Assembly: GCA_028818705.1 (NCBI GenBank)
Contig: JAPPNJ010000053.1
Coordinates: 1-64,000 of the forward strand
Reading direction: 5' to 3'
Length of the DNA: 64,000 nucleotides
DNA from: Candidatus Poribacteria bacterium
GTDB lineage: Bacteria > Poribacteria > WGA-4E > WGA-3G
Shown here: positions 1-64,000 of the stretch, one piece after another
Position numbering within the stretch: the stretch's first letter is position 1
How the letters are laid out: each line of letters starts with the position of its first letter
Position numbers and translations under genes: made by a program
Notes under the pieces: generated by a model
What the model was told of the DNA's origin: nothing
The model's input: the letters and a program-made list of their open reading frames with translations, nothing else
The model's database searches: none

Positions 1-1075
1 TCCAAAATGTAGTGCTTGCCATGCCGCCCCAACTGCAAGTGCCTACGGAACCGAGCGTATGCGTTTCAGCGACATCGGTGATAACAGAGAATCCGAGTCC
101 GAAACCTGTCCCCATTCTCTCAGGGGCTAACCAATCGGGGGGAACATGACTCATCTTGATGAGTTCAGCGGTTTTCCTTCCGAGGAGCCGCACGCCATCA
201 AGTTCACCATTATTGAGCACCATTTGGCAGAAACGGAGATAATCCGAGGCGGTCGATTGTAGTCCTCCGCCACCAGAATGGAAAAAACTCAACGGTCCAG
301 TCGCAGCATGGACCTTCTCAATTGCTTGAAGTTCACCGTTTTCCCCGAATTCATATACCTTTGAATATCGGTTAGCGTTTTCAACGCGCACTGAAAAACC
401 GGTGTCATTCATACCTAAAGGCTCAAAAATACGATTTTTCAAAAACGTCTCAAACGGCATACCCGATACGACTCCTACAAGGTAGCCGAGTACATCGGTA
501 GACATACCGTACTTCCACGCGCTCCCTGGCTGGTGGATGAGCGGAATACCTCCGAGCTTTTGTATCATGTTTGTGAGGTCACCGCCGTAGAGTTCTGCTT
601 CTTCATAACGCTGATCGATTGGGTGGCAATCCCTATTGCTGTCATAGATAAGTCCAGCGGTATGCGTGAGTAAATGTTTTATTGTTATCTCGCGCTCCGC
701 ATCAACAATGGCACTGCCATCTTCAGTGTAGACCTTCATGTCCTTGAAAAACGGAACAAATTCGGAGACAGGTGTAGTGAGTTGAAAATGTCCCTCTTCG
801 TAAAGCATCATGACAGCAACACTGGTAATCGGCTTCGTCATTGAGTAGAGGCGGAAGATGGTGTCAAATTCTACGGGTTTGGCAGCGGCAATATCCTGCA
901 TACCACATTTTTCAAAATGGACGAGTTTGCCTTCACGGGCGATCATTGTCAACGCACAGGGGATTTTTCCGTTGTCAACATAGCCCTGCATGACCGGATC
1001 AATACGTTTTAACCGCGAGGCAGACATGCCGACATCTTCGGGGATCGCTCGCGGTAATCCTTCATACATCGTCAT
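1..1075 (-). CDS. Serine hydrolase, class C beta-lactamase/family VIII esterase type (3' end cut by window edge)
   Basis: The reading frame starts at ATG 1075, six bases after an AGGAG ribosome site, and is open for 358 codons to the window edge, so the C-terminus is missing. The nucleophile motif SMTK is at residues 78-81. A WKYGMSTD segment supplies the likely catalytic tyrosine, and a late SWGGM motif stands where family VIII esterases have W-G-G in place of KTG. The family hydrolyses esters or beta-lactam-like bonds; the substrate is not predictable. I see no signal peptide, so this copy is probably cytoplasmic, unlike its paralogue just upstream (1201-2490), to which it aligns over almost its whole length. 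The gap between them carries a heptamer-rich repeat. Confidence 0.9.
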   Translation of the reverse strand, partial: MTMYEGLPRAIPEDVGMSASRLKRIDPVMQGYVDNGKIPCALTMIAREGKLVHFEKCGMQDIAAAKPVEFDTIFRLYSMTKPITSVAVMMLYEEGHFQLTTPVSEFVPFFKDMKVYTEDGSAIVDAEREITIKHLLTHTAGLIYDSNRDCHPIDQRYEEAELYGGDLTNMIQKLGGIPLIHQPGSAWKYGMSTDVLGYLVGVVSGMPFETFLKNRIFEPLGMNDTGFSVRVENANRYSKVYEFGENGELQAIEKVHAATGPLSFFHSGGGGLQSTASDYLRFCQMVLNNGELDGVRLLGRKTAELIKMSHVPPDWLAPERMGTGFGLGFSVITDVAETHTLGSVGTCSWGGMASTTFW

Positions 1076-1089
1076 CCAAAACTCCTGTA

Positions 1090-1198
1090 AATGGCTATTG
1101 GCTATCGGCTTTGGGCTGTGAGTACTGGGTCATAGGTTGCGTAAAGTCTCTTAACTCATAACTGATGACCCAAGACTCACGGCTCTACGACTGAAAAC
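1090..1198. repeat. Heptamer-rich (STRR-like) imperfect inverted repeat
   Basis: Degenerate 7-8 base words (GGCTATC, TATCGGC, then CTCTTAACTCATAACTG) form an imperfect inverted repeat between the two serine hydrolase genes. The central CTCTTAACT word recurs in similar tracts near 16378 and 33723. It resembles the short tandemly repeated repetitive sequences of cyanobacteria. No gene is visible. Confidence 0.6.
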
Positions 1199-1200
1199 TC

Positions 1201-2490
1201 TTATTCCGTGAGTGCCTGATAGGTTAGCGCTTTAAATTGGTCATGGAAAGGATAAGGGTTATTGTGAATCTGCGTCATGAGCACCCCGATTAACTCTTCA
1301 ACAGGGTCTATCCAGAAGATGGTAGCGGCGGCACCGCTCCAACTGAAACTTCCGACCGACTCCGGCGTGTCTTTGGATTCTTCATCACCGTCATCATCTT
1401 TATCACCGGGGTCTTTTTTATCATCGTTATCATCGCTATCTTTCGATTCCTTATCATTTACGACAGCAAAACCGAGTCCAAACCAACCATCGTGATGTGG
1501 ATAGCGCATCAATTCGACCGTTTCTTTTCCCAATATACGGACACCGTCGAGTTCACCCCCGTTGAGCAACATCTGACAAAAGCGCATATAATCCGCAGCG
1601 GTTGAGACGAGTCCTCCACCGCCGGAAGGGAAAAAAGTGAATTCGCCGTTTGCGGTTGCTTTTTTTCCAACGCGTTCGATTCCCTCTTTTTTCGTAAAAC
1701 TATACAGTGCGGCAAACCTGTCGCGCTTCTCTGGTGGGACCGAAAATGCGGTGTCCATCATGCCGAGGGGTTCAAAGAGGCGGGTTTGAAGGAATTTCTC
1801 GAATGGCATCCCCGAGATCGCCTGTACGAGATAACCAAGCACATCAGTAGACACTCCATAAGTCCATTTTTTTCCTGGTTCATGAACGAGCGGGATGTTG
1901 GCGAGTTTTTCGACCATATTGGCGAGTTTTGCACTGGAGGTTAAATCTATTACGTTCTCAAAAATTTTCAATTCCTTATAACGTTCATCAACCGGTTTAT
2001 CGCCCCAACCGTAAGTGAATCCAGCGGTATGCATGAGGAGATGCTTGATGGTTATTTTCTTCTTTGCATCCAAGATTTCCGTCTGGTCTTCGTTGTAGAC
2101 CTTCATGTTTTCAAATTCAGGGATAAACTTGGCGGCGGGAGTGTCGAGTTGAAAATGACTTTCTTCATAAAGCATCATGATGGCGACACTAGTAATCGGT
2201 TTTGACATGGAGTAGATACGGAATATTGTATCTGGCTCGATCGGTTTCTTATTTTCGATATCTCGCATGCCGACGGTTTCAAAATGGACGATTTTTCCGT
2301 GTCTCGCTACAACTGTAAGGAATCCCGGCAGTTTCTCCTTATCGACGTAGTCTTGCATGACAGGACGGATGCGTTCGAGGCGTTCGGCAGAAACATCGAC
2401 CTCCTCCGGCACCGCCATAGGAAGACCTTGCCCGAATGCGAATGTAGTGATAGAGAAAAATAGTAAGTACACGCAGACCAATTTTTTCAA
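1201..2490 (-). CDS. Secreted serine hydrolase with acidic insertion
   Basis: This 429-residue paralogue of the truncated gene at 1-1075 starts with a signal peptide (about residues 1-20, ending AFGQG) and has the nucleophile motif SMSK at residues 94-97. It also has the WTYGVSTD tyrosine segment and a late FSWSGAA motif, so it belongs to the class C beta-lactamase/family VIII esterase group acting outside the cytoplasm. Between the core and the final motif lies an Asp/Glu/Lys-rich stretch of about 30 residues that its paralogue lacks, probably an exposed, possibly calcium-binding loop. The start has AAGGGA eight bases upstream. The substrate is unknown. Tandem duplication followed by divergence of localisation is the simplest reading. 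Confidence 0.92.
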   Translation of the reverse strand: MKKLVCVYLLFFSITTFAFGQGLPMAVPEEVDVSAERLERIRPVMQDYVDKEKLPGFLTVVARHGKIVHFETVGMRDIENKKPIEPDTIFRIYSMSKPITSVAIMMLYEESHFQLDTPAAKFIPEFENMKVYNEDQTEILDAKKKITIKHLLMHTAGFTYGWGDKPVDERYKELKIFENVIDLTSSAKLANMVEKLANIPLVHEPGKKWTYGVSTDVLGYLVQAISGMPFEKFLQTRLFEPLGMMDTAFSVPPEKRDRFAALYSFTKKEGIERVGKKATANGEFTFFPSGGGGLVSTAADYMRFCQMLLNGGELDGVRILGKETVELMRYPHHDGWFGLGFAVVNDKESKDSDDNDDKKDPGDKDDDGDEESKDTPESVGSFSWSGAAATIFWIDPVEELIGVLMTQIHNNPYPFHDQFKALTYQALTE

Positions 2491-2583
2491 TTTATTTCCC
2501 TTCTTTAAATGTGAGTTCGATAATACGAAAAATGTAAATGCTGGGATGGCTTCGGAAACCTTTATAGCGAGCAGCGTAGTTAC

Positions 2584-2604
2584 GGTGCGGTTTCCAACCG
2601 CACC
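2584..2604. repeat. Short palindromic hairpin repeat, family A
   Basis: A 9-bp perfect stem (GGTGCGGTT/AACCGCACC) with loop TCC is followed by TAC. The same architecture with other, compensated stems occurs about a dozen times in the window. Confidence 0.7.
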
Positions 2605-2622
2605 TACTGGCTCTGAAAAGGC

Positions 2623-3435
2623 TTATGGGCCCCGTTTGAGGTAGCCCCAACGTGTTGCGAGTTTGCTGCCGGGTTCAACGCTGAGAATTGCAGCCAAGCC
2701 GACATCCATGGCTTCCTGAATTTCATCTTTGGTTCGTGCAACGTTGGAGATGCGTATTTCTTCAATGATACCTTTCAACCCGTTTGCGTTATTGAGATTT
2801 GGCACGCCGATTGTAATAGGATCGGCACTCTGAAACGTAGCACCATTGGGTGCTTCGATTTCCAATTCACCATCAACGTAAGCGCGCCCCATCTTGCCAT
2901 CATAAGTAAAGGCGAGATGGTGCCACTTATCGTCGGTAATCTGGGTTGTGGCATCTATACTAAACCCACATGCTCCATTCGCCCCGATTTCCGAATGTAG
3001 AACACCCTGATCTACATGAACCCATATACCGTAGTTTCGATTGCCGCATCCTGCCTGCTGTTTGCAGACAATGCCCTGCCACTTACCTGTGGCCTCTTCT
3101 ACTTTGACCCACGCCTCAATACTGAGTTCCTCTAACTCAAGTTTTTTGGTAGACTCCACGACAACGTAGCCACCAGCATCACCAGGGAATTCTAACCCTG
3201 TTCCGAATTTCCCTTTGACCCATTTAGGGCTTCCTTCAAATTTGCCGTCATGACCGTTACCAGAAGCATCTTTCACGACTTTCCCCGCACCTTCTTCAAA
3301 GAGCCAAACAGCGACGGTGTTTTCATCAACAGCGGCATCTGCTTGTATACCGCTAATGAGGGTTGCAACTGCGACTATAACCAAAAAACCCGGAACGCTA
3401 TAGAAAGATTTCAGATCAATGGTATACATAGCCAT
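2623..3435 (-). CDS. Secreted LamG/concanavalin-like domain protein
   Basis: A 270-residue protein with an N-terminal hydrophobic signal (about residues 12-34) and a single LamG domain. The family landmarks are VAVWLFEEGAG, the GTGLEFPG strand, IEAWVK, the WHHLAFTYDG strand and IEEIRISN near the end. LamG domains bind carbohydrate or act as structural beta-sandwiches; this one is probably exported. It ends with KLATRWGYLKRGP, a C-terminal motif shared with three other secreted proteins here (genes ending at 8014, 42532 and 55771). The start is supported by AAGGAGG four bases upstream. It lies alone between the hydrolase pair and the divergent oxidoreductase operon. Confidence 0.88.
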   Translation of the reverse strand: MAMYTIDLKSFYSVPGFLVIVAVATLISGIQADAAVDENTVAVWLFEEGAGKVVKDASGNGHDGKFEGSPKWVKGKFGTGLEFPGDAGGYVVVESTKKLELEELSIEAWVKVEEATGKWQGIVCKQQAGCGNRNYGIWVHVDQGVLHSEIGANGACGFSIDATTQITDDKWHHLAFTYDGKMGRAYVDGELEIEAPNGATFQSADPITIGVPNLNNANGLKGIIEEIRISNVARTKDEIQEAMDVGLAAILSVEPGSKLATRWGYLKRGP

Positions 3436-3537
3436 CTTTCCTCCTTTGTTGTCGTATTCTATCAGAAATGAGGTTTTAAAGTCAAACGCTTTAGCGAGCG
3501 GTCAATGGTTATTGGTTTTTAGTTATTGGTGGTTGGC

Positions 3538-3559
3538 GGCGAGGTTGGGAAACCTCGCC
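3538..3559. repeat. Short palindromic hairpin repeat, family A
   Basis: The stem GGCGAGGTT/AACCTCGCC with loop GGGA is followed by TAC. It sits between the divergent genes at 3435 and 3719. Confidence 0.7.
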
Positions 3560-3621
3560 TACCGAGGATAATGGAGAGGACGAGGGACAGGGACCTCGTC
3601 AACATAGAGGTGATAAAAATA

Positions 3622-3650
3622 TTGACATGAGTCCACGGCACCTATATAAT
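3622..3650 (+). promoter_or_regulatory. Consensus sigma70-type promoter
   Basis: TTGACA at 3622-3627 and TATAAT at 3645-3650 are separated by exactly 17 bases, a perfect match to the housekeeping consensus. It points at the Gfo/Idh/MocA gene starting at 3719, giving a leader of roughly 60 bases. Confidence 0.85.
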
Positions 3651-3718
3651 TTTGCGTATCCCACTGTAAGCGCACGTTGGTGGCGCGAATTATGGGTGGG
3701 ACACACAAGGAGGCTGAT

Positions 3719-4891
3719 ATGGCAGAACGTATTAAAATGGGGTTGATCGGATGCGGTGGGATGTCCGGGGCACACATGAGAGCGTACGAGGAACTCTGGT
3801 CTAAAGGACTTCGAGATTATGAAATCGTAGCAGCGTGCGACATTGTATCGGAAAGTGCCGAAGAACGCGCAAGTCAGGCATACGCATTCCAAGGCGGTAC
3901 GAAACCGGCAGTCTATACAGAACTTGATGAGATGCTGGCGAAACACCCGGATCTGGAGTGTGTGGACATCTGTGCGCTCCATAGTGTGCATCACACACTC
4001 GCTGTGCCTGCATTGGAGGCTGGAAAGCATGTTATCATTGAAAAGCCATTTGGTATCACAATGCGGGCATGCAAACTGATGATGGACGCAGCGGATCGAA
4101 ATGATAAAATTATCTCTGTGGCGGAAAACTATCGTCTGGCACGCATCCAACGCACACGGAGATGGGCAGTTGCGCAAGGACGTATCGGCGATCCACGTAT
4201 GTTCTTCTGGATTGAGGTCGGGGAGAACTTGGGGAAATGGGGCTGGCGCAATTTTAAGATGGACGCAGGCGGCGGTTGGGCGTTAGACGGGGGTGTGCAT
4301 TTCACCGATCTGATGCGTTTTATCCTCGGCATGGAAGCTGAGGAAGTCTACGCCATTAACAAGGCTTATGAACCTTTCCGCTACGACAATCCGGCAGAAA
4401 GAGAAGGCGGTTATGCAGTCGATGTTGAGGATGCGATGATTGCTACTATCAAGTTTGAGCAAGGCGTTACCGCGCAGTGGACTTGGGTCGGCTCGGCACC
4501 GGAACACAACTTCCGTCAACATGCTGTTTATGGCAGCGAAGGCGCGCTTGATTGGAACGTAGGATTGGTGCCACGTGGCGGTGAACCGATTTCTAACGAC
4601 GATTTGATGAAAGAATTCATGGATAGCCTCAGCGATTCGGAAAAGGAATACTACTTCCCAGGCGGCGTTGAAGATACAGTAGCGATTGAACTGAAATACT
4701 TCGCCGACGCGATTCGGAATGGCGGTAAACCTGAAGTTGATGCTGTCGAAGGCATGCGGTCTGAAGCCATCTGTATGGCAGTGTATGAATCGGGATGGTT
4801 CGGTCGCCCTGTGACGATTGCGGAGATTGAAAACTGTGAATTGGAAGGCTATCAGAAGGAAATTAACGATAAGTTGGGAATTAGCGATTAG
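3719..4891 (+). CDS. Gfo/Idh/MocA family oxidoreductase
   Basis: A predicted NAD(P)-dependent dehydrogenase of 390 residues, acting on a sugar or inositol-like substrate in the cytoplasm. The Rossmann motif GLIGCGGMSG is near the N-terminus, the catalytic-type EKPFG loop is near residue 115, and the C-terminal domain carries GGVHFTDLMRF with the family's conserved His/Asp. I chose the ATG at 3719 because AAGGAGG (3707-3713) lies five bases upstream; an earlier in-frame ATG at 3677 has no ribosome site. It is expressed from the promoter at 3622-3650 and is followed 182 bases later by an SDR gene, so the two may act on the same polyol or sugar. Confidence 0.92.
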   Translation: MAERIKMGLIGCGGMSGAHMRAYEELWSKGLRDYEIVAACDIVSESAEERASQAYAFQGGTKPAVYTELDEMLAKHPDLECVDICALHSVHHTLAVPALEAGKHVIIEKPFGITMRACKLMMDAADRNDKIISVAENYRLARIQRTRRWAVAQGRIGDPRMFFWIEVGENLGKWGWRNFKMDAGGGWALDGGVHFTDLMRFILGMEAEEVYAINKAYEPFRYDNPAEREGGYAVDVEDAMIATIKFEQGVTAQWTWVGSAPEHNFRQHAVYGSEGALDWNVGLVPRGGEPISNDDLMKEFMDSLSDSEKEYYFPGGVEDTVAIELKYFADAIRNGGKPEVDAVEGMRSEAICMAVYESGWFGRPVTIAEIENCELEGYQKEINDKLGISD

Positions 4892-4919
4892 CGGTTAGCC
4901 GCTGGCGGTTAGTTAGACA

Positions 4920-5007
4920 GGCGAGGAAACCTCGCCACTACAATGAAATGTTCTATCCAGTTTCAAATTGGGGTATCTGCTTTGATAGCGGGCGAGGAGA
5001 CCTCGCC
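4920..5007. repeat. Two short palindromic repeats, family A, in a duplicated spacer
   Basis: Two hairpins with stem GGCGAGG/CCTCGCC (4920-4936, loop AAA; 4991-5007, loop AGA) are each followed by ACTAC and by a near-identical stretch beginning with ATGAAATGT. The spacer between the two dehydrogenase genes therefore contains a tandem duplication of about 71 bases. Confidence 0.7.
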
Positions 5008-5073
5008 ACTACGATGAAATGTCCCTCAAATTCAAACTGGAGGAAGCACTACTACTTATGATGGATTGAAACT

Positions 5074-5874
5074 ATGGATCGATTGAAAGGGAAGGTTGCT
5101 ATTGTTACGGGTGCCGGCAAAAAGGGTGAAGTTGACGGGACCGGATATGCGACATCAATGCTCTTCGCGCGAGAGGGCGCGAAAGTGTTATTGGCGGACA
5201 TCTCACCTGAAAACGCCAACGCCACACTTGCAGAAATTGAGGCAGCAGGTGGTGAAGGTGCGATATTTATCGGCGATTTGGCCACAGAGGCAGCCTGCGC
5301 TGGAATGGTAGAAGCTGCCATCGAACATTTTGGGAAAGTGAACGTTCTGTTTAACAACGTTGGGCTCGGCGGTTCTGGGATGGTCACACAAGTTGACGAA
5401 GAAAAGTGGGACAGAGTGATGGACCTCAACCTCAAGAGCATGATTATGGCGTGTAAACACGCTATCCCTCGAATGGCTGAGGCGGGAGGTGGCTCGATTA
5501 TCAATGTCTCATCAATTGACGCCTTACGGGCGGGTTCCTCTCGAAATGTGCCGTACGCCGCTGCGAAGGGGGGTATGATTTCTGCAACAAAGGTGATGGC
5601 GGTTCATCACGGACGGGATAAGGTCAGGGTGAATTGTATCGCGCCTGGACATCTCTATGCTTCGTTTCCTGCACCGTATCTGAGCGAAGCAGAACGAGAG
5701 CGGCGGCGGCGCATCGGCCCCTTGGGAACCGAAGGAACGGCATGGGACGTGGCTTGGGCGACCGTTTTTCTCGCCAGCGACGAGTCGAAATGGATTTCTG
5801 GGGTTATTATCCCAATTGATGCGGGTTTGCTTGCTGCAACACCGCTTGCTGTCGTGCATCAACTTGACGAATAA
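5074..5874 (+). CDS. Short-chain dehydrogenase/reductase (SDR)
   Basis: A classical SDR of 266 residues. It has the nucleotide-binding segment VAIVTGAGKKG with a slightly expanded glycine loop, NNVG after strand 4, the SSIDAL serine region, and the active-site YAAAK (Tyr-x3-Lys). It reduces or oxidises a hydroxyl group with NAD(P)H. The C-terminus WISGVIIPIDAG is the usual SDR ending. The nearest purine-rich site (5038-5044) is about 30 bases upstream of the ATG; a three-codon ORF (ATG ATG GAT TGA, 5058-5069) sits between them and might couple translation. It probably shares a pathway with the upstream Gfo/Idh/MocA enzyme. Confidence 0.92.
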   Translation: MDRLKGKVAIVTGAGKKGEVDGTGYATSMLFAREGAKVLLADISPENANATLAEIEAAGGEGAIFIGDLATEAACAGMVEAAIEHFGKVNVLFNNVGLGGSGMVTQVDEEKWDRVMDLNLKSMIMACKHAIPRMAEAGGGSIINVSSIDALRAGSSRNVPYAAAKGGMISATKVMAVHHGRDKVRVNCIAPGHLYASFPAPYLSEAERERRRRIGPLGTEGTAWDVAWATVFLASDESKWISGVIIPIDAGLLAATPLAVVHQLDE

Positions 5875-5916
5875 TGTACAGTGAGGCGTGTATATTTCAA
5901 TGGATAGGTAGTAGGA

Positions 5917-6825
5917 TTAGGACGATTCCCACAAGTAATTTATGTTGAATTTTGCTGTCTCATCATCACCGACTACCCCTTCCAGACGAACTTTTAGATC
6001 TAAAAGTTCCGCGGACTGAGTTGGATAGAAGAACTGAATCCCGTTCTCGCCACTGGTACCAATGAACTGTGCAAAACCAGTTATATCGTTGTCTGTTAAC
6101 AGCTTCCCATTGATCGTAACTGCTACGCCGCTTTCGCTAAGCGCGGGTGGATTGTCAGGAGTTGTTCCGTCTGGATAGTATACCCAGATAATCCATCCGT
6201 GTCCATCATCCGAATTACCATCATTGTCATTACCGTTGTTATTATTTCTCCCGCCTCCGTTATCCTCGCTATTATCGTTGTTATTATTTCTCCCGCCTCC
6301 GTTATCTCCATTATTATTGTTGTTATTATTTCTCCCGCCCCTGTTATCCTCGCTATTACCGTTGTTATTATTTCCCCCGCCTCCGTTATCCCCGTTATTA
6401 TTGTTGTTATTTCCTCCGTCTCCGTTATTATTGTTTCCATTATCTCCGCTGGCATCTGTTAAGGCTTGTGTAATCCGGGCTCTCTCTGCGCGCAAAATGG
6501 GGTTCCCTTCATGATAGAACAGATAAAGACGTTTCTCAGGATAGATATGGATAGTAGATGGGTTGGTGGCATCTGCGCCGTTCTGTGTTCCTGGTATAAG
6601 TTTTATGCAAGTTGAACTGAGATCATTCTGAAAGCAGATAGCATTTCCATCTGTTGCAACAAGATAGCGGTTTACCTCAGGCACAGTCAGTACCGTAGTT
6701 GTATAACGCATATCGGAGCAGCCTGTGATGCTGAAAACGATAATTAGGATTCCCAAGATGCTTTTCACGGATATAGGTTCAATTTTTCTCCTCATCCCAA
6801 AACTTGCTGCTGTTATTTTTCTCAT
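5917..6825 (-). CDS. Lipoprotein with Asn/Gly-rich repeat region
   Basis: A 302-residue predicted lipoprotein with lipobox SITGC and lipidated Cys about residue 36. Downstream is a conserved N-terminal region found also in the paralogue at 6997-7806, then about 85 residues rich in Asn, Gly and Asp built from a 14-residue unit, then a conserved C-terminal region starting WIIWVYYPDG. The repeat interrupts the paralogue alignment exactly where the other copy has a short NIDNLNNGN linker. I start at 6825 because AGGAG lies eight bases upstream of that ATG; the in-frame ATG at 6843 lacks a site. No known domain was recognised. Function unknown; probably an envelope surface protein. Confidence 0.8.
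   Translation of the reverse strand: MRKITAASFGMRRKIEPISVKSILGILIIVFSITGCSDMRYTTTVLTVPEVNRYLVATDGNAICFQNDLSSTCIKLIPGTQNGADATNPSTIHIYPEKRLYLFYHEGNPILRAERARITQALTDASGDNGNNNNGDGGNNNNNNGDNGGGGNNNNGNSEDNRGGRNNNNNNNGDNGGGRNNNNDNSEDNGGGRNNNNGNDNDGNSDDGHGWIIWVYYPDGTTPDNPPALSESGVAVTINGKLLTDNDITGFAQFIGTSGENGIQFFYPTQSAELLDLKVRLEGVVGDDETAKFNINYLWESS
6211..6460. repeat. Tandem 42-bp coding repeat
   Basis: A 42-bp unit recurs with the GCCTCC/GCCCCT start at 6253, 6295, 6337 and 6379, with degenerate units on both sides. It encodes Asn/Gly/Asp-rich 14-residue blocks inside the lipoprotein gene. Because the period is a multiple of three, copy number can change without a frameshift. Confidence 0.9.
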
Positions 6826-6996
6826 GACCCTACTCCTACGCATACCAATTTTGATTGACGATTTCTTTTCCTCTTAAAAGAGTCTACTTGTTTCTGGTTA
6901 TGCCCAGGGCAATTAGGAAATCGCATCTACTGGATATGGATGGAAGGTGCAACTGATGCGTGCGATATAAATTTTTAGAAATGGTATTAGAGACTA

Positions 6997-7806
6997 CTAC
7001 AGTGGGCGTAACCGGAGGATATTTGTGCTATTGTCAGATTCCACGCTATTTGCGTTGATGTAGAACATTGCTGTATTGCCTGGAACGACACCAACCACTT
7101 GAATTGCTATCTTCGGTGCCTGCGTTTCGAGCGAAAATTCAACACCACGCCTGCCATCATACCTATCAATTTGCGTAAAGTCGATTATATCCAGGTCCCT
7201 TCCGCTATTCATCGGCATTCTCGTTCCTTCAACGACCCTAATATCAAGTCCGCTGGTTCTTGGGGTTTGCCCACGGTTGGCTTCACGAAAAGTGTCTGGG
7301 TAGTATATCTGGACAATCCAGTCTTCGGGAACATAGTTCCGATTGCCATTGTTCAAATTATCAATATTTGAGGGCAGTTGCGCTCTCCCTGATGCTACCA
7401 ATTCTTGCACAATTTGGCTGGTGTCCATGAGTCTCTTCGCTTCCAAAATAGGATGCCCTTGATACTCAAATACATAGACGATGTTCGTTGGATGAACGTG
7501 GACAGTAGGTGTATAGTCTATATCTGTCAGGTCGAGTTCTGTTGTATCCAATAACAGTTTGACGCAGACTGTATCAAATCCATCCTGAAGACAGACTGTA
7601 TCCTGTTCAATCGTGTTAAGATACTGGTCTACATGACCGGCTGTTAGCACAGGACCTGAATAAGGAACATCGGAGCAACCCGTTATACTGACCAGCACAA
7701 TCAGAAGACTGCTGGTTAAATTTAGAAGTATTGTCAATGCCTGTGTTCGAGTTTTGCCGCACTGTTGAACGGATATATTCCTAATTTTCGTATCTATTTT
7801 TTTCAC
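6997..7806 (-). CDS. Predicted lipoprotein, paralogue of the repeat-bearing neighbour
   Basis: A 269-residue protein with a long signal segment and lipobox VSITGC (Cys about residue 44). It shares with the 5917-6825 gene the order GCSD, VLT.., DxYL, VCxQ..TVCVKL, a HVHP strand, GHPILEAKR, a WIVQIYYPD strand, and a final GVEF..TQ/IxVxGVVP region, so the two arose by duplication. It starts at GTG 7806, seven bases after AAGGAG. No catalytic motif is visible; function unknown, probably anchored to a membrane by lipid. Confidence 0.8.
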   Translation of the reverse strand: MKKIDTKIRNISVQQCGKTRTQALTILLNLTSSLLIVLVSITGCSDVPYSGPVLTAGHVDQYLNTIEQDTVCLQDGFDTVCVKLLLDTTELDLTDIDYTPTVHVHPTNIVYVFEYQGHPILEAKRLMDTSQIVQELVASGRAQLPSNIDNLNNGNRNYVPEDWIVQIYYPDTFREANRGQTPRTSGLDIRVVEGTRMPMNSGRDLDIIDFTQIDRYDGRRGVEFSLETQAPKIAIQVVGVVPGNTAMFYINANSVESDNSTNILRLRPL

Positions 7807-8013
7807 AATGCTGCTCCTTTGGATTTTATTATTGAAACCACGTTAGTTCGCTATTCTCTCCGGTTCATATCTTGAAGAGTTTAAATCAGACGTATCCTAA
7901 ACGCTATAAATAAACGATGGAGCCTGATGTTAGGTTTCACTAAACCCAGAAAGAGTCGAGGCATGAAATTTTTGAGAAACACTTATGAACAGGGACTTTC
8001 GTCCCATCACCTG

Positions 8014-9852
8014 TTATTTTTTTAGTTCGCTCCAGCGCGTGGTGAGTTTGTCCTTGGCAGAAATTATCCCTTTCAAGCGACTGGTCGCTAAGGTTTGTCG
8101 TTCTCCAGCGAAAGATACGTCCTCAATCTGGTAATAGTAGACAACATTCGGTTCTGCGGTGGTGTCGGTCCAGATATAAGTATTCCGTTCTGCTGCTGTG
8201 CCTGCTCCTGGAATAAGATGTGCGTTGACGGTTTTGAATTCACCCGTTTTTGTTTGACTTCGCAAGATATTGAATCCAGCGTTGTCCACCTCAGACTCGG
8301 TGGTCCACTTGATGATAACTGTGCCTGCCTCGGTGCGTTCGGGCCGGAAGTGAGAGAGTTGTACAGGTAGTGCTCCGCCGGCGTGGATACCGGGGGTCCC
8401 GTAGTCGGAACTGATGCCATACCAATTTTCAATTTTCTTTTTCGATAAATACGAGAACTTGGTCTCTGCTGCCGGGACCCATCCCTTTCGCTGGGTGCCA
8501 TCGCGTCCTATGCCTTTGGCAGAATACCTTCGGATGATTGAAGTGCGGTCACCATTTTTCGTCCAGCCATTGGGCAGCTGCCATGCCGGTTTATCAGAAG
8601 TCCGGGTTCTCCCGTCAAGGTTTCCGACCCTGTCGGCGAGTTCATTTTTCCCATCGACGAGTTGGATGTGGAATCCTTTGCTCGGATTCAGGAAGGGATC
8701 TCGCCGGCTGTTCATACCAAATTCTGCTGCGAGCTCTGTGTAGACTCTGAAAACACGGGTAGCTGCGAAATGGTTAGTGTCAGAGTTTCTACCACGTGCC
8801 GAAACGATTAGCACCGTCTGATTCGGCGGAATGGTTTTAACCTCGCCTTTGTTCTTAAAATTAATCGTCCCGAATCGTGCCATCGTGGGCCACTCTGGAT
8901 CGCTATAGTTTTCAATAATCAACTCCCAACCGTCATCAGCATCCAAGGAAACAGTTTCAGTATCAGAACTGTTGAAAATTTCGATCCACTGAATTTCATT
9001 CACACCCTCATCGGTAGCGAACATAATTTCGCTGATAGTTACTTTCCCTTTGAGGTTTCTAACACTTCCCTGCCGAATTGTTTGGGGCCCCACGGTGTAT
9101 GTGCCTTTCCGAAAAATATAGGCACCAGTAGGTGTCGGATCAACTATTACCGCTTCCACACTTGGCCCGGGGACAATCGTTACTGTCCAGACCTTTTTCG
9201 TGGTGTCCGATGAGAGCCCATCCGTTGGGATATATCCACCCTTGACATCAATATCTGTGCGCGTGAGGGTAATTGCTTTTGTTGAGGTTAAGGTCACGGT
9301 AAAGGGTGCCTGACCGCTAATAGACATATCGTCTGATAAGGTGAGAGGTGGTGCGGCACTCCGAACTATATTGACTACTATTGGGTCAGCCGGGGCAGTA
9401 GCTTCCAGACCCACGACGTTAGGCCCTACCAGTCTACCAGGGGTTCTAGCAGCATCGCGTTTCACGTCTATACGGACCCTATCAATATCACCTTTGGCAG
9501 TGATTGTCACTGTGTACACACTACCGGCAGCATTAGCGGAAACAGACGTGGCTGTTGCCCCGTCCAGCACAACTTTGTCACTGCTATCTGCGGCAATTAA
9601 TTCGATATCATCAATACCAAAGCCGGTTACCTCAGCATTAGCATCTTGAGCATCCTGAAATGTGACTGTCAACTCAATAGGAACGGATTCAGTCCTGATG
9701 CCGTATACCTGTATACCCGCTGTGTCTTCATCCACATCTGTTACCGACAGTACGGGTGTCACAACCGCAGTTGCGGGTGTTGCAACAAAAGCGAGGCCGG
9801 CGACGAGTAACATGGTAAAAACTAAGGGGAGCACTGATTTATTAAAGAACAC
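8014..9852 (-). CDS. Large secreted protein with lamin-tail domain and C-terminal tag
   Basis: A 612-residue secreted protein. A signal peptide occupies about residues 1-29, followed by Ig-like beta-sandwich repeats. A lamin-tail (LTD) domain begins at VTISEIMFATDEG and includes WIEIFNSSD. A late domain begins LPVQLSHFRPE and contains WTTESEVDNAGFNILRS, a module seen near the C-termini of many exported Bacteroidetes-type proteins. The last residues KLTTRWSELKK match a C-terminal motif shared by three other secreted proteins in the window. It starts at GTG 9852 with AGGAGG nine bases upstream. Probably an extracellular structural or adhesive protein; no enzyme motif is visible. Confidence 0.85.
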   Translation of the reverse strand: MFFNKSVLPLVFTMLLVAGLAFVATPATAVVTPVLSVTDVDEDTAGIQVYGIRTESVPIELTVTFQDAQDANAEVTGFGIDDIELIAADSSDKVVLDGATATSVSANAAGSVYTVTITAKGDIDRVRIDVKRDAARTPGRLVGPNVVGLEATAPADPIVVNIVRSAAPPLTLSDDMSISGQAPFTVTLTSTKAITLTRTDIDVKGGYIPTDGLSSDTTKKVWTVTIVPGPSVEAVIVDPTPTGAYIFRKGTYTVGPQTIRQGSVRNLKGKVTISEIMFATDEGVNEIQWIEIFNSSDTETVSLDADDGWELIIENYSDPEWPTMARFGTINFKNKGEVKTIPPNQTVLIVSARGRNSDTNHFAATRVFRVYTELAAEFGMNSRRDPFLNPSKGFHIQLVDGKNELADRVGNLDGRTRTSDKPAWQLPNGWTKNGDRTSIIRRYSAKGIGRDGTQRKGWVPAAETKFSYLSKKKIENWYGISSDYGTPGIHAGGALPVQLSHFRPERTEAGTVIIKWTTESEVDNAGFNILRSQTKTGEFKTVNAHLIPGAGTAAERNTYIWTDTTAEPNVVYYYQIEDVSFAGERQTLATSRLKGIISAKDKLTTRWSELKK

Positions 9853-10077
9853 GGTAATTTTCCTCCTCCAAACAAGATCGATTCAAAAATATGTTTTGAG
9901 CTCTGACATGGTGGTCTTTTCCTATGAGATGCTATTCCAAGTGGGTACGAATTTGCAAAGTCTTTCTCTTAGCAATAACGTTATTTCGCTTAAGGGTGTT
10001 ACAAAAAAATATGCCAATAGGTGTGTTAAATTTTGTCAGGAGTCAGGAAGGAGGTGCGTTCGGAAAATTGATATGAT

Positions 10078-10100
10078 GGTGCGGTTGGGGAAACCGCACC
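10078..10100. repeat. Short palindromic hairpin repeat, family A
   Basis: The 9-bp stem GGTGCGGTT/AACCGCACC has loop GGGGA and is followed by TATC. The rest of the spacer 9853-10121 shows no supported gene. Confidence 0.65.
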
Positions 10101-10121
10101 TATCTTGTTGGGAAATCGGTA

Positions 10122-10652
10122 TCAGAACTGTGTGGGAAAGTTGCCGCGGGCGGCATCCATAACTTCGCCTGTAATCTCATCGTGCCCGTTTTCTTTGGCG
10201 AAACTTTCAATACCCATCTTTGCCATGGGACGGACAAAACTGGGGATCCGCTCTAAGCGTTCCAACGCTTCTGGTGTCCAGATAGGTCCCGTCGGTTCGG
10301 TAGGTATGGACTCTTCCTGAAAGGCATCGGAGATAACCGAGGTAAACGGGCATTTACCACCTTCAGCGGTCTCATCCGGAACCGTTCCTGAGGAAACTTC
10401 GTTAGGCATCGCGTCGCTTTTTGCGGTTTCTAACTGTGAACGTACCATCTGCATCGGCTGCGCAGACTCGCTGTTACCACCGAGTTTGAGATCCAAGGAT
10501 TTCAGCATTTGGGTCTCCCACGGATTGAGGAACATGGCAATTTCTGCAAAGCAGTCAGGACATTCAAAGAGTGCTGTCACGGAGCCTTGTTCGGGGCGGG
10601 TCACGTCTTTAAACTTCATTGCTGTGTCGCAGTCTGTACATAAGAATTTCAT
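10122..10652 (-). CDS. Zinc-ribbon protein with PCP-reductase (PF08369-type) domain
   Basis: A 176-residue cytoplasmic protein. Its N-terminus has two CxxC pairs (CTDC near residue 5, CPDC near residue 32), suggesting a metal ribbon. Its C-terminal 50 residues (IWTPEALERLERIPSFV.. to ..NGHDEITGEVMD) match the small PCP-reductase domain named from the tail of light-independent protochlorophyllide reductase and also found alone in non-phototrophs. The function in non-phototrophs is not established. The start follows the repeated leader (10653-10755), with AAGGA 11 bases upstream. The gene is last in the minus-strand respiratory region, just after an Mrp ATPase, which suggests a cofactor or iron-sulfur role. 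Confidence 0.85.
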   Translation of the reverse strand: MKFLCTDCDTAMKFKDVTRPEQGSVTALFECPDCFAEIAMFLNPWETQMLKSLDLKLGGNSESAQPMQMVRSQLETAKSDAMPNEVSSGTVPDETAEGGKCPFTSVISDAFQEESIPTEPTGPIWTPEALERLERIPSFVRPMAKMGIESFAKENGHDEITGEVMDAARGNFPTQF

Positions 10653-10755
10653 ATTTTTAATTTTCCTTGCGGTTCGGTCAGAACGGGGTTAGAACTTGAA
10701 GCACCCTTCTGTAGACCTGAAGAAACACCCAAGCAAAACCCCTCCATTTCATTAT
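10653..10755 (-). promoter_or_regulatory. Repeated leader element, copy 1
   Basis: Read on the minus strand, this stretch begins near TAATGAAATGGAG and ends CCGCAAGGAAAATTAAAAAT directly before the ATG at 10652. Nearly the same sequence lies before the ABC permease (25330-25433), and a shorter version precedes the dihaem cytochrome (31414-31497). It carries the ribosome site AAGGA. The rest of the 10653-10972 gap (10756-10972) holds short GC-rich repeats such as GCACTCCGCTGGAGTGC and no supported gene. Confidence 0.7.
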
Positions 10756-10972
10756 GGACTACGAGTCTCGCAGCCAATGTGTTACGAAAAAGGCACAGGT
10801 TAACAGTCTATGCTAATCCAAGTTGCCACCTATCATAAACATAGCACTCCGCTGGAGTGCGGTCCCTTAAATATGCAATTTCTATAGACATATCACCCCT
10901 CTGGGGTAAGGAGAGGGACTGAAAACCCTTTTCTGGGATGTGAAAAATCTATTGGTAGCAACCTGGGTTATG

Positions 10973-11860
10973 CTACAAGTTTGGTTTAAAAAAGTCTTGG
11001 ATTTTTTCAGCGACTTGTACGACTATTTTACTTGCGGGGGCATCCGGGTACACATCAACATAAGAGGTGCCACAGTCATTGGAATGTGCAAGACGAGGAT
11101 CAAATGGAACACTACCGAGGATATCCTGTTGAAATGCCTCGTCAAGGGATCCCTCAGTGGAAAATAGAGGTTCCTCTTCGCCACAGTGTTGGCAAACATA
11201 GAAAGCCATATTTTCAACAACACCGATAATTGGGACCTTAAGAATCTCTCTCGCCATCGTCACCGACTTCTTGACAATTAATTGCGAAACTTCAGATGGA
11301 ATGGTTACGACGACTACACCGCCGAGGTTAGGGATAAGTTCTACCACATTTGGAAGCCGGTCGGTTCCGGGTGGCAGATCAAGGAGTAGATAATCCAAGT
11401 TGCCCCATTCGGTGTCAGCGATGAACTCTCGCAAGGCACCGACCTCCATTGTACTACGCCATGTAAATGCATCCTTCTGAGTATGGGCATTCCAGAGCAC
11501 TGGAGTATCGTCTTCTGCTAGGAGTAGATCCATGGAGATTAGTTTGGTACCCAGTGCGGTAATCGCAGGTTTGACACCTGTAGGTGTGTATTCCAGTGTG
11601 GCATTGCGTACACCCATCATCTTGGCAAGCGTCGGTCCATTAATGTCAGCATCAACGACCCCAACAGTATTACCTCTTAACGTAAGAGCAGTGGCAAGGT
11701 TAGCGGTGAGCGAACTTTTTCCAACACCACCCTTTCCACTCATGATGGCGACTGTGTGTTTGACGGAAGTAAGCCGTTTCTGGAGGCGGTTTACCTGTGC
11801 CGTTACCTGCCCAATAATATTAGACCCGGCATCCCTTGGCAATTCTTTGTAAGTTTTCAT
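10973..11860 (-). CDS. mrp: Mrp/NBP35-type P-loop ATPase (Fe-S cluster carrier)
   Basis: A 295-residue Mrp-family ATPase. The deviant Walker A (GKGGVGKSS) is near residue 45, VVDADINGPT follows, LLLDLPPGTD is in the middle, and the CxxC pair of VCQHCGEEEP lies near residue 230. Members bind and deliver Fe-S clusters to apoproteins in the cytoplasm. The N-terminal DUF59 domain found in many Mrp proteins is replaced by a short helix. There is no clear ribosome site at the ATG. Its placement among cytochrome and Rieske genes fits a role in maturing respiratory Fe-S proteins. The last codons overlap a short dispersed repeat that recurs near 60910. Confidence 0.9.
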   Translation of the reverse strand: MKTYKELPRDAGSNIIGQVTAQVNRLQKRLTSVKHTVAIMSGKGGVGKSSLTANLATALTLRGNTVGVVDADINGPTLAKMMGVRNATLEYTPTGVKPAITALGTKLISMDLLLAEDDTPVLWNAHTQKDAFTWRSTMEVGALREFIADTEWGNLDYLLLDLPPGTDRLPNVVELIPNLGGVVVVTIPSEVSQLIVKKSVTMAREILKVPIIGVVENMAFYVCQHCGEEEPLFSTEGSLDEAFQQDILGSVPFDPRLAHSNDCGTSYVDVYPDAPASKIVVQVAEKIQDFFKPNL

Positions 11861-12456
11861 TTATAGTGAATAATCCGAGTTGCTATTTAAAAAACGTAGG
11901 ATACACATACCGCCCCACTGGGCTGCCGGTGATGAAAATAACCGTTTTTATTTAAATTCTATGAGGGTGGTGCATAAATATTGCTTGTAGGGGTGTTTTT
12001 GCTTGGGTATTTCCCCTAGGTCTCTCAACCCGCAATATGAACGCATAAAAAATCTGATAGAGGGCGAGAAAACCTCAAATCAGAATCAAAATCAACGGTA
12101 TGAAGCCCCTATGGGCTTCACCGGGTATTCATGCCTTATAGGCATGAAAAATCAGAATCAACGGTATGAAGCCCCTATGGGCTTCACCGGGTATAAAGCC
12201 TATAAAGGCTTTACCGGGGTATGAATGCCGTATGGCATTCACCGCCTACGGTGGGCGCATATCCTAACGTTTGGAATAATGCACCACCCTCATTTAAATT
12301 CTATAAACATGCCGCCCTTACAGGGCTGGATTCTTCGTTTTGACGCGTTTCTATAAACATGCCGTCCCTACAAGACTCAAGATAGGTTTTGAGGTATGCA
12401 AGGTTTGTTCCTAAAATCCGGTGCGGTTAGAAACCGCAACTACCGCCTCTGAAGAT
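11861..12456. repeat. Repeat-filled spacer: hairpin family B cluster plus family A and C copies
   Basis: This 596-base spacer contains no convincing gene. At 12085-12260 a run of about five hairpins has the form GGTATGAA-GCC..GGC-TTCACCGGG with stems that differ but stay paired (TGAAGCCC/GGGCTTCA, TGAATGCC/GGCATTCA, TAAAGCC/GGCTTTA). At 11899-11935, 12299-12335 and 12348-12375 lie copies of a second motif, TATAAACATGCCGCCC. A family A hairpin is at 12420-12440. An open frame through the cluster encodes only the repeat translated. Confidence 0.75.
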
Positions 12457-13731
12457 CTACTTTGAGGCCCCGATTGCATAGAGTGCTTCGTAACTACGTA
12501 GATAGAGTGCCTTGTTAGTGATAACAGGAGATGCGGCAATGGTCTCGCCCATGGAATTGCTGGCGACAACTTCAAATTCACGTCCTGCTTTCACAACAGT
12601 GACAACACCATCCCGAGATGTAAGGTAGATATATCCGTTTGCATAGACAGGTGAGGCACGATGTCGATGCCGATGTGTTCGCTCGCGGTAGAGCTGCTGT
12701 CCAGTTTCGGCATCAAGACATATTAGGTCCCCGTTTTCCCGACAGAGATAAACCAAGCCATCATGGATAAGAGGGGAAGGAACATCTGGTGTGCCTTGGC
12801 GGAGCTTCCAGCGTTGCCACTTGCTGTTAGTGACATCACCTTGTGCGGCAGGATCGATGCCGACAACGGGTCCGTTTTTCGCCGAGGGGACGACAATTAG
12901 TCCTTCTGTTGCAACAGGGGAGGCTACGAATCGGAGCGTGTAGTTATAACTCCGCTTGGGATTTAAGTCACCGCATCGCCAAATTTCGCTGCCATCTTCA
13001 AGGCTGTGTGCGGTAACATAATCGGCACCGTGTACGACGAGATATTCACGTTCTGCATCACGGTAGAGAATAGGGGAAGTGTAGGCGTGTTCACACTCCT
13101 CGGTTGCATCGCTTTTGCGCTTATGTTTCCAGATTTCCTCGCCGGTCATTTTGTCAAGCGCGAGCACAAGCCACGCGCCGCTGTGGATGAGTTGCATGTA
13201 AAGCCGATCTTTGTCAAGGAGTGGGGTTGTTGCCATGACAAAGTAGAGGTTAAATCTGCCGTAACGCTTGGCGAGATTGGTATGCCAAACCTCATTTCCT
13301 TGAAAATCATAACAGACGAGATCCCCTGTTCCAAAGAATGCCCAGACATGCTCGCCGTTCGTTACAGGGGATGGCGCGGCAAAATTACCTTCACCCCTAC
13401 GAACAACTCGGTTTCCACGTGCTATAGTCCGCTTCCAGAGTTCTTCACCTTCAGTGCTAATACACATCAAAACCAGTGCGTCGCCTTCAGTGGAGGTGAG
13501 GAAAATGTTATCTTCCCAAACAACAGGTGTAGAGGCGGCTGCACCAAGGAGTGGGAAACGCCATTGGACATTTTCGGTTTGACCCCATTGAATCGGGACA
13601 TTGGTAGCTTGGCTGATACCGTCGTTGTTTGGCCCGCGCCACCGGTCCCAATTATCGGCGAAACTGTTGTTTATAAGGATGAAAGCTATGAGTAGAAGGG
13701 TTAGCGTGTTCCTCAACATAAGTTTTTGCAT
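12457..13731 (-). CDS. Secreted PQQ-like beta-propeller protein
   Basis: A 424-residue exported protein. A signal peptide (about residues 1-25, ending NSFA) is followed by DNWDRWRGPNNDGIS, the usual opening of PQQ-like outer-membrane-type propellers in planctomycetes. Repeated blades of the type GxxVWE..LxALDxxTGEExWK are present, including LALDKMTGEEIWKH and LDAETGQQLYRE. No PQQ-dehydrogenase catalytic residues are evident, so it is more likely a scaffold or binding protein than an alcohol dehydrogenase. I start at 13731, since GGAG lies six bases upstream; the ATG at 13743 is less well supported. The neighbours are a small unknown gene upstream and Mrp downstream. Confidence 0.87.
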   Translation of the reverse strand: MQKLMLRNTLTLLLIAFILINNSFADNWDRWRGPNNDGISQATNVPIQWGQTENVQWRFPLLGAAASTPVVWEDNIFLTSTEGDALVLMCISTEGEELWKRTIARGNRVVRRGEGNFAAPSPVTNGEHVWAFFGTGDLVCYDFQGNEVWHTNLAKRYGRFNLYFVMATTPLLDKDRLYMQLIHSGAWLVLALDKMTGEEIWKHKRKSDATEECEHAYTSPILYRDAEREYLVVHGADYVTAHSLEDGSEIWRCGDLNPKRSYNYTLRFVASPVATEGLIVVPSAKNGPVVGIDPAAQGDVTNSKWQRWKLRQGTPDVPSPLIHDGLVYLCRENGDLICLDAETGQQLYRERTHRHRHRASPVYANGYIYLTSRDGVVTVVKAGREFEVVASNSMGETIAASPVITNKALYLRSYEALYAIGASK

Positions 13732-13785
13732 AATGCACTCCATCTTCCAGCAGATCTTGTTGTGACACTGTGTCTCTACTAAGTC

Positions 13786-14214
13786 TTAGCGCTTCTGATC
13801 CGTCCACAAACCACGATCTGGTCCGTTCCACTGATAGGGGATTATTTTTGATAAGGTTCCTAATCTGTACTCCAAAAAAGCAGACTCTGTTTCTATCACA
13901 TAGCCTTCGTTCGTGAAAATAGGGAACTCTAATTTGGAGAGCACATCAAAAGGTTCTATTTCCAGACATACGTCAAGCTTACCGTCCACTGTCTTATAGA
14001 AAAAATCGGCGGAATGGCTTTCATGTTTCAGAATCATGACGACCCCGGACTGTATAACTTCTCCGTTAGACGAGCGAACCTTTAATCCGACGACAAGATT
14101 GTTTGGTGGTGGGGGATCCGACTGCACTTTAAACCACAAACCGTGATGTGTTCCCTCCGCAACACCTTCATTTGGACCGATGATTTGAAATGTCACAGTT
14201 GGAATATTGCTCAT
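13786..14214 (-). CDS. Conserved-looking protein of unknown function
   Basis: A 142-residue protein with no signal peptide or membrane segment. The composition and alternating hydrophobic strands (VTFQIIG, LVVGLKVRS, GVVMILKH, LDVCLEI) suggest a beta-sandwich, perhaps Calx-beta or C2-like. The C-terminus is unusual, with aromatic and charged residues (YQWNGPDRGLW). The start is well supported by GAGGAG six bases upstream. It lies between the PQQ propeller and the UspA fusion, all in the same direction, so co-transcription is possible. I do not recognise the family. Confidence 0.75.
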   Translation of the reverse strand: MSNIPTVTFQIIGPNEGVAEGTHHGLWFKVQSDPPPPNNLVVGLKVRSSNGEVIQSGVVMILKHESHSADFFYKTVDGKLDVCLEIEPFDVLSKLEFPIFTNEGYVIETESAFLEYRLGTLSKIIPYQWNGPDRGLWTDQKR

Positions 14215-14268
14215 TATCTACTCCTCTATTTTACAGTGGATTTTACGATTAACAATACACTGTGTACC

Positions 14269-14289
14269 GGCGAGATTAGAAACGTCGCC
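14269..14289. repeat. Short palindromic hairpin repeat, family A, with a longer shared flank
   Basis: GGCGAGATT/AACGTCGCC (imperfect) with loop AGA is followed by TACAG. The preceding bases (GTGGATTTTACGATTAAC and the AATACACTGTG word) also precede the copy at 34564-34586, so the repeat unit there is longer than the hairpin. Confidence 0.6.
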
Positions 14290-14312
14290 TACAGTCAACC
14301 CACAATTGCCGT

Positions 14313-16250
14313 CTATTCTTGATTTGGCTTCTGATAGTACTGCCCAAGCACCTCATTAGCGAGACTTCTACCGTCCTCAATGACGCGTGCGGCGAAATCG
14401 AGGGTAACTTCGGTAACGTTGTTCTCTTGTGCACGTTGCTCAATTCGCGTTTGTGTGATATTGCGCATGAACCCAGCAGGCACGAGGTTCAAGCGTTCAA
14501 TCGCTTCTTCAGTCCACTGTAATGGACTTTCAAAACTTTGACCGACTTCAGCAGCGTTTTGGGGGTCCGTAGCCTGTGATTGAATCAACACCGAATGCGC
14601 GTGTGGCATTCGGTGGGTTCTGAGTTCGGGTGCATCTTCACGGACTGCCGCGGCTTCCCCCATGCTGTCGTTAACGATCTCGGTTGCGAAGGCGTTGGTG
14701 ATAGTTCCAAGCTTTTGGGAGCGTGCGGATTTTTCGATCCGTGCTTTGACGTTGCGACGCATATAGCCGCGTGGCACACGACGGATCGCTTTTTTCGCCT
14801 GTTCCGACCACTGGAGTCGCACCCCATCAAATGTTTCCTCCTCTGCAGCACCGCCTTCGTCCACGGCAACGTGTTCCAAGGAATCCTTATCGACCATCTG
14901 GAACCGTTCGGGTGCGGCACTACAGACGGGGCATTGGACGGGCTGTTGATTGTGTGCAGCGTAGCCACATTCCCCACAGATGTAGGTTTGCACAGCATCT
15001 GATGCGAGGACCTGCTGTTCGGCAATCTCTTTAGCAACACGCGTCAGCCTTTCAGAAGCGCGCTCTGGCATAATCGCCTCCATCGCTTTGTCGATGACGC
15101 TTTCGGTGATAACAGAATGACCGCGCTCTATGGCAAACCGATGCACAGCTGTCTTGGCAATGCCACGCACCAAAGGCGGAGCTTTCTCCATTCTATCTAA
15201 TGCCTCCTGCGTCCAGACAAGGATTTCTTCAGCTTTTACATCAATCTGTGGGAAATAGCGTTGACTCACCAAAAGGACATTGCAAGGTGCGAGGCGTAAC
15301 AGGTTCTCAGCGGTGCTACCGATGTCTGCCTCCTGTTCATTGTGGACCCCGATTCTACCTAAAACAAGGAGCCACGGATTTGTTTTTCGTGTGTATTGTA
15401 AAATCTTTTCGTAGGCTTTTCCATCAAGCAACGTAATTTTTAGGGCGTAGTTGTGCTCCTCTTTTGCGATAGAGCGTGCGACTTCCAGATGTGATTGATA
15501 GATCTTCGCCAATCCGGTATCAATTACTTCTTCGTGAAGTTGCTCCTGTTCTTTAAATCTGAAAGTTCGCGCGGCGCGTTCCGTAAGCACATTGACCACG
15601 GAATTAAAGACGATATAGTGCAGATAGGGATCGTAGACGCCAACGGCTTCGACCTGTTTGTTGAACATTTGTCCGAGTTGTATGGCTGTTTTCAAGCCTG
15701 AGAACGATTCAGGACTCCCATCAATTCCGACGAGGATATTACCATCATGTTCTTCACTTGGATCAAGGTCTCGCACAACGAGTGTATCGGTATTAATACG
15801 ACGGACGACGCGTTCACAGACACCACCGATAAGGCTATCCTTGACAGCTCCCATGCCGAGGGCACCCATAATCACGAGATCGTAGTCGCTTGCCTGAATG
15901 TCTTCAACAAGTTTTATGTAGTGTTTGCCTTCGGGCATTTTCGGCTCAAAGGGGATATCAAGTTCAGCACACTTCTGTTTCATAACCTCCAGATAGGAAT
16001 CAGAGATAAGCTGTAACCCCATGGTAATGAGGGTATCGTGAATTCGGCGTTGTTTTTCGAGTTCTACCTCGTCTTGGTACTCCTCTGGCAGGGTATATTC
16101 CATCTGTTTAAAGCGGACATCGTGCATTTTTGCGGCGTAAACGTGCGAACCGACTAATTGGGAGCCGAATTTCTTGGCGAACGCAATTGCTAAAGCGATA
16201 CTTGCATCTGAATAGTCCGAATTGTCAACAGGTACGTATATTTTTTTCAT
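14313..16250 (-). CDS. Fusion: two universal stress domains, three PCP-reductase domains and a rubredoxin-like ribbon
   Basis: A 645-residue cytoplasmic protein with an unusual domain order. Residues 1-162 form a UspA domain with the ATP-binding signature GALGMGAVKDSLIGG. About 168-335 is a second UspA domain (ILVGIDGSPES). About 345-395 is a PCP-reductase-type domain (VWTQEALDRMEKAPPLVRG). About 418-452 is a rubredoxin-like ribbon with CGECGY and CPVCSAAPERFQ. Two more PCP-reductase-type domains lie near 475-530 (LQWSEQAKKAIRRVP) and 590-640 (LQWTEEAIERLNLVP). The ribbon suggests a redox or metal role, and the Usp part nucleotide sensing. The pathway is unknown. The same small domain occurs alone at 10122-10652. 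The start has GGGGAAAAG just upstream. Confidence 0.88.
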   Translation of the reverse strand: MKKIYVPVDNSDYSDASIALAIAFAKKFGSQLVGSHVYAAKMHDVRFKQMEYTLPEEYQDEVELEKQRRIHDTLITMGLQLISDSYLEVMKQKCAELDIPFEPKMPEGKHYIKLVEDIQASDYDLVIMGALGMGAVKDSLIGGVCERVVRRINTDTLVVRDLDPSEEHDGNILVGIDGSPESFSGLKTAIQLGQMFNKQVEAVGVYDPYLHYIVFNSVVNVLTERAARTFRFKEQEQLHEEVIDTGLAKIYQSHLEVARSIAKEEHNYALKITLLDGKAYEKILQYTRKTNPWLLVLGRIGVHNEQEADIGSTAENLLRLAPCNVLLVSQRYFPQIDVKAEEILVWTQEALDRMEKAPPLVRGIAKTAVHRFAIERGHSVITESVIDKAMEAIMPERASERLTRVAKEIAEQQVLASDAVQTYICGECGYAAHNQQPVQCPVCSAAPERFQMVDKDSLEHVAVDEGGAAEEETFDGVRLQWSEQAKKAIRRVPRGYMRRNVKARIEKSARSQKLGTITNAFATEIVNDSMGEAAAVREDAPELRTHRMPHAHSVLIQSQATDPQNAAEVGQSFESPLQWTEEAIERLNLVPAGFMRNITQTRIEQRAQENNVTEVTLDFAARVIEDGRSLANEVLGQYYQKPNQE

Positions 16251-16280
16251 TTTCTTTTCCCCAGTTGTTATTTATAGAAG

Positions 16281-16416
16281 ATAGCCATCAGGGCGTTCAC
16301 TCCGTTCACTTTCAGGTCGCTGCGCTTTCAGCAGTCAGTAAATCTTATGGCAGTTGAAAAGGGCTTTCTCATGGCACAAACTCTTAACTGACCGCTGACG
16401 GCTAAAACCCTGACTG
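16281..16416. repeat. Heptamer-rich (STRR-like) repeat tract
   Basis: Words such as TAGCCATCAG, CAGGTCGCTGCGCTTTC, CAGCAGTCAGT, CTCTTAACTGACCG and GACTGCT form an imperfect inverted repeat. CAGGTCGCTGCGCTTTC recurs exactly in the tract at 24446-24555. Confidence 0.6.
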
Positions 16417-16665
16417 CTATTCATCGGTTTTGTAGCGAGCACCCAAGAAACCACCGAGCAGATGTGCGATGAGTGTTGGGGTCCATAAATAAATCATCGC
16501 TGTTTGCCACTCCCAATCGAGGATAAAACGTCGCGCAACGATGTTAATCACAATCGGAATGTAGAGACATCTACTCCAAGGACGGCTTAATTTTTTAAAG
16601 CGGACCCGGAAGAACCCAAACGGGAAGTGAATCACAAAAGCGGCGATCGAGATTAGAAGGTTCAA
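16417..16665 (-). CDS. Small membrane protein in the cytochrome oxidase cluster
   Basis: An 82-residue protein with two or three hydrophobic segments (about residues 3-20, 35-47 and 56-76) separated by a basic stretch. It starts five bases after the SCO1 stop, so the two are almost certainly co-transcribed. No family recognised. Its position after SCO1 suggests a helper in oxidase assembly, but that is inference only. Confidence 0.7.
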   Translation of the reverse strand: MNLLISIAAFVIHFPFGFFRVRFKKLSRPWSRCLYIPIVINIVARRFILDWEWQTAMIYLWTPTLIAHLLGGFLGARYKTDE

Positions 16666-16670
16666 ATCCT

Positions 16671-17282
16671 TTATTTTTCCAGGAGCGTGCTAAGATCGCG
16701 CCGTAGACGTAACATCGCCGGTTTACTCCGACTGTCATAGCGTCCATAGATACGTCTGTCTGAGGTTACGAGAACAAACCGTGTGCTATGCAGGAGCTCG
16801 GTCCCGTTGTGTCCGGCGGCTAAACTAAAGCCGTCTTTTGCTAATTCGTAAATATTTTCCTTTTCACCAGTGAGAAAGTGCCAGCGTCTGCTATCAGCCC
16901 CGTATTCCGCCGCATAGTGAGAGAGTACCTCCGAGGTATCGCGCTCCGGATCCACAGAGAAGGAGACGAAATAGACTGGATCAGCAACGAACTCGGATTG
17001 GAGACGTGCCATCTCCTGTGTCATCGCCGGACAAATTGTTGGGCAATTGGTAAAGATAAAATCTGCAACCCAGACCTTGCCTGCCATATCCGATAACGCT
17101 AACGACTCTCCCTGCTGATCGGTTAGGCGAAAATCTGGCACGCTAACAGCGCTCTCCTGAGATGCTGTTATCTCCGGTTTGGTATTAAACGCTGACCATA
17201 AAGTGGCACCCGCAATACCAAGGATGATAATGCCGAGTACTACCCATATTAGGGTGCTTTTGTCAAGCCGTCGTTCCAACAT
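16671..17282 (-). CDS. SCO1/SenC copper chaperone for cytochrome oxidase
   Basis: A 203-residue SCO-family protein anchored by one N-terminal membrane helix (about residues 12-32), with a thioredoxin-fold domain outside the cytoplasm. The copper-binding CxxxC is in TNCPTICPAM, and the conserved distal histidine is in LLHSTRFVLV. SCO proteins load CuA of oxidase subunit II. The gene lies downstream of the oxidase subunits in the same direction. Length and motifs are complete. Confidence 0.94.
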   Translation of the reverse strand: MLERRLDKSTLIWVVLGIIILGIAGATLWSAFNTKPEITASQESAVSVPDFRLTDQQGESLALSDMAGKVWVADFIFTNCPTICPAMTQEMARLQSEFVADPVYFVSFSVDPERDTSEVLSHYAAEYGADSRRWHFLTGEKENIYELAKDGFSLAAGHNGTELLHSTRFVLVTSDRRIYGRYDSRSKPAMLRLRRDLSTLLEK

Positions 17283-17312
17283 ACTTCTAATGTTCAGGAG
17301 GTTAAAACAACC

Positions 17313-17480
17313 TCAGGTAGAATACTGAATCCCCACAAAATTACTGCCGCGATACGTGCTCTGCGTAAATTCGGCGATTGCTATTGCCACCACCGCGATG
17401 ACCCATAAATTCAGCGGATTGATGTGGCTAAGAAAGGTCAGCAATTTTACGTTCCTGGATGTTCCCAATATTTTCCACAC
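17313..17480 (-). CDS. Possible small single-pass membrane protein
   Basis: A 55-residue frame beginning GTG TGG between subunit IV and SCO1, with one predicted membrane helix (NLWVIAVVAIAIAEF). No ribosome site lies at the right distance; AGGAG (about 20 bases upstream) would instead suit a GTG in another frame that stops after 20 codons, so a frameshifted or degraded gene is possible. It fills an otherwise empty 280-base gap in a tightly packed operon. Weak evidence. Confidence 0.35.
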   Translation of the reverse strand: MWKILGTSRNVKLLTFLSHINPLNLWVIAVVAIAIAEFTQSTYRGSNFVGIQYST

Positions 17481-17562
17481 TCTGTTTCACTATTTCACTC
17501 CTATAGCCGCATCAAAATTTTGCCAAATAGGTGCAGCAAGCACGTATTTTAGCAAGGCGAAG

Positions 17563-17898
17563 TTAGTGAGCCGATGTATCAACGACCTCTGCCGGTTTCT
17601 CTATTCCTTCGTGCCGGTCATCTGATGTAAGGTCGGGCATCAATGCAAAAACGAGAAGCACGCAGATAAGAAAAGGTGTTACCACGATAATCGCCAATGT
17701 TCTCCTCTCAAACTTCAGATGCATAAAATAGTTAGCAACCAAGATTGCTTTAGCACATGCAAGCCCGATGAGTAGTATAGCCTTGAGAACAGTCGCGTAA
17801 TCAGGGATTGCGACAGCAACTTCAATAATAGTGAGTGCGAGGAGCCACCAAAAAATATTCATGTATTTCGGATGCTCTTTGTGTCCGTCCTGTGCCAT
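17563..17898 (-). CDS. Cytochrome c oxidase subunit IV (bacterial COX4 type)
   Basis: A 111-residue protein with three predicted membrane helices. The family segments are YMNIFWWLLALTIIEVAVA, AKAILVANYFMHLKFE and a final helix. This small subunit packs against subunits I and III of aa3/caa3-type oxidases. AAGGAG precedes the ATG. It is followed, across a gap with a possible tiny ORF, by SCO1. Confidence 0.92.
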   Translation of the reverse strand: MAQDGHKEHPKYMNIFWWLLALTIIEVAVAIPDYATVLKAILLIGLACAKAILVANYFMHLKFERRTLAIIVVTPFLICVLLVFALMPDLTSDDRHEGIEKPAEVVDTSAH

Positions 17899-17910
17899 TT
17901 TTCTCTCCTT

Positions 17911-18543
17911 CTACAGTAGATAGATGAAGGTGAAAACCATAATCCAAATAAGATCAACGAAGTGCCAATAGAGCCCGACGATTTCTACCTCATGGTTAAA
18001 CTCAGCTGTATACCTGCCGCGCAAGCCGTTTATCAAGATAACAATGAGATAAATGACACCGCCGGTTACGTGCATTCCGTGAAAACCCGTGATGGCGTAG
18101 AAAGTGGGACCAAATAGTGTTGAACCGCTAATCGCTGCACCTGACAATCCATGATCGGGGATACCGGTGAGTGTCAATCCATGTTTAATCAGGTGGGTCC
18201 ATTCATAAGCCTGCAGCCCGAGGAATATAAAGCCACCTGCGATTGTTAACGCCAAGAATGTACACATACGCGAAACATTTCCGTTCTGAATAGCTTCCAG
18301 TGCCTTCACCATAGTGACGCTACTACATATCAGCAGGAATGTCATAAACGCTGTCAGGTTAATGCCGAGAATCTCGTCTGGTGGGACCCATCCGACTACA
18401 CCGGCACCTGCTCGGAGCGCCGCGTAAGCCGCCAACAACGCGCCAAACGACATGGTATCCCCGACGAGGAAGATCCACATGCCGAGTTTACCGAGGCTGT
18501 CCGGCGTAAGCGAAGGTTCATATACGTCTTCAGTGTGTTCCAC
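17911..18543 (-). CDS. Cytochrome c oxidase subunit III, copy 2
   Basis: A 210-residue protein with five or six membrane helices and subunit III features: KLGMWIFLVGDTMSFGALLAAY at the first helix, the QAYEWTHL segment and FHGMHVTGGVIY, and an ending in which Trp/His/Asp precede a final helix (YWHFVDLIWIMVF). It starts at GTG 18543 with AAGGAG ten bases upstream. It is one of two subunit III genes in the cluster (the other at 18917-19510); this one retains the family's HFVD motif. Confidence 0.93.
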   Translation of the reverse strand: MEHTEDVYEPSLTPDSLGKLGMWIFLVGDTMSFGALLAAYAALRAGAGVVGWVPPDEILGINLTAFMTFLLICSSVTMVKALEAIQNGNVSRMCTFLALTIAGGFIFLGLQAYEWTHLIKHGLTLTGIPDHGLSGAAISGSTLFGPTFYAITGFHGMHVTGGVIYLIVILINGLRGRYTAEFNHEVEIVGLYWHFVDLIWIMVFTFIYLL

Positions 18544-18624
18544 TACAATTTAACTCCTTTATTTGTTAGTTATCAGTAGTCAGTACGGGTGCTACGCACC
18601 CTTTCAGTTATCAGTAGTCAGTTT
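18544..18624. repeat. STRR-like tract with embedded hairpin
   Basis: ATCAGTAGTCAGTAC is followed by the hairpin GGGTGC-TAC-GCACCC and then TTTCAGTTATCAGTAGTCAG. A tract at 39828-39942 has the same frame around a different hairpin (GGATTTTTT/AAAAAATCC). Confidence 0.6.
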
Positions 18625-18894
18625 TCAGTTAAGACGGTTTCTAATGCGTAGAAAACCTTTCTTTAACTGATCACCGATTACCGATAAGCGATAACCATTC
18701 CAATGTAAGAAAATCGTGCCACCCACGAGACCGAAAACCGCAAACGGCATCGCCATCATAAAAAGGATACTCCAATTAAAACCCTTATTGATAGGATCAT
18801 CAAGGTCTTTACAGCCGGGACATGCCTCAAGGGACACTGGTATGACAAGTATGACGAGTACCAAGATGGAAGTCCATAACATAAATCTTTGCAT
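18625..18894 (-). CDS. Small membrane protein with CPGC motif
   Basis: An 89-residue protein with an N-terminal hydrophobic signal or anchor, a short loop containing EACPGCKDLDD, and a second membrane helix (about residues 41-62). The CPGC motif just after the first segment, facing the outside, could bind copper or form a disulfide. It sits between the two oxidase subunit III genes. I start at ATG 18894, eight bases after GAGGA; an upstream GTG is possible. Family not recognised; an assembly role is an inference from position. Confidence 0.7.
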   Translation of the reverse strand: MQRFMLWTSILVLVILVIPVSLEACPGCKDLDDPINKGFNWSILFMMAMPFAVFGLVGGTIFLHWNGYRLSVIGDQLKKGFLRIRNRLN

Positions 18895-18916
18895 TTCAAG
18901 GGTTCCTCTCACAGTG

Positions 18917-19510
18917 TTACAAGAGATACACTAAAACATAAAGAATCGGCCAGAGTGCGACAACATAAATCCAGTAAATCGTACAGGTATCAACGCCGAC
19001 GTAACGATCGGCGGAAAAACGTCCTTTCAATGCCATGCCAAAAACTATGAATAGCCATATAACAGCACTCAGCACGTGAACCGCATGACATCCGATGAGC
19101 ACATAAAAGATACCGCCGTAGACTCCAGATTGGAGCGTGAGACCGTTGCGAATGAGCTGCACCCATTCGCTGCCTTGCACACCGAGAAAGAGGAGCCCAA
19201 GCACTCCTGTGATCAATAGCCAACTGCGGAGCTGCTTTAAATGGCCCTTCTGAATTGCTCGGCGTGCTTGAAACATTGTGTAACCGCTGAGTAGGAGCAA
19301 CGCCGTATTGATGCCGGTTACCACGCGTGGCAGTTCAATCCCAATGTGTGACGGCGGGGGCCAGGTAACATTTCCGACCCGAAATACAAGAAACGTACCG
19401 ATGAGACCTGAGAACAGCATCGTCTCAGCACCGAGCAGGACTAACACGCCTAATCGTGCGTTACTCAAAGATGGACGTTCGTGTATTTCAGCGTTATTAT
19501 GTGCCATCAT
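18917..19510 (-). CDS. Cytochrome c oxidase subunit III, copy 1
   Basis: A 197-residue subunit III homologue with five membrane helices (LGVLVLLGAETMLFSGL, FLGVQGSEW, LIGCHAVHVLSAVIWL, ending YWIYVVALWPILYVLVYLL). The heme-copper subunit III fold is clear, although the last motif is YWIYVVALWP rather than the usual WHFVD. I start at ATG 19510, overlapping the stop of the upstream small membrane gene (coupled translation); a TTG 13 codons earlier is less likely. With two different subunits III, the cluster may build two oxidase forms, or one may be a diverged partner. Confidence 0.9.
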   Translation of the reverse strand: MMAHNNAEIHERPSLSNARLGVLVLLGAETMLFSGLIGTFLVFRVGNVTWPPPSHIGIELPRVVTGINTALLLLSGYTMFQARRAIQKGHLKQLRSWLLITGVLGLLFLGVQGSEWVQLIRNGLTLQSGVYGGIFYVLIGCHAVHVLSAVIWLFIVFGMALKGRFSADRYVGVDTCTIYWIYVVALWPILYVLVYLL

Positions 19511-19796
19511 TCCGTGCTCTATTTCGGACAACTCGAAGAACGACCTCAACGATTGCTGCGATAATCAGTAGCAGCCCAATGACTCCTAAAACTGGTGTAC
19601 CAATACCCTTCACAACTTTTTCAACGAGCGGGGGTGCTTTGCTGCCTGTAACAATCGCCGTCGTTGCGATGATAAACAGTCCTGCAAACAACAGACACAA
19701 GATAATACCGAGGCGACGATTTCGTTCTTTTAACAATTGCTTCTGAGCGCTGCGTCCTTCGTCCTTGCGGTTTTCGTCTAAGTTAGGCGTTGACAT
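19497..19796 (-). CDS. Small membrane protein upstream of subunit III
   Basis: A 99-residue protein with a charged N-terminus (about 28 residues) and two membrane helices (LGIILCLLFAGLFIIATTAIV; VLGVIGLLLIIAAIVEVVL). Its 3' end overlaps the start of the subunit III gene by 14 bases. Family not recognised. It lies downstream of the haem O synthase gene in a cytochrome oxidase operon, so a role in assembly is plausible but unproven. Confidence 0.72.
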   Translation of the reverse strand: MSTPNLDENRKDEGRSAQKQLLKERNRRLGIILCLLFAGLFIIATTAIVTGSKAPPLVEKVVKGIGTPVLGVIGLLLIIAAIVEVVLRVVRNRARNDGT

Positions 19797-19933
19797 TGGG
19801 GTTGAAACCGCTCCTACAATTTTTGTTCGGTATATGGCAATGGAATCAAGGTCAATCTGATAATCTTATACATCATGGTTCAGACCATTAGCATACCGCC
19901 CTGACAACGGAAGGACAACTCAGATTCGATAGT

Positions 19934-20860
19934 TTAAAAAGTCTTGTCCAACGCCATCGTGATAAATACCACGGGCAGATAGATCAGTGATGCGTATAAC
20001 AGATAGCGTGCGGCTTTCACTGAACGTGTACGTGCTAAGTAGATACTAGCCGCCAAGAATGCCACACCCGATATCAGTGCTGTGAAGAAATAGACGCTAC
20101 CGGCAATGTTGCACAACGTCGGTAACAAGCCTATTCCGAGGAGGGCAACGCAATTAACCACAATTTGACGGCATGTGCTCGACCCATCTGGATGAATGAC
20201 CGGCAACAGACGGAATCCCGCCTTTGCATAGTCCTCACGGTAGATATAGGCGATTGCGAGAGAGTGCGGAAGCTGCCACAAAAAGAGTATCGCAAATAGC
20301 ACCCATGCTTCGCCTGTCAGTGCGTCTCGTGCTGCGACCCATCCGACGACAGGTGGGAGTGCCCCTGGTACTGCGCCGATAAGCGTACATAAAGAGGTCT
20401 TCCGTTTGAGAGGTGTATAGAGCAGCAGGTAACTCACAACTATCAGCGAGATAACGAAACCACTCAACACATTGACCACAAATGTTAGATAGAGCATCCC
20501 GCTACCCGTGAGAGCAGTGCCAACAAATAATGCCACCAATGGACTCATCCTGCCATCAGGGAGCGGTCTTCCTTGCGTCCGCTTCATCTGTGCGTCTGCA
20601 TCGCGTTCGAGGTACTGGTTAAGCCCTAATACGCCCGCCGCCGTTAATCCCGCGCCGATAAGCGTATGCAGGCATAGGAACCAATTCACAGTCCGCGCGC
20701 CGAGATAGAAGCCAGCAGCGGTCGTAATGAGTATCATCACCACCAATCGCGGTTTGACGAGTTCAATTAAATCAGCCACGCGATGCGCAAAAGTTGTATG
20801 CTTCGACGGTGGATTTGTCGGGTCTCCATCATCTGGTAATGTTGCCGTTGTTGAACGCAT
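19934..20860 (-). CDS. ctaB: Protohaem IX farnesyltransferase (haem O synthase)
   Basis: A 308-residue UbiA-family prenyltransferase with about eight membrane helices. The haem O synthase signature NQYLERDADAQMKRTQGRPLP includes the Asp-rich farnesyl-diphosphate site. It transfers a farnesyl group to haem B to make haem O, the precursor of haem A. It starts 11 bases after the CtaA stop with GAGG upstream, so ctaA and ctaB form one transcript. Full length. Confidence 0.95.
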   Translation of the reverse strand: MRSTTATLPDDGDPTNPPSKHTTFAHRVADLIELVKPRLVVMILITTAAGFYLGARTVNWFLCLHTLIGAGLTAAGVLGLNQYLERDADAQMKRTQGRPLPDGRMSPLVALFVGTALTGSGMLYLTFVVNVLSGFVISLIVVSYLLLYTPLKRKTSLCTLIGAVPGALPPVVGWVAARDALTGEAWVLFAILFLWQLPHSLAIAYIYREDYAKAGFRLLPVIHPDGSSTCRQIVVNCVALLGIGLLPTLCNIAGSVYFFTALISGVAFLAASIYLARTRSVKAARYLLYASLIYLPVVFITMALDKTF

Positions 20861-20871
20861 TATTCTTTACC

Positions 20872-21822
20872 TCATTCTGTAACTAAGTCACCACTCGTAG
20901 GGACATCAGCGGGAACCGAGGCATCGGTAAATCTATAAATTTTCAAGGTCAAAACAAAACTACTAACTAACATGAGTGCACCAACTGCGACGTGCGCGGT
21001 GGTAATTGTTACTGTAAGTGCGCCTGCGAACGTTTCGCCAAGAGTCGTCAATTTCGCGAAAAACGCGCCTGTGCCGAGCATCAACTGGACAGCGAGGAGC
21101 CCCAGTAACAAAAGTGCCGACGATGGAGCGATCCGCTGTGCCGCATCATTTGTCGCGAGAATACGTCTCGCCAGTAAGAAAATATGCAGTGCGACCAAAA
21201 ATGCAAAAAGCAGATGCATATCCAGTCTGCTTCCGGTATGCCGTAGGATTGCCCCGAAGATGAGCTGCACATAAATGAGACATGTCGTAATCAGACTCAA
21301 CCTTCGCAGCGCGGGCGAGGTGACCTCGCCCCTACGGGTCGGGGGCCTAATTTTATTTTGCCACCAGTCGCGAGAGGTGAACCAAGCCATCCCACAGAGG
21401 AGGGCGAAAAAGGCTTGTGCGAGACATGCGTGCACTATCGCGAAATTGCGATTAATCTGTGTGACCCGAAGTCCACCAAGAACGCCTTGGACAATAACAG
21501 CGATGAGCGCAACGAGTCCGATCCATTTTAGCCACTTACGGGAATCTTTTGCTAATATGAAGACAAAAAGCCCGACTGTCAAGAGCCCAACGAGGGAACC
21601 CATGAGTCGATGGCTATGCTCATACAGAATACCCCCTACCATTTCGGACAGTGGATAGAGAAACATGTTATATCCGAAAGTTGTTGGCCAATCGGGGACA
21701 GCCAATCCTGAGTCGGTGCTTGTAACAACCCCACCGATGACAATCAATAAGAAAGTCGCGCCTGCAGTAAGGCGTGCCAATCTGTGTAACCACGGGCTAT
21801 AATTACTGGTATCGTTCTGCAT
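20872..21822 (-). CDS. ctaA: Haem A synthase (CtaA/COX15 family) carrying an in-frame palindromic repeat
   Basis: A 316-residue membrane protein with eight predicted helices and COX15/CtaA features: GGVVTSTDSGLAVPDWPTTFGY after helix 1, HSHRLMGSLVG, HACLAQAFFA, later HMHLL and HVAVGALML histidines. It oxidises haem O to haem A. A family A palindrome (21313-21331) lies inside the gene, encoding about 14 polar residues around RRGEVTSPALRR in the loop between two halves of the protein, without breaking the frame. Most CtaA proteins have no such insert, as far as I know. Confidence 0.93.
   Translation of the reverse strand: MQNDTSNYSPWLHRLARLTAGATFLLIVIGGVVTSTDSGLAVPDWPTTFGYNMFLYPLSEMVGGILYEHSHRLMGSLVGLLTVGLFVFILAKDSRKWLKWIGLVALIAVIVQGVLGGLRVTQINRNFAIVHACLAQAFFALLCGMAWFTSRDWWQNKIRPPTRRGEVTSPALRRLSLITTCLIYVQLIFGAILRHTGSRLDMHLLFAFLVALHIFLLARRILATNDAAQRIAPSSALLLLGLLAVQLMLGTGAFFAKLTTLGETFAGALTVTITTAHVAVGALMLVSSFVLTLKIYRFTDASVPADVPTSGDLVTE
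21313..21331. repeat. Palindromic repeat, family A, inside ctaA
   Basis: The stem GGGCGAGG/CCTCGCCC with loop TGA is followed by CTAC, as in the intergenic copies. It lies within the haem A synthase coding sequence and keeps the frame. Confidence 0.8.
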
Positions 21823-21848
21823 GCTGCATTTCCACAGGCGTTCAGAGA

Positions 21849-21868
21849 GGCGCGGTTGAAACCACGCC
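21849..21868. repeat. Short palindromic hairpin repeat, family A
   Basis: GGCGCGGTT pairs with AACCACGCC (one mismatch) and is followed by TACGG, in the gap between ctaA and subunit I. Confidence 0.6.
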
Positions 21869-21877
21869 TACGGTTGT

Positions 21878-23746
21878 TTAGTCGCCGCCTGTCGCGGGTG
21901 CTTGCTCAGGTTGTGTCTGTGGAAGCCAATCATTTTCTTCACCCGGGACGCTATATTCATAGGGACCGCGGTAGACGGTCGGAATTTGACCGAAGTTGCC
22001 GTGCGGCACGGGTGTAGGTGCTTCCCACTCCAGTGTATTTACCTGCCACGGATTCTGTTCGGCGACTTTTCCACGGTACATGCTCCAGAAGAAGTTAAAG
22101 ACGAGTATCAGTTGTGCAACACCAAGCGTGAATGCACTCATCGTGATGAAGATGTTCCATCCTACAAACCCTTGAAATTCAAACTGCCACATTAAAAACT
22201 TAATCGTTGTTGGTTCCGTTAGGAATTCGTACTGCTGCGGATTGGAGATTCGCCGCATGTGTCCACCGACACCGAGAATATGCATTGGGAAGAATGTGCA
22301 GTTGAACGCGACAAAAGTCAACCAAAAGTGAATTTTGGATAACACGTCGTTCATGTAGCGTCCGTACATCTTCGGGAACCAGAAGATGATGCCGCCGAAA
22401 ATAGCGAACAGACTTCCACCGAACACAACATAGTGAATATGTGCCACAATGTAGTAGGTATCGTGGATGAAGATGTCAACCGGCGTATTTGCCATGTAAA
22501 TGCCGCTTAATCCACCTATCACGAACATCGACACAAAAGCGATACCGTGGAGCATCGGCGTTGTAAATCGAATCGAACCTCGGAACATTGTGCCGAGCCA
22601 GTTAAATGTCTTGATAGCTGACGGCACGGCAATGAGCATCGTTGTTGTCATGAACACAGAGCCGAGTCCGGGCCGCATTCCACTCTGGAACATGTGGTGT
22701 CCCCAGACGATCCACCCCAAAAAGGCAATAGCGATTATTGCGTAGACCATCGAACGGTATCCGAAGATCGGTTTCCGTGAAAAGACAGCGATCAACTCGG
22801 AAGCGATACCCATGCCCGGTAAAATGAGGATATAGACCTCTGGGTGTCCGAAGAACCAGAAGAGGTGCTGCCACAAGAGCGGGTCACCGCCGCCTTCCGC
22901 TGTAGCCGTGAAGAACGTCGTTCCCGCAAGCCTATCAAAGATGAGGAGCGCGAGCGCAGACGAGAGCACCGGGAATGCGAGCAACAGAAGAATCGCGACG
23001 ACGAAAAGGGACCAGATAACAAGGGGTAACCGGAAGAACGTCATCCCGGGTGCGCGCATATTGATAATCGTCGTGATATAGTTAATAGATCCGACGAGTG
23101 AAGAAAATCCCTGAAAGAGCAGACTGATTGCCCAGAGATTTTGTCCCCAGTCAACACCTGTCCATTGCGCATCAGAAGAGAGGGGTGCATAGCCTGTCCA
23201 TCCGGCAGCTGCGTGCCCACCAGGGACAAAGAACCCAACTACCATGACAATCGCTGCAACGACTGCCAACCAAAAGGAGAGCATGTTGAGAACAGGAAAC
23301 GCCATGTCTCGTGTTCCAATCATCAAGGGAATCAAGAAATTTCCGAAAGCACCGACCAAGATTGGAACGACGACGAAAAATACCATAAGAGTGGCATGCA
23401 TCGTAAACAGCATGTTGTAAAATGCGGGTTCAACCACACCATTAGGCATGTTTACTTCAAGCCATTCCTCTTTTTCGGATTCATAGATGCGTTCCCACAT
23501 CCTGTCAGCACCTGTGACGACCTCGCCTTCCTCCATGTATTGTGTGGAAGCACCGATGATAGGCAGTGGTCTTTCGGGATAAGCGAGCTGCCATCTAAAG
23601 AGGAGGGCGAGCCCACCACCGAGGAAGAACATAATCAGCCCGTAGATAAGAAACTGTTTGCCGATCATCTTGTGGTCGAGCGAAAAGACATATTTGCGAA
23701 TAAAACTTTCTTCGTGATGATGTGACGTATGTTCGTTATCGTGCAT
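21878..23746 (-). CDS. ctaD: Cytochrome c oxidase subunit I
   Basis: A 622-residue heme-copper oxidase subunit I with the expected histidines: low-spin haem ligand in TMHATLMVFF, CuB motif WFFGHPEVYILILPGMG, the HH pair in VWGHHMFQSGM, and HDTYYIVAHIHYVVFGG with the remaining haem ligands. HPEVYI fits an A-type enzyme with the crosslinked His-Tyr. It reduces oxygen and pumps protons in the inner membrane. I chose ATG 23746 (MHDNEHTSHHHEE), ten bases after AAGGAG; an ATG 11 codons earlier lies too close to the subunit II stop. The N-terminus is His/Glu-rich. Subunit II is immediately upstream. Confidence 0.95.
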   Translation of the reverse strand: MHDNEHTSHHHEESFIRKYVFSLDHKMIGKQFLIYGLIMFFLGGGLALLFRWQLAYPERPLPIIGASTQYMEEGEVVTGADRMWERIYESEKEEWLEVNMPNGVVEPAFYNMLFTMHATLMVFFVVVPILVGAFGNFLIPLMIGTRDMAFPVLNMLSFWLAVVAAIVMVVGFFVPGGHAAAGWTGYAPLSSDAQWTGVDWGQNLWAISLLFQGFSSLVGSINYITTIINMRAPGMTFFRLPLVIWSLFVVAILLLLAFPVLSSALALLIFDRLAGTTFFTATAEGGGDPLLWQHLFWFFGHPEVYILILPGMGIASELIAVFSRKPIFGYRSMVYAIIAIAFLGWIVWGHHMFQSGMRPGLGSVFMTTTMLIAVPSAIKTFNWLGTMFRGSIRFTTPMLHGIAFVSMFVIGGLSGIYMANTPVDIFIHDTYYIVAHIHYVVFGGSLFAIFGGIIFWFPKMYGRYMNDVLSKIHFWLTFVAFNCTFFPMHILGVGGHMRRISNPQQYEFLTEPTTIKFLMWQFEFQGFVGWNIFITMSAFTLGVAQLILVFNFFWSMYRGKVAEQNPWQVNTLEWEAPTPVPHGNFGQIPTVYRGPYEYSVPGEENDWLPQTQPEQAPATGGD

Positions 23747-23766
23747 ATTTACTTTTCTCCTTGAGC

Positions 23767-24435
23767 CTATTGAGGCCATCTTTCTTGCAGCCAGGCATCG
23801 TAGTCCGCTTGCGTATGCACATTGAGGTATCCAAGCATTCCAGAGTGTCCGAATCCACAGAGTTCAGCACACGGTATTTCATAGCGTCCTGCTTTTGTCG
23901 CCTCAAACCAGACATTGATAAATCTATTGGGCAATGCGTCTTGTTTGAGCCTTAATTGCGGCACAAAAAAACTGTGAATAACATCCACGGCGGTTAACCG
24001 GATATGTACGACGGCATTGACTGGTACATGCAGTTCATTTTCCAATGTTAGGTCGTCGTCTGTGCCGAGTTCGTTATCGGGTCCAGGATATGTCATATCC
24101 CAGTTAAATTGTTTTCCGCTGACCTGAACAACAACGTCTGGATTATCAGGGAACTCTGTAGGAGATTTAATGTTATTCCACTGTGGGTAACTGAACATCG
24201 CCAGTCCAAAGACAATCACGGTGGTAGCGGCTGTCCAGACAATTTCAAGGGTCGTGCTTCCCTCAATGTAGTGTGCCCTTTGACCTTCCTGATGACGATA
24301 TTTAAACAGGAAAACGATAAGGGTCCCCATGACAAGGATGAACACAACAAGGGTAATATAATAAATTACGTAAAAGAGGTTATCAACGCCTTGCCCGAAC
24401 GTTGATACGTTCTCAGGGAGCCATTGAAGCATCAA
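23767..24435 (-). CDS. ctaC: Cytochrome c oxidase subunit II
   Basis: A 222-residue subunit II with two N-terminal membrane helices (about residues 20-42 and 62-82) and a periplasmic cupredoxin domain. The CuA site is intact: the HSFFVPQLRLKQD histidine, then CAELCGFGHSGM with both cysteines, Glu, His and Met. There is no fused cytochrome c domain, so electrons probably arrive from one of the separate c-type cytochromes or cupredoxins upstream. It is the first oxidase gene after the ABC exporter. AGGAGG precedes the start. Confidence 0.95.
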   Translation of the reverse strand: MMLQWLPENVSTFGQGVDNLFYVIYYITLVVFILVMGTLIVFLFKYRHQEGQRAHYIEGSTTLEIVWTAATTVIVFGLAMFSYPQWNNIKSPTEFPDNPDVVVQVSGKQFNWDMTYPGPDNELGTDDDLTLENELHVPVNAVVHIRLTAVDVIHSFFVPQLRLKQDALPNRFINVWFEATKAGRYEIPCAELCGFGHSGMLGYLNVHTQADYDAWLQERWPQ

Positions 24436-24445
24436 GTCCTCCTTT

Positions 24446-24555
24446 TAATGGCTATCAGCAATCAGGTCGCTGCGCTTTCGGCTGCCAGTAGAGAGGTTTC
24501 TTAATAAACCGGGGTCTTCTTTACCGACTGCTGATGGCTGACGGCTGACTGCTAT
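24446..24555. repeat. STRR-like heptamer tract
   Basis: GGCTATCAGCAATCAGGTCG and its partner GACTGCTGATGGCTGACGG form an imperfect inverted repeat. CAGGTCGCTGCGCTTTC is shared with the tract at 16281-16416. Confidence 0.6.
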
Positions 24556-25371
24556 TCAATTCGTTTGTGCAGAAGCGGTGAGCGTTGCTCCCACGTAGGT
24601 TAAAACACAAAACAGACCGGTAATCAGCATAGAGAGTGCCCAAGGTGGTCCCTCTCCAAATGCTTTTGCGGTGGTGTCAAGGTAGAGGCTGTGGCGAAAA
24701 GCTGCGAGCCCATACGTTAAAGGATTGAATTTCATTATCCATGCTAACCAACCGGGGGCGCCTGTGCTCGGAAAAAACGCGCCAGAAAGAAGCCAAATCG
24801 GAATTAGCAGGAGATTCATAATTGCATGAAACCCTTGCGTCGAGTCCATCCGCCACGCGATGAGCAGTCCGAGGTTTGTCAAGCCAAACGCCAAAAGTGC
24901 CATCACACTGCACGTGAAAAGGAGCGATGCTGCACCCAACTGGATGCCAGCCATGGGTGCGAGTATTAGGAGTAGCACCCCCTGTAAGAGTGCTAACGTC
25001 GTCCCACCTAATGCTTGTGCGAGTACAATCCGCCACCTTGGTACGGGAGCGACGAGTACACCTTGCAAGAAGCCTTCGCGCCGATCATTCACGACAGAGA
25101 TTGTAGCGAAAATAGATGTAAAAAGCAAGACTAAAACGACGATACCCGGATAAAAGTATTCAATGTAACTCTGTCCATCGACCGACCCTGCGGGCTGAAA
25201 AGAGGCACTCAAACCACTACCAATGAGAATCCAGAAAACCAAAGGTTGCGCGATAGCACTGAAGAGTCGACTTCGTTGTCGATAAAACCTGATAATTTCG
25301 CGCCACCATATTGTTGTAACCGGCAGCAGATTTTTAATTTTCCTTGCGGTTCGGTGAGATAGGTTAAGCAC
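24556..25371 (-). CDS. ABC-2 type transporter permease
   Basis: About 271 residues with six membrane helices of the ABC-2 class. It opens with WWREIIRFYRQRSRLFSAIAQP and contains YIEYFYPGIVVLVLLF, VVNDRREGFLQGVLVAPVPR and the NPLTYGLAAFRHSLY signature. It pairs with the ATPase at 25454-26392. The start is uncertain: GTG 25371 has GGGAGG seven bases upstream, but it lies in the repeated leader, and by alignment to the two other leader copies translation would begin at CTG 25329. The substrate is unknown. In this position it could export a haem- or copper-related compound for oxidase assembly. Confidence 0.85.
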   Translation of the reverse strand: MLNLSHRTARKIKNLLPVTTIWWREIIRFYRQRSRLFSAIAQPLVFWILIGSGLSASFQPAGSVDGQSYIEYFYPGIVVLVLLFTSIFATISVVNDRREGFLQGVLVAPVPRWRIVLAQALGGTTLALLQGVLLLILAPMAGIQLGAASLLFTCSVMALLAFGLTNLGLLIAWRMDSTQGFHAIMNLLLIPIWLLSGAFFPSTGAPGWLAWIMKFNPLTYGLAAFRHSLYLDTTAKAFGEGPPWALSMLITGLFCVLTYVGATLTASAQTN

Positions 25372-25433
25372 ACACCCACCTCCCCGTAGATCTGAAGAAA
25401 CACCCAAGCAAAAACCCCTCCACTACATTACGG
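25330..25433 (-). promoter_or_regulatory. Repeated leader element, copy 2
   Basis: On the minus strand it runs from GTAATGTAGTGGAGGGG through TTGCTTGGGTGTTTCTTCAG to CCGCAAGGAAAATTAAAAAT, nearly identical to the leader before the gene at 10652. Here the triplet after it is CTG instead of ATG. It overlaps the 5' part of the permease frame. Confidence 0.7.
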
Positions 25434-25453
25434 GCTTGCACCTTTGGATTCTT

Positions 25454-26392
25454 TTAATTTTCGCTACCCTTCCTCTCCACGAACGGGTTTCCTGTCAACT
25501 TTACGAACACGTCCTCTAATGTCGGCTTCCCGAACCGAACCGTCTGAATCTCACTTGGAAACGCGGCGACAACATCTCGAACAAATTCATGCCCGCGTTC
25601 ACACTCAACACGGAGCTGACCATCCCTCAGCACGGGTGAAACACTGAACCTTTCAGCAATTGCGGTGGCGAGTGTTTCGTTAGCTTCACCTTCTATGAGC
25701 ACAACATCACCGCCGACCTGTGCTTTGAGTTCATTGGGTGCTCCGAGTGCGACTAACGTACCTTTATCCAAGATACCGATCCGATTGCAAGCCTCGGCAT
25801 CATCCAGCAGATGTGTTGTGAGCAGCACAAGGATGTTTTCTGTGTCGGCGAGCACACAGAGATAATCGTTGAGTTGCCTGCGTGCGGTTACATCCAATCC
25901 GCTGGTCGGTTCATCAAGGAGCAGAACACGGGGGGAATGGAGCATCGCTTTTGCAACTTCAACCCGCCTTTGCAAACCACCCGATAAGACTTCAACGCGA
26001 TCTGATGCCCTGTCGGAGACACCAACGTATTCAAGGAGTTCTGCGATCCGACGGCGCAAGATTTTACCAGAGAGTCCATAGAGATGCCCGTGATGCCGTA
26101 AATTCTCGGTAACAGTCAACTTGACATCCAGCCCTGGATGCTGAAAAACAACCCCCAACAGGTTGCGAATTGCCTTCACCTCGGTGGTTAGGTCATATCC
26201 GAGGATACGAACAGTGCCCGACATTATCGGGATTAACGTGGAAAGGATCCTGAACAGGGTCGTTTTCCCACTTCCATTCGGTCCGAGGAGTCCAAAAATC
26301 CCGCCGCACGACGCCTCAAAACTGACATTATTAAGTGCGCGCCGTTCTTGATAACTATGCGAAAGATTTTCTATCTCAAGTTTGTTTTCCAC
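25454..26392 (-). CDS. ABC transporter ATP-binding protein
   Basis: A 312-residue ABC ATPase with Walker A GPNGSGKTT (about residue 37), Q-loop VVFQHPGLD, signature LSGGLQRRVEVAKA, Walker B VLLLDEPTSGLD and H-loop LLTTHLLDDAE. It has a C-terminal DUF4162-like extension ending FGKPTLEDVFVKLTG, typical of drug/antibiotic-type ABC-2 exporters. It probably starts at GTG 26392. The permease partner follows 82 bases downstream, across the repeated leader. Confidence 0.93.
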   Translation of the reverse strand: MENKLEIENLSHSYQERRALNNVSFEASCGGIFGLLGPNGSGKTTLFRILSTLIPIMSGTVRILGYDLTTEVKAIRNLLGVVFQHPGLDVKLTVTENLRHHGHLYGLSGKILRRRIAELLEYVGVSDRASDRVEVLSGGLQRRVEVAKAMLHSPRVLLLDEPTSGLDVTARRQLNDYLCVLADTENILVLLTTHLLDDAEACNRIGILDKGTLVALGAPNELKAQVGGDVVLIEGEANETLATAIAERFSVSPVLRDGQLRVECERGHEFVRDVVAAFPSEIQTVRFGKPTLEDVFVKLTGNPFVERKGSEN

Positions 26393-26402
26393 TTCCGAAG
26401 TT

Positions 26403-26423
26403 GGCGCGCTTTTTAAGCGCGCC
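26403..26423. repeat. Short palindromic hairpin repeat, family A
   Basis: The perfect stem GGCGCGCTT/AAGCGCGCC with loop TTT is followed by TAAG. Confidence 0.7.
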
Positions 26424-26458
26424 TAAGCATAATTCACAACTGCCTGATATGTGCAAGT

Positions 26459-27241
26459 TTATTGAAGTTTCAGCGTGAAATCTTGCATAGCGGCGCCGCC
26501 AGCCTCAACAGTAACGGAGGCAGGGGATGCGCTATTGCTGCCACAGGCTTCATGCCAATAACCGAGTTTATAGGTACCTGCGGGAACATCTTCAAGCGTG
26601 AATTCACCCTTCTCGTTCGTTACAGCGAAATACGGATGCGGTACATAGGCAATCCAAGCCGACATCCAACCGTGAATGTCGCATTTCACGGATACAGGAC
26701 CTTCAGCTTTCTTTACTCCAGCAAGCGGCATTTTCCTACGGTTTTTTGTCTGCTGTTTGTTAACCGGCTTGTTGATGCTACTGAAGATATGGACGTTGTG
26801 ATTAACCTTATCGGTATTGAGCATTGTCAACCGAGCACCCACTGGAACAATCTGGACATGTGGACTGAATTGGCAGCCCTTCTGGTCCATTTCCAGTTTG
26901 GTAGCTTTATCAAAATCTTTGCCCTGCGAAATATCGATCAGATAGACAATCGTATTTTTTAGACCGCTGCCTTCACCGACGACGACAGATTCATCGTATT
27001 TCTCGGTAGCACCACAAACCGCTTGGTCCTTGGTGATCTCGAGCATTTTCATTTCAGGCATGTCCCCTTCAAACTTCACTACGCCGCTAATTGTGCCACC
27101 ATTGCTAACGCCTCCAGCAGAATAGGATTTAGGAAATACTAACATTTCCACTTCGCCTGCTCCGCTGTCAGCCGCAAAGGCACTACCAACATAGCAACAT
27201 GCAAGAAACAGGGCAAGCCCTGCTAACAGATAGGTTTTCAT
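26459..27241 (-). CDS. Secreted cupredoxin-like protein, copy 1
   Basis: A 260-residue exported protein (signal peptide about residues 1-23). The core resembles a cupredoxin fold followed by a small beta domain (FTLEDVPAGTYKLGYWHE, carboxypeptidase-regulatory-like). Candidate copper ligands are H148/H151 (VNHNVH), C187, H190 and M193 (CDIHGWM). The cysteine near residue 123 (DQKGCQFSPHV) is also conserved in the paralogue at 33754-34503. It may carry electrons between the bc-type complex and the oxidase, or deliver copper. It lies between the cytochrome c genes and the ABC exporter. Confidence 0.82.
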   Translation of the reverse strand: MKTYLLAGLALFLACCYVGSAFAADSGAGEVEMLVFPKSYSAGGVSNGGTISGVVKFEGDMPEMKMLEITKDQAVCGATEKYDESVVVGEGSGLKNTIVYLIDISQGKDFDKATKLEMDQKGCQFSPHVQIVPVGARLTMLNTDKVNHNVHIFSSINKPVNKQQTKNRRKMPLAGVKKAEGPVSVKCDIHGWMSAWIAYVPHPYFAVTNEKGEFTLEDVPAGTYKLGYWHEACGSNSASPASVTVEAGGAAMQDFTLKLQ

Positions 27242-27327
27242 TTTTTCTCCTTTTAATTATAGTTTTCAGTTATCGATCCTTGAACTGAAGATTGATTACT
27301 CATTATTATGGTAAATTTTACAATCCA

Positions 27328-29049
27328 CTATGCTTCTGAATTTCTACGCTGCACGGCTGCACGTAAACCGACGAGCAAGCCGAGAGAAAGAACAGCGATC
27401 AAAGGCGGATAAACGAATCGCCTTGAGGACGGAACAGGTTCAAGGACGAAAGTATACCAACTTGTCATGACCCGTTTTGTGCCAACATCACCGTTTGAAC
27501 CATCCCATGCAGAGAAAGCAATAGGCACAAAAATACCGGGATCAAGTTGTAAATCCTTTTTGTCATCGGTCCTCAACGCACGTTTCACCCACAATTTATA
27601 TCGTCCGTCCGTATAGGTGCCTGTTGCTTGCAGATCCCCCTGCACTTCTTGGACTTCAACATTATTGACCCCTTTAGCAGTAAGTTCAGTCACCTGCTCA
27701 GGCGCAGAGGCTTTCCACTGCCAGACATAGACCGGGAGTCTCCCACCGTATAAGAAATAGGGCTTCGGAGCAGTCGGACCTTGTGGCACTCTCACAGGAA
27801 ATTGAACTGCCAATGCGTCCTCAAGAGTCTCGCCAGTCTCCTCATTCGTTTCATCAATCGTGTGGGTTCGGTCGTCCCATATAAAGAGGAAAGCGACCTC
27901 TGTATCGTTGTAAAACGATTTGACGCTTACGGCATCGATTGTTGGGTTAAATTGCCGCGGTTCAATGACAACCTGTCCGACAAGAGGGAAGTATCTGGAC
28001 TCAAATGTTTCCCATGCGTCGGCATCGATTGTAGGCAATTCGCCTTGAATGTATTGTGAGCGAAGGACGTTATTTCCAATAGCAGGTTCCGGACGTTGTT
28101 CAGGCATAAGCGACTTCACGTAGTTCGCCAAATGCCAACTTTTTTCGTAGACGACCTTCATTGCGTTGTCATAAATCTGCTGCTCATCTGCGCTCAGCTC
28201 CAAGCCTTCCACTCGATTGAGGGCGACGTTGACAGCCTCATCCATTTTCTCATAAAACCGCTCAGATTCCCCTTCTTCTGCCTCCGTCATTTCGTCTTTA
28301 TTTTCTAATTCAGTGAGGCGTTTGGATTCTTCCGAGGTCAATCCGAAATGTAGGAAACTATCCCCTTCAAATGCGGGCATGGGTGAACCAGCGATCCCGC
28401 CGATGAACCGCTTGAAGATGTCTTCAGTATCAGAACCACCGCGGTAATTCCAGCCGTGTGTCAGATTTGCGGGCCATGTTTGGAAACCCCATTCATCAGT
28501 CAGTGTAGGAGCGGATGTACCATCGCCACGTCCAATGTTCCCGTGGCACTCTATACAACCGAGTTCGGTATAAAGTCCTTTTCCGATCTCAACACTTTCT
28601 TCAGAATAGGTGATTTGTCCCGCCAAAGTAATTTCCCGTGGCGGTGCCTCACGTTCTTTAAACCCGTTATGAAACGTTTTAATATAGGCGACGAGTTCCC
28701 AGCGGTCATCAGCACTCAGAGAGGTTTCCCATCCAGGCATCGACGAGCCGGGCATCCCTTCGGTAATAATGTCATAGAGGTCCTGATCCGTTGGGAGTTC
28801 TCCGGATTCCGTAGAACGAATTTTATACAAGCCACGTGTAAAATCTCTGGGTCTCGGGAGTAGATTCTCAGCGGCGGAGCCGTCGCCTCTGCCTTCTGTA
28901 CCGTGGCAGTGTGCGCAGCTTTCCTCATATACCTCTTTTCCTCTCTCGGAAGCCTCTGGCGCGTTCTGTGCGTGTGTTACGACACAACAGAGCGTCCCTA
29001 CTACTATTCCGATAATCAGCATCAAGAGAGCAATACTTCTGTTTCTCAT
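27328..29049 (-). CDS. Dihaem cytochrome c with ethylbenzene-dehydrogenase-type haem domain
   Basis: A 573-residue exported, membrane-anchored protein. It has a signal segment (residues 7-27), two cytochrome c domains (CAHCH at 45-49 with GMPGSSMPGW as the Met region; CIECH at 165-169), a linker, and a C-terminal EB_dh-like domain (FPLVGQVVIEPRQFNPTIDA, FLFIWDDRTH, YKLWVKRALR). It closes with a membrane helix and basic tail. EB_dh domains hold haem b in gamma subunits of some DMSO-reductase-type enzymes, but no molybdenum catalytic subunit is nearby. It probably relays electrons between the c haems and another partner. It overlaps closely with the preceding cytochrome gene (two-base spacing). 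Confidence 0.87.
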   Translation of the reverse strand: MRNRSIALLMLIIGIVVGTLCCVVTHAQNAPEASERGKEVYEESCAHCHGTEGRGDGSAAENLLPRPRDFTRGLYKIRSTESGELPTDQDLYDIITEGMPGSSMPGWETSLSADDRWELVAYIKTFHNGFKEREAPPREITLAGQITYSEESVEIGKGLYTELGCIECHGNIGRGDGTSAPTLTDEWGFQTWPANLTHGWNYRGGSDTEDIFKRFIGGIAGSPMPAFEGDSFLHFGLTSEESKRLTELENKDEMTEAEEGESERFYEKMDEAVNVALNRVEGLELSADEQQIYDNAMKVVYEKSWHLANYVKSLMPEQRPEPAIGNNVLRSQYIQGELPTIDADAWETFESRYFPLVGQVVIEPRQFNPTIDAVSVKSFYNDTEVAFLFIWDDRTHTIDETNEETGETLEDALAVQFPVRVPQGPTAPKPYFLYGGRLPVYVWQWKASAPEQVTELTAKGVNNVEVQEVQGDLQATGTYTDGRYKLWVKRALRTDDKKDLQLDPGIFVPIAFSAWDGSNGDVGTKRVMTSWYTFVLEPVPSSRRFVYPPLIAVLSLGLLVGLRAAVQRRNSEA

Positions 29050-29051
29050 TC

Positions 29052-29828
29052 TTAATGTGCCTCCCCAAAGGTTCGTGGCTGATAACCGGTGTAATCAGAT
29101 AAAAAGAGGATAACGTCCCAAATTTCATCTTTTGTCAAGTAGTCTTCCCAGATAGGCATTGCAGAATCCCAAGGTGCGCCAGCAGCCGGCAGTCCGGGTC
29201 CACCCTTGCTAATTCGCCAAAAGAAGAAAGATTCTTGGAAGTTCGGGATAATCCCTGGATCTTGGAAATTAGCAGGCAGAGGCTGGAGATAGGGGGCGAA
29301 ATGCCCTTGTCCGTCAAGGTGATCGCCATGGCAGTAGAAGCAGTTTTGATAATAGACGCGTCTTCCGTTTTCGACATGTGCCTTGAACGCCTCTGGATCG
29401 TCCTTTTCATAGTGCCGGAATGGGTTCACAACATCTTGCATTGTGCCGATAACTTCATCCTTATAGGTTAATTCAAGCGGTGGCGATGGATGTGCGTCCC
29501 GCGGACTTCCGGGTGGACTTGCTCGCTGTGCGATAATTGAGTAGGTATAGCCAAGTAGAAACAACGGGATTAAGACAACGATAACGCGTCTGCGGACACG
29601 GCGTCTATCATCCACGAGCGTTTCACGAATAGGCCGCAGGAACTCTCGAAAGAGTGAGTCCTCGACAGAGATATGCACCAAGATGGCGATTATAATCAAC
29701 CCCATATACATCGCAATCACACTGGCTGGTATCGGCACGGATATAACGCTTCCAATGACGAAGCGCAGTACGAGCCAAGAACCGACCAGGATTATAAGAC
29801 ATATTGTGAAGAGCGACAGTCTTTTCAT
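29052..29828 (-). CDS. Membrane-anchored monohaem cytochrome c
   Basis: A 258-residue protein with three N-terminal membrane helices (about residues 5-24, 35-53 and 82-99) and a C-terminal cytochrome c domain with CFYCH at 163-167. A likely axial Met is in PWDSAMPIWEDYLT. AGGAGG precedes the ATG, and the stop is two bases before the next cytochrome gene, so they are translated together. The multi-helix anchor before a class I cytochrome domain suggests a fixed subunit of a larger respiratory complex. Confidence 0.88.
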   Translation of the reverse strand: MKRLSLFTICLIILVGSWLVLRFVIGSVISVPIPASVIAMYMGLIIIAILVHISVEDSLFREFLRPIRETLVDDRRRVRRRVIVVLIPLFLLGYTYSIIAQRASPPGSPRDAHPSPPLELTYKDEVIGTMQDVVNPFRHYEKDDPEAFKAHVENGRRVYYQNCFYCHGDHLDGQGHFAPYLQPLPANFQDPGIIPNFQESFFFWRISKGGPGLPAAGAPWDSAMPIWEDYLTKDEIWDVILFLSDYTGYQPRTFGEAH

Positions 29829-29851
29829 GGTGTTTTTTCCTCCTCTATACA

Positions 29852-29875
29852 GATGTCGCCCCTACGGGGCTGAAG
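29852..29875. repeat. Family C GC-rich hairpin repeat
   Basis: TATACAGATGTCGCCCCTAC with the following GGGGCTG pairs GCCCC with GGGGC. Related copies stand near 11899, 12299, 12348, 34724 and 34806. Confidence 0.55.
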
Positions 29876-29904
29876 TAAAGAATTTGTTTTTTCACAGTTG
29901 TCTG

Positions 29905-31413
29905 TTATTCGGCGGAAGCATCATTTGTCTCTGCTGGCACTGCTTCCACTGTCGCGCCAGTAAGTGTGCTTAAGAAAGAGAGCAAATTAGTCATATCCGA
30001 CACGGATAGGAGCAACGGAAAATTTTCAGGCATTGGTGAAGTAATCAGTAACTTCTTGCCAGAGGCATGGGTAAAAGTAACCTCTTCAACATCAAAAGTA
30101 TCAATTACCTCTTCACTACCATCAACGTTTAAGACGATTTCATCATCGTCTATTGTACCAGAAATGTGAGCACCGACAATTTCGTCGCCATCAAAAGTGA
30201 GAACGGTCAACTGGCTTTTGACCTCTGTTTTAGAGAACGTCTTATCTTCGCCGTTAACTTTAAGGGTCACCGTCTTGTCAGTTTCTGAAACAATGTCCCC
30301 GGTTACCGGTGCATCTGCATCTGTGGGTGTTAGCGTCAAGGTAAAGTACCCCTTCGCTTGCAGATCGGAAAGTTCCTCAATCGGTTCCTCGTCAAGTTCA
30401 CTCAGCAAGATTGTGTGTTCCTCTTCTACGCCATCTGCGGTTTTGGTGCGAACGACAATTTGTTCTGTATCCTGCGAGACAAGCGTTCCTTGATAGGTTG
30501 TTCCGTTGGCGCGGACGGTCACAGCACCGTAACCGCTCACAATTTGCACACTTGGCAGCAGGATTGATTCCTCAAGATACCGCATGTCGTTAAAGGCGGC
30601 AATTTCGGAGAGATCTGGTGCAGTGACGACTTCAAAGTCTGTAGTTGTTTCACCCGCTGCGGGGCTTTCTATGCCTTGTACTGCATGACAAGAGATACAC
30701 GCCGCACTCACAAAAACCTTCTTCCCTTGTTCTACATCGCCAGTAAGTAAAGGCGGAAGTGCTGCTGCTGCGACTGCGGTGTCTGCTCTATCTATCGGCT
30801 CATCAAACGGGGTGGGATCAATCTCGCCGCCCTGGCTCTGGAGATAGGCGATAACCGCCTCAATCTCTAACTTGGAGAGAGCGATAGGTGCTTTCCAAAT
30901 CTCCGGCATAATCTTGCCGTATCCCGGAACAAGATATTTATCGGGTTCGTAAAGCGACTCAATAAGATAGGTTTTCGCATCCGTACCGGGGACACGGCTG
31001 GCAGCGTTAATACCGATGTCTGTTAGATCGGGACATCTCCCTTTCGGTGCGGAGGTATCCACGGTATGACAAGCACTACATTGCCCTTTTCCGTTAAACA
31101 CCAAAGCACCTTGCTCAGCGACTGCCTCCGGGTCGCTCCAATCCAGTTCGGTTAAATTCACGGCTGTGGAACTCTCTGGAACGAGGCTCGCGACAAAGGC
31201 ATAAAACCATATCACGGCAAGCGAGAATGTCAACAATTTCATGACGTTGGACCACAAGACGATGTTTATAATCACTGAAATGAGAAACCAGACTGACCAA
31301 GGCAGCAGGTTCTCCGAAGCGATCGGAAACGCGGATGCTCCAGCAATATAGGCGATGAAACTCACCACCATTAAGATGAGACTCGCAATTTTTATGAGCG
31401 TATTTCTTGACAT
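29905..31413 (-). CDS. Membrane-anchored dihaem cytochrome c
   Basis: A 502-residue protein with three N-terminal hydrophobic segments (about residues 8-28, 37-55 and 58-78) and two cytochrome c domains (CSACH at 112-116, CISCH at 239-243). A long C-terminal part is beta-rich, with a VTVRANGTTYQGTLVSQD segment near the second haem and a final helix with MPENFPLLLSVSDMTNLLSFL. A similar inserted strand pattern occurs in the eight-haem protein at 35663-38791 (QRTGVVTKTASGIIIKT), resembling planctomycete cytochrome c domains. It lies just after the bd-like subunit gene and follows a repeated leader with its own AAGGAA site. Confidence 0.86.
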   Translation of the reverse strand: MSRNTLIKIASLILMVVSFIAYIAGASAFPIASENLLPWSVWFLISVIINIVLWSNVMKLLTFSLAVIWFYAFVASLVPESSTAVNLTELDWSDPEAVAEQGALVFNGKGQCSACHTVDTSAPKGRCPDLTDIGINAASRVPGTDAKTYLIESLYEPDKYLVPGYGKIMPEIWKAPIALSKLEIEAVIAYLQSQGGEIDPTPFDEPIDRADTAVAAAALPPLLTGDVEQGKKVFVSAACISCHAVQGIESPAAGETTTDFEVVTAPDLSEIAAFNDMRYLEESILLPSVQIVSGYGAVTVRANGTTYQGTLVSQDTEQIVVRTKTADGVEEEHTILLSELDEEPIEELSDLQAKGYFTLTLTPTDADAPVTGDIVSETDKTVTLKVNGEDKTFSKTEVKSQLTVLTFDGDEIVGAHISGTIDDDEIVLNVDGSEEVIDTFDVEEVTFTHASGKKLLITSPMPENFPLLLSVSDMTNLLSFLSTLTGATVEAVPAETNDASAE

Positions 31414-31602
31414 CTTTTAATTATTCCTTGCGGCTAAATAACGTGGGTTTGGACTTTAACGTGCCACTCTTAAATCCGCTCTCCATTTCATTACGAGCTA
31501 CGCATTTTGTTCTACCGCTTTCTAACTATTCCCTGCGGTTAAATAACATGAGTTTGGACTTTAACGTGCCACTCTTAAATCCGCTCTCCATTTCATTACG
31601 AG
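31414..31602 (-). promoter_or_regulatory. Repeated leader element, copy 3, tandemly duplicated
   Basis: Two copies lie 105 bases apart (31414-31497 and about 31517-31602). Read on the minus strand each begins CGTAATGAAATGGAGAGCGG and ends near CCGCA(A/G)GGAATA. Only the copy nearer the gene is followed by ATG (31413). The start and end blocks match the leaders at 10653 and 25330, while the middle differs. No other gene was seen in the 31414-31710 gap. Confidence 0.7.
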
Positions 31603-31710
31603 CGGGCTTTTGATTAAGTACATCAGGGTTAAGTGCCAATTTTGGTTCGGACGCTGCTGTATCCTTAATCCAGGGTCACCAACCCCTTTCCGTAGCAATT
31701 CTTCCCGCTA

Positions 31711-33612
31711 TTAGTCATCACCTTCAGCAGTAACAGCGGTTTCGGTAGCAGGCACTGTTTCTTGCTTTTTCTTTTCACCCCATAAACCGAGCCAGAAGAT
31801 AAATCCAACGAGCGCGAAGAAAACCACCATGATAATCGCCACCATGTTCACTGCCTCGCTGAGGAGCGGTGTAAACGCATCAGGCGATGTGTCCTGCATA
31901 ACACCGAAGATGTGCCACGCCTCTCGAAGCCCTGAACGCGCATAACCCATCAGTCCCATCAGAGATGTAAACGTAATTGCGATGAGAATCAAGACGTATT
32001 GTGAGCGGTCTGTCATTTCTCCCCAATTAATACTGCCAGATGTCGTCGCTTTGCGGTACATGAAAATGTCAACGACGGTGACAACTGCCATAACCGCCAG
32101 TGCAACCAGGACCTGATAAGGCGTAAGAATATTAACACGCAAATCTGTTGGGACGGTAAATCCGACAATACCGATGACCACAATTACGACCACTGCGAGG
32201 AAGAAGATCGCAGATATGGCGATGTTACCGACTTTTTTCCAATTCGCTATTGGTATTTTCCCGGAACGCCGATAAAAGAGGAAACTCAAGAAAGTAGTGA
32301 GGATAATGATGTTAACAGCCGTATTTTTGGCAGTCATCAAGCCAAACAGTCCGAGGTGTGGGTGGTTTGCACCGCCCATCGCGCTCAGCTCACTGGCACT
32401 TGAGATTTTAGAGAGTGTGCGCGGGGTCATCCAGATTGCAACACAGATAACGATAATGGTAATCATGTAGGGACGGTAGCGCGCATAGATCTCGGCACCT
32501 TCAATTCGTCCCATGCCTGACCAGAGGTAGTAGTTCGCACCAATAAAGAGGACCCCAATCATGACTGCCTGAATGATAAATAGCCAAGAAAATAGGCTAC
32601 CCATCATGTTAATGCCCATCGTGTTGTTGAACATGTAGATTTCCCTGCCGAGCCAATAGCCAAGGAAAGGTAGTGGTATAAGTCCACAGAGTGCGATGAA
32701 GTTGCCGGTATAGCCCATCCAATCGTAATGCGCTTTGTCCTCTTTGGTTTTGGCGACGAGGAATCGGAATGCAGCATAAGCCGCTACAATTGAACCTCCG
32801 AAGGCAATGTTTCCAACGAGGCGGTGGATATTAACTGGCATCCACGTAAAATTGTTGACGGCATCCCAAAGGGTGCCCATGAACTCGCCCGTTGTTTCGT
32901 TATGAAGCGGGACCATTGTATGGCTTGTAACACCTTCCATAGCAGCTTCAGGTGTTAGCTCCGAATCAGCAGCCAATCTTTCTTCTATCCAAGATTTGCG
33001 TCTCGACTCAGATAGTATGCCGTACTGGGTTGCAGGACTGGTCTGGTAACTGAGCCATGCGTTGGAGACAAACATAATCGCAGTGCCGAACACATTCAAG
33101 AGTACACCGAGGAAGAGGTGCCATCCTTTATGGCGTCCTTGCATCTTATCCCATCCGTAGGAGTAGAGGTAAAGCGTAAAAGTTTCCCCGAAGAACAGAA
33201 TGACATAAAAGATCATCGTCGGTCCGAATATGCCACTGAGTTTCGACATTACTTTCGGATAACACCAAATGAGGATGAAGACGAGCACACCACCGAGTAA
33301 GGCTGTTGTCGAAAACGCGCCCATACAGAGTTTAATAAACTCTTGCGCCATCCGGTCATATCGCATGTCCTTTGTCTTCCAGCCGATAAATTCAATGATA
33401 ACGGCGAACATCGGGACACCGAGAATAAAGGATCCGAATAAGAGGTGGAGCTGCGCAGCAATCCACGCTGCACTCCGGCTGCCGATTTTCGGGAAAGGAC
33501 GATATTCTGCCTCGGTCACGTCTTGGGCAAACACCGGGGCAACCGCTAACAAGGCATAAGCAGACAGGACGCAAATAAGTATGAGATAGAGTCTCTTTTT
33601 AGATATTTTCAT
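31711..33612 (-). CDS. Cytochrome bd-like oxidase subunit I homologue
   Basis: A 633-residue integral membrane protein with an N-terminal signal (ending VFAQ) and about 14 helices. It resembles CydA: AAQLHLLFGSFILGVPMFA carries the first-helix histidine; a helix with FFGETFTLYLYSYGWDKM corresponds to the acidic helix of CydA; VNIHRLVGNIAFGG supplies a further histidine. The GRQPW segment of the quinol loop is not found, and no CydB subunit is encoded nearby. Proteins of this kind occur in nitrifier and related genomes as bd-like oxidases of uncertain donor. Neighbouring c-type cytochromes suggest a cytochrome rather than quinol donor. Function not certain. Confidence 0.75.
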   Translation of the reverse strand: MKISKKRLYLILICVLSAYALLAVAPVFAQDVTEAEYRPFPKIGSRSAAWIAAQLHLLFGSFILGVPMFAVIIEFIGWKTKDMRYDRMAQEFIKLCMGAFSTTALLGGVLVFILIWCYPKVMSKLSGIFGPTMIFYVILFFGETFTLYLYSYGWDKMQGRHKGWHLFLGVLLNVFGTAIMFVSNAWLSYQTSPATQYGILSESRRKSWIEERLAADSELTPEAAMEGVTSHTMVPLHNETTGEFMGTLWDAVNNFTWMPVNIHRLVGNIAFGGSIVAAYAAFRFLVAKTKEDKAHYDWMGYTGNFIALCGLIPLPFLGYWLGREIYMFNNTMGINMMGSLFSWLFIIQAVMIGVLFIGANYYLWSGMGRIEGAEIYARYRPYMITIIVICVAIWMTPRTLSKISSASELSAMGGANHPHLGLFGLMTAKNTAVNIIILTTFLSFLFYRRSGKIPIANWKKVGNIAISAIFFLAVVVIVVIGIVGFTVPTDLRVNILTPYQVLVALAVMAVVTVVDIFMYRKATTSGSINWGEMTDRSQYVLILIAITFTSLMGLMGYARSGLREAWHIFGVMQDTSPDAFTPLLSEAVNMVAIIMVVFFALVGFIFWLGLWGEKKKQETVPATETAVTAEGDD

Positions 33613-33621
33613 CTTTTATGG

Positions 33622-33753
33622 TTGTCAGTTTTATGGGTTGTGGGTAATGGGTGTAAGAGATGTTTGGCAACAATTCACCATCACTTTGAATATTCCAACG
33701 GGGTGGATTGTTACAGCGAACCTCTTAACTCAAAACCCAAAACCGATAACTAT
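33622..33753. repeat. STRR-like inverted heptamer tract
   Basis: GTTGTCAGTTTTATGGGTTG on one side and CTCTTAACTCAAAACCCAAA with CCGATAAC on the other form an imperfect inverted repeat like those at 1090 and 16281. Confidence 0.5.
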
Positions 33754-34503
33754 TTATCTGGCGCGTTTTTTGAAATCAGCACTCGTAAAGTTTACAGCAA
33801 TATCACCACTCGCTGGCACTTCAACGGTTTTGTTGGCTGAACCGAGTTCTTCATGCCATGCGACGACACGAACTCTACCGGCTGGCACATCGGCGATCGA
33901 ATAACCACCGGTATCTGCGGAATTCTCATAGTCATCCGAATTGATCCATGCGCCATCAGCATCTTTGTAGCCGGTGACGGTGAAATAGTTGCTGTTAACA
34001 GCAACAATGTAACCTGTCATCCAAGCGTGAATATCGCATGTGAACTTAATTTCTTCAGGTTTCTCGATTTTGTGTGGGATGACTTTGCCGGGCTGCGGAA
34101 TCTGATAGTTTATAGCGTCATTCTTTTTGGCGTGGGAATGGACATTGTGGGCGACCGGATCGCTGGAAGTAAGGTCAACGGTAGAACCGGCAACAACCGC
34201 AAGGACGTGTGGATAGTAAGCACATCCCTTTTGGTCCATAACAGGGTTCTTATCAGGGACGGTAACTTTAGCACCACGGACGCGGGCGTAAATGACAACG
34301 TTCTTGATCCCCTTGCCTTTTGAGACAACGAGTGCTTCGGATTTTGTGCCTGTCACAGCGTCAATGCAATGTTGATCTTTGGTAGCTGTTAAAGCAGGAC
34401 GCGCGGGTGCGTCCCCATCATACATGACGGTACCAGTGATGGTGCCTGCGAACGCAGTACTTGCGAGCATTGCGCAAAGAAGCAGGATCATTAAAACCTT
34501 CAT
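33754..34503 (-). CDS. Secreted cupredoxin-like protein, copy 2
   Basis: A 249-residue exported protein (signal peptide residues 1-19), paralogue of 26459-27241. Candidate copper ligands are H119/H122 (VAHNVHSH) and C156, H159, M162 (CDIHAWM). The MDQKGCAYYPHVLAV strand is shared with the paralogue. The C-terminal part ends in a beta domain (GGYSIADVPAGRVRVVAWHEELG). I start at 34503, nine bases after AAGGAG. It lies between the bd-like subunit and the small cytochrome c, again suggesting electron transfer or copper supply outside the cytoplasm. Confidence 0.82.
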   Translation of the reverse strand: MKVLMILLLCAMLASTAFAGTITGTVMYDGDAPARPALTATKDQHCIDAVTGTKSEALVVSKGKGIKNVVIYARVRGAKVTVPDKNPVMDQKGCAYYPHVLAVVAGSTVDLTSSDPVAHNVHSHAKKNDAINYQIPQPGKVIPHKIEKPEEIKFTCDIHAWMTGYIVAVNSNYFTVTGYKDADGAWINSDDYENSADTGGYSIADVPAGRVRVVAWHEELGSANKTVEVPASGDIAVNFTSADFKKRAR

Positions 34504-35209
34504 AATTTCTTTTCTCCTTACGTATCTTATAGTAGATTTTACAATATAACTATACACTGTGAGCCAGCGAGGTTGGAAACCTCACCTACAGCGGAATGTC
34601 TCCGCTTCTGTTTACATATTTAAATTTATCCTGCAATATATTAACACTACAGAATTTTAGAATGCAAATAAAAAGACCTAAAATTTTTTATAGCAAGTTT
34701 CGGTTTTAAACCCCGACGAAAATTTTATACACCTGTCGCCCCGAAATCAACGGTATGAATGCCTGATGGCATTCACCGGGGGCTTTAGAGGATGGTAATC
34801 ACTGGTTTCTATACACCTATCGCCCCGCTGGGGCTTTATAGTAGATGCCGAAAATAAGTTCACACATCTTCTGATAGGAGCGATTTCCGAATCGCGACCC
34901 CAATTCCCCGAGAGTTTCCCAACCCACATGGCGAGGGGACCTCAAATCAGAATCAACGGTATTCATGCCTTGAATCAGAATCAACGGTATTCATGCCTTA
35001 TGGCATTCACCGGGTATGAAGCCCGTATGGGCTTCACCGGGCATGAACCGGGTATGAATACGAATCAGAATCAACGGTATTCATGCCTTATGGGCATGAA
35101 CCGGGTATGAATGCCTTAGGGCATTCCCCGCCTACGGGGTATCTGACAACCTGAGTTTGTTCCGACAGTGGGCTGCAGCCCCTTGAAATAATGAACCACC
35201 CTCAGTTAA
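34504..35209. repeat. Repeat-filled spacer: hairpin families A, B and C
   Basis: This 706-base spacer has no supported gene. It holds a family A hairpin at 34564-34586 (GCGAGGTT/AACCTCAC) and a related hairpin at 34880-34895 (GCGATT..GAATCGC). Family C copies (TATACACCTGTCGCCCC; TATACACCTATCGCCCC) are near 34724 and 34806. Family B runs (CAACGGTATGAATGCC..GGCATTCACCGGG) lie at 34746-34780 and 34951-35135, the second with several alternating hairpins. An open frame at 34928-35110 is only the translated repeat. Confidence 0.75.
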
Positions 35210-35566
35210 TTAAGGACGAAACATCTCCTTAATATAGTTGAGAATCTCCCGTTGCTCCTCATCGCTGAGGTAGTAGTAAAACGCTGGCATATCGTCTTTT
35301 CCTGAGTTGATGCTATCCAGCAGCTGCTCATCATCATGCATTTCCCACAAACTATTATCTGTTAGGTTTGCCGGATCCAACTTTTTGAAACGGCCGATAC
35401 GTCCGCTGCCTTGCCCATCGTTCCCGTGGCATCCTGCGCAGTATCGGGCATACTTGTACTCAACCGCCGACTGATACTTCGTACTCGGATCAACCTGTTT
35501 GCCCAACCAGATAAGTCCGTTGAGCCACACAATAATCATGACGATAACAACGGCAAGGTGTCTCAT
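35210..35566 (-). CDS. Small membrane-anchored cytochrome c
   Basis: A 118-residue class I cytochrome c with an N-terminal membrane anchor (about residues 4-22) and haem motif CAGCH at 43-47. The likely axial Met is in GKDDMPAFYYYLSDEEQ. The start at ATG 35566 places the anchor directly at the N-terminus; a GTG eight codons earlier lies in repeat sequence. It follows the eight-haem cytochrome gene and is a candidate diffusible-arm or linker cytochrome between the bc-type complex and the oxidases. Confidence 0.87.
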   Translation of the reverse strand: MRHLAVVIVMIIVWLNGLIWLGKQVDPSTKYQSAVEYKYARYCAGCHGNDGQGSGRIGRFKKLDPANLTDNSLWEMHDDEQLLDSINSGKDDMPAFYYYLSDEEQREILNYIKEMFRP

Positions 35567-35662
35567 ATAGGTCGTTCCGCTTCGCTTCACTTTTAGCAGT
35601 TAGCAATTAGGTGTCAGATGTTAGTTTCTAAACGCTAGCTACTAACCACTATATGCTAACTG

Positions 35663-38600
35663 CTAACGTCCTAACGATATGAGGTAATCGCGCACGAGTC
35701 GAATCTGTTTTTCAGCATCATCGCCAGCATAGCCCTCAAGCGGTATATGCTGTCCACCGACGAGGGGCCATGCCTGAGGCATTGCTGTTCCGGGTTGGAA
35801 GGATTGCGGATCCTTCATCCAATCAATCAGCCAATCCGCCTTGAGCCGTTCTTTCGCCAAGGCGAGATCCGGTCTCCCTGCTTTGTCACTCCCTTCAGGG
35901 ATAACTTCGCCCTGTGAAGGGTGACAGGAGATACACTGGAGCAGGTCAAAAATCTGCTTACCGACCCGTAATTCAGCAGCTGTTGGCGTCGGCGTCTCCA
36001 GCGTTTCGTATGGGAACGGTTCATCATCAAGGGCGGAGAAATACTTGACAAGCGTTGTCGCTTCGTCATCCGACAGTCCAAATGATGGCATCCGCACTTT
36101 GAGTCCGTAGCGAATCTCCGACGGCTCCTTGAGGAACGCAAACAGCCAGTCTGGATAGACTCTTGCCCCTTCAGCTTTTAACGGTGGTGGCGCAAACTGC
36201 TTGGCGTTTGTCTCATTTAACCCTTCGTGTGCGACAATAACATCAATATAGTCGCCACCTGTGCCTTCAATTGCATGGCAGCCCGTACAGTTATATTTTT
36301 TAACGAGTCGCCTACCGGCATCAATCTGGTTGAGTTTCTCGGACCGGTTATGAATATAACTGAGTGGATATTTCTCAGGTTGGAAACTCTTCAAAAGGAC
36401 GGCAAGCACCCTGGCGTCTTCGTCGTTAATATTGAAGACAGGCATACGAGAGACAATACGGCGGGTTTGGTAACGTCGTGGGTTGGTTACCTTACCAAGT
36501 GTCCATCCGGTCCAACTGTGTTCAATGCCTACTGTGTCGCCGAAGTCCAGTTCATCGGGCATTTTCGCACCGAATTCGCCGAGATCCGCTCCGACTTTCG
36601 ATTCGTTCTCAAAACCGGGAATTTCGTGGCAGCCGAAACATCCGTAGGTTCTGACGAGTGCCTCACCCTCGACTGGGTCAGCTTCGCCGATAGATTCGCC
36701 AGATGCATTGGGTGTTGCTTGCTGCAAACTCATTAAGTATGCGACGACATCGTCAATTTCGCTATCACTCAGCCGTAAACTCGGCATACTCGTATCTGGA
36801 TCGTAGGCTTTCGGGTCCCGAATCCACTGACGGAGGTAGCTTGGCGTAACTTTTGCGCCGACGCTGTCAAGTGCAGGGGCGAAATCGGTTCCCAAATCAC
36901 CAACGGCATGACATGTGAGACAGCCAACAGTTTTGACGGTCTCTTCGCCTGCTTCAATAGCGCGTTGCGATTCAGAATAGGTTGCACTGGATTCGTCGAG
37001 ATTCGCATCCGTCATCTGTGCAAGGTAAGCTGCGATAGATTTCACCTCATCAACGATACGAAGCACATAACTATCGGGATAGGGATACTCTGTACCGTCA
37101 TCTGTTTTAATAATGATACCGCTGGCAGTTTTAGTGACAACACCGGTACGTTGCCCGCCATTCTTGAGGTAGACGACTTGCGTCATGCCATCGGCAGGGA
37201 AGAAGTTAGGCATTGTTGTATTCGAGAGATATGCCTCGGGTTTCTTAATCCAACTTTCAAGCCAAGTGGTATCTTTTATTTTGCTGCCGACTTTCGCGAG
37301 CGACGGACCGACTTTGGCGATGTTTTCAATGGCACTATAGCCATCTACAGCGTGGCAGCCGTGGCAGCCAAGGTCTTCAAAGAGTGCTAAACCTTTTGTG
37401 AGATGAGGGGCATAATCTACAGGTTCATCTGTGTCAGGAGCCACGCCGTAATCTAACATCATTACGCCATCGTGGCAGCGACGGCAGTTAGATTCCATAT
37501 ATCCCCCTGTCTCTTCGGAGGTTCTACCGGTATGTTCATCCATCCCGAGTACAGGAGTGAGCCAATATTCAGCATGCGTTAAGGCGTGCGCGGATTTCGC
37601 TGTAAGTGCCTGTCCTTGTCCACCGTGGCAGAGCATACATCCGAATCTATCAACAGGGTGTTTAGCAAGGAGAACGTCGCGATGGGGGTGCGTCTGGAGT
37701 ACCGAACGATAGCCGGTCTCATAAGAGATCTCTACTTCGCCGAAGACATCTACGTCACTGAAGATGAGCGTACCGTTTTCTTCTAATGTATATTCATCGG
37801 GTTCGGCATCAAATCCGTCAATTATAATAGATTCACTACCTAATTTAACACTTGAATGTTTGAGACGATGGACAACAGGATTTTCGCCATCACCTTCTAC
37901 TTCAAACATCTCTTGCGCCGATTGTTGGTAACCGTCTCTATCGGCAGAGAAGTGACATGTAGCACATCTGTCTGCGGTATGACTGAAGTCTTCAAGATAG
38001 TATTGAACGATGGTTCGCGTTTCACGGAAAGGATTTTCCAAGAGACTTCCGAGAAAGGTTCTTTTAATCCCGCCGACTGAATGTAATTTTTCCTCAAGAC
38101 GCGCGACTTCGTCGTATTTTGCTTTGTCGGCTTGCAGTGATGCCAGGTCTGCTTGTGCGGTGGCAATACCTTCAGCGATTTCTGGATCGGTAGTGTTATA
38201 TTTCAGCGCAATGAGGTAGGTGCTGAGCGCGCGCGAAGGGTCGTCACTGTTTTGATAGAACTGTGCTAACGCCTTGTTTACGTTTGCGAAGGTAGCTTCT
38301 GCTGCCAAGACGGCTTCGGTCAGTTCACCTTCAATCTGGGATTCATAATCCGCTAACTTTTTCTGCCACTTGTCAACAGTCTCATTGTGTCTACCTTTCG
38401 CTTCGTGGAGGCTATGCTGATATTTATAGTTAATCGCATCTGATTCGCTCTGCCGGAATTTGCGCTCCTGGAGTGCTTCGTCGAGTGCGACCTGTGCGTT
38501 CTCCACTTCTTTTGTCAATCTTCGTAATTCACTCGGGTCAGGCTCTTGAGGTGTGGGGAGTTCAGGCAAATCCGACATTGCATTTGCCAATTCCGCCTCT

Positions 38601-38791
38601 GTCTTCTCATACTCGTATTGATAAAACTGCTGCTGGATCTGCTTCCACGGACGGCGGGTAATCATCTCACTCCAGAATCCCCAAATAGTTACCAGTCCTA
38701 ACAGTGCGGACAAAATAAAGAACAAAGCAGAATACGATTTATTCTCAGCAGGAATTTCTTTATTGCTCCTCACGAAATTTTCTACCTCCAT
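35663..38791 (-). CDS. Membrane-anchored eight-haem cytochrome c with coiled coil
   Basis: A 1042-residue protein. One membrane helix (about residues 20-40) is followed by a long charged coiled-coil segment (85-235). The rest is multihaem, with eight CxxCH motifs: CATCH (276), CMLCH (385), CRRCH (436), CHGCH (476), CLTCH (624) and three later ones (CFGCH, CTGCH, CISCH). It follows cytochrome b and subunit IV in the operon, where cytochrome c1 or f would stand, so it is probably the c-type subunit of an alternative bc complex. The printed ATG has no ribosome site; GTG 38773, ten bases after GGAGG, is an alternative start. Confidence 0.88.
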   Translation of the reverse strand: MEVENFVRSNKEIPAENKSYSALFFILSALLGLVTIWGFWSEMITRRPWKQIQQQFYQYEYEKTEAELANAMSDLPELPTPQEPDPSELRRLTKEVENAQVALDEALQERKFRQSESDAINYKYQHSLHEAKGRHNETVDKWQKKLADYESQIEGELTEAVLAAEATFANVNKALAQFYQNSDDPSRALSTYLIALKYNTTDPEIAEGIATAQADLASLQADKAKYDEVARLEEKLHSVGGIKRTFLGSLLENPFRETRTIVQYYLEDFSHTADRCATCHFSADRDGYQQSAQEMFEVEGDGENPVVHRLKHSSVKLGSESIIIDGFDAEPDEYTLEENGTLIFSDVDVFGEVEISYETGYRSVLQTHPHRDVLLAKHPVDRFGCMLCHGGQGQALTAKSAHALTHAEYWLTPVLGMDEHTGRTSEETGGYMESNCRRCHDGVMMLDYGVAPDTDEPVDYAPHLTKGLALFEDLGCHGCHAVDGYSAIENIAKVGPSLAKVGSKIKDTTWLESWIKKPEAYLSNTTMPNFFPADGMTQVVYLKNGGQRTGVVTKTASGIIIKTDDGTEYPYPDSYVLRIVDEVKSIAAYLAQMTDANLDESSATYSESQRAIEAGEETVKTVGCLTCHAVGDLGTDFAPALDSVGAKVTPSYLRQWIRDPKAYDPDTSMPSLRLSDSEIDDVVAYLMSLQQATPNASGESIGEADPVEGEALVRTYGCFGCHEIPGFENESKVGADLGEFGAKMPDELDFGDTVGIEHSWTGWTLGKVTNPRRYQTRRIVSRMPVFNINDEDARVLAVLLKSFQPEKYPLSYIHNRSEKLNQIDAGRRLVKKYNCTGCHAIEGTGGDYIDVIVAHEGLNETNAKQFAPPPLKAEGARVYPDWLFAFLKEPSEIRYGLKVRMPSFGLSDDEATTLVKYFSALDDEPFPYETLETPTPTAAELRVGKQIFDLLQCISCHPSQGEVIPEGSDKAGRPDLALAKERLKADWLIDWMKDPQSFQPGTAMPQAWPLVGGQHIPLEGYAGDDAEKQIRLVRDYLISLGR

Positions 38792-38816
38792 TTATTAGCA
38801 CTTAGGGCGTGAATCA

Positions 38817-38860
38817 AAATCAGAATCAACGGTATGAATGCCGTGTGGCATTTCCCGACT
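38817..38860. repeat. Family B hairpin, single copy
   Basis: AATCAGAATCAACGGTATGA followed by ATGCCGTGTGGCAT is one unit of the family clustered at 12085 and 34951. Heptamer words (GTTAGCGGTTAG, CTAACTGCTAA) follow it up to 38936. Confidence 0.6.
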
Positions 38861-38936
38861 TCGTTCACTGTTAGTGGTTAGCGGTTAGTCCCTAACACCT
38901 AATCGCTAACTGCTAAAGGCTAAGGCTATCTGCTAA

Positions 38937-39803
38937 TTAAATGTTGAACCACGGGGATACCCAGATATATTTCACATTGAAGAATATACGCAAGATCATT
39001 TTTATTGGCAGTGCGAGCATGGTTAAGAACAGAAATGAGACGACGACATATCGAACGAGACCGAGTTCCTGCAAGAAACGACTACTATTTCGCTTCCATA
39101 AGTAGAAAATCGGACCGATCGAGAAATAACCCGCTACAACGATGAATCCGAAGAAGTTAGCAGTGTTTTCACCTCGAATGCCGAAAAGATAGGATAGATT
39201 CACGTTCGTTAGCGGCACGACAAGGTGCGGATCCCACGCTTCCCACGGCGCGAAGAAGTTCCATCCAGGTCCTCTGAGGAATGTACCGACAACCATCAGG
39301 ACGATCCACAAGATGATAAAGCCGAAGGAAAATACTGCGAGGGCGAAGGGACGTTCCTTAATTGTATAATAGCCTTTACCCTTGGGATTAATATCAATGT
39401 AGGGAATAGCAATCAACCCGGCAATAATCAATCCTGGTAATACCACGCCTGCGATCCACGGGTCGAAGTAGACGAGCATCTCCTGCAGGGCAAGGAAATA
39501 CCAAGGTGCCTTAGAAGGGTTCGGCGTTTTTGTTGGATCGCTCGGTTCTTCAAGCGGTGCGTCAATCATAATCGACCAGACACCTAAGACCAACATAGTA
39601 ATAATTGCGCAGATAAACTCGTTTCGGCACAGATAGGGCCAGACGTAGACTTTATCGTTGAGGGCTGCATCTGAAGGGACACCTGTTTTGTCAGTCTGGC
39701 GTGCCTGCCGGTATGAAAGCCAGATGAAATAAGGTATCAAAAAGAGAATAGCAACAATGGGGACATTATCAGGTTTCGTCACCAGTGCTATAAAATGCTC
39801 CAT
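38937..39803 (-). CDS. Cytochrome bc-type complex subunit IV (C-terminal cytochrome b half)
   Basis: A 288-residue membrane protein matching the C-terminal half of cytochrome b: DPTKTPNPSKAPWYFLALQEML is the quinol-site segment, with PWYF in place of the PEWY motif. It is longer than chloroplast subunit IV, with an N-terminal helix before the signature and additional helices at the end. With the separate N-terminal cytochrome b (39943-40713) it forms a b6f-like split b subunit. AAGGAG lies six bases before the ATG. Confidence 0.92.
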   Translation of the reverse strand: MEHFIALVTKPDNVPIVAILFLIPYFIWLSYRQARQTDKTGVPSDAALNDKVYVWPYLCRNEFICAIITMLVLGVWSIMIDAPLEEPSDPTKTPNPSKAPWYFLALQEMLVYFDPWIAGVVLPGLIIAGLIAIPYIDINPKGKGYYTIKERPFALAVFSFGFIILWIVLMVVGTFLRGPGWNFFAPWEAWDPHLVVPLTNVNLSYLFGIRGENTANFFGFIVVAGYFSIGPIFYLWKRNSSRFLQELGLVRYVVVSFLFLTMLALPIKMILRIFFNVKYIWVSPWFNI

Positions 39804-39827
39804 ATTCTGCTCCTTTTTATAGCCATC

Positions 39828-39942
39828 AGTACGGATTTTTTCAAAAAAAAAATCCTTTCAGTTATCAGCAGTCAGTCCCAAGAGATAGTGGTGTATCATA
39901 GCCGCTTAACGGACAGCTGACTACTGACAGCTGATAGCCATT
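39828..39942. repeat. STRR-like tract with embedded A/T hairpin
   Basis: AGCCATCAGTAC is followed by a hairpin GGATTTTTT/AAAAAATCC and then TTTCAGTTATCAGCAGTCAG; the far side is GACAGCTGACTACTGACAGC. The arrangement parallels 18544-18624 with a different hairpin stem. Confidence 0.6.
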
Positions 39943-40713
39943 TTATAGAGGTCCGGAGATACCGCCGTCTTTACGCACACGCCAGAAATGCAAAGCCATC
40001 AGGACGCTTGCCAAAAGTGGCACAGCGACGCAGTGTAAAATATAGAACCTCAACAGCGTTGAGGGTCCGACAATCGTGCCTGCGAGCAGTGCAAATCGGA
40101 CATCGTTTGATTGCGTGATGTCTTGCGGTGCAAATGGACCTTCGTGTCCCAAAACAGGTGTTGCGCGAGCCATGTTTGTACCGACAGTTACTGCCCAAAA
40201 TGCCAACTGATCCCACGGCAAGAGATAGCCGGTGAAACTGAGGAAAAACGTTACGAGTAACAAGATGACCCCGACAGCCCAGTTGAACTCCCGTGGTTTC
40301 TTATAGGAACCCGTCAAGAAGACCCTGAACATGTGCAGCATGACCGAAATAACCATTCCGTGTGCTGCCCAGCGATGCATATTGCGGAGGAGCATTCCGA
40401 AAGGTATGTCAAATTCGAGGTACTGTACATCGTGGAAGGCATATTCAGCTGTAGGACGATAGTAAAACATGAGGAGTACGCCTGTGACGGCTGTCACGAG
40501 AAACATGAGAAAGGTGATGCCGCCCATACACCATGTAAAACGGAAGTTCAGCGCGTGCCGAGAAACCCGGGGAGGATGGAGATGCAACCAGACGTTTTGG
40601 AGGATTTGTAGGGTGTAGCGACGCCCCGTGTCTTCATATCCGTGGCGGAACATAGAGCGCCAGATATCAGAATTGGTAATTTTTTCTTTCAGCCCTTTAC
40701 GTTCTTCGTTCAT
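39943..40713 (-). CDS. Cytochrome b6-type subunit (N-terminal cytochrome b half)
   Basis: A 256-residue membrane protein with four core helices. Haem-ligand histidines appear in pairs in the second and fourth helices (MHRWAAHGMVISVMLHMFRVF and FYILHCVAVPLLASVLMALHFW). The FTGYLLPWDQLAFWAVTVGTN segment is the conserved CD region of cytochrome b. It oxidises quinol at the outer side together with Rieske and subunit IV. It lies between the Rieske gene and the subunit IV gene in the same operon. Confidence 0.94.
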   Translation of the reverse strand: MNEERKGLKEKITNSDIWRSMFRHGYEDTGRRYTLQILQNVWLHLHPPRVSRHALNFRFTWCMGGITFLMFLVTAVTGVLLMFYYRPTAEYAFHDVQYLEFDIPFGMLLRNMHRWAAHGMVISVMLHMFRVFLTGSYKKPREFNWAVGVILLLVTFFLSFTGYLLPWDQLAFWAVTVGTNMARATPVLGHEGPFAPQDITQSNDVRFALLAGTIVGPSTLLRFYILHCVAVPLLASVLMALHFWRVRKDGGISGPL

Positions 40714-40798
40714 ACTTTCTATCGCAGGCTTCGACGTATAGATGCGCCGAAATGCCTTTTCTGCCTAACCGAAGCCAGGCGCGAATGCTCTCCTTTCT

Positions 40799-41287
40799 TC
40801 AGACCTTCAAAAAGGAGCCTGGGTCGGTCCACTGCCCCTTCTCACCTAAAAACTTCACAGACTTATCGATTTCGATTTGACCATCTTCTGCCAATGTAAT
40901 TTTAACGCGCTCAAGGGGTCGTGGTGCGGGACCTTCGTAGTTAATACCCTCTCGGTCGAAACCGCTACCGTGACATGGACACTTGAATTTGTTTTCAGAC
41001 CCGAGCCACCGCGGTGTGCACCCGAGGTGTGTACAAATTGTTAAGAGTGCATAAAATTCACCATCCTGCTTCCGGACAACCCAAACACCGAAGGGTTCCT
41101 TTTTATACTTCTCGCTAACACTACCGGGTGGATATTCTGCTGGGAATCCTGCTTTAAAGATAGAGGATGGTTCAAACAACACACGTGGATACAGATAGCG
41201 GACCAATCCGGGTCCGAAAGTCAAACCTAATGCTGCAACGAAATTTCCCCAACCGAGAAATTTGAAAAATTTACGACGAGATACCAC
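40799..41287 (-). CDS. Rieske iron-sulfur protein
   Basis: A 162-residue Rieske protein: N-terminal SRRKFFKFLGWGN (twin-arginine-like) and a membrane anchor, then CTHLGC (C85, H87, C90) and CPCHGSGF (C103, C105, H106). Both cluster ligands and the stabilising disulfide cysteines are present. It carries electrons from quinol to the c-type haems. It is the first gene of the minus-strand bc-type operon and is preceded by two strong promoters. Confidence 0.95.
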   Translation of the reverse strand: MVSRRKFFKFLGWGNFVAALGLTFGPGLVRYLYPRVLFEPSSIFKAGFPAEYPPGSVSEKYKKEPFGVWVVRKQDGEFYALLTICTHLGCTPRWLGSENKFKCPCHGSGFDREGINYEGPAPRPLERVKITLAEDGQIEIDKSVKFLGEKGQWTDPGSFLKV

Positions 41288-41354
41288 TTATACCCCCGAT
41301 TTTGTAGGTGGACGTCTACGCGTCGGCTCCACGAAGTAAAGGTAAACTGCCTAC

Positions 41355-41383
41355 ATTATAACCTAAACCGAAACAAATGTCAT
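41355..41383 (-). promoter_or_regulatory. Promoter P1 of the bc-complex operon
   Basis: On the minus strand, ATGACA (41378-41383) and TATAAT (41355-41360) are 17 bases apart, about 70 bases before the Rieske start. Confidence 0.75.
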
Positions 41384-41501
41384 TAAAATCTTTTCACTTG
41401 AAAGTCTGCCGTTCACAGGCAAACACACTCACCAACTCCAAGGTGATTTGATAAAAAACACAAAGTCCATTTCAAGCAATTTTGCATTTTTGGCGTTAAT
41501 A

Positions 41502-41530
41502 ATTATAACATGTCTTCACAAGTTTGTCAA
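41502..41530 (-). promoter_or_regulatory. Promoter P2 of the bc-complex operon
   Basis: On the minus strand, TTGACA (41525-41530) and TATAAT (41502-41507) are exactly 17 bases apart, a perfect consensus. It would give a leader of about 205 bases before the Rieske gene. The rest of the 41288-41743 spacer holds STRR-like words at 41570-41650 and no gene. Confidence 0.8.
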
Positions 41531-41656
41531 CCGTTTTTTTAATTTTTTTAAGGGCACTTATTTTTCCGTTTTCGGCTGTCAATTTTCGGCTATCAGTAGT
41601 GGGTGAGAATGGCAATCGGCAACCAGTAGCCAGCGATTGGCAATCAATAAATTTTG

Positions 41657-41685
41657 TTCACTTTCGTGACGATTTGTGCTACAAT
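41657..41685 (+). promoter_or_regulatory. Probable promoter of the LamG gene
   Basis: TTCACT (41657-41662), a 17-base spacer and TACAAT (41680-41685) lie about 60 bases before the LamG start at 41744. Confidence 0.55.
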
Positions 41686-41743
41686 CTATCTCCTGAAGGT
41701 CTTTAGTTTACGAAATTAATGCTGATGGAAAAGGAGAATAAGG

Positions 41744-42532
41744 ATGGCTCGTTTTATAATCAGTTTGATCGTCATAGGTTTCATGTTTGCACAAGTCGGT
41801 AACGCGGAAATCGATCCCGGATCTATTGTCGGTGCGTGGTTGTTCGATGAAACGGGTGGAAAAGTCGCCAAAGATTCGTCCGATAACGGCAATGATGGCG
41901 ACCTCAAGGGTGGTGCCAAATTTGTAAAGGGTAAATTTGGTAATGCTATTGAACTTAATGGCAAGGACGGTTGGGTGACTGTTCCAGAGATTGGACCGCT
42001 TGAGGATTTCACGCTCATGAAATGGTTTAATTCGACGGGACGCGTCGGACTGTGGAGATGTTTCTTTAACCGAGACGGTTGGTCTCCGGGTTTCGTCCAT
42101 TATCAATTCCGGCCCGATAACAAGATGGAGATGGCGATCCACTCTAACAATCCTGTGCGACATCCGGGTTGGCCCAACTCGAAATTCACTGCGGATAAGG
42201 ATATTTTGAATAAATGGTTCCACCTTGCAGTTGCTTACAGCAGCAACGATGAATCGGTTCAGGTTTACTTTGATGGCGAGCTTGATGCGGAGGGGAAATG
42301 GGGACCCTTGCCCGGAGAATTTGGACCTGGACGTATCGGTTCCTGGGATGGCGGTGGAAGAGAGTGGGAAGGACTGTTCGATGAAATGCTACTCTTCGAT
42401 GTCGCACTTGAAGAAGACGATATTATAACGCTCATGGATAACGGGTTAGAAGCCACGCTCGCTGTCGAAGCGGTGGGTAAACTTGGAACCATTTGGGGAG
42501 AAATTAAGGCGGGACGGACGCAAAATAGATAG
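41744..42532 (+). CDS. Secreted LamG/concanavalin-like domain protein
   Basis: A 262-residue exported protein: signal peptide about residues 1-20 (ending VGNA), then one LamG domain (IVGAWLFDETGGKVAKDSS, KFGNAIELNG, FHLAVAYSSNDESVQVYFDG, LFDEMLLFD). The C-terminus contains KLGTIWGEIK followed by seven more residues, the same motif as three other secreted proteins in this window. AAGGAG lies just upstream of the ATG. Function unknown beyond likely carbohydrate or surface binding. It is isolated between the respiratory block and the defence block and transcribed opposite to both. Confidence 0.88.
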   Translation: MARFIISLIVIGFMFAQVGNAEIDPGSIVGAWLFDETGGKVAKDSSDNGNDGDLKGGAKFVKGKFGNAIELNGKDGWVTVPEIGPLEDFTLMKWFNSTGRVGLWRCFFNRDGWSPGFVHYQFRPDNKMEMAIHSNNPVRHPGWPNSKFTADKDILNKWFHLAVAYSSNDESVQVYFDGELDAEGKWGPLPGEFGPGRIGSWDGGGREWEGLFDEMLLFDVALEEDDIITLMDNGLEATLAVEAVGKLGTIWGEIKAGRTQNR

Positions 42533-42561
42533 CGTGAACGGTGAATCGGTAATTTCTGATA

Positions 42562-42582
42562 GGCGTGCTTGGAAAGCGCGCC
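42562..42582. repeat. Short palindromic hairpin repeat, family A
   Basis: GGCGTGCTT/AAGCGCGCC (one G-U pair) with loop GGA is followed by TATTC, just after the LamG gene. Confidence 0.65.
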
Positions 42583-42674
42583 TATTCAATTATCCGCGTC
42601 ATTTCAATATCATGACTTGGACGCAAGGAAATCAGAATTTGTCCACGATTGCAACTTAAAATTTTAAATATCAA

Positions 42675-44437
42675 TTATGTTAAGTCGAACTCATCGGAAA
42701 TCCAGTGTAAGATGTCCCCTGTCCGGCTCTCAATTTCTTCTTGGCCCCATCCATCTTTTTTGATAGTTTCAGCGACATCTGCAGCAATGAGAAGTCCAGT
42801 TCGTTGATAGTCATCTGCCTTTGACTCTGGGGATTTATCTCCGAGTTGTGAGTTGAGTTGAGGCGGTAAGATTAGCAAGTTTCCGAGCCAATGACGATGA
42901 TCGTAATTACGATCACTCGACTGTGGGGAAATGTGTTCAATGGATCTTGAAGGGGATTCTTGCCAAATCCGATTCCACTGCTCGTTAGAAAATGTTTGTC
43001 CACGCTCTTTGGCGAGGTGTTCCTCGTAGCGACACAATAGATAACGAAGTTCTGGCTCCCATCTGTTATAACAGTCAGTCATGTAAAGTAGATCGTATGC
43101 CACATCAATATCGCAATTGTAGTCTGCACTGAGCCTCCGTATTTTTTTTAAAATGTCATCGCTACTCAAATCTAAGTTGTTCTGAATTTCGCAGGTTAAT
43201 CGAATAAAATTTCCTTTCTCGTTTCGCGCATCTTTACGATGCAAACCAAAAATAAGATAACTTGTTTTTTCCCATAGATTCAGAAGTTTTCTTTCCTCTG
43301 CTTCAGGAAAATCTCGTAGCATGATCGAGACGGCTAGCAATCTTGCGTGCTGAACTTTGATTACAGGTTGCCTCATCTCCTCATATAGTCGATTGAGGGT
43401 GTTGACAACCTTTAAGAGCCAGCCTGAGATTTCAATGGTTTTGGCGACGCTCCCGCTTACTTGATGTATTAAACGACCCACTGCATCTTTTTCACTAAGA
43501 ACCTTGCTTACTGAGGATCTGAGTGTTGCAGCAAATGTGAGAGCTTCGGAGTCTACCCCTTCACGCAGCCCCACAGTTCTATAGAAGTTTCCCCAAATTC
43601 CATGAAGTTCGTCTATATGTTCATTGCTATTACCCTGATTTCCCTGAAATGCAGCTTCCATGAGTCTGTTCTTTAATCTCTCCAAAAAAGATACCTCAAG
43701 CCCTCTGTTGTTCAACACCTCAAAAGTAGTATAAACGGTTTCCACTTTATGAATCTGATAGAATATGAACCAGAGTTGATTCTTAAGTGTTCGTAAGAGT
43801 TCCATTGGATTCTCCCACTGATCGACGAAACGTTGGCATTCATGGATTGCCGTTAATAATTCTCGATCTGCAAGCGTTTTGGCTTCTGGAACTGGTGGGC
43901 AAGTTCCATTTCTGAGAAAATTGGCAAAGTATCCACTTCCATCGTGATTAGTTCGCAGCAAGATGAGACTTACCTCATCGGACTTAACGAGAAGTTCTTG
44001 AAGTTCTTGAAGTTCTCGTTCAAGAGACGACTTTTGGATAACCTCATCGTTGGTAGCGAAGCCGACTCGGATTCCTAACCACTTTGAACCTTTCTCAATG
44101 GTAAGAATTTCTCTGTCAGGATTGTTCAGTAACAATGCAAGCTTTTTGCGATAATCTTCAGCAAAATCACGAGCGTTGTCAAGCGTTGTTGTCCATCTAC
44201 AATTTCTATTTGCTCATAATCAGCACTTCCGATTGGGACTTTACATTGATGCAATCCGACGACAGTTGCCATAAAATGTGAGTCGCTCAACTCAAACATC
44301 AAATTCTCAATGTCCTTGAACATATCCCTACGTTGTGATGATTGCCACGAATATGCACGCTGATAAGGAGGGATACGGAACAATCGTTTCTCAAGTAGTT
44401 GGGCAAACGTTAGTAATTTCGGCTGATAATCAAACAT
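42675..44437 (-). pseudogene. GmrSD-type DUF262/DUF1524 protein interrupted by a one-base frameshift
   Basis: Two overlapping frames (44126-44437 and 42675-44135) together encode one protein of about 587 residues. The first part is DUF262 (RIPPYQRAYSW, IVDGQQRLTTL) and the last part DUF1524 with the HNH-like IEHISPQ..WLGNLLILP. GmrSD-family enzymes are modification-dependent endonucleases. The frames meet at a run of five A's (44143-44147, minus strand). One extra A there would join ..KIIAK to KLALLLNNPD.. in a single frame without loss. It may be a real mutation, a phase-variable tract or an assembly error. AAGGAG precedes the start. It lies next to a restriction-modification pair. Confidence 0.82.
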
Positions 44438-44781
44438 TATAATTTTCTCCTTTTGTCCAACTCAAATTTACGCCTACTTTTTTTCCGTCTGTTATTAACG
44501 CACTATCAGTTGGTTTCGTCCGTTATATCCACACCAATGTGAAAATAAAATTGCCAATTCAATGGGTTTTTCAACCAAAAACAAGTAACCCTCATAACGG
44601 CAGACCCATTTTCATATGCGTATAGGCGTTATGTATTGATGGTGATTAGGTTTACAGCAATTATGAGAGATCTCAGTCTAACAAATTTGGATTTGAGATT
44701 AACACAGAAATTACGCATAATTCTGATTAGCGACAATTCTTTTGAGAAATTAACAGACTGAATACCTTGTTGGGTATTATG
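44438..44781. other. AT-rich spacer without recognised gene
   Basis: This 344-base spacer separates the GmrSD-type gene from the restriction gene, both on the minus strand. It is AT-rich and holds a possible weak hairpin (AATACC..GGTATT, about 44762-44779) just after the endonuclease stop. I see no coding frame or repeat family member. Confidence 0.5.
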
Positions 44782-45870
44782 CTATTGTTTAACCACAAAT
44801 ATTACATCCGCTTCGGTCGAGTAAGTTTCGCTTTCCCAGAGGAAATCCAACTGAAAACCAGTGTTTTGATTAACTCTAGTCAGATAATTAGTTACGTGCT
44901 CTGCAATTAAGGATCTGGCCCTTTTCAACTTCCAAGAATTAAAAAAAACTCTTTTATCTACCAACACCAAAAATAATCGGTTTGAAGCGTCAAAACGCCG
45001 TGTCCCCTGGTTTTCATACAACCATTGAATTAGAGACTTCGGATTCGCGACACAGTCGTCCAGCAGCAACTCTCGATATTCTTGTAGTTCGCTTATCAGT
45101 TCCCGAGCACTGTGTTGTGGACTGTCATCAAGTTTACGCCATAAATCTGGAATCAATACTGACTCTGATGTCGTTTTGTCAAATCCGATGTTGAGTTGCC
45201 GAGCTAAGCCTTTCATCAAGGTTGATTCCGGACGAAAACCATGGGATTTGCGACAGGCTTTAATGTATCCTTCAGGCAAATAGGTGACTTTCAAATCAAA
45301 AGGTTTGTCGTTGATGAAAAAGTCGATTTTCTTTATTTGTCCAACCGCTGGAATCACATTGACGTGTTCCTTAAAAATATCCTCAATGATGATAGAAGTC
45401 CAATGATTATACCAAGAAGCCAATACATAAGCCCGCAAACTATTATGAAGATTACCTTCTATCTCGTCATGCAAGGATTCATAAGAAGTAATCTGTTTCA
45501 CATATCTGTTAACAATCGTTGCTTCTAAACTGTTCTGATGTAAACCACCCCACTCAAAAGACTGGATTTTGTACAACTCATTGATTAACTGCTGTTCGTT
45601 ATTACGTCGGATTTTTCGTTCTTTTTCAAACAACTCTTGTATAACATCATCTATACCTTTAGATTGGATAGCCGATCCATAAATAAACTGAAGCCATTCC
45701 CTTGATTTAAGGTTTCCTATCTGTAGTTCAAATTTGTTAATTAGGTACTCAAGATATTTTTTTCGCGAGAGGGAACGCAATTTCAAAAACCGCATCCCCT
45801 CATCTGTTTTCGCAAGTTCACGAATTTTATCGTTGTTATAGAGATTCACTGCGGTGTCAAAGTTTAACAT
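44782..45870 (-). CDS. Probable restriction endonuclease (PD-(D/E)xK type)
   Basis: A 362-residue protein with a mostly helical N-terminal half and a central IKKIDFFINDKPFDLKVTYLP segment, giving Asp183, Asp192 and Lys194 in PD-(D/E)xK spacing. I did not recognise a named family, so the endonuclease call rests on this motif and on the adjacent methyltransferase. I start at ATG 45870, two bases after the methyltransferase stop, because AAGGAG inside the last methyltransferase codons lies 11 bases upstream; this makes translation coupled. An ATG 12 codons earlier overlaps the methyltransferase. Confidence 0.65.
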   Translation of the reverse strand: MLNFDTAVNLYNNDKIRELAKTDEGMRFLKLRSLSRKKYLEYLINKFELQIGNLKSREWLQFIYGSAIQSKGIDDVIQELFEKERKIRRNNEQQLINELYKIQSFEWGGLHQNSLEATIVNRYVKQITSYESLHDEIEGNLHNSLRAYVLASWYNHWTSIIIEDIFKEHVNVIPAVGQIKKIDFFINDKPFDLKVTYLPEGYIKACRKSHGFRPESTLMKGLARQLNIGFDKTTSESVLIPDLWRKLDDSPQHSARELISELQEYRELLLDDCVANPKSLIQWLYENQGTRRFDASNRLFLVLVDKRVFFNSWKLKRARSLIAEHVTNYLTRVNQNTGFQLDFLWESETYSTEADVIFVVKQ

Positions 45871-45872
45871 CT

Positions 45873-47423
45873 TCAATAAATCTCCTTCGGATGGCGGGTT
45901 GTCCATCCATTTGTAACTCTAAAAGTATCTATGATGCGGATTCGATATTCCTCGCTCATGGTCTTGCCATATAGCAATACAAAATCAGTTTTTAATCCCC
46001 CTTTTCTGTTGTCTTGAAGAATCGACCCAGCAGAATATGCTACAGGATAACATCCAAGATAGGCGAGACCTGAAGTGGCTTCCAATTCGTGTAGACTATC
46101 CCAATAATGCCTCGAACGCGTATTAAACATGAATGCCAAAATTCCATTTTTTTCCAGAACTCGAGCGCACTCATGAAAAGTTGACGCTAATTTTTTCTTA
46201 TAGGCAAGTATGTCTTTACCACGTTCTTTTGCGTCTGAGACAACAAGCTCCTCTTCATAGTTTGATTCAAGACCAATGATACCATTCCACATTTCGCTGA
46301 GTTCTAAATAAGGGATCCTGTCTCCATGAGGCGGATCTGTTAAAACGACCCTAATTGTACCCGTTGGAATATCCTTCAGAAGGACTTCAGAGTCGCCCTG
46401 CTGAATATAAGCTGTTTGATGTTTATTTATGAAACATTTTAGAGAGGGCGAAATTATGACCGGTTTTGTTAATCCTGCTTTTCCAACAGCCTTTAACAAT
46501 TTTTGAGCTTTGGTCGCGTAACAATTCCACGCGTTTATTTCAAAGTGTCGTGCTGGTTGCCAATATCCGACAACCCAACTTCCTACCTCAATGGATTCGC
46601 GATCACTAAGAGAATCCATTCGCTTATTAATTTTTGCTTTTATGTCCTTGTTTTTATTTCTTTTTGAAATGGCGAAAACCATCTTGGACATCTGCCCTAC
46701 TGATGCTGAAAGTATTAGGTGCAGAGCCCTTTTTAAGTCCCCAGAATACAGTGCTATTTCAGCCTTGATTAAGTCAATCGCTTGTAACGCACGTGGGGTG
46801 AAAAGTTCTGCAAAGTCATAGGTCCTCTGTGAGTTAATCCGCGAATTGTCAAATAAACGAAGCCTCCTTAGTAGCCGGGGTTCGTACATTTTCACATTTT
46901 GGAGTCCCTCTATCTCGTTTTTAGTTGGGTTAAGCTCAATTCGCCTTCCACCTCGTTTTGTCCACACTCGCGTTATTTGGTCATTCTCCCATAAGATATG
47001 CGTGACGAGACTTCCATCCGATAAGAGGTACATAGAATTGATAAGTGCCCTAACGCGACTCTCAATGCGACAAACAGCATCTCTCAAATCTATATAGTCT
47101 GGTGCCTGTAGATAAAGCTTTGTTAATTCAATGCTGATTGGGTTGACATCAAAACCAATAAACCTGCGCTCTCGATCAATGCACTCTTTCGCTATAAGAC
47201 CAGAACCAAGAAATGGGTCTAACACAATACTATTGGGATCTGTTAACTTCTCTATCAGAAATCGCCATGCTTCAATCGGCTTTTTTCCCCAATATTTGTG
47301 GAAACTAGCGAATCCTTTGTACCCGTCTGGTAAGCTTGTACCACACGTACGAACAGAGGATAAAGGGGTATTGACATCCGCATTTCCATCAAAGTCAAAG
47401 GTAGTTTGCAAGTTATCAGACAA
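45873..47423 (-). CDS. DNA methyltransferase (amino-methylating, type II-like)
   Basis: A 516-residue methyltransferase. An AdoMet-binding motif DPFLGSG is at 69-75, preceded by HKYWGKKP, and the catalytic motif TDPPHGD lies about residue 362, after a long middle segment likely to be the target-recognition region; this order fits the alpha group. DPPH is a variant of DPPY. The start is TTG 47423, eight bases after GAAGGG, since a stop codon lies directly upstream in frame. It is translationally coupled to the endonuclease candidate. The target sequence cannot be predicted. The genes look AT-richer than their neighbours, as expected for a transferred defence system. Confidence 0.88.
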   Translation of the reverse strand: MSDNLQTTFDFDGNADVNTPLSSVRTCGTSLPDGYKGFASFHKYWGKKPIEAWRFLIEKLTDPNSIVLDPFLGSGLIAKECIDRERRFIGFDVNPISIELTKLYLQAPDYIDLRDAVCRIESRVRALINSMYLLSDGSLVTHILWENDQITRVWTKRGGRRIELNPTKNEIEGLQNVKMYEPRLLRRLRLFDNSRINSQRTYDFAELFTPRALQAIDLIKAEIALYSGDLKRALHLILSASVGQMSKMVFAISKRNKNKDIKAKINKRMDSLSDRESIEVGSWVVGYWQPARHFEINAWNCYATKAQKLLKAVGKAGLTKPVIISPSLKCFINKHQTAYIQQGDSEVLLKDIPTGTIRVVLTDPPHGDRIPYLELSEMWNGIIGLESNYEEELVVSDAKERGKDILAYKKKLASTFHECARVLEKNGILAFMFNTRSRHYWDSLHELEATSGLAYLGCYPVAYSAGSILQDNRKGGLKTDFVLLYGKTMSEEYRIRIIDTFRVTNGWTTRHPKEIY

Positions 47424-47592
47424 TTTTTTTACCCTTCAAAATTCGTTGATTGCTCACTGTTTTTAAGTCCTTTTTTCTTTGCTGTAACTTTTCAAGCCTT
47501 GCTTTCCTTCCACTTATTGATGGTTTGAAATTCACCCGCCACCATATAAGCAGTTCAGGATCATCTCTATCAAAGAGATATTCCGTAAGCAA
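47416..47592 (-). CDS. Possible small ORF or gene remnant upstream of the methyltransferase
   Basis: A 58-residue frame (TTG start, no ribosome site) rich in Lys, Arg and Leu, with LLIWWRVNF in the middle. Its stop overlaps the methyltransferase start. The charged helical C-terminus (GRKARLEKLQQRKKDLK) could be the tail of a degraded gene. It is not recognised. Reported because it fills the space between two genes and overlaps in the coupled style of this operon. Confidence 0.3.
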   Translation of the reverse strand: MLTEYLFDRDDPELLIWWRVNFKPSISGRKARLEKLQQRKKDLKTVSNQRILKGKKIV

Positions 47593-47618
47593 GGCTTGAA
47601 ACTTTGTATTTCACTTGG

Positions 47619-50234
47619 TTAGTGGATAATCTTCACTTTAAGAATTGGGCTATCCTGTATAAAGGCTTTGTCGTTAATCGTTGCAGTACCCCGGAATTTG
47701 AACTCGTAGGTATTCGCTTTCAAAGAGCTAAGTGCCTGTAGCGGAACTTTGATTTCAGTCTCGTCCGGTGGAATGGTCGCCCCTTCCGTAGTGAAGCCTT
47801 CTGGCACGTCAATGGGTGTCAGCGTGAGTTCATCTGTAAAGCCGCCCTGCCGGACTATCGCTAACGTCAATATCGCCTCTTTTGTAAAGGGCATTTCACT
47901 TTCGGTTGCTTCGGCATCTGCAGTCAGGTTTGCTGCGATAGCGACGGTTCCACTATCTTGCACAGTAACCGTATCATCTTTTGCCTTTGCTGGAAAGACA
48001 ATGCTAAAGCGTAAGGGGTCAACCGTTACAATGAAGGGGGCCTCCATGACAGTCAAAGGGATAGCAGGCGTCGCTTGTTTCACTGTTTCGCCATTAACAG
48101 TCGCTGTGCCGGTAACCGAAATATAACTTGTGCCGGGTATCGGCAAGACAGAAAATTCTTCCCTCCGCTCGAAACTCCCAGCCTTAACCGCAAGCGTTGC
48201 TTCCGTTTCGCCTTCAGCAATAGTAACAGGTTTTGCAGTAACAGGATCGGGCAGCACGGAAACGCGATTCGGGAGTCCTGATACCGATAATTCAATGGGA
48301 CCGACGAAGTCATCGCGTCGCTTGGCTGTCACGTGGAGGTCAACCGATTTGTTGTGTACAGCACTCAATCCGATTTCCGCGAGCGTGAGTGTGAATTCTG
48401 GGGCATCCATCACAGTCAACAGGATCGGAGAAGGAGTAGCGATACGCTCTATTTGGCGATTACCAACAGCACAAACTCCGACCACGGAGAGCGGCATCAG
48501 TCCGAGTGGAGCGTCCCACGGCGCCGTTATCGTGAGCATCGCTCGGTTTTGATCCGGTCCAACAATAGTGGGACTCACATCAAACGTTTTCGGAAGAGCC
48601 GGACAGCGCAGACGAATTGGACCGTTAAATTCGTCGAAACGTGTAACATCAACTTGTAGTGTAACACTACTGCCCCTGCTGACGCGCGGGTTATCGAAAG
48701 GAGATGTTTGGTTCCGCTCGTTAAGGGCAATCACATTAATTTCACAGTCTGGTTCCAACGGACGGATGTTCAATCGGTAGGCGTAGGTTTCACCGCCTTG
48801 GTTATTCAGATCCCGAATGGTAATAGCATACTTTCCAGCTTCCGCAAAATTCCAGTCGATACGTGCATCGGCAAGTGCATTAGCATCGACAGGGTCGTCA
48901 TTCACGATCAAGACCTGTTCTTTTTCATCACCCCACGCCATCTTTTCCGAGGCTGCTCCCATCGGTTTTCCTTGACCGTATAGTGTGAGTAGTGCATCAA
49001 GTTTCGATGACAATTTCAGTGCCTCTACCTCAAAAACAAGGAGTTGCGGTTCTTTAATCTCGAACGAAAACCTGTCCACATCGCCAGATTTGTCGATTTT
49101 TCCGTTGAGCGTTATCGGGGTCGTCACAGCATTCGCGTTTCCAGCTGTGTTATTCGGTTCAATCTCTATTATTTCTTCCCAACTTCCGATAGCGAAGGGA
49201 CGAGCATTGGTTGCCAATCCGGAGGGTGTCTGTACCCGCAGAGATTGTTCGCCTGCCGGTGTTTCGGCACCTATTGAGACCTGTATAGACTCCACGGTCT
49301 CAAGGTTCGCGCCAGTAACAGCGATTGTATTCTCGGTGCCGCGGCGTCCACCAAGGGGAAAGACTGTCTCAAGATAAGGTAACTCACCAATGCTCAATCG
49401 ATAGCCATATCCATCTCCGCCTTTGTACCGAATATCGCGGACGTGGAGCGTGTACTTCCCTGTCTCAAGAGATGTGTAATCCAGCACGGAATCCAAGCCG
49501 TCCCCAAGTCCGCTGTTGGCAACCTCAGTTCCGTTAGCATCTCGGAGAACGAGGTAGGAATCCAAGAGTGAACCGATCCGCTGCGCAGCCACTTCGCAGA
49601 TAAGCCGTGCATCCTTTTTCAGTTCAAAGGAGAAACTATCTTCATCGTCAATCGAGTCAATCTCACCGTTCACTGTGACAGGCAATGCAAGCCATTCGGT
49701 GTCCATTTTAGGCATTTCAGCTGTCTCCTCTTCGACGACTTCTCGCAGGTTTCCAACGACGAAACTGCCTGCGTTAGAAGCACCATAAGGCGTAACAACG
49801 CGTATTTGTTGGACACCAAGTGGAGCCCTGGAAGAAATCGTCAAAACTGCGACTAACTGTCCGTCGGTAGGAATATGCCCGGAAACGCCATACCCCATAC
49901 GCTGATGGCTATGGGGACCCCCATTGAAAAGGACAGCAGCTTGCCCGGTTTTCTCCTTAATTTCGGCAGTGATACCGCTCCCACTGAACCAGACCGCCGT
50001 TGCCGTGCCGAGATTTGTGCCTGTGATTGTGACTTCTACGCTTCGTCCTTGCTGACCGCCCTGTGGATAGACAGTTGTCAAGGTCGGTTGAGTTGTTAAG
50101 GTCGGTTGTACCTGTGCGGACGTGAAACTAACTGTCAGGAAAAAGATCCATAGAACGAGAAAAGACTGTTTTGTTAAGAGACGAGAAAGGGGCGAATGAA
50201 CCCGTCTCCTCTGCCGAAATAACATGTTAGGCAT
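47619..50234 (-). CDS. Secreted TIG/PPC-repeat protein
   Basis: An 871-residue exported protein. A signal peptide lies about residues 22-40, then an IPT/TIG domain (TTVYPQGGQQGRSVEVTITGTNLG). Two bacterial pre-peptidase C-terminal (PPC)-type domains follow: DSFSFELKKDARLICEV..GKYTLHVRD and DRFSFEIKEPQLLVFEV..GKYAITIRD. A long Ig-like tail completes the protein. Such TIG-PPC proteins commonly sit with DUF1501 and DUF1549/DUF1553 genes in planctomycete-type genomes, as here. No enzyme residues are visible; it is probably a surface or periplasmic binding protein. The ATG has no clear ribosome site. Confidence 0.85.
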   Translation of the reverse strand: MPNMLFRQRRRVHSPLSRLLTKQSFLVLWIFFLTVSFTSAQVQPTLTTQPTLTTVYPQGGQQGRSVEVTITGTNLGTATAVWFSGSGITAEIKEKTGQAAVLFNGGPHSHQRMGYGVSGHIPTDGQLVAVLTISSRAPLGVQQIRVVTPYGASNAGSFVVGNLREVVEEETAEMPKMDTEWLALPVTVNGEIDSIDDEDSFSFELKKDARLICEVAAQRIGSLLDSYLVLRDANGTEVANSGLGDGLDSVLDYTSLETGKYTLHVRDIRYKGGDGYGYRLSIGELPYLETVFPLGGRRGTENTIAVTGANLETVESIQVSIGAETPAGEQSLRVQTPSGLATNARPFAIGSWEEIIEIEPNNTAGNANAVTTPITLNGKIDKSGDVDRFSFEIKEPQLLVFEVEALKLSSKLDALLTLYGQGKPMGAASEKMAWGDEKEQVLIVNDDPVDANALADARIDWNFAEAGKYAITIRDLNNQGGETYAYRLNIRPLEPDCEINVIALNERNQTSPFDNPRVSRGSSVTLQVDVTRFDEFNGPIRLRCPALPKTFDVSPTIVGPDQNRAMLTITAPWDAPLGLMPLSVVGVCAVGNRQIERIATPSPILLTVMDAPEFTLTLAEIGLSAVHNKSVDLHVTAKRRDDFVGPIELSVSGLPNRVSVLPDPVTAKPVTIAEGETEATLAVKAGSFERREEFSVLPIPGTSYISVTGTATVNGETVKQATPAIPLTVMEAPFIVTVDPLRFSIVFPAKAKDDTVTVQDSGTVAIAANLTADAEATESEMPFTKEAILTLAIVRQGGFTDELTLTPIDVPEGFTTEGATIPPDETEIKVPLQALSSLKANTYEFKFRGTATINDKAFIQDSPILKVKIIH

Positions 50235-50264
50235 TGTCGATCACCTTATGTTTTCAGTAGTGAA

Positions 50265-50340
50265 AAGCCTGCTCATCAGCAAGCATTTATGGATTCGATC
50301 AAGTCGATCAAATCTATTTTGCTTTACACTGAGCAGGCTT
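50265..50340. repeat. Inverted repeat with 11-bp arms
   Basis: AAGCCTGCTCA (50265-50275) and TGAGCAGGCTT (50330-50340) pair perfectly across 54 bases, between the DUF1501 stop and the TIG/PPC start on the same strand. It could structure the intergenic mRNA. The loop holds GATTCGATCAAGTCGATCAA, itself a small repeat. Confidence 0.5.
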
Positions 50341-50392
50341 AACAAAAATCGGTGTTGATTACGCTATATCAGCGACACAACCGTAAAACCGT

Positions 50393-51838
50393 TTAGAAGA
50401 GTCCTGCAATCGGTTCGCCTTTCACCAATTCGCGTGGCTGATCCAAATGATTGTACACGATGGTGTGTGGATCGATACCGAGTGTATGATAGACAGTCGC
50501 GAGGAGGTCGCGCGGATGTACAGGATTCTCAAGCGGTGTCGAACCGGTTGCATCCGACTTCCCGTAAACCTGTCCACCTTTTACACCTGCGCCAGCAATC
50601 AAGCCCGTATAGCAATAGGGCCAGTGGTCGCGTCCATCAGGTGCGTTGCTGTTACCGGAGGTGCTAATGCCCATCCGCGGGGAACGTCCAAATTCACCGA
50701 CCGCCAAGACGAGGGTGTCTTCCAACATGCCGCGTTGATCCAAGTCTTCCAGCAGTGAAGATACAGCACTGTCTAATTTCGGGCAGTGAAGGTTCTTCAG
50801 CGGACCGAAGTTGGTTGCGTGTGTATCCCATGCTGTGGTATTCGGATCACCGTTAGCAACAGAAGGCCAGTTCACCTGTACGAAACGGGTGCCTGCTTCG
50901 ACCAAACGGCGAGCGAGCAGTGCGCTTTGTCCGAACGTGTGTCTACCGTAACGATCCCGGACTTCGTCTGGTTCTTGAGACAAATCGAAAGCATTGCGTG
51001 CTCGTTGCGACAAGATGAGGTTGTATGCCTTCTCATAATACTCGTTCAAGGCGTAAGAGTCAGCAACCTTATCAATTTCGGGCATCCCTGCGTTAATCGT
51101 CTCAAGGAGCGTTTTCCGGCGTTTCAGACGGACGGGTGTCACCTCTGGTCGTAGACTCAAATCGTCGAGATTAATTTCCTCATTCGGGTCCTGGAAGAGG
51201 AAATAGGGATCATACGCTCTACCGAGGAACCCTGCGTTTCCACCTTTACCGATGGTATTGCTTTCCTGCATCGGACGAGGCAGCTGCACAGCCGAGAGCA
51301 TCGGTTCATCGGGTGGACGGTAATTGGAGACATGCGATGCGACATTCGGATGGTCGGCTGGGGACGGCGGATCAAGTTGTCCCGAAGGCGCGACCTTGTC
51401 CGGCGTTTCACCGGTCACCATCTGATACATCGCAGCGGTATGATTAAACAGTCCTGCCGGTGTGTAACTGATGGAGCGGATAAGAGTAGCTTTATCCATC
51501 ACCTGTGCTAAACGCGGCATTGTCTCAGACAACTGAATTCCCGGTACATTGGTCGGGATCGGACTAAATTCACCGCGGATATTCGAGGGTGCTTCCGGCT
51601 TAGGATCCCAGATGTCAAGGTGGCTAGGACCGCCTTGCAAAAAGAGCAAGATGACGGAGTTGGCTTTCCCCCATCCGTTGAGCGGCTTGGAGGGATCAAC
51701 TGTCGTATTGGCTTTTGCCTGGAGTGACAATACCTGTGGCAAACTAATGCCGAGCATCGCCGCACCACCGACACGCAGAAATTCACGCCGCGAGAACCCG
51801 TCACATAAACGTCCGGGTAGTTGTGGTAACGATAACAT
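50393..51838 (-). CDS. DUF1501 family protein with twin-arginine signal
   Basis: A 481-residue protein with a Tat signal (SRREFLRVGGAAML, residues 16-29) and the DUF1501 core: LFLQGGPSHLDIWDPKP near the N-terminus, RYGRHTFGQSALLARRLVEAG, TLVLAVGEFGRSPRMG and GRDHWPYCYTG. The family has an alkaline-phosphatase-like fold with unproven substrates, possibly in polymer or sulfate ester breakdown. The gene follows the DUF1549/DUF1553 gene in the same direction, the usual pairing. GGAGG stands nine bases upstream of the ATG. Confidence 0.92.
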   Translation of the reverse strand: MLSLPQLPGRLCDGFSRREFLRVGGAAMLGISLPQVLSLQAKANTTVDPSKPLNGWGKANSVILLFLQGGPSHLDIWDPKPEAPSNIRGEFSPIPTNVPGIQLSETMPRLAQVMDKATLIRSISYTPAGLFNHTAAMYQMVTGETPDKVAPSGQLDPPSPADHPNVASHVSNYRPPDEPMLSAVQLPRPMQESNTIGKGGNAGFLGRAYDPYFLFQDPNEEINLDDLSLRPEVTPVRLKRRKTLLETINAGMPEIDKVADSYALNEYYEKAYNLILSQRARNAFDLSQEPDEVRDRYGRHTFGQSALLARRLVEAGTRFVQVNWPSVANGDPNTTAWDTHATNFGPLKNLHCPKLDSAVSSLLEDLDQRGMLEDTLVLAVGEFGRSPRMGISTSGNSNAPDGRDHWPYCYTGLIAGAGVKGGQVYGKSDATGSTPLENPVHPRDLLATVYHTLGIDPHTIVYNHLDQPRELVKGEPIAGLF

Positions 51839-51938
51839 CTATTGTTTCCTCCATTGTGTTGGTGCTACTTCCATATCTGGGTGCGCTTTGTGAACGCTCT
51901 ACGGACAGATTACGGAAGTAGCCCAATCCGTATCAATT

Positions 51939-54440
51939 TTAGCGATTGAATAAGAAAGCGGGACTGTTAATTAGTGCCCACAACAAGTCTTGCGCGCCCT
52001 CTTCCTTCGACTCAGCATTTGCGAGATGCTCAATCGCTATTGCATATTCGTTCTTATCTGGTAACCGAGAAAACGTTGCGAGATATAACTCCTCAACGAG
52101 AACCCGGTCATCTTGATTCGTTTCGATGAATTGTGCGATACGTCCTTCTGGATCGATGAGTGCTTCGGCAACCGTCGGTCCATTAATGAGATTCATTGCG
52201 TGTGCGAGGCTGACCTCTGTGGTCCGTTCACATTCACAAGAGGTTTCGCGTTCAGGTCTACCAAATAACTTCAAAAATCCGTCATCTTTGACCTTGCTGT
52301 CCGGCAATTGCACGGCTCGGAAGTTCTTCGGCACCTCTTCAAATCGCGGTCGGCTCCCTGTTGCGACGCCGATAGCATCTAACAGCTGTTCTGCCGTCAA
52401 GCGTCTGGCGACAGCATGTGAAAAGTTAATTGTATCAGCCTTGTTCCACTTGTTGGTTTTGATGCTCTGTTGATAGGTTCGAGAACGGGTGATTGTCTTC
52501 ATGATATGCTTTATGTCAAATCCACTGTCCACGAAATCCTTTGTCAATGCATCAAGCAATTCAGGGTTGCTGGGTGGATTACTTGTGCGGATATCGTCTA
52601 CAGGTTCGATAATCCCGCGTCCCATAAAGTAGCTCCAAATGCGGTTCGCACCTGCCAGAGCAAACATCGGATTCTCTTCAGAGGTGAGCCACTCAGCCAA
52701 CATCTCACGCTTACCGTCGGCTTGCGCTGCAACTTCTCCGAATGGGACTGAGGGTTCAACAACCGCCAAAGTTCGGGGATGTTTCACAGGCTCTGGCGTA
52801 TAATTGGCGTAGACGATTTCATCACCGGGAAGTTGTCCTGGCTTGATTTTGACATCCGCGAAGAACGCACCGAGTTCGTAGTATTGGTTCTGCGTCCATT
52901 TTTCAAATGGATGGTCGTGACATTTGTTACACGAGAATCGAACACCTAAAAAGAGCTGCGTCGTATTCTCCACGGCGGCAGTATATTCACGAGAGACACG
53001 AAAATAACTCGCTGCAGGATTCGTGTAGGTGCTACCCGTAGCGGTAATTAGATTATGCACAAACTCATCATAGGGACGATTCTCGGCGATGGCTTGATGG
53101 ATCCACTGCTGGAAGAGCCAGACGCCACGCTCACCAAGGAATTTACGGTTGGACTGCAACAGATCTCCCCATTTGTGTGTCCAGTGATCAACAAACTCCG
53201 GGGTCTCAACGAGGGCATCAATGAGTTGCTCTCGTTTTGTTTTCGATGCAGTTTTGTCGGCCAGAAAACTTCGAACTTGCTTGGGGGTCGGTGGAATACC
53301 CGTTAAATCGAAATAGATACGCCGCACAAACTCCTCATCTGTACAGAGTTCGGAAGGTAGCACTTTCATCCGTTTTAGCTTATTGTGAACGTGCGTATCG
53401 ATATAGTTATATTCCGGAGTCTTAACCCATTTGTAGCCGCTCCTGTCGCCCATCACAATAATGTTGTTTGTGCTATAGGCACCTTCATAGCGGGTGAGAA
53501 TAGAGGTTTCACCGCGGCGTTCTGCGGTTACGACACCTTCATCTGTGACGTTTGCCACTTCAGTAGCACTACTTGTGAATTTTGCCTCGCGAGTAACATC
53601 CCGTGTTGTTCCATCCGAATAGTGTGCGATGACTATAAGTTGTTGTTTCATACCGGGTATCGCGAGTTCAGCGGAATCGGGGACAACTTCTAATCTTTGC
53701 ACGCGTTGCGTCGTATGAACATCAGGGATAGCACCCTCGGCGATCCACTGATGGATGACACTATAGTCTCGATTTCCTGGGACCAATACCTGTCCACCTT
53801 TGTGTGGCACCTCGGATGTCGGTTTCAGCAACATCAGGCTCTGTTCGGGGAACGCTCTGTTGAACCGCCGTCCAGATATATCCTCAATTAACAACTCATA
53901 ATCAAAATCGGGATCGTAGCCACGAAGTGAGAGTTTGAATCCATTTTTGCCTTTCGCTGCGCCGTGGCACGTTCCGTTATTACATCCAGCATGGCTCAGA
54001 ATAGGCATGACATCTCGCACAAAACTCACAGGTGGTGCCTCCATGCTCTTAACATTCACGGATAATTCGGTACGCATGCCCTTGACGCTAACGGTAATTT
54101 TCGTTGTGCCAACTGTCATCGGAAAGATATAGCCATCTTCATGCACCTTCACAAGCTGTGAAAGAGGTGTCAGCGCAGCCCACGGCGTTACATCTACCCA
54201 TGTACCATCTTTTGTCTTACCTGACACGAGCACACGCCTACCATCACGGGCGTGTTCCAATGTCAATGACTCCGGATGAACCCTCAACTCCGTTAAAGCG
54301 ACGTTTGCAAGCCAATCTTGCCCCGTCGGAACCTCTGCACTTGCGGTTTGCGCTACCTGATTCCACCCCGTTAATTGGAATGCGAAACAGATAAAACACA
54401 CAACAAGGAGCGTTGTTACAAAGTTAAACCTGGGTTTCAT
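51939..54440 (-). CDS. DUF1549/DUF1553 cytochrome-like protein with Ig-like domains
   Basis: An 833-residue exported protein. A signal peptide (residues 10-34) is followed by a bacterial Ig-like domain, then a cytochrome c-like site GCNNGTCHGAAKGKNGFKLS with CxxxxCH spacing. A second Ig-like domain carries TRDVTREAKFTSS. The DUF1549 part contains FVRRIYFDLTGIPPTP and CNKCHDHPFEKWTQ (CxxCH), and the DUF1553 part contains NRIWSYFMGRGIIEPVDDIR to SYQQS. ATG 54440 is preferred over the in-frame TTG just before it. It pairs with DUF1501 as in planctomycetes. The family probably degrades or binds complex carbohydrates; not proven. Confidence 0.9.
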   Translation of the reverse strand: MKPRFNFVTTLLVVCFICFAFQLTGWNQVAQTASAEVPTGQDWLANVALTELRVHPESLTLEHARDGRRVLVSGKTKDGTWVDVTPWAALTPLSQLVKVHEDGYIFPMTVGTTKITVSVKGMRTELSVNVKSMEAPPVSFVRDVMPILSHAGCNNGTCHGAAKGKNGFKLSLRGYDPDFDYELLIEDISGRRFNRAFPEQSLMLLKPTSEVPHKGGQVLVPGNRDYSVIHQWIAEGAIPDVHTTQRVQRLEVVPDSAELAIPGMKQQLIVIAHYSDGTTRDVTREAKFTSSATEVANVTDEGVVTAERRGETSILTRYEGAYSTNNIIVMGDRSGYKWVKTPEYNYIDTHVHNKLKRMKVLPSELCTDEEFVRRIYFDLTGIPPTPKQVRSFLADKTASKTKREQLIDALVETPEFVDHWTHKWGDLLQSNRKFLGERGVWLFQQWIHQAIAENRPYDEFVHNLITATGSTYTNPAASYFRVSREYTAAVENTTQLFLGVRFSCNKCHDHPFEKWTQNQYYELGAFFADVKIKPGQLPGDEIVYANYTPEPVKHPRTLAVVEPSVPFGEVAAQADGKREMLAEWLTSEENPMFALAGANRIWSYFMGRGIIEPVDDIRTSNPPSNPELLDALTKDFVDSGFDIKHIMKTITRSRTYQQSIKTNKWNKADTINFSHAVARRLTAEQLLDAIGVATGSRPRFEEVPKNFRAVQLPDSKVKDDGFLKLFGRPERETSCECERTTEVSLAHAMNLINGPTVAEALIDPEGRIAQFIETNQDDRVLVEELYLATFSRLPDKNEYAIAIEHLANAESKEEGAQDLLWALINSPAFLFNR

Positions 54441-54657
54441 CAAAAACTCGGCGTGAGACCCCCGACTGTAGCGACAGAGGAAACGCCGTCCTCCTTAAAT
54501 CTGATTTTTAGCGATTGGGTTCTCGCTTAGTTATTCTCCGTTGTTGAAAAAACGCGTTCTACCTAATTTGTAGCGAAGTGAGAAAATCTATGATCGTCGT
54601 TAGCGTGTAGTAAGTTATCTTAGCATTTGTGCTGATTCTGTATCAATAGTTTAGAGT

Positions 54658-55569
54658 TTAGGTAATATCCCAGAGCAAAACGGTATGGTCATCGCTCCCA
54701 CTGGCAAGAATGCCGCCATTGGGAGAATACTTAACGTTTCTGACACTGCCTGTATGTCCTGTGAGTGTGTCTTTAGGTTCACCTGTCTCAACGTCCCATA
54801 AACGGATGGTATTGTCGTTCCCTCCGCTCGCGACAGTTTTACCATCGGGCGAATATGCAACGCTCCAGACATAGCCTGCATGCCCTGTGAGTGTCGTTAT
54901 CAAACTCCTCTTGTCTGTACGCCACAACCGAACTGTACCGTCAATACTTCCACTTACAAGAATTTCTCCATCGGGTGAATAAGCGACTGAATCAACGATA
55001 TGCGTATGTCCTCTAAGGGTCGCTCTATGCTTTCCAGTAGCGGGATCCCACAACACAATAGTGTCGTCCCCTGTCCCCGCTGCGAGCGTTCTGCCATCAG
55101 GAGAATATGTGACACACCTGATAGAGTCTGCGCGCCCTTTGAGTGTGTCTTTAGCCTCCCCAGTGGCAGCATCCCACAACCATATTGTTCCATCCGTGCT
55201 TCCACTGGCGACGGTGGCACTATCTGGAGCATAGGCAACACTCCTCACAGCGTCTGTATGTCCTGTAAGCGTCGCTGTCGGAGACCCACCGATTGCGTCC
55301 CATAGTACGACTGTATTGTCTATACTTCCACTGGCAACCGCAGTGCCATCAGGCGAAAAAGCGACACATCTGACATACTCCTTGTGTTCAACAAGGAGAT
55401 TAAGTCCGAGTCCGCTGTCTACATCGTAGATCCAGACACCGATATCACACGCGACCGCGAGTTGCGTGCCATCCGATGAGAATGCTATATCTCCAGTTAG
55501 GTTCCCTTGATCGAGACGTGCTTTTGCCCCTTCAGGTAGATTCAATTGTGATTCTGTTTGTGCGTCCAT
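54658..55569 (-). CDS. WD40 beta-propeller protein
   Basis: A 303-residue protein consisting of seven WD40 blades of the type GHTDAVRSVAYAPDSATVAS..GTIWLWDAATGE, the last ending HTVLLWDI. No signal peptide or other domain is present, so it is a cytoplasmic protein-interaction platform. I start at ATG 55569; a TTG three codons earlier is less likely. Single gene between two unrelated genes. Confidence 0.92.
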   Translation of the reverse strand: MDAQTESQLNLPEGAKARLDQGNLTGDIAFSSDGTQLAVACDIGVWIYDVDSGLGLNLLVEHKEYVRCVAFSPDGTAVASGSIDNTVVLWDAIGGSPTATLTGHTDAVRSVAYAPDSATVASGSTDGTIWLWDAATGEAKDTLKGRADSIRCVTYSPDGRTLAAGTGDDTIVLWDPATGKHRATLRGHTHIVDSVAYSPDGEILVSGSIDGTVRLWRTDKRSLITTLTGHAGYVWSVAYSPDGKTVASGGNDNTIRLWDVETGEPKDTLTGHTGSVRNVKYSPNGGILASGSDDHTVLLWDIT

Positions 55570-55770
55570 ATTTTCCAATGATTTAAAGTGTCCTATTTGG
55601 GCGGAACTACAACCAAAACTTATATATTATTAATATTCCATATCTTCGTGTAATTGTGACGTAGAAAATGTCACTGTGACGTAGAAAAATCAGGTGGCAC
55701 GCGAGGATGTGACGTTTTTTGTATTTTTCGCCTGTGTCGAGTTATCAGGTTCACAGTAGAACACCTCGTT

Positions 55771-56628
55771 CTACTTCTGATTCTTCAAGTGCCCCCATAC
55801 TATCGGCAGTTTACCGCTGGCGGCGACATCCGCGAATTCTGATTCACTTGCCAACCAGTTGATGACGTTTTCGGTAAGCTGCTCCAACTGGTCGATATCT
55901 TTGTTATTCTTATGATAATTTGGGAGCCGCCAGTTCATGTTGAAGACTTTACCCTTACCCGCCTTCCAATAGCCGAACGCCGCAATCCGGTCACCCCAAT
56001 CGTTAGCAGGCGGTCCCCACGCGTTGGCAAGCGTAATAAAGTCCTTCCAAATTTTGTCGTAATAGTCGCCGCTCTTTGGATAGCCTGTGGAATTAACTTG
56101 GATTCTATCGTCTTCCTGCGGTTCCTTCTTGTCAATGCTCTTGAGTCCTTCTGTTAATCCTAACGCAACCGTCTCTTTAAGAACAGTAATACCGACCGCA
56201 ATACCGTCTTCTGCAACGGGACCGAACTGACGTGCCACTGCTTTTTCAAGTCCGAAGTTGGTCGCGTGCCGGATCGCCCACCCTGTTAAGAGGACAGCAC
56301 CTCCGCTTTCGGCGTAATCCATAAACGCGTCAATTTCTGGGTCAGACAATTCCCCCGGATCGGTATCGCCTTCATGCCACCAAACAACCCCGAACTGCTT
56401 GAATGTATCGCTCTTCAAATCTGCTTTGGCGAGTAACTCCGTCTTGAATGTTTCTTCAGCAAATTCCAACGCTGGCGCGGTGAAGGGACCGTTATCGCCG
56501 AGATAGACAAACCCGAGTTCTACTGCAGCATTGCCTATATTTATACCAAAAATGAGAAGAAATGTCAAACAAAATACAATTGGGCGAAATTTGTAAGCCA
56601 AATCTTGCGATTTAAAAGTTCGTTCCAT
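55771..56628 (-). CDS. Secreted amidotransferase-like (ThuA/GATase-fold) protein with C-terminal tag
   Basis: A 285-residue exported protein (signal peptide about residues 16-34). The core looks like a class I glutamine-amidotransferase-type flavodoxin fold: FGVVWWHEGDTD, FMDYAESGGAVLLTGWA and KGKVFNMNWRLPNYH resemble ThuA-type or DUF4960 proteins. No catalytic cysteine was recognised at the nucleophile elbow (GWAIRHATN), so catalysis is doubtful. The C-terminal KLPIVWGHLKNQK matches the tag shared with three other secreted proteins. The start is supported by GAGGAG just upstream. Confidence 0.72.
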   Translation of the reverse strand: MERTFKSQDLAYKFRPIVFCLTFLLIFGINIGNAAVELGFVYLGDNGPFTAPALEFAEETFKTELLAKADLKSDTFKQFGVVWWHEGDTDPGELSDPEIDAFMDYAESGGAVLLTGWAIRHATNFGLEKAVARQFGPVAEDGIAVGITVLKETVALGLTEGLKSIDKKEPQEDDRIQVNSTGYPKSGDYYDKIWKDFITLANAWGPPANDWGDRIAAFGYWKAGKGKVFNMNWRLPNYHKNNKDIDQLEQLTENVINWLASESEFADVAASGKLPIVWGHLKNQK

Positions 56629-56672
56629 ATCCGGCTCCTCTTATGCAACGTGGCGTGTGAAAACACATAATG

Positions 56673-57470
56673 TCACTCCAGTGGCAGAAAATTCGGGTTG
56701 TCGCGGAATTTGCGAAGGCGTTCATTTGCGGCTTTCACAAAATTCGGCTCAACCTCGAATCCGATGAAATCCCGCTGATGTCGTTTACATACAACTGGAC
56801 AGGTCCCGACGCCTGCAAAGGGATCCAAAACCAGATCGCCCGGTGATGAACTTGCCAAGACAATCCGCTCGATTAACCTTTCGGGTTTCTGGATTGTGTT
56901 GAGTGCCTTCCTACTGACCAATTCCTTTGATTTGTAGGTTAGTTGTTTTATATCTCCCCAAACGTCGCCTGGATTCTTGCCTTTTGGATTATATTTGGTC
57001 TTTCCAAATTTACCGTTGGTTACAGATGGCACATTTTCACACCGATTCCGATGTGCTAACTCAACGAGTTGGGCAACTCTTATTGCATCTAAGTTATAGC
57101 ACTGCGGTTTTTTGCCCTTGATGAAGTAGCAAATAATGTCGTAATTATTGGTGTAATTGATGCGTCCCTGTGCGAGCCGACTCGGTTGGTACCAGACAAT
57201 CTTTGAACGGAGATTTAAAAACTGCCGATAGTCTATAAAGTCGATGCAATCTGGTTTACCGAAGAGGTAAAGTGCGCCACCCTCCTTGAGTTTGGGTGCA
57301 AAACTTTCGATGAGTGTAAGATTAAATTCCTGAATTGACGGAATCCCATCCCACGGCTCATCCGTCACGCCATACGGTCCATCACACACAATCAAATCCA
57401 TAGAGGCATCCTCTACCTCTTTGAGTAGACTAAACGTGTCGCCACAATGGATGGTATTGCGTTCAAGCAT
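56673..57470 (-). CDS. Solitary DNA methyltransferase (Mod/N4-N6 type)
   Basis: A 265-residue methyltransferase of the beta group: the catalytic DGPYG precedes the AdoMet motif VLDPFAGVGTC, and a short recognition segment lies between. No restriction gene is next to it, so it may be an orphan epigenetic regulator or the remnant of a restriction system. It lies 30 bases downstream of a 30-residue membrane-peptide gene and is probably co-transcribed with it. Confidence 0.9.
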   Translation of the reverse strand: MLERNTIHCGDTFSLLKEVEDASMDLIVCDGPYGVTDEPWDGIPSIQEFNLTLIESFAPKLKEGGALYLFGKPDCIDFIDYRQFLNLRSKIVWYQPSRLAQGRINYTNNYDIICYFIKGKKPQCYNLDAIRVAQLVELAHRNRCENVPSVTNGKFGKTKYNPKGKNPGDVWGDIKQLTYKSKELVSRKALNTIQKPERLIERIVLASSSPGDLVLDPFAGVGTCPVVCKRHQRDFIGFEVEPNFVKAANERLRKFRDNPNFLPLE

Positions 57471-57500
57471 AATTTGGTTCTCTCAACTCCACCCGCAGGT

Positions 57501-57593
57501 TCAATCTTTACTGGCGTGGTGTATCGCTTTTCCAGCAACTATTCCGAGCCCAACGAGAAACACTACAAGTGCAGAAATTGGAATCCATTCCAT
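57501..57593 (-). CDS. 30-residue membrane peptide upstream of the methyltransferase
   Basis: A 30-codon ORF starting ATG 57593 with a perfect GGAGG ribosome site seven bases upstream. The peptide has one hydrophobic helix (PISALVVFLVGLGIVAG) and a short charged tail (HHASKD). The strong site and the close spacing to the methyltransferase gene argue that it is real. Function unknown. Confidence 0.6.
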   Translation of the reverse strand: MEWIPISALVVFLVGLGIVAGKAIHHASKD

Positions 57594-57651
57594 CACAAAA
57601 CCTCCAATTTATCAATTTGAGGTTTTGTCAAAAATCCCAATTGCGCAGGTT

Positions 57652-59100
57652 TTACATCGGTCCCACCCGTCGTGGTCCTATGTCCATGGCAAACATAGAG
57701 GCATCAAAATTTCGCTTTATCAATTCCATTTTGATGTTTTGCTTCACTGGTGTATGCCAGAGATTGTTAAACTCGTCCGGGTCATCAATAAGATCGTAGA
57801 GTTCACCTTCATCGTGTCCGTGATATACTACCAATTTGTAACGCTCATCTCGGTACATCGTTGCGAAAGAGTGATCCGGCAGATCAACGGCATCGTAGTA
57901 CTCGCATCGGACAAAGTCGCGGTGATAGTCCGCATCCACCTCTCCTCGGAGAATGGGCAGTAGCGATCGTCCGTGCATTTCGTCAGGCACCGTTAACCCT
58001 GCTAATTCCAAAAGGGTTGGTGCTTTATCAACGAGTTCAACGAGCGCATTGCTTCTCAAACCGCTCACAAATTGTCCTTGCCATGAGAAAATCAGTGGCA
58101 CCCTGACTAAACCCTCATAAAATCGGCACCCTTTCTGTATTAAGCCGTGGTCGCCGAGTGTCTCGCCGTGGTCGCTTGTGAAGATGATAACTGTATTTTC
58201 TCGCTGTCCCGTCTCTTCCAACGTTTCAAGGATCCTGCCCAATTGTTCATCAACGAGCTGAACCATGGCATAATAGGCGGCTATGAGCGTCTTAGCATCC
58301 CTTGCGCCGACAGCCTCCGCTTCTTGACGTGGGGTCTGGGGCAAGATCGGGCTACGGATGTCTAATTCATCTGGCACACGCCCTTTGGACTGAAAATCGA
58401 TGGCTTGCAATCGAGTCTGTTGTTCAAGATCACTCTCTCGAAAGAGCGGTTCCGGCATCTCCGCTGGATCATACTGTTCTCGGTGCGTCTGCGGCGGATT
58501 GAACGGTGGATGCGGATCGTAGATGTTGACGCTCGCGAGCCACGGCCCATCCCGTTCTTCACGGATGAACTCTATCGTTTTCTCGGCACACCAAGTCGTC
58601 TGATGTAATTCTGCCGGCACGCCTTCTGGATTCCGATTCAACTCACCGAGTATATATCCTTTTGAACGGACCCAATCTGCGTAGTCATGCCCCTGCTCCC
58701 AGTCATCGCGTGGGGCGTGGCTGTATTGCCAGTAGCGATACCCGTCGTCCGTGCGTGGTTCCACGCGACCGTAAGCACTTGCGAGATGAAGCTTGCCGAT
58801 CAGTCCACAATCATATCCGATGTCTGCGAGAGTACGCGTCACAAGCGGATACGCTGCTGGAAAGAAATCATTTCCGTTACGAAGCGCGTGCGTTGCACCC
58901 GGATACATACCTGTGAGAAAACTCGCTCGGCTCGGTGTACAGATAGGGCTCTGACAATAGGCATGCGTGAACGCTACCCCATCCGCTACTAAACTATCAA
59001 TGTGCGGTGTTAATACATAGGGATTGCCTAATGCGCCGATTGTGTCGTAACGTTGCTGATCTGTGCAAACCCAGAGTATATTGGGTGCCTTAGCAGCCAT
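57652..59100 (-). CDS. Sulfatase (formylglycine-dependent arylsulfatase family)
   Basis: A 482-residue sulfatase. Metal-binding NILWVCTDQQRYDTIG lies at the N-terminus, and the active-site motif CTPSRASFLTG has Cys54, the residue converted to formylglycine. TSDHGETLGDHG is the second metal motif. No signal peptide is visible, unusual for enzymes acting on polysaccharide sulfates, so it may work on intracellular sulfate esters. It starts 21 bases after the stop of the candidate selenoprotein gene, so the two are probably in one operon. Confidence 0.93.
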   Translation of the reverse strand: MAAKAPNILWVCTDQQRYDTIGALGNPYVLTPHIDSLVADGVAFTHAYCQSPICTPSRASFLTGMYPGATHALRNGNDFFPAAYPLVTRTLADIGYDCGLIGKLHLASAYGRVEPRTDDGYRYWQYSHAPRDDWEQGHDYADWVRSKGYILGELNRNPEGVPAELHQTTWCAEKTIEFIREERDGPWLASVNIYDPHPPFNPPQTHREQYDPAEMPEPLFRESDLEQQTRLQAIDFQSKGRVPDELDIRSPILPQTPRQEAEAVGARDAKTLIAAYYAMVQLVDEQLGRILETLEETGQRENTVIIFTSDHGETLGDHGLIQKGCRFYEGLVRVPLIFSWQGQFVSGLRSNALVELVDKAPTLLELAGLTVPDEMHGRSLLPILRGEVDADYHRDFVRCEYYDAVDLPDHSFATMYRDERYKLVVYHGHDEGELYDLIDDPDEFNNLWHTPVKQNIKMELIKRNFDASMFAMDIGPRRVGPM

Positions 59101-59121
59101 CGATTAGCCTCTTTGTGCGTG

Positions 59122-60720
59122 CTATTGAGTCGTCGCGTTAAATCCGGTCTCTTTAACAATGTTTGCGAGGTCAGCGGCAGTGACAGTATTCTTACGGACC
59201 TTAATGATTGCCTGATTAGGGAGAGAAACTTTAACACTGATAACGCTTTGGTGATGTGTAAGTGCATCCTGCACTTTTGCGACACAAGCCCCTCACGTCA
59301 TACCTGTAACAACCAAAGCGACATCCTCGCTGCCCGCTGGTTCAATTGGTACAGACATAAAGGCGTTCAGCAGTTTTCCAGAAGCGGTGTCAAATACCCG
59401 AATCTTTCCGTCGAAACCACCTGTAGCGAGTTGTTTACCATCGGGATGGAACGAGACTGCAAAGACGCCAACTGCATCGCCCTGCATAGATGCCAACCGC
59501 TTCCCATCTTCTACGTTGTAGACGCGGGCTTCGCCACCGGCGCAGCCTGTAGCAAACTGACTGCCGTCTGCTGAAAACGCGTAACCCTCAATCGAACCCG
59601 ATTGCGCTTCATAGGCTTGGATGAGGTTAAAGTCGGTATTGCCGACATCCCTTTGGATCTCGCGAAAAATCTTGTAGAGGCGAGGTATTCTATCTTCACC
59701 ACCACTTAGCACCTGATCTTCAGTGGGGTGTCGTGCGATGGTATTGATTTCGCCGTAGCCTTTGTTACTGGAGTTGATGTCGTCAACAAAAGAACCGGTG
59801 CTTACTTCAACCAATTTAAGAGCGGTATCCCGTCCGGCACTTACAAAATGCGACCCATCGGTGGAGAAAATTGTACCGAAGACCCAGTCGCTGTGGTTAT
59901 CGAATTTAATCAGTTCTTTTTCATCTGTAACGGAAAGGAGACGCACGGTTTGATCTGAACACCCGAAAGCAACGCGACTGGCATCTGGTGAGAAAGAGAG
60001 TCCGTACACGGTGTCATAACTGGAGCGCATCGCTTTAATGAGGGTATTCGTCGCGGTATCCCAGAGTTGTATTTCACCAAACTGCGCTGGGGATCCACCC
60101 GCTACTCCTAATATCTTTCCGTCTGTTGTGTAAGTGAGTGATTCTATGCGATGTGCCTTGCCTACCAAGCGCGCTTTGAGTTCAAAATTCGTTGTATCAT
60201 ACAATAAAACTTCGCGGAAGCCAGAAATGGCAAGCGTGCTACCATCGGGTGAATACGCGATAGCGGAGACGACGGGAGGTACTGTGTAAGTTGGATAATT
60301 TCCTTCACCCATATCATCGACTTCGTCGGGTGTGTCGTCGTTCGCACCTTCAAGGATCCAACGTCGGAAAAGTTCAACTTCTTCAGCGGAAAGCGGTTCC
60401 ATGTTCTGCGGCATCGCGGGTTCATCACCGGAAATGAGCTTAATGATGAGACTTTCATCGGGTTTTCCTGGGATGATTGCCTCTCCCGCCATTCCGCCCC
60501 GTTTTAGGTCGGTATAGGTTGTTACAATCAGGTCGCCATTCGGATCACCGGGGTGATGGCATCCTTGACAACTCCGTTTGAGAATCGGGACAATTTGTGC
60601 ATGGTAGCTGACTGCTGAACCTGAAGCATGATTGTCCGCCGTTACAAACGGGCCCCATACTACAAAACAGAACAGATATACTGCTAAATGAATCATAAAC
60701 CTCGATCGCGATTTATTCAT
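59122..60720 (-). CDS. Candidate selenoprotein: cytochrome c - WD40 propeller - HMA domain, read through UGA
   Basis: A predicted 532-residue exported protein if UGA codon 476 (59293-59295) is read as selenocysteine. Residues 1-28 are a signal peptide. CQGCH at 51-55 with HPGDPNGDL marks a planctomycete cytochrome c domain. Residues 155-455 are WD40 blades (PPVVSAIAYSPDGS, VYGLSFSPDASRV, VFAVSFHPDGKQL). The region then enters an HMA domain (PAGSEDVALVVTGMT), the UGA, and GACVAKVQDAL..VISVKVSLPN..TGFNATTQ. The UGA lies exactly at the first Cys of GMTCxxC, giving UxxC. HMA domains bind Cu(I), Hg or Zn. If UGA is a stop, the protein ends without a metal site. ATG 60720 is preferred; the promoter is at 60807-60836. 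Confidence 0.82.
59255..59286 (-). promoter_or_regulatory. Candidate bacterial SECIS hairpin
   Basis: On the minus strand, 23 bases after the UGA, AAGTGCA-GGA-TGCACTT (59260-59276) forms a 7-bp perfect stem with a three-base loop starting GG. TGTG and CACA just outside can extend it. Bacterial SECIS hairpins lie about 16-37 bases downstream of the UGA with a G-rich loop; the E. coli fdhF element has a similar GCAGGTCTGC top. The folding is by eye. Confidence 0.75.
59293..59295 (-). other. Predicted recoded UGA (selenocysteine) codon
   Basis: The codon lies between Thr of GMT and GAC, inside a full HMA domain, and the frame stays open for 56 more codons to TAG at 59122. Recoding as Cys, Trp or Gly is possible but less likely, because ordinary genes here use UGA as stop. 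Confidence 0.8.
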
Positions 60721-60806
60721 ATTTGTCGAAAACCCTCCCACCCGTTACGGTGTGGTTCTATAGCAAGCTGCGCCAAGAATGTCGTGGTTAACATATTTTT
60801 GCAATA

Positions 60807-60836
60807 ATTATACCACATTTTCACAATGAAATTCAA
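60807..60836 (-). promoter_or_regulatory. Probable promoter of the candidate selenoprotein gene
   Basis: On the minus strand, TTGAAT (60831-60836) and TATAAT (60807-60812) are 18 bases apart, about 90 bases before ATG 60720. Confidence 0.6.
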
Positions 60837-60863
60837 GAAAAAAATCGTGTCAAATATTTCCAG

Positions 60864-60892
60864 TTGACATCTGTTGAAAAATAGGATATACT
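60864..60892 (+). promoter_or_regulatory. Consensus promoter of the YceI gene
   Basis: TTGACA (60864-60869) and TATACT (60887-60892) are exactly 17 bases apart and face the YceI gene at 61008, giving a leader near 110 bases. It diverges from the selenoprotein promoter. Confidence 0.8.
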
Positions 60893-61007
60893 TCTTTTGC
60901 CTAATATAATCCAAGTTGCCAGTTTGTAGCATAACCCGTTGGGTTAATATAAGGCTATATTTTCCTATGAAACACACTTATCAAACAAATCGAAGGAGAT
61001 TTTTTTC

Positions 61008-61625
61008 ATGAAAACAGATTTAGGACGTAAACTACAGATTTTCTACATTGGAAGTCTCGTTTTAGCATTACTCATCATCGGCTTCACTCACAGCGGACAA
61101 CTCGCAGATGCGGCGAATGCCTATGAAATTGACACTGCCCATTCAATGATAATCTTTCGCGCAAAACACAAGGGCATAGCTTATAACTATGGCAGGTTTA
61201 ATGAGTTCACCGGCGGGATCACAATGGATGAAACCGATATATCCAAAAGCACCGTGGAATTCGAAGTAAAAACAGCAAGTGTTGATACCGCCAACAACAA
61301 ACGCGATCAGCACCTCAGAAGCCCCGACTTTTTCAGCGCGAAGCAGTTTCCGGTCATTACCTTCAAAAGCACGGCAGTGGGTATGAAGGAAGGAAAAGAA
61401 GATGTGCTGGAGGTTACGGGTGATCTTGAACTACTCGGGGTTAAGAAATCTATCACCGTAGATGTTGCTATTACAGGAAAAGGCACAGGACAGCAGGGAG
61501 AATCCGTGATTGGATTCGAGAGCGTCTTTACGATTAAGCGGAGCGAATTCGGTATGACCTACGGCACCGGTGCCGTCAGCGATGATATCCGACTTACGGT
61601 TGCTATTGAAGCGAAGCAGAAATAG
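61008..61625 (+). CDS. YceI-like lipid-binding periplasmic protein
   Basis: A 205-residue YceI-family protein: signal/anchor about residues 12-37, then YEIDTAHSMIIFRAKHKG, the FNEFTGGITMDE strand, KRDQHLRSPDFFSAKQFP and ITGKGTGQQGESVIGFESVF. The fold is a lipocalin-like barrel that binds isoprenoids such as polyprenols or quinones. GAAGGAG precedes the ATG. It diverges from the candidate selenoprotein gene. Confidence 0.94.
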   Translation: MKTDLGRKLQIFYIGSLVLALLIIGFTHSGQLADAANAYEIDTAHSMIIFRAKHKGIAYNYGRFNEFTGGITMDETDISKSTVEFEVKTASVDTANNKRDQHLRSPDFFSAKQFPVITFKSTAVGMKEGKEDVLEVTGDLELLGVKKSITVDVAITGKGTGQQGESVIGFESVFTIKRSEFGMTYGTGAVSDDIRLTVAIEAKQK

Positions 61626-61718
61626 AAACATCTATCGAGTTACCAAAGAGGGTAAATAGCTTTTGGGGTAGTATGGAAGTGGCGTATAGATAGACGTTAT
61701 ACGTCCTAATCTACTGTT

Positions 61719-61739
61719 GGCGTGCTTTTTAAACGCGCC
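61719..61739. repeat. Short palindromic hairpin repeat, family A
   Basis: GGCGTGCTT/AAACGCGCC with a TTT loop, one imperfect pair; it lies upstream of the membrane protein gene. Confidence 0.55.
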
Positions 61740-61770
61740 ACCCCATAAAGCACACAGATGGAGATCCGTG

Positions 61771-62676
61771 ATGTTTCCAACCAAACAACTTTTTTTCAGT
61801 TTACTGCTACCAACGATTATCGGCGGTGGGATTTTCATATTCGCGAGATCTCGCTCTCCCAAAGAATATGCAACTGTTAGATACGAAAGAGGACAAGATG
61901 GATTCATAGGTTGGCTTATCGCTGCTGCACTGGGTATTAGCTACATAGTCGGCTATCTCGGTTTGGAGGGGTTGCCAGCATTTCCGCCGCGTCAGGGAAT
62001 ACATTGGCTCTGTTATCTCGCTATTATCGGGTTGATCGTAGGGGTTTTTTGGCATTTGCCGGTGTGGGGTCCGATAGCACAGGTAGCACTTTCTATTATT
62101 ATACCGCGTCTCCTCCTCACTACAACATTTAAGTACACATGGGGACCCATTGCAGGAATTATCTGGTGGGTGTTTCTCGCTGTTGCTATTTTTATTTTTT
62201 GGCATTTCATAGAGCAGAGTTTTAGGACGCTACCGTCTGGTGCGTCCGGTCCGTTTGTCTACTTTGGACTTTGTGGAGGAACCGCCTTAATTCTCGCACT
62301 TTCAGGAAGTTTGCGGTTGGCACAACACTGTGGGATTTTAGTGGCACTCTTCGCAGCGAGTTGGATTATTATGCTCGTCCTACAACGGGACAGGAAGCGG
62401 TTCGTTTTTCCACGGGGCACCTCACCGGTTGTAACACTTCTACTTGCTGGCATCTGGATGAACGGTTATTTCTTTGCAGAGGTGCCGACGGTGAGTGCTA
62501 TTTTGTTAGCGATCTCACCCCTCTTAGCACAGGTCGGACGGATAGAGGCAGTTCAGGGACTCGGTGCGCGGCGTTCTATCCTTGTCCAAGTAGGAGCCAT
62601 CGCGCTGCCTGTTATTATTGCTATAGGTGTTGCTGTTGCCCGTTCTGGCTTCTTCGGTGACAATAACAGTTATTAA
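61771..62676 (+). CDS. Multi-pass membrane protein of unknown function
   Basis: A 301-residue protein with about nine membrane helices (for example QLFFSLLLPTIIGGGIFIFA at the start and ILVQVGAIALPVIIAIGVAVA at the end). No recognised motif; several short loops are charged. I start at ATG 61771, seven bases after GGAG; an upstream in-frame ATG at 61717 runs through a repeat. The final loop (GFFGDNNSY) is polar. Possibly a transporter or envelope component. Confidence 0.7.
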   Translation: MFPTKQLFFSLLLPTIIGGGIFIFARSRSPKEYATVRYERGQDGFIGWLIAAALGISYIVGYLGLEGLPAFPPRQGIHWLCYLAIIGLIVGVFWHLPVWGPIAQVALSIIIPRLLLTTTFKYTWGPIAGIIWWVFLAVAIFIFWHFIEQSFRTLPSGASGPFVYFGLCGGTALILALSGSLRLAQHCGILVALFAASWIIMLVLQRDRKRFVFPRGTSPVVTLLLAGIWMNGYFFAEVPTVSAILLAISPLLAQVGRIEAVQGLGARRSILVQVGAIALPVIIAIGVAVARSGFFGDNNSY

Positions 62677-62833
62677 TAGAACGAACAAAAAATCGAAGAA
62701 GCTTGTCTAAATATCTAAGAATAATTTCGTAAATAGCGGGACCTATCGGTAAAGAAGCGGTCTATTTTGCGTGGTAAAAAAGATTTGATCATCCGCTCGG
62801 TTGGGATAAAAGAACATACATTTGGAGGCAAAA

Positions 62834-64000
62834 ATGGGTTTGGTACGTAATTTGAACTTTCCTATCATAGCATTTCTGCTTGGCATCTTGATCCTCTTCA
62901 ACGGTTGTGTAAAGATGGAGGCGACCCGGAAAGCGGATTGGGAAACCCATTTCACAGACTTGCACTTCGTCAATCATAAACAGGGGTGGATTGTCGGGGA
63001 ACAGGGGCTGATTATCTATACAGCAGATGGCGGCAAAACGTGGAAGCAACAAGAAGTTGACACAACAGAAGTTGGATATCGTATGCCCGATGCGACTTTA
63101 GATTTCAAAGCGGTCTACTTTACCAATGCAAACTACGGATGGGCGGTCGGCGATGAAGGATTAGTTGCAACGACTGATGACGGTGGTAAACATTGGACCT
63201 TGCAACGAAGCGGGACGTCTGCGATGCTCCTTGATGTCTATTTTGCTAATTCAAAAGAGGGCTGGATCGTTGGCGAAGACTCGGATGTTCTCTATACCGA
63301 GAATGGCGGAAAAGAGTGGAAACGTTATGAATATGTCAGTGAGTTCATGCTTAACGGGGTCTGGTTCGTAGACGATTCAACGGGATGGATTGTTGGTACA
63401 CACGATAGGATCTATCATACCAAAACAGGTGGAAAAGAGTGGCGGGAACAGAGCAACCGCTTTGAAGGCGAGCGTGACCGGATGATTAACGACAATAAAC
63501 AGGTCTTCTTCGTTAGCGATAGTGAAGGCTGGATTGTTGGCAGTGATGGCTCGATCTTTCATACAACGACAGGTGGTATAAACTGGGAACGTCAAGACAG
63601 CCGTATTCCTCTTATTAATGGACACGTCCGAGATACCATCAATAGCATCCATTTCACAGATGAAAACTACGGAGTCGCTGTAGCAGATGTTGGTTTTATC
63701 ACGCGGACGGAAGATGGCGGGGACAACTGGCAGTTGATGGATAGTGGCACGGAAAACAACTTGACTGGAATCCAATTTACGACCCCTACGGAGGCATGGG
63801 CAGTTGGATGGTACGGTACCATTCTACATACAACAGATGCCGGTGCGACCTGGGAGATGACCAGCGGCACGACCGCCAACGACCTACAGAATGTCCAGTT
63901 TACCAACGCGAACCGCGCAATTGCAGTCGGTAGGCGTGGAACTATGGCGGTGACCGACGATGGTGGTCAGACATGGAACGAAATTGAGACAGATATTTGG
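62834..64000 (+). CDS. Ycf48/BNR-type beta-propeller lipoprotein (3' end outside window)
   Basis: The frame is open from ATG 62834 for 389 codons to the window end, so the C-terminus is missing. A signal peptide with lipobox-like LFNGC (Cys about residue 25) suggests a lipoprotein. Repeated blades contain GWIVGEQG, GWAVGDEG, GWIVGEDS, GWIVGTHD and GWIVGSDG, each followed by a TxDGGKxW strand: the pattern of Ycf48/HCF136 and BNR repeat proteins. Ycf48 helps assemble photosystem II in phototrophs, but such proteins are common in non-phototrophs as binding scaffolds. GGAGG precedes the start. Confidence 0.9.
   Translation, partial: MGLVRNLNFPIIAFLLGILILFNGCVKMEATRKADWETHFTDLHFVNHKQGWIVGEQGLIIYTADGGKTWKQQEVDTTEVGYRMPDATLDFKAVYFTNANYGWAVGDEGLVATTDDGGKHWTLQRSGTSAMLLDVYFANSKEGWIVGEDSDVLYTENGGKEWKRYEYVSEFMLNGVWFVDDSTGWIVGTHDRIYHTKTGGKEWREQSNRFEGERDRMINDNKQVFFVSDSEGWIVGSDGSIFHTTTGGINWERQDSRIPLINGHVRDTINSIHFTDENYGVAVADVGFITRTEDGGDNWQLMDSGTENNLTGIQFTTPTEAWAVGWYGTILHTTDAGATWEMTSGTTANDLQNVQFTNANRAIAVGRRGTMAVTDDGGQTWNEIETDIW

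Follow-up and report, generated by a model that had tools for sequence, protein, structure and literature searches.

A single gene of a 64,000-nt stretch of Candidatus Poribacteria DNA (the window; source genome of 6.04 Mb in 232 contigs) raises the question of whether an in-frame UGA ends its product or is translated as selenocysteine (Sec). The frame that begins at 60720 meets one TGA, at 59293-59295, and then continues for 56 further codons to a TAG, as the preliminary description of this DNA had stated. That description had also placed the UGA exactly at the first Cys of a GMTCxxC motif, and the translation agrees, reading Gly-Met-Thr-UGA-Gly-Ala-Cys (UxxC, where U is the predicted Sec). 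From the evidence laid out below, we consider it very probable that this UGA, which is conserved in Poribacteria, is read as Sec. The residue would take the first ligand position in an HMA domain, which forms the C-terminal end of a fusion with a cytochrome c/WD40 propeller. The features of the gene and of related genes are collected in Table 1.

Table 1. Features of the predicted Sec-site gene, its neighbours in the window, and related HMA genes of the same genome. Positions are those of the window unless a locus is named.
Feature	Position	Strand	Remarks
Full coding sequence with UGA read through	59122..60720	(-)	532 residues, TAG stop (translation)
Alternative start of the same gene	GTG at 60741	(-)	
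In-frame UGA, codon 476, predicted Sec of UxxC	59293..59295	(-)	Only TGA in frame
SECIS-type hairpin AAGTGCAGGATGCACTT	59260..59276	(-)	7-bp stem, GGA loop, loop 23 nt after UGA
HMA domain, residues 466-532	59125..59325	(-)	PF00403, 34.3 bits; modelled as beta-alpha-beta-beta-alpha-beta, pLDDT blocks 86-93
WD40 beta-propeller, about residues 150-455	59356..60273	(-)	WD40 domain match; model resembles PDB WD40 propellers
PSCyt1 cytochrome c domain, CQGCH haem motif at residues 51-55	60409..60570	(-)	PF07635 match
N-terminal hydrophobic helix, probable signal peptide	60628..60720	(-)	Sequence; model helix 3-27
PSCyt2-PSD1 protein	51939..54443	(-)	Same-strand neighbour; next gene downstream in deep-branching Poribacteria
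DUF1501 protein of conserved cluster	50393..51838	(-)	Same-strand neighbour
Lipoprotein-like HMA gene	L013:944-1345 (contig C5)	(-)	UGA and same SECIS-type hairpin
Lipoprotein-like HMA gene	L013:1480-1872 (contig C5)	(-)	UGA and same SECIS-type hairpin

Domain searches bear out the proposed fusion of a cytochrome c/WD40 propeller to an HMA domain. The N-terminal part matches PSCyt1 (37.5 bits against a cut-off of 22), with the CxxCH motif present, and WD40. The tail alone, with C put for U, passes the Pfam HMA model (PF00403) at its cut-off of 24.8 bits, in line with the HMA pattern that had been noticed after the UGA; a six-frame search of the genome with TGA left unread gave 24.3 bits for HMA, just below that cut-off. 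The signal-like N-terminal helix and the CxxCH motif suggest that the protein is exported and carries haem. An AlphaFold2 model (31 sequences) was obtained with a mean pLDDT of 85.4, the cytochrome region at residues 52-61 being poorly modelled. In the tail, the model has a strand at 464-472, a helix at 477-488, strands at 493-499 and 503-509, a helix at 515-523, and a strand at 528-531, which is the HMA order. A Foldseek search with the full model returned WD40 propellers as the top matches and no HMA entry among the best 50. The tail sequence matches the solved HMA domains of copper ATPases, CopZ and, more weakly, MerP. An HMA fold is thus predicted for the tail from the modelled secondary structure together with the matches to solved HMA domains.

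To place the UGA among relatives, genome contigs were searched for homologues, from which 85 stretches were confirmed and 80 loci kept (59 from Poribacteria and 21 from other groups). The nearest named relatives of the source genome are Candidatus Poribacteria MAGs, and one locus (L027) is 98% identical. HMA-bearing copies number 57, at 56 Poribacteria loci. At codon 476, where the preliminary description had asked whether relatives carry Cys or UGA, the aligned copies have nothing else: the codon is TGA in 55 of 57, TGC in L079, and TGT in L077. Past this codon, the frame is unbroken in every one of the 57. Every UGA copy runs 56 or 57 codons past the site to a stop; over 58 rows, the window included, the tail has 56 codons in 53 and 57-63 in the five most distant. 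Differences within the tail are biased to the third codon position (0.183/0.147/0.46 per position). Because the length is kept across rows and the differences are biased in this way, the tail is more than a chance extension. In an alignment of the N-free rows, all 56 have C51, C54, and H55 of the CxxCH motif and the second Cys of UxxC. No HMA match was found in Poribacteria loci L083-L085 or in the 21 non-Poribacteria loci fetched. On a tree of 65 rows, which has long branches and open forks, the Sec rows require two changes. One locus, L053, carries a tandem cytochrome/WD40/HMA duplicate (near 6640 and 7654) with UGA in both copies, the second of which contains N bases.

Just downstream of the UGA lies the hairpin AAGTGCAGGNTGCACTT. 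The rules for bacterial SECIS elements in section 5 of PMC13188914 ask for a loop of 3-9 nt, a G in the first two loop positions, a spacing of 16-37 nt, a stem of 4-16 bp, and a folding energy of -7.5 kcal/mol. With the dimensions listed in Table 1, the hairpin fits the loop, spacing, and stem rules. A longer stretch, the 45 nt that follow the UGA, has a folding energy of -14.1 kcal/mol and passes the energy rule, and the 18-nt core alone, at -7.1 kcal/mol here and -4.9 to -10.1 in the UGA copies, mostly fails it. In the UGA copies, the core has a stem of 6-7 bp (5 in L032) and a GGN loop, and an AAA or AGA codon in this region is followed by GTG CAG GNT GCA CTN (CCT as the last codon in L032).

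The codons of this core are frozen. Among 154 degenerate columns with an invariant residue, only V483 (GTG), Q484 (CAG), and A486 (GCA) also have an invariant codon, and all three are in the hairpin; the chance that three random columns of 154 are one given triple is 1.7e-6. This count used 54 of the 58 copies (two were dropped for N bases and two have Cys) and left six invariant Ile columns unclassed (160 minus 154). In the two Cys copies, the GG of the loop is lost, with AGAGT and AAACT in place of AGGNT, and A486 is encoded by GCG. When refolded, L079 gives a weak structure (-1.3) and L077 still gives a 6-bp hairpin (-6.1) without a G in the loop. The stem contains no compensatory base changes. 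As the core is strictly conserved, it offers no covariation evidence, and the hairpin structure rests on conservation and folding.

The only hit of a strict scan of the window, run on both strands for a TGA followed within a long open frame by a GG-loop hairpin with a perfect 4-bp stem, is the codon-476 site. Over the whole genome, a pattern that combines the UGA, the codon for the second Cys, and the hairpin gave three matches, versus none for a reversed control. The same pattern was found in 45 of 58 Poribacteria genomes (source genome included), again with no reversed matches; by a manual count of the table, it occurs in all 43 genomes of the family to which the source genome belongs and in 2 of the 15 others, where the pattern counts fused and stand-alone genes alike.

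The preliminary description had made the Sec reading depend on the presence of selA, selB, selC, and selD, and the genome has the first, second, and fourth over their cut-offs, together with a 52-nt 5' part of selC at a contig end. SelA scores 518 bits and is full length on contig C163, SelB scores 338 bits (cut-off 242) on contig C202, and SelD scores 361 bits, above its cut-off (C113:46443-47366, minus strand, locus L024). SelD has an in-frame UGA of its own in a CAGUASK motif, at what we take to be the usual Sec site of this protein, with a GC-rich hairpin downstream; SelD is listed as UxxK in Table 1 of PMC13188914. The selC fragment occupies bases 1-52 of C202 (L016:1-52, minus strand) and matches, at 100% identity, the 5' 52 nt of the tRNA-Sec of locus L107, which is 94 nt long. 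The fragment includes the TCA anticodon and lies 19 nt after the selB stop, and the contig ends soon past the anticodon arm. The gene order in L107 is selB-selC-lipA, the last presumably lipA as named from its sequence. An Rfam search of the source genome for tRNA-Sec, in which 150 of 503 candidates were scored, found none over the cut-off and five sub-threshold hits, which ARAGORN reads as other tRNAs. The family search missed the gene because the contig ends inside it, and a genome without tRNA-Sec is rejected given the 5' part beside selB.

Among relatives, a full tRNA-Sec over the gathering score was found in all seven genomes searched, and of 16 further Poribacteria genomes searched for SelB, 14 scored above the cut-off and two below it. 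In genome G010 (locus L080), SelB is below the cut-off, yet the UGA is present and SelA scores 577 bits. Sec machinery had been expected to be missing from the two genomes with the Cys form, but SelB is present in both, and a Cys codon at the site thus does not go together with loss of the machinery. One of them, G009, has SelA over the cut-off, and in the other, G008, what there is of SelA is an end piece of 36 residues at a contig edge. More widely, SelA and SelB co-occur in the majority of sponge-symbiont bins, according to PMC5649159. In the source genome, a second SelA copy is broken into two pieces, at the ends of C78 and C154 (SelA loci L001, L002, and L003), with similar next genes at L001 and L003. 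This copy could be a duplicate or come from another strain in the bin, whose contamination is 5.58%.

Were the UGA a plain stop, the HMA tail would be a relic that is never translated, or would belong to another reading frame. Such a reading agrees with the protein databases, where 4858 entries matched among 7999 scored and, among the 120 matches listed, 119 end at GMT, exactly before the codon, and one ends otherwise; it also agrees with the lack of an HMA match in the Verrucomicrobia homologues and in three Poribacteria loci. Against it stand the length and frame of the tail, which the 55 UGA copies preserve and in which substitutions follow a coding-like pattern, the Cys copies that read straight through, the frozen synonymous sites of the hairpin, and a site that shows TGA or a Cys codon in every copy and never TAA or TAG. 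On this conservation, a plain stop with a relic tail is rejected, and we find it scarcely credible. The same database entries bear on the expectation that an automated caller would lose the metal site: the predicted site is indeed absent from 119 of those 120, whereas its metal function is a prediction. Decoding of the UGA as another amino acid (for example Trp, or Cys through a tRNA-Cys that reads UGA) or general readthrough would also preserve the tail, and as both sense variants are Cys codons, insertion of Cys fits too. We nevertheless regard this as very unlikely, given the tRNA-Sec with a TCA anticodon in 7/7 relatives and its 5' part beside selB here, the conserved SECIS-type hairpin downstream, and the use of TGA as a stop elsewhere, including as the true stop of this very gene in L080-L082. 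In the window, TGA ends 5 of 37 mechanical ORFs of at least 250 aa, the Sec-site gene included. TGA is thus an ordinary stop, the code has not been reassigned, and genome-wide UGA reassignment is rejected. Taken together, the conserved UGA, the coding-like tail, the frozen hairpin codons, and the sel genes strongly support the selenoprotein candidate that had been put forward.

Under Sec insertion, SelB with Sec-tRNA(Sec) would bind the hairpin and insert Sec, and the product would carry a Sec-x-x-Cys loop on a ferredoxin-like HMA fold. Our best guess is that the Sec-Cys pair would bind a soft metal ion of the Cu(I) or Hg(II) type, since CopZ and copper-ATPase domains are the best sequence matches of the tail; we would further guess that a low-pKa selenolate may keep the metal site usable outside the cell. 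A putative electron exchange between the Sec-Cys site and the haem is possible as well. It may also be that Sec insertion is real and the HMA domain performs redox chemistry, by selenenylsulfide exchange with the haem or with partners, rather than metal binding. The protein has a c-type haem motif, and section 7 of PMC13188914 describes UxxC as a redox-related motif and anticipates a redox function for most selenoproteins yet to be characterised. The predicted fold and the GMTxxxC motif, however, are those of HMA metal-binding domains, with the best scores to CopZ-type and Cu-ATPase domains, and a purely redox role appears to us rather unlikely, if worth keeping in mind. A selenium-controlled domain switch is a doubtful proposal, prompted by the 475-residue form, which resembles HMA-less relatives in length. 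Stopping at the UGA would yield a complete cytochrome c/propeller protein and Sec insertion would add a Sec-Cys metal/redox module, such that selenium supply might set the share of a surface electron-transfer protein that bears the domain. Together with the stand-alone lipoproteins, this would amount to phylum-wide, selenium-dependent surface metal handling.

HMA domains occur at five places in the source genome, three of which carry TGA at the same motif position. The two lipoprotein-like genes on contig C5 are tandem neighbours with the motif GMT-U-GACTSKVQDAL and have what we take to be a lipobox. In genome G008, the source of L077, the fused gene has Cys and has lost the loop GG, and a stand-alone lipoprotein-like HMA gene, L130, keeps the UGA and the hairpin.

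Sec variants of HMA/MerP-like motifs had been described beforehand as known, and NF041115 and MerP bear this out. NF041115, a metal-binding (seleno)protein of NCBIfam, likewise has an HMA-like domain with Sec in the binding loop, but its motif is UxxU and it has no cytochrome or propeller, whereas the gene here has UxxC and both. It appears in Table 1 of PMC13188914 as metal-binding/putative mercuric reductase, UxxU. A MerP mercuric transport selenoprotein was recorded in the GOS survey (count of 2 in the table row of PMC2398784); this protein and NF045683, a MerT/CopZ fusion-like heavy metal transport selenoprotein of NCBIfam, have Sec in a MerP/CopZ-like protein. Against the NF041115 model (cut-off 95 bits), the gene scores 35.5 and its two lipoprotein-like paralogues 57.9 and 49.0; against MerP TIGR02052 (cut-off 92.55 bits), the gene scores 25.0 and the paralogues 47.3 and 49.5; NF045683 matched the lipoprotein-like paralogues only, at 45.9 versus 375 bits. 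All of these scores fall below the cut-offs. In the cation-transporting ATPase E1-E2 selenoprotein, the Sec presumably lies in the N-terminal HMA domain. Its motif, UxxC (PMC13188914 Table 1), is common to both proteins; here the motif is borne by PSCyt1-WD40 and there is no ATPase. The cytochrome-propeller part is shared with PSCyt1-WD40 proteins of Verrucomicrobia and kin (41-49% identity at Verrucomicrobia-labelled loci). The difference is in the HMA domain, which had no match in the 21 non-Poribacteria loci noted above. A tblastn search of plasmids returned 231 records, all below 60% identity and two covering at least 80%, and the 20 matches listed look like general WD40 proteins.

Because Sec-containing HMA-type proteins are already catalogued, the novelty lies in the architecture, the phylum, and the paralogues and not in the exchange of Cys for Sec. 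The preliminary description knew of no such fusion with Sec, and the 119-family selenoprotein table of 2026 (PMC13188914 Table 1) has no PSCyt1-WD40-HMA entry, so that this domain architecture would add to the selenoprotein range of that catalogue. A literature search, judged by title and start of abstract and covering few subscription journals, recognised no work on Poribacteria selenoproteins or PSCyt1-WD40-HMA. Poribacteria thereby gain a conserved predicted selenoprotein family of their own, and the UGA-HMA genes are concrete candidates for the use of SelA/SelB in this phylum.

The gene neighbourhood is also conserved. No mer genes were found among the seven neighbours scanned. A PSCyt2-PSD1 gene was detected in at least 50 of the 56 loci (in L059 as a weak match elsewhere), DUF1501 in at least 46, and a sulfatase in at least 47, counts that short contigs limit. 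Of PSCyt genes, PMC5615132 reports sulfatase genes nearby and WD40 among the linked domains, and states that nothing is known of the functions of the proteins. The Sec-site gene of the window is separated from PSCyt2-PSD1 by a sulfatase gene and others. In the deep-branching loci L077, L080, L081, and L082, the PSCyt2-PSD1 match starts 271-361 nt past the Sec/Cys codon and is followed by DUF1501.
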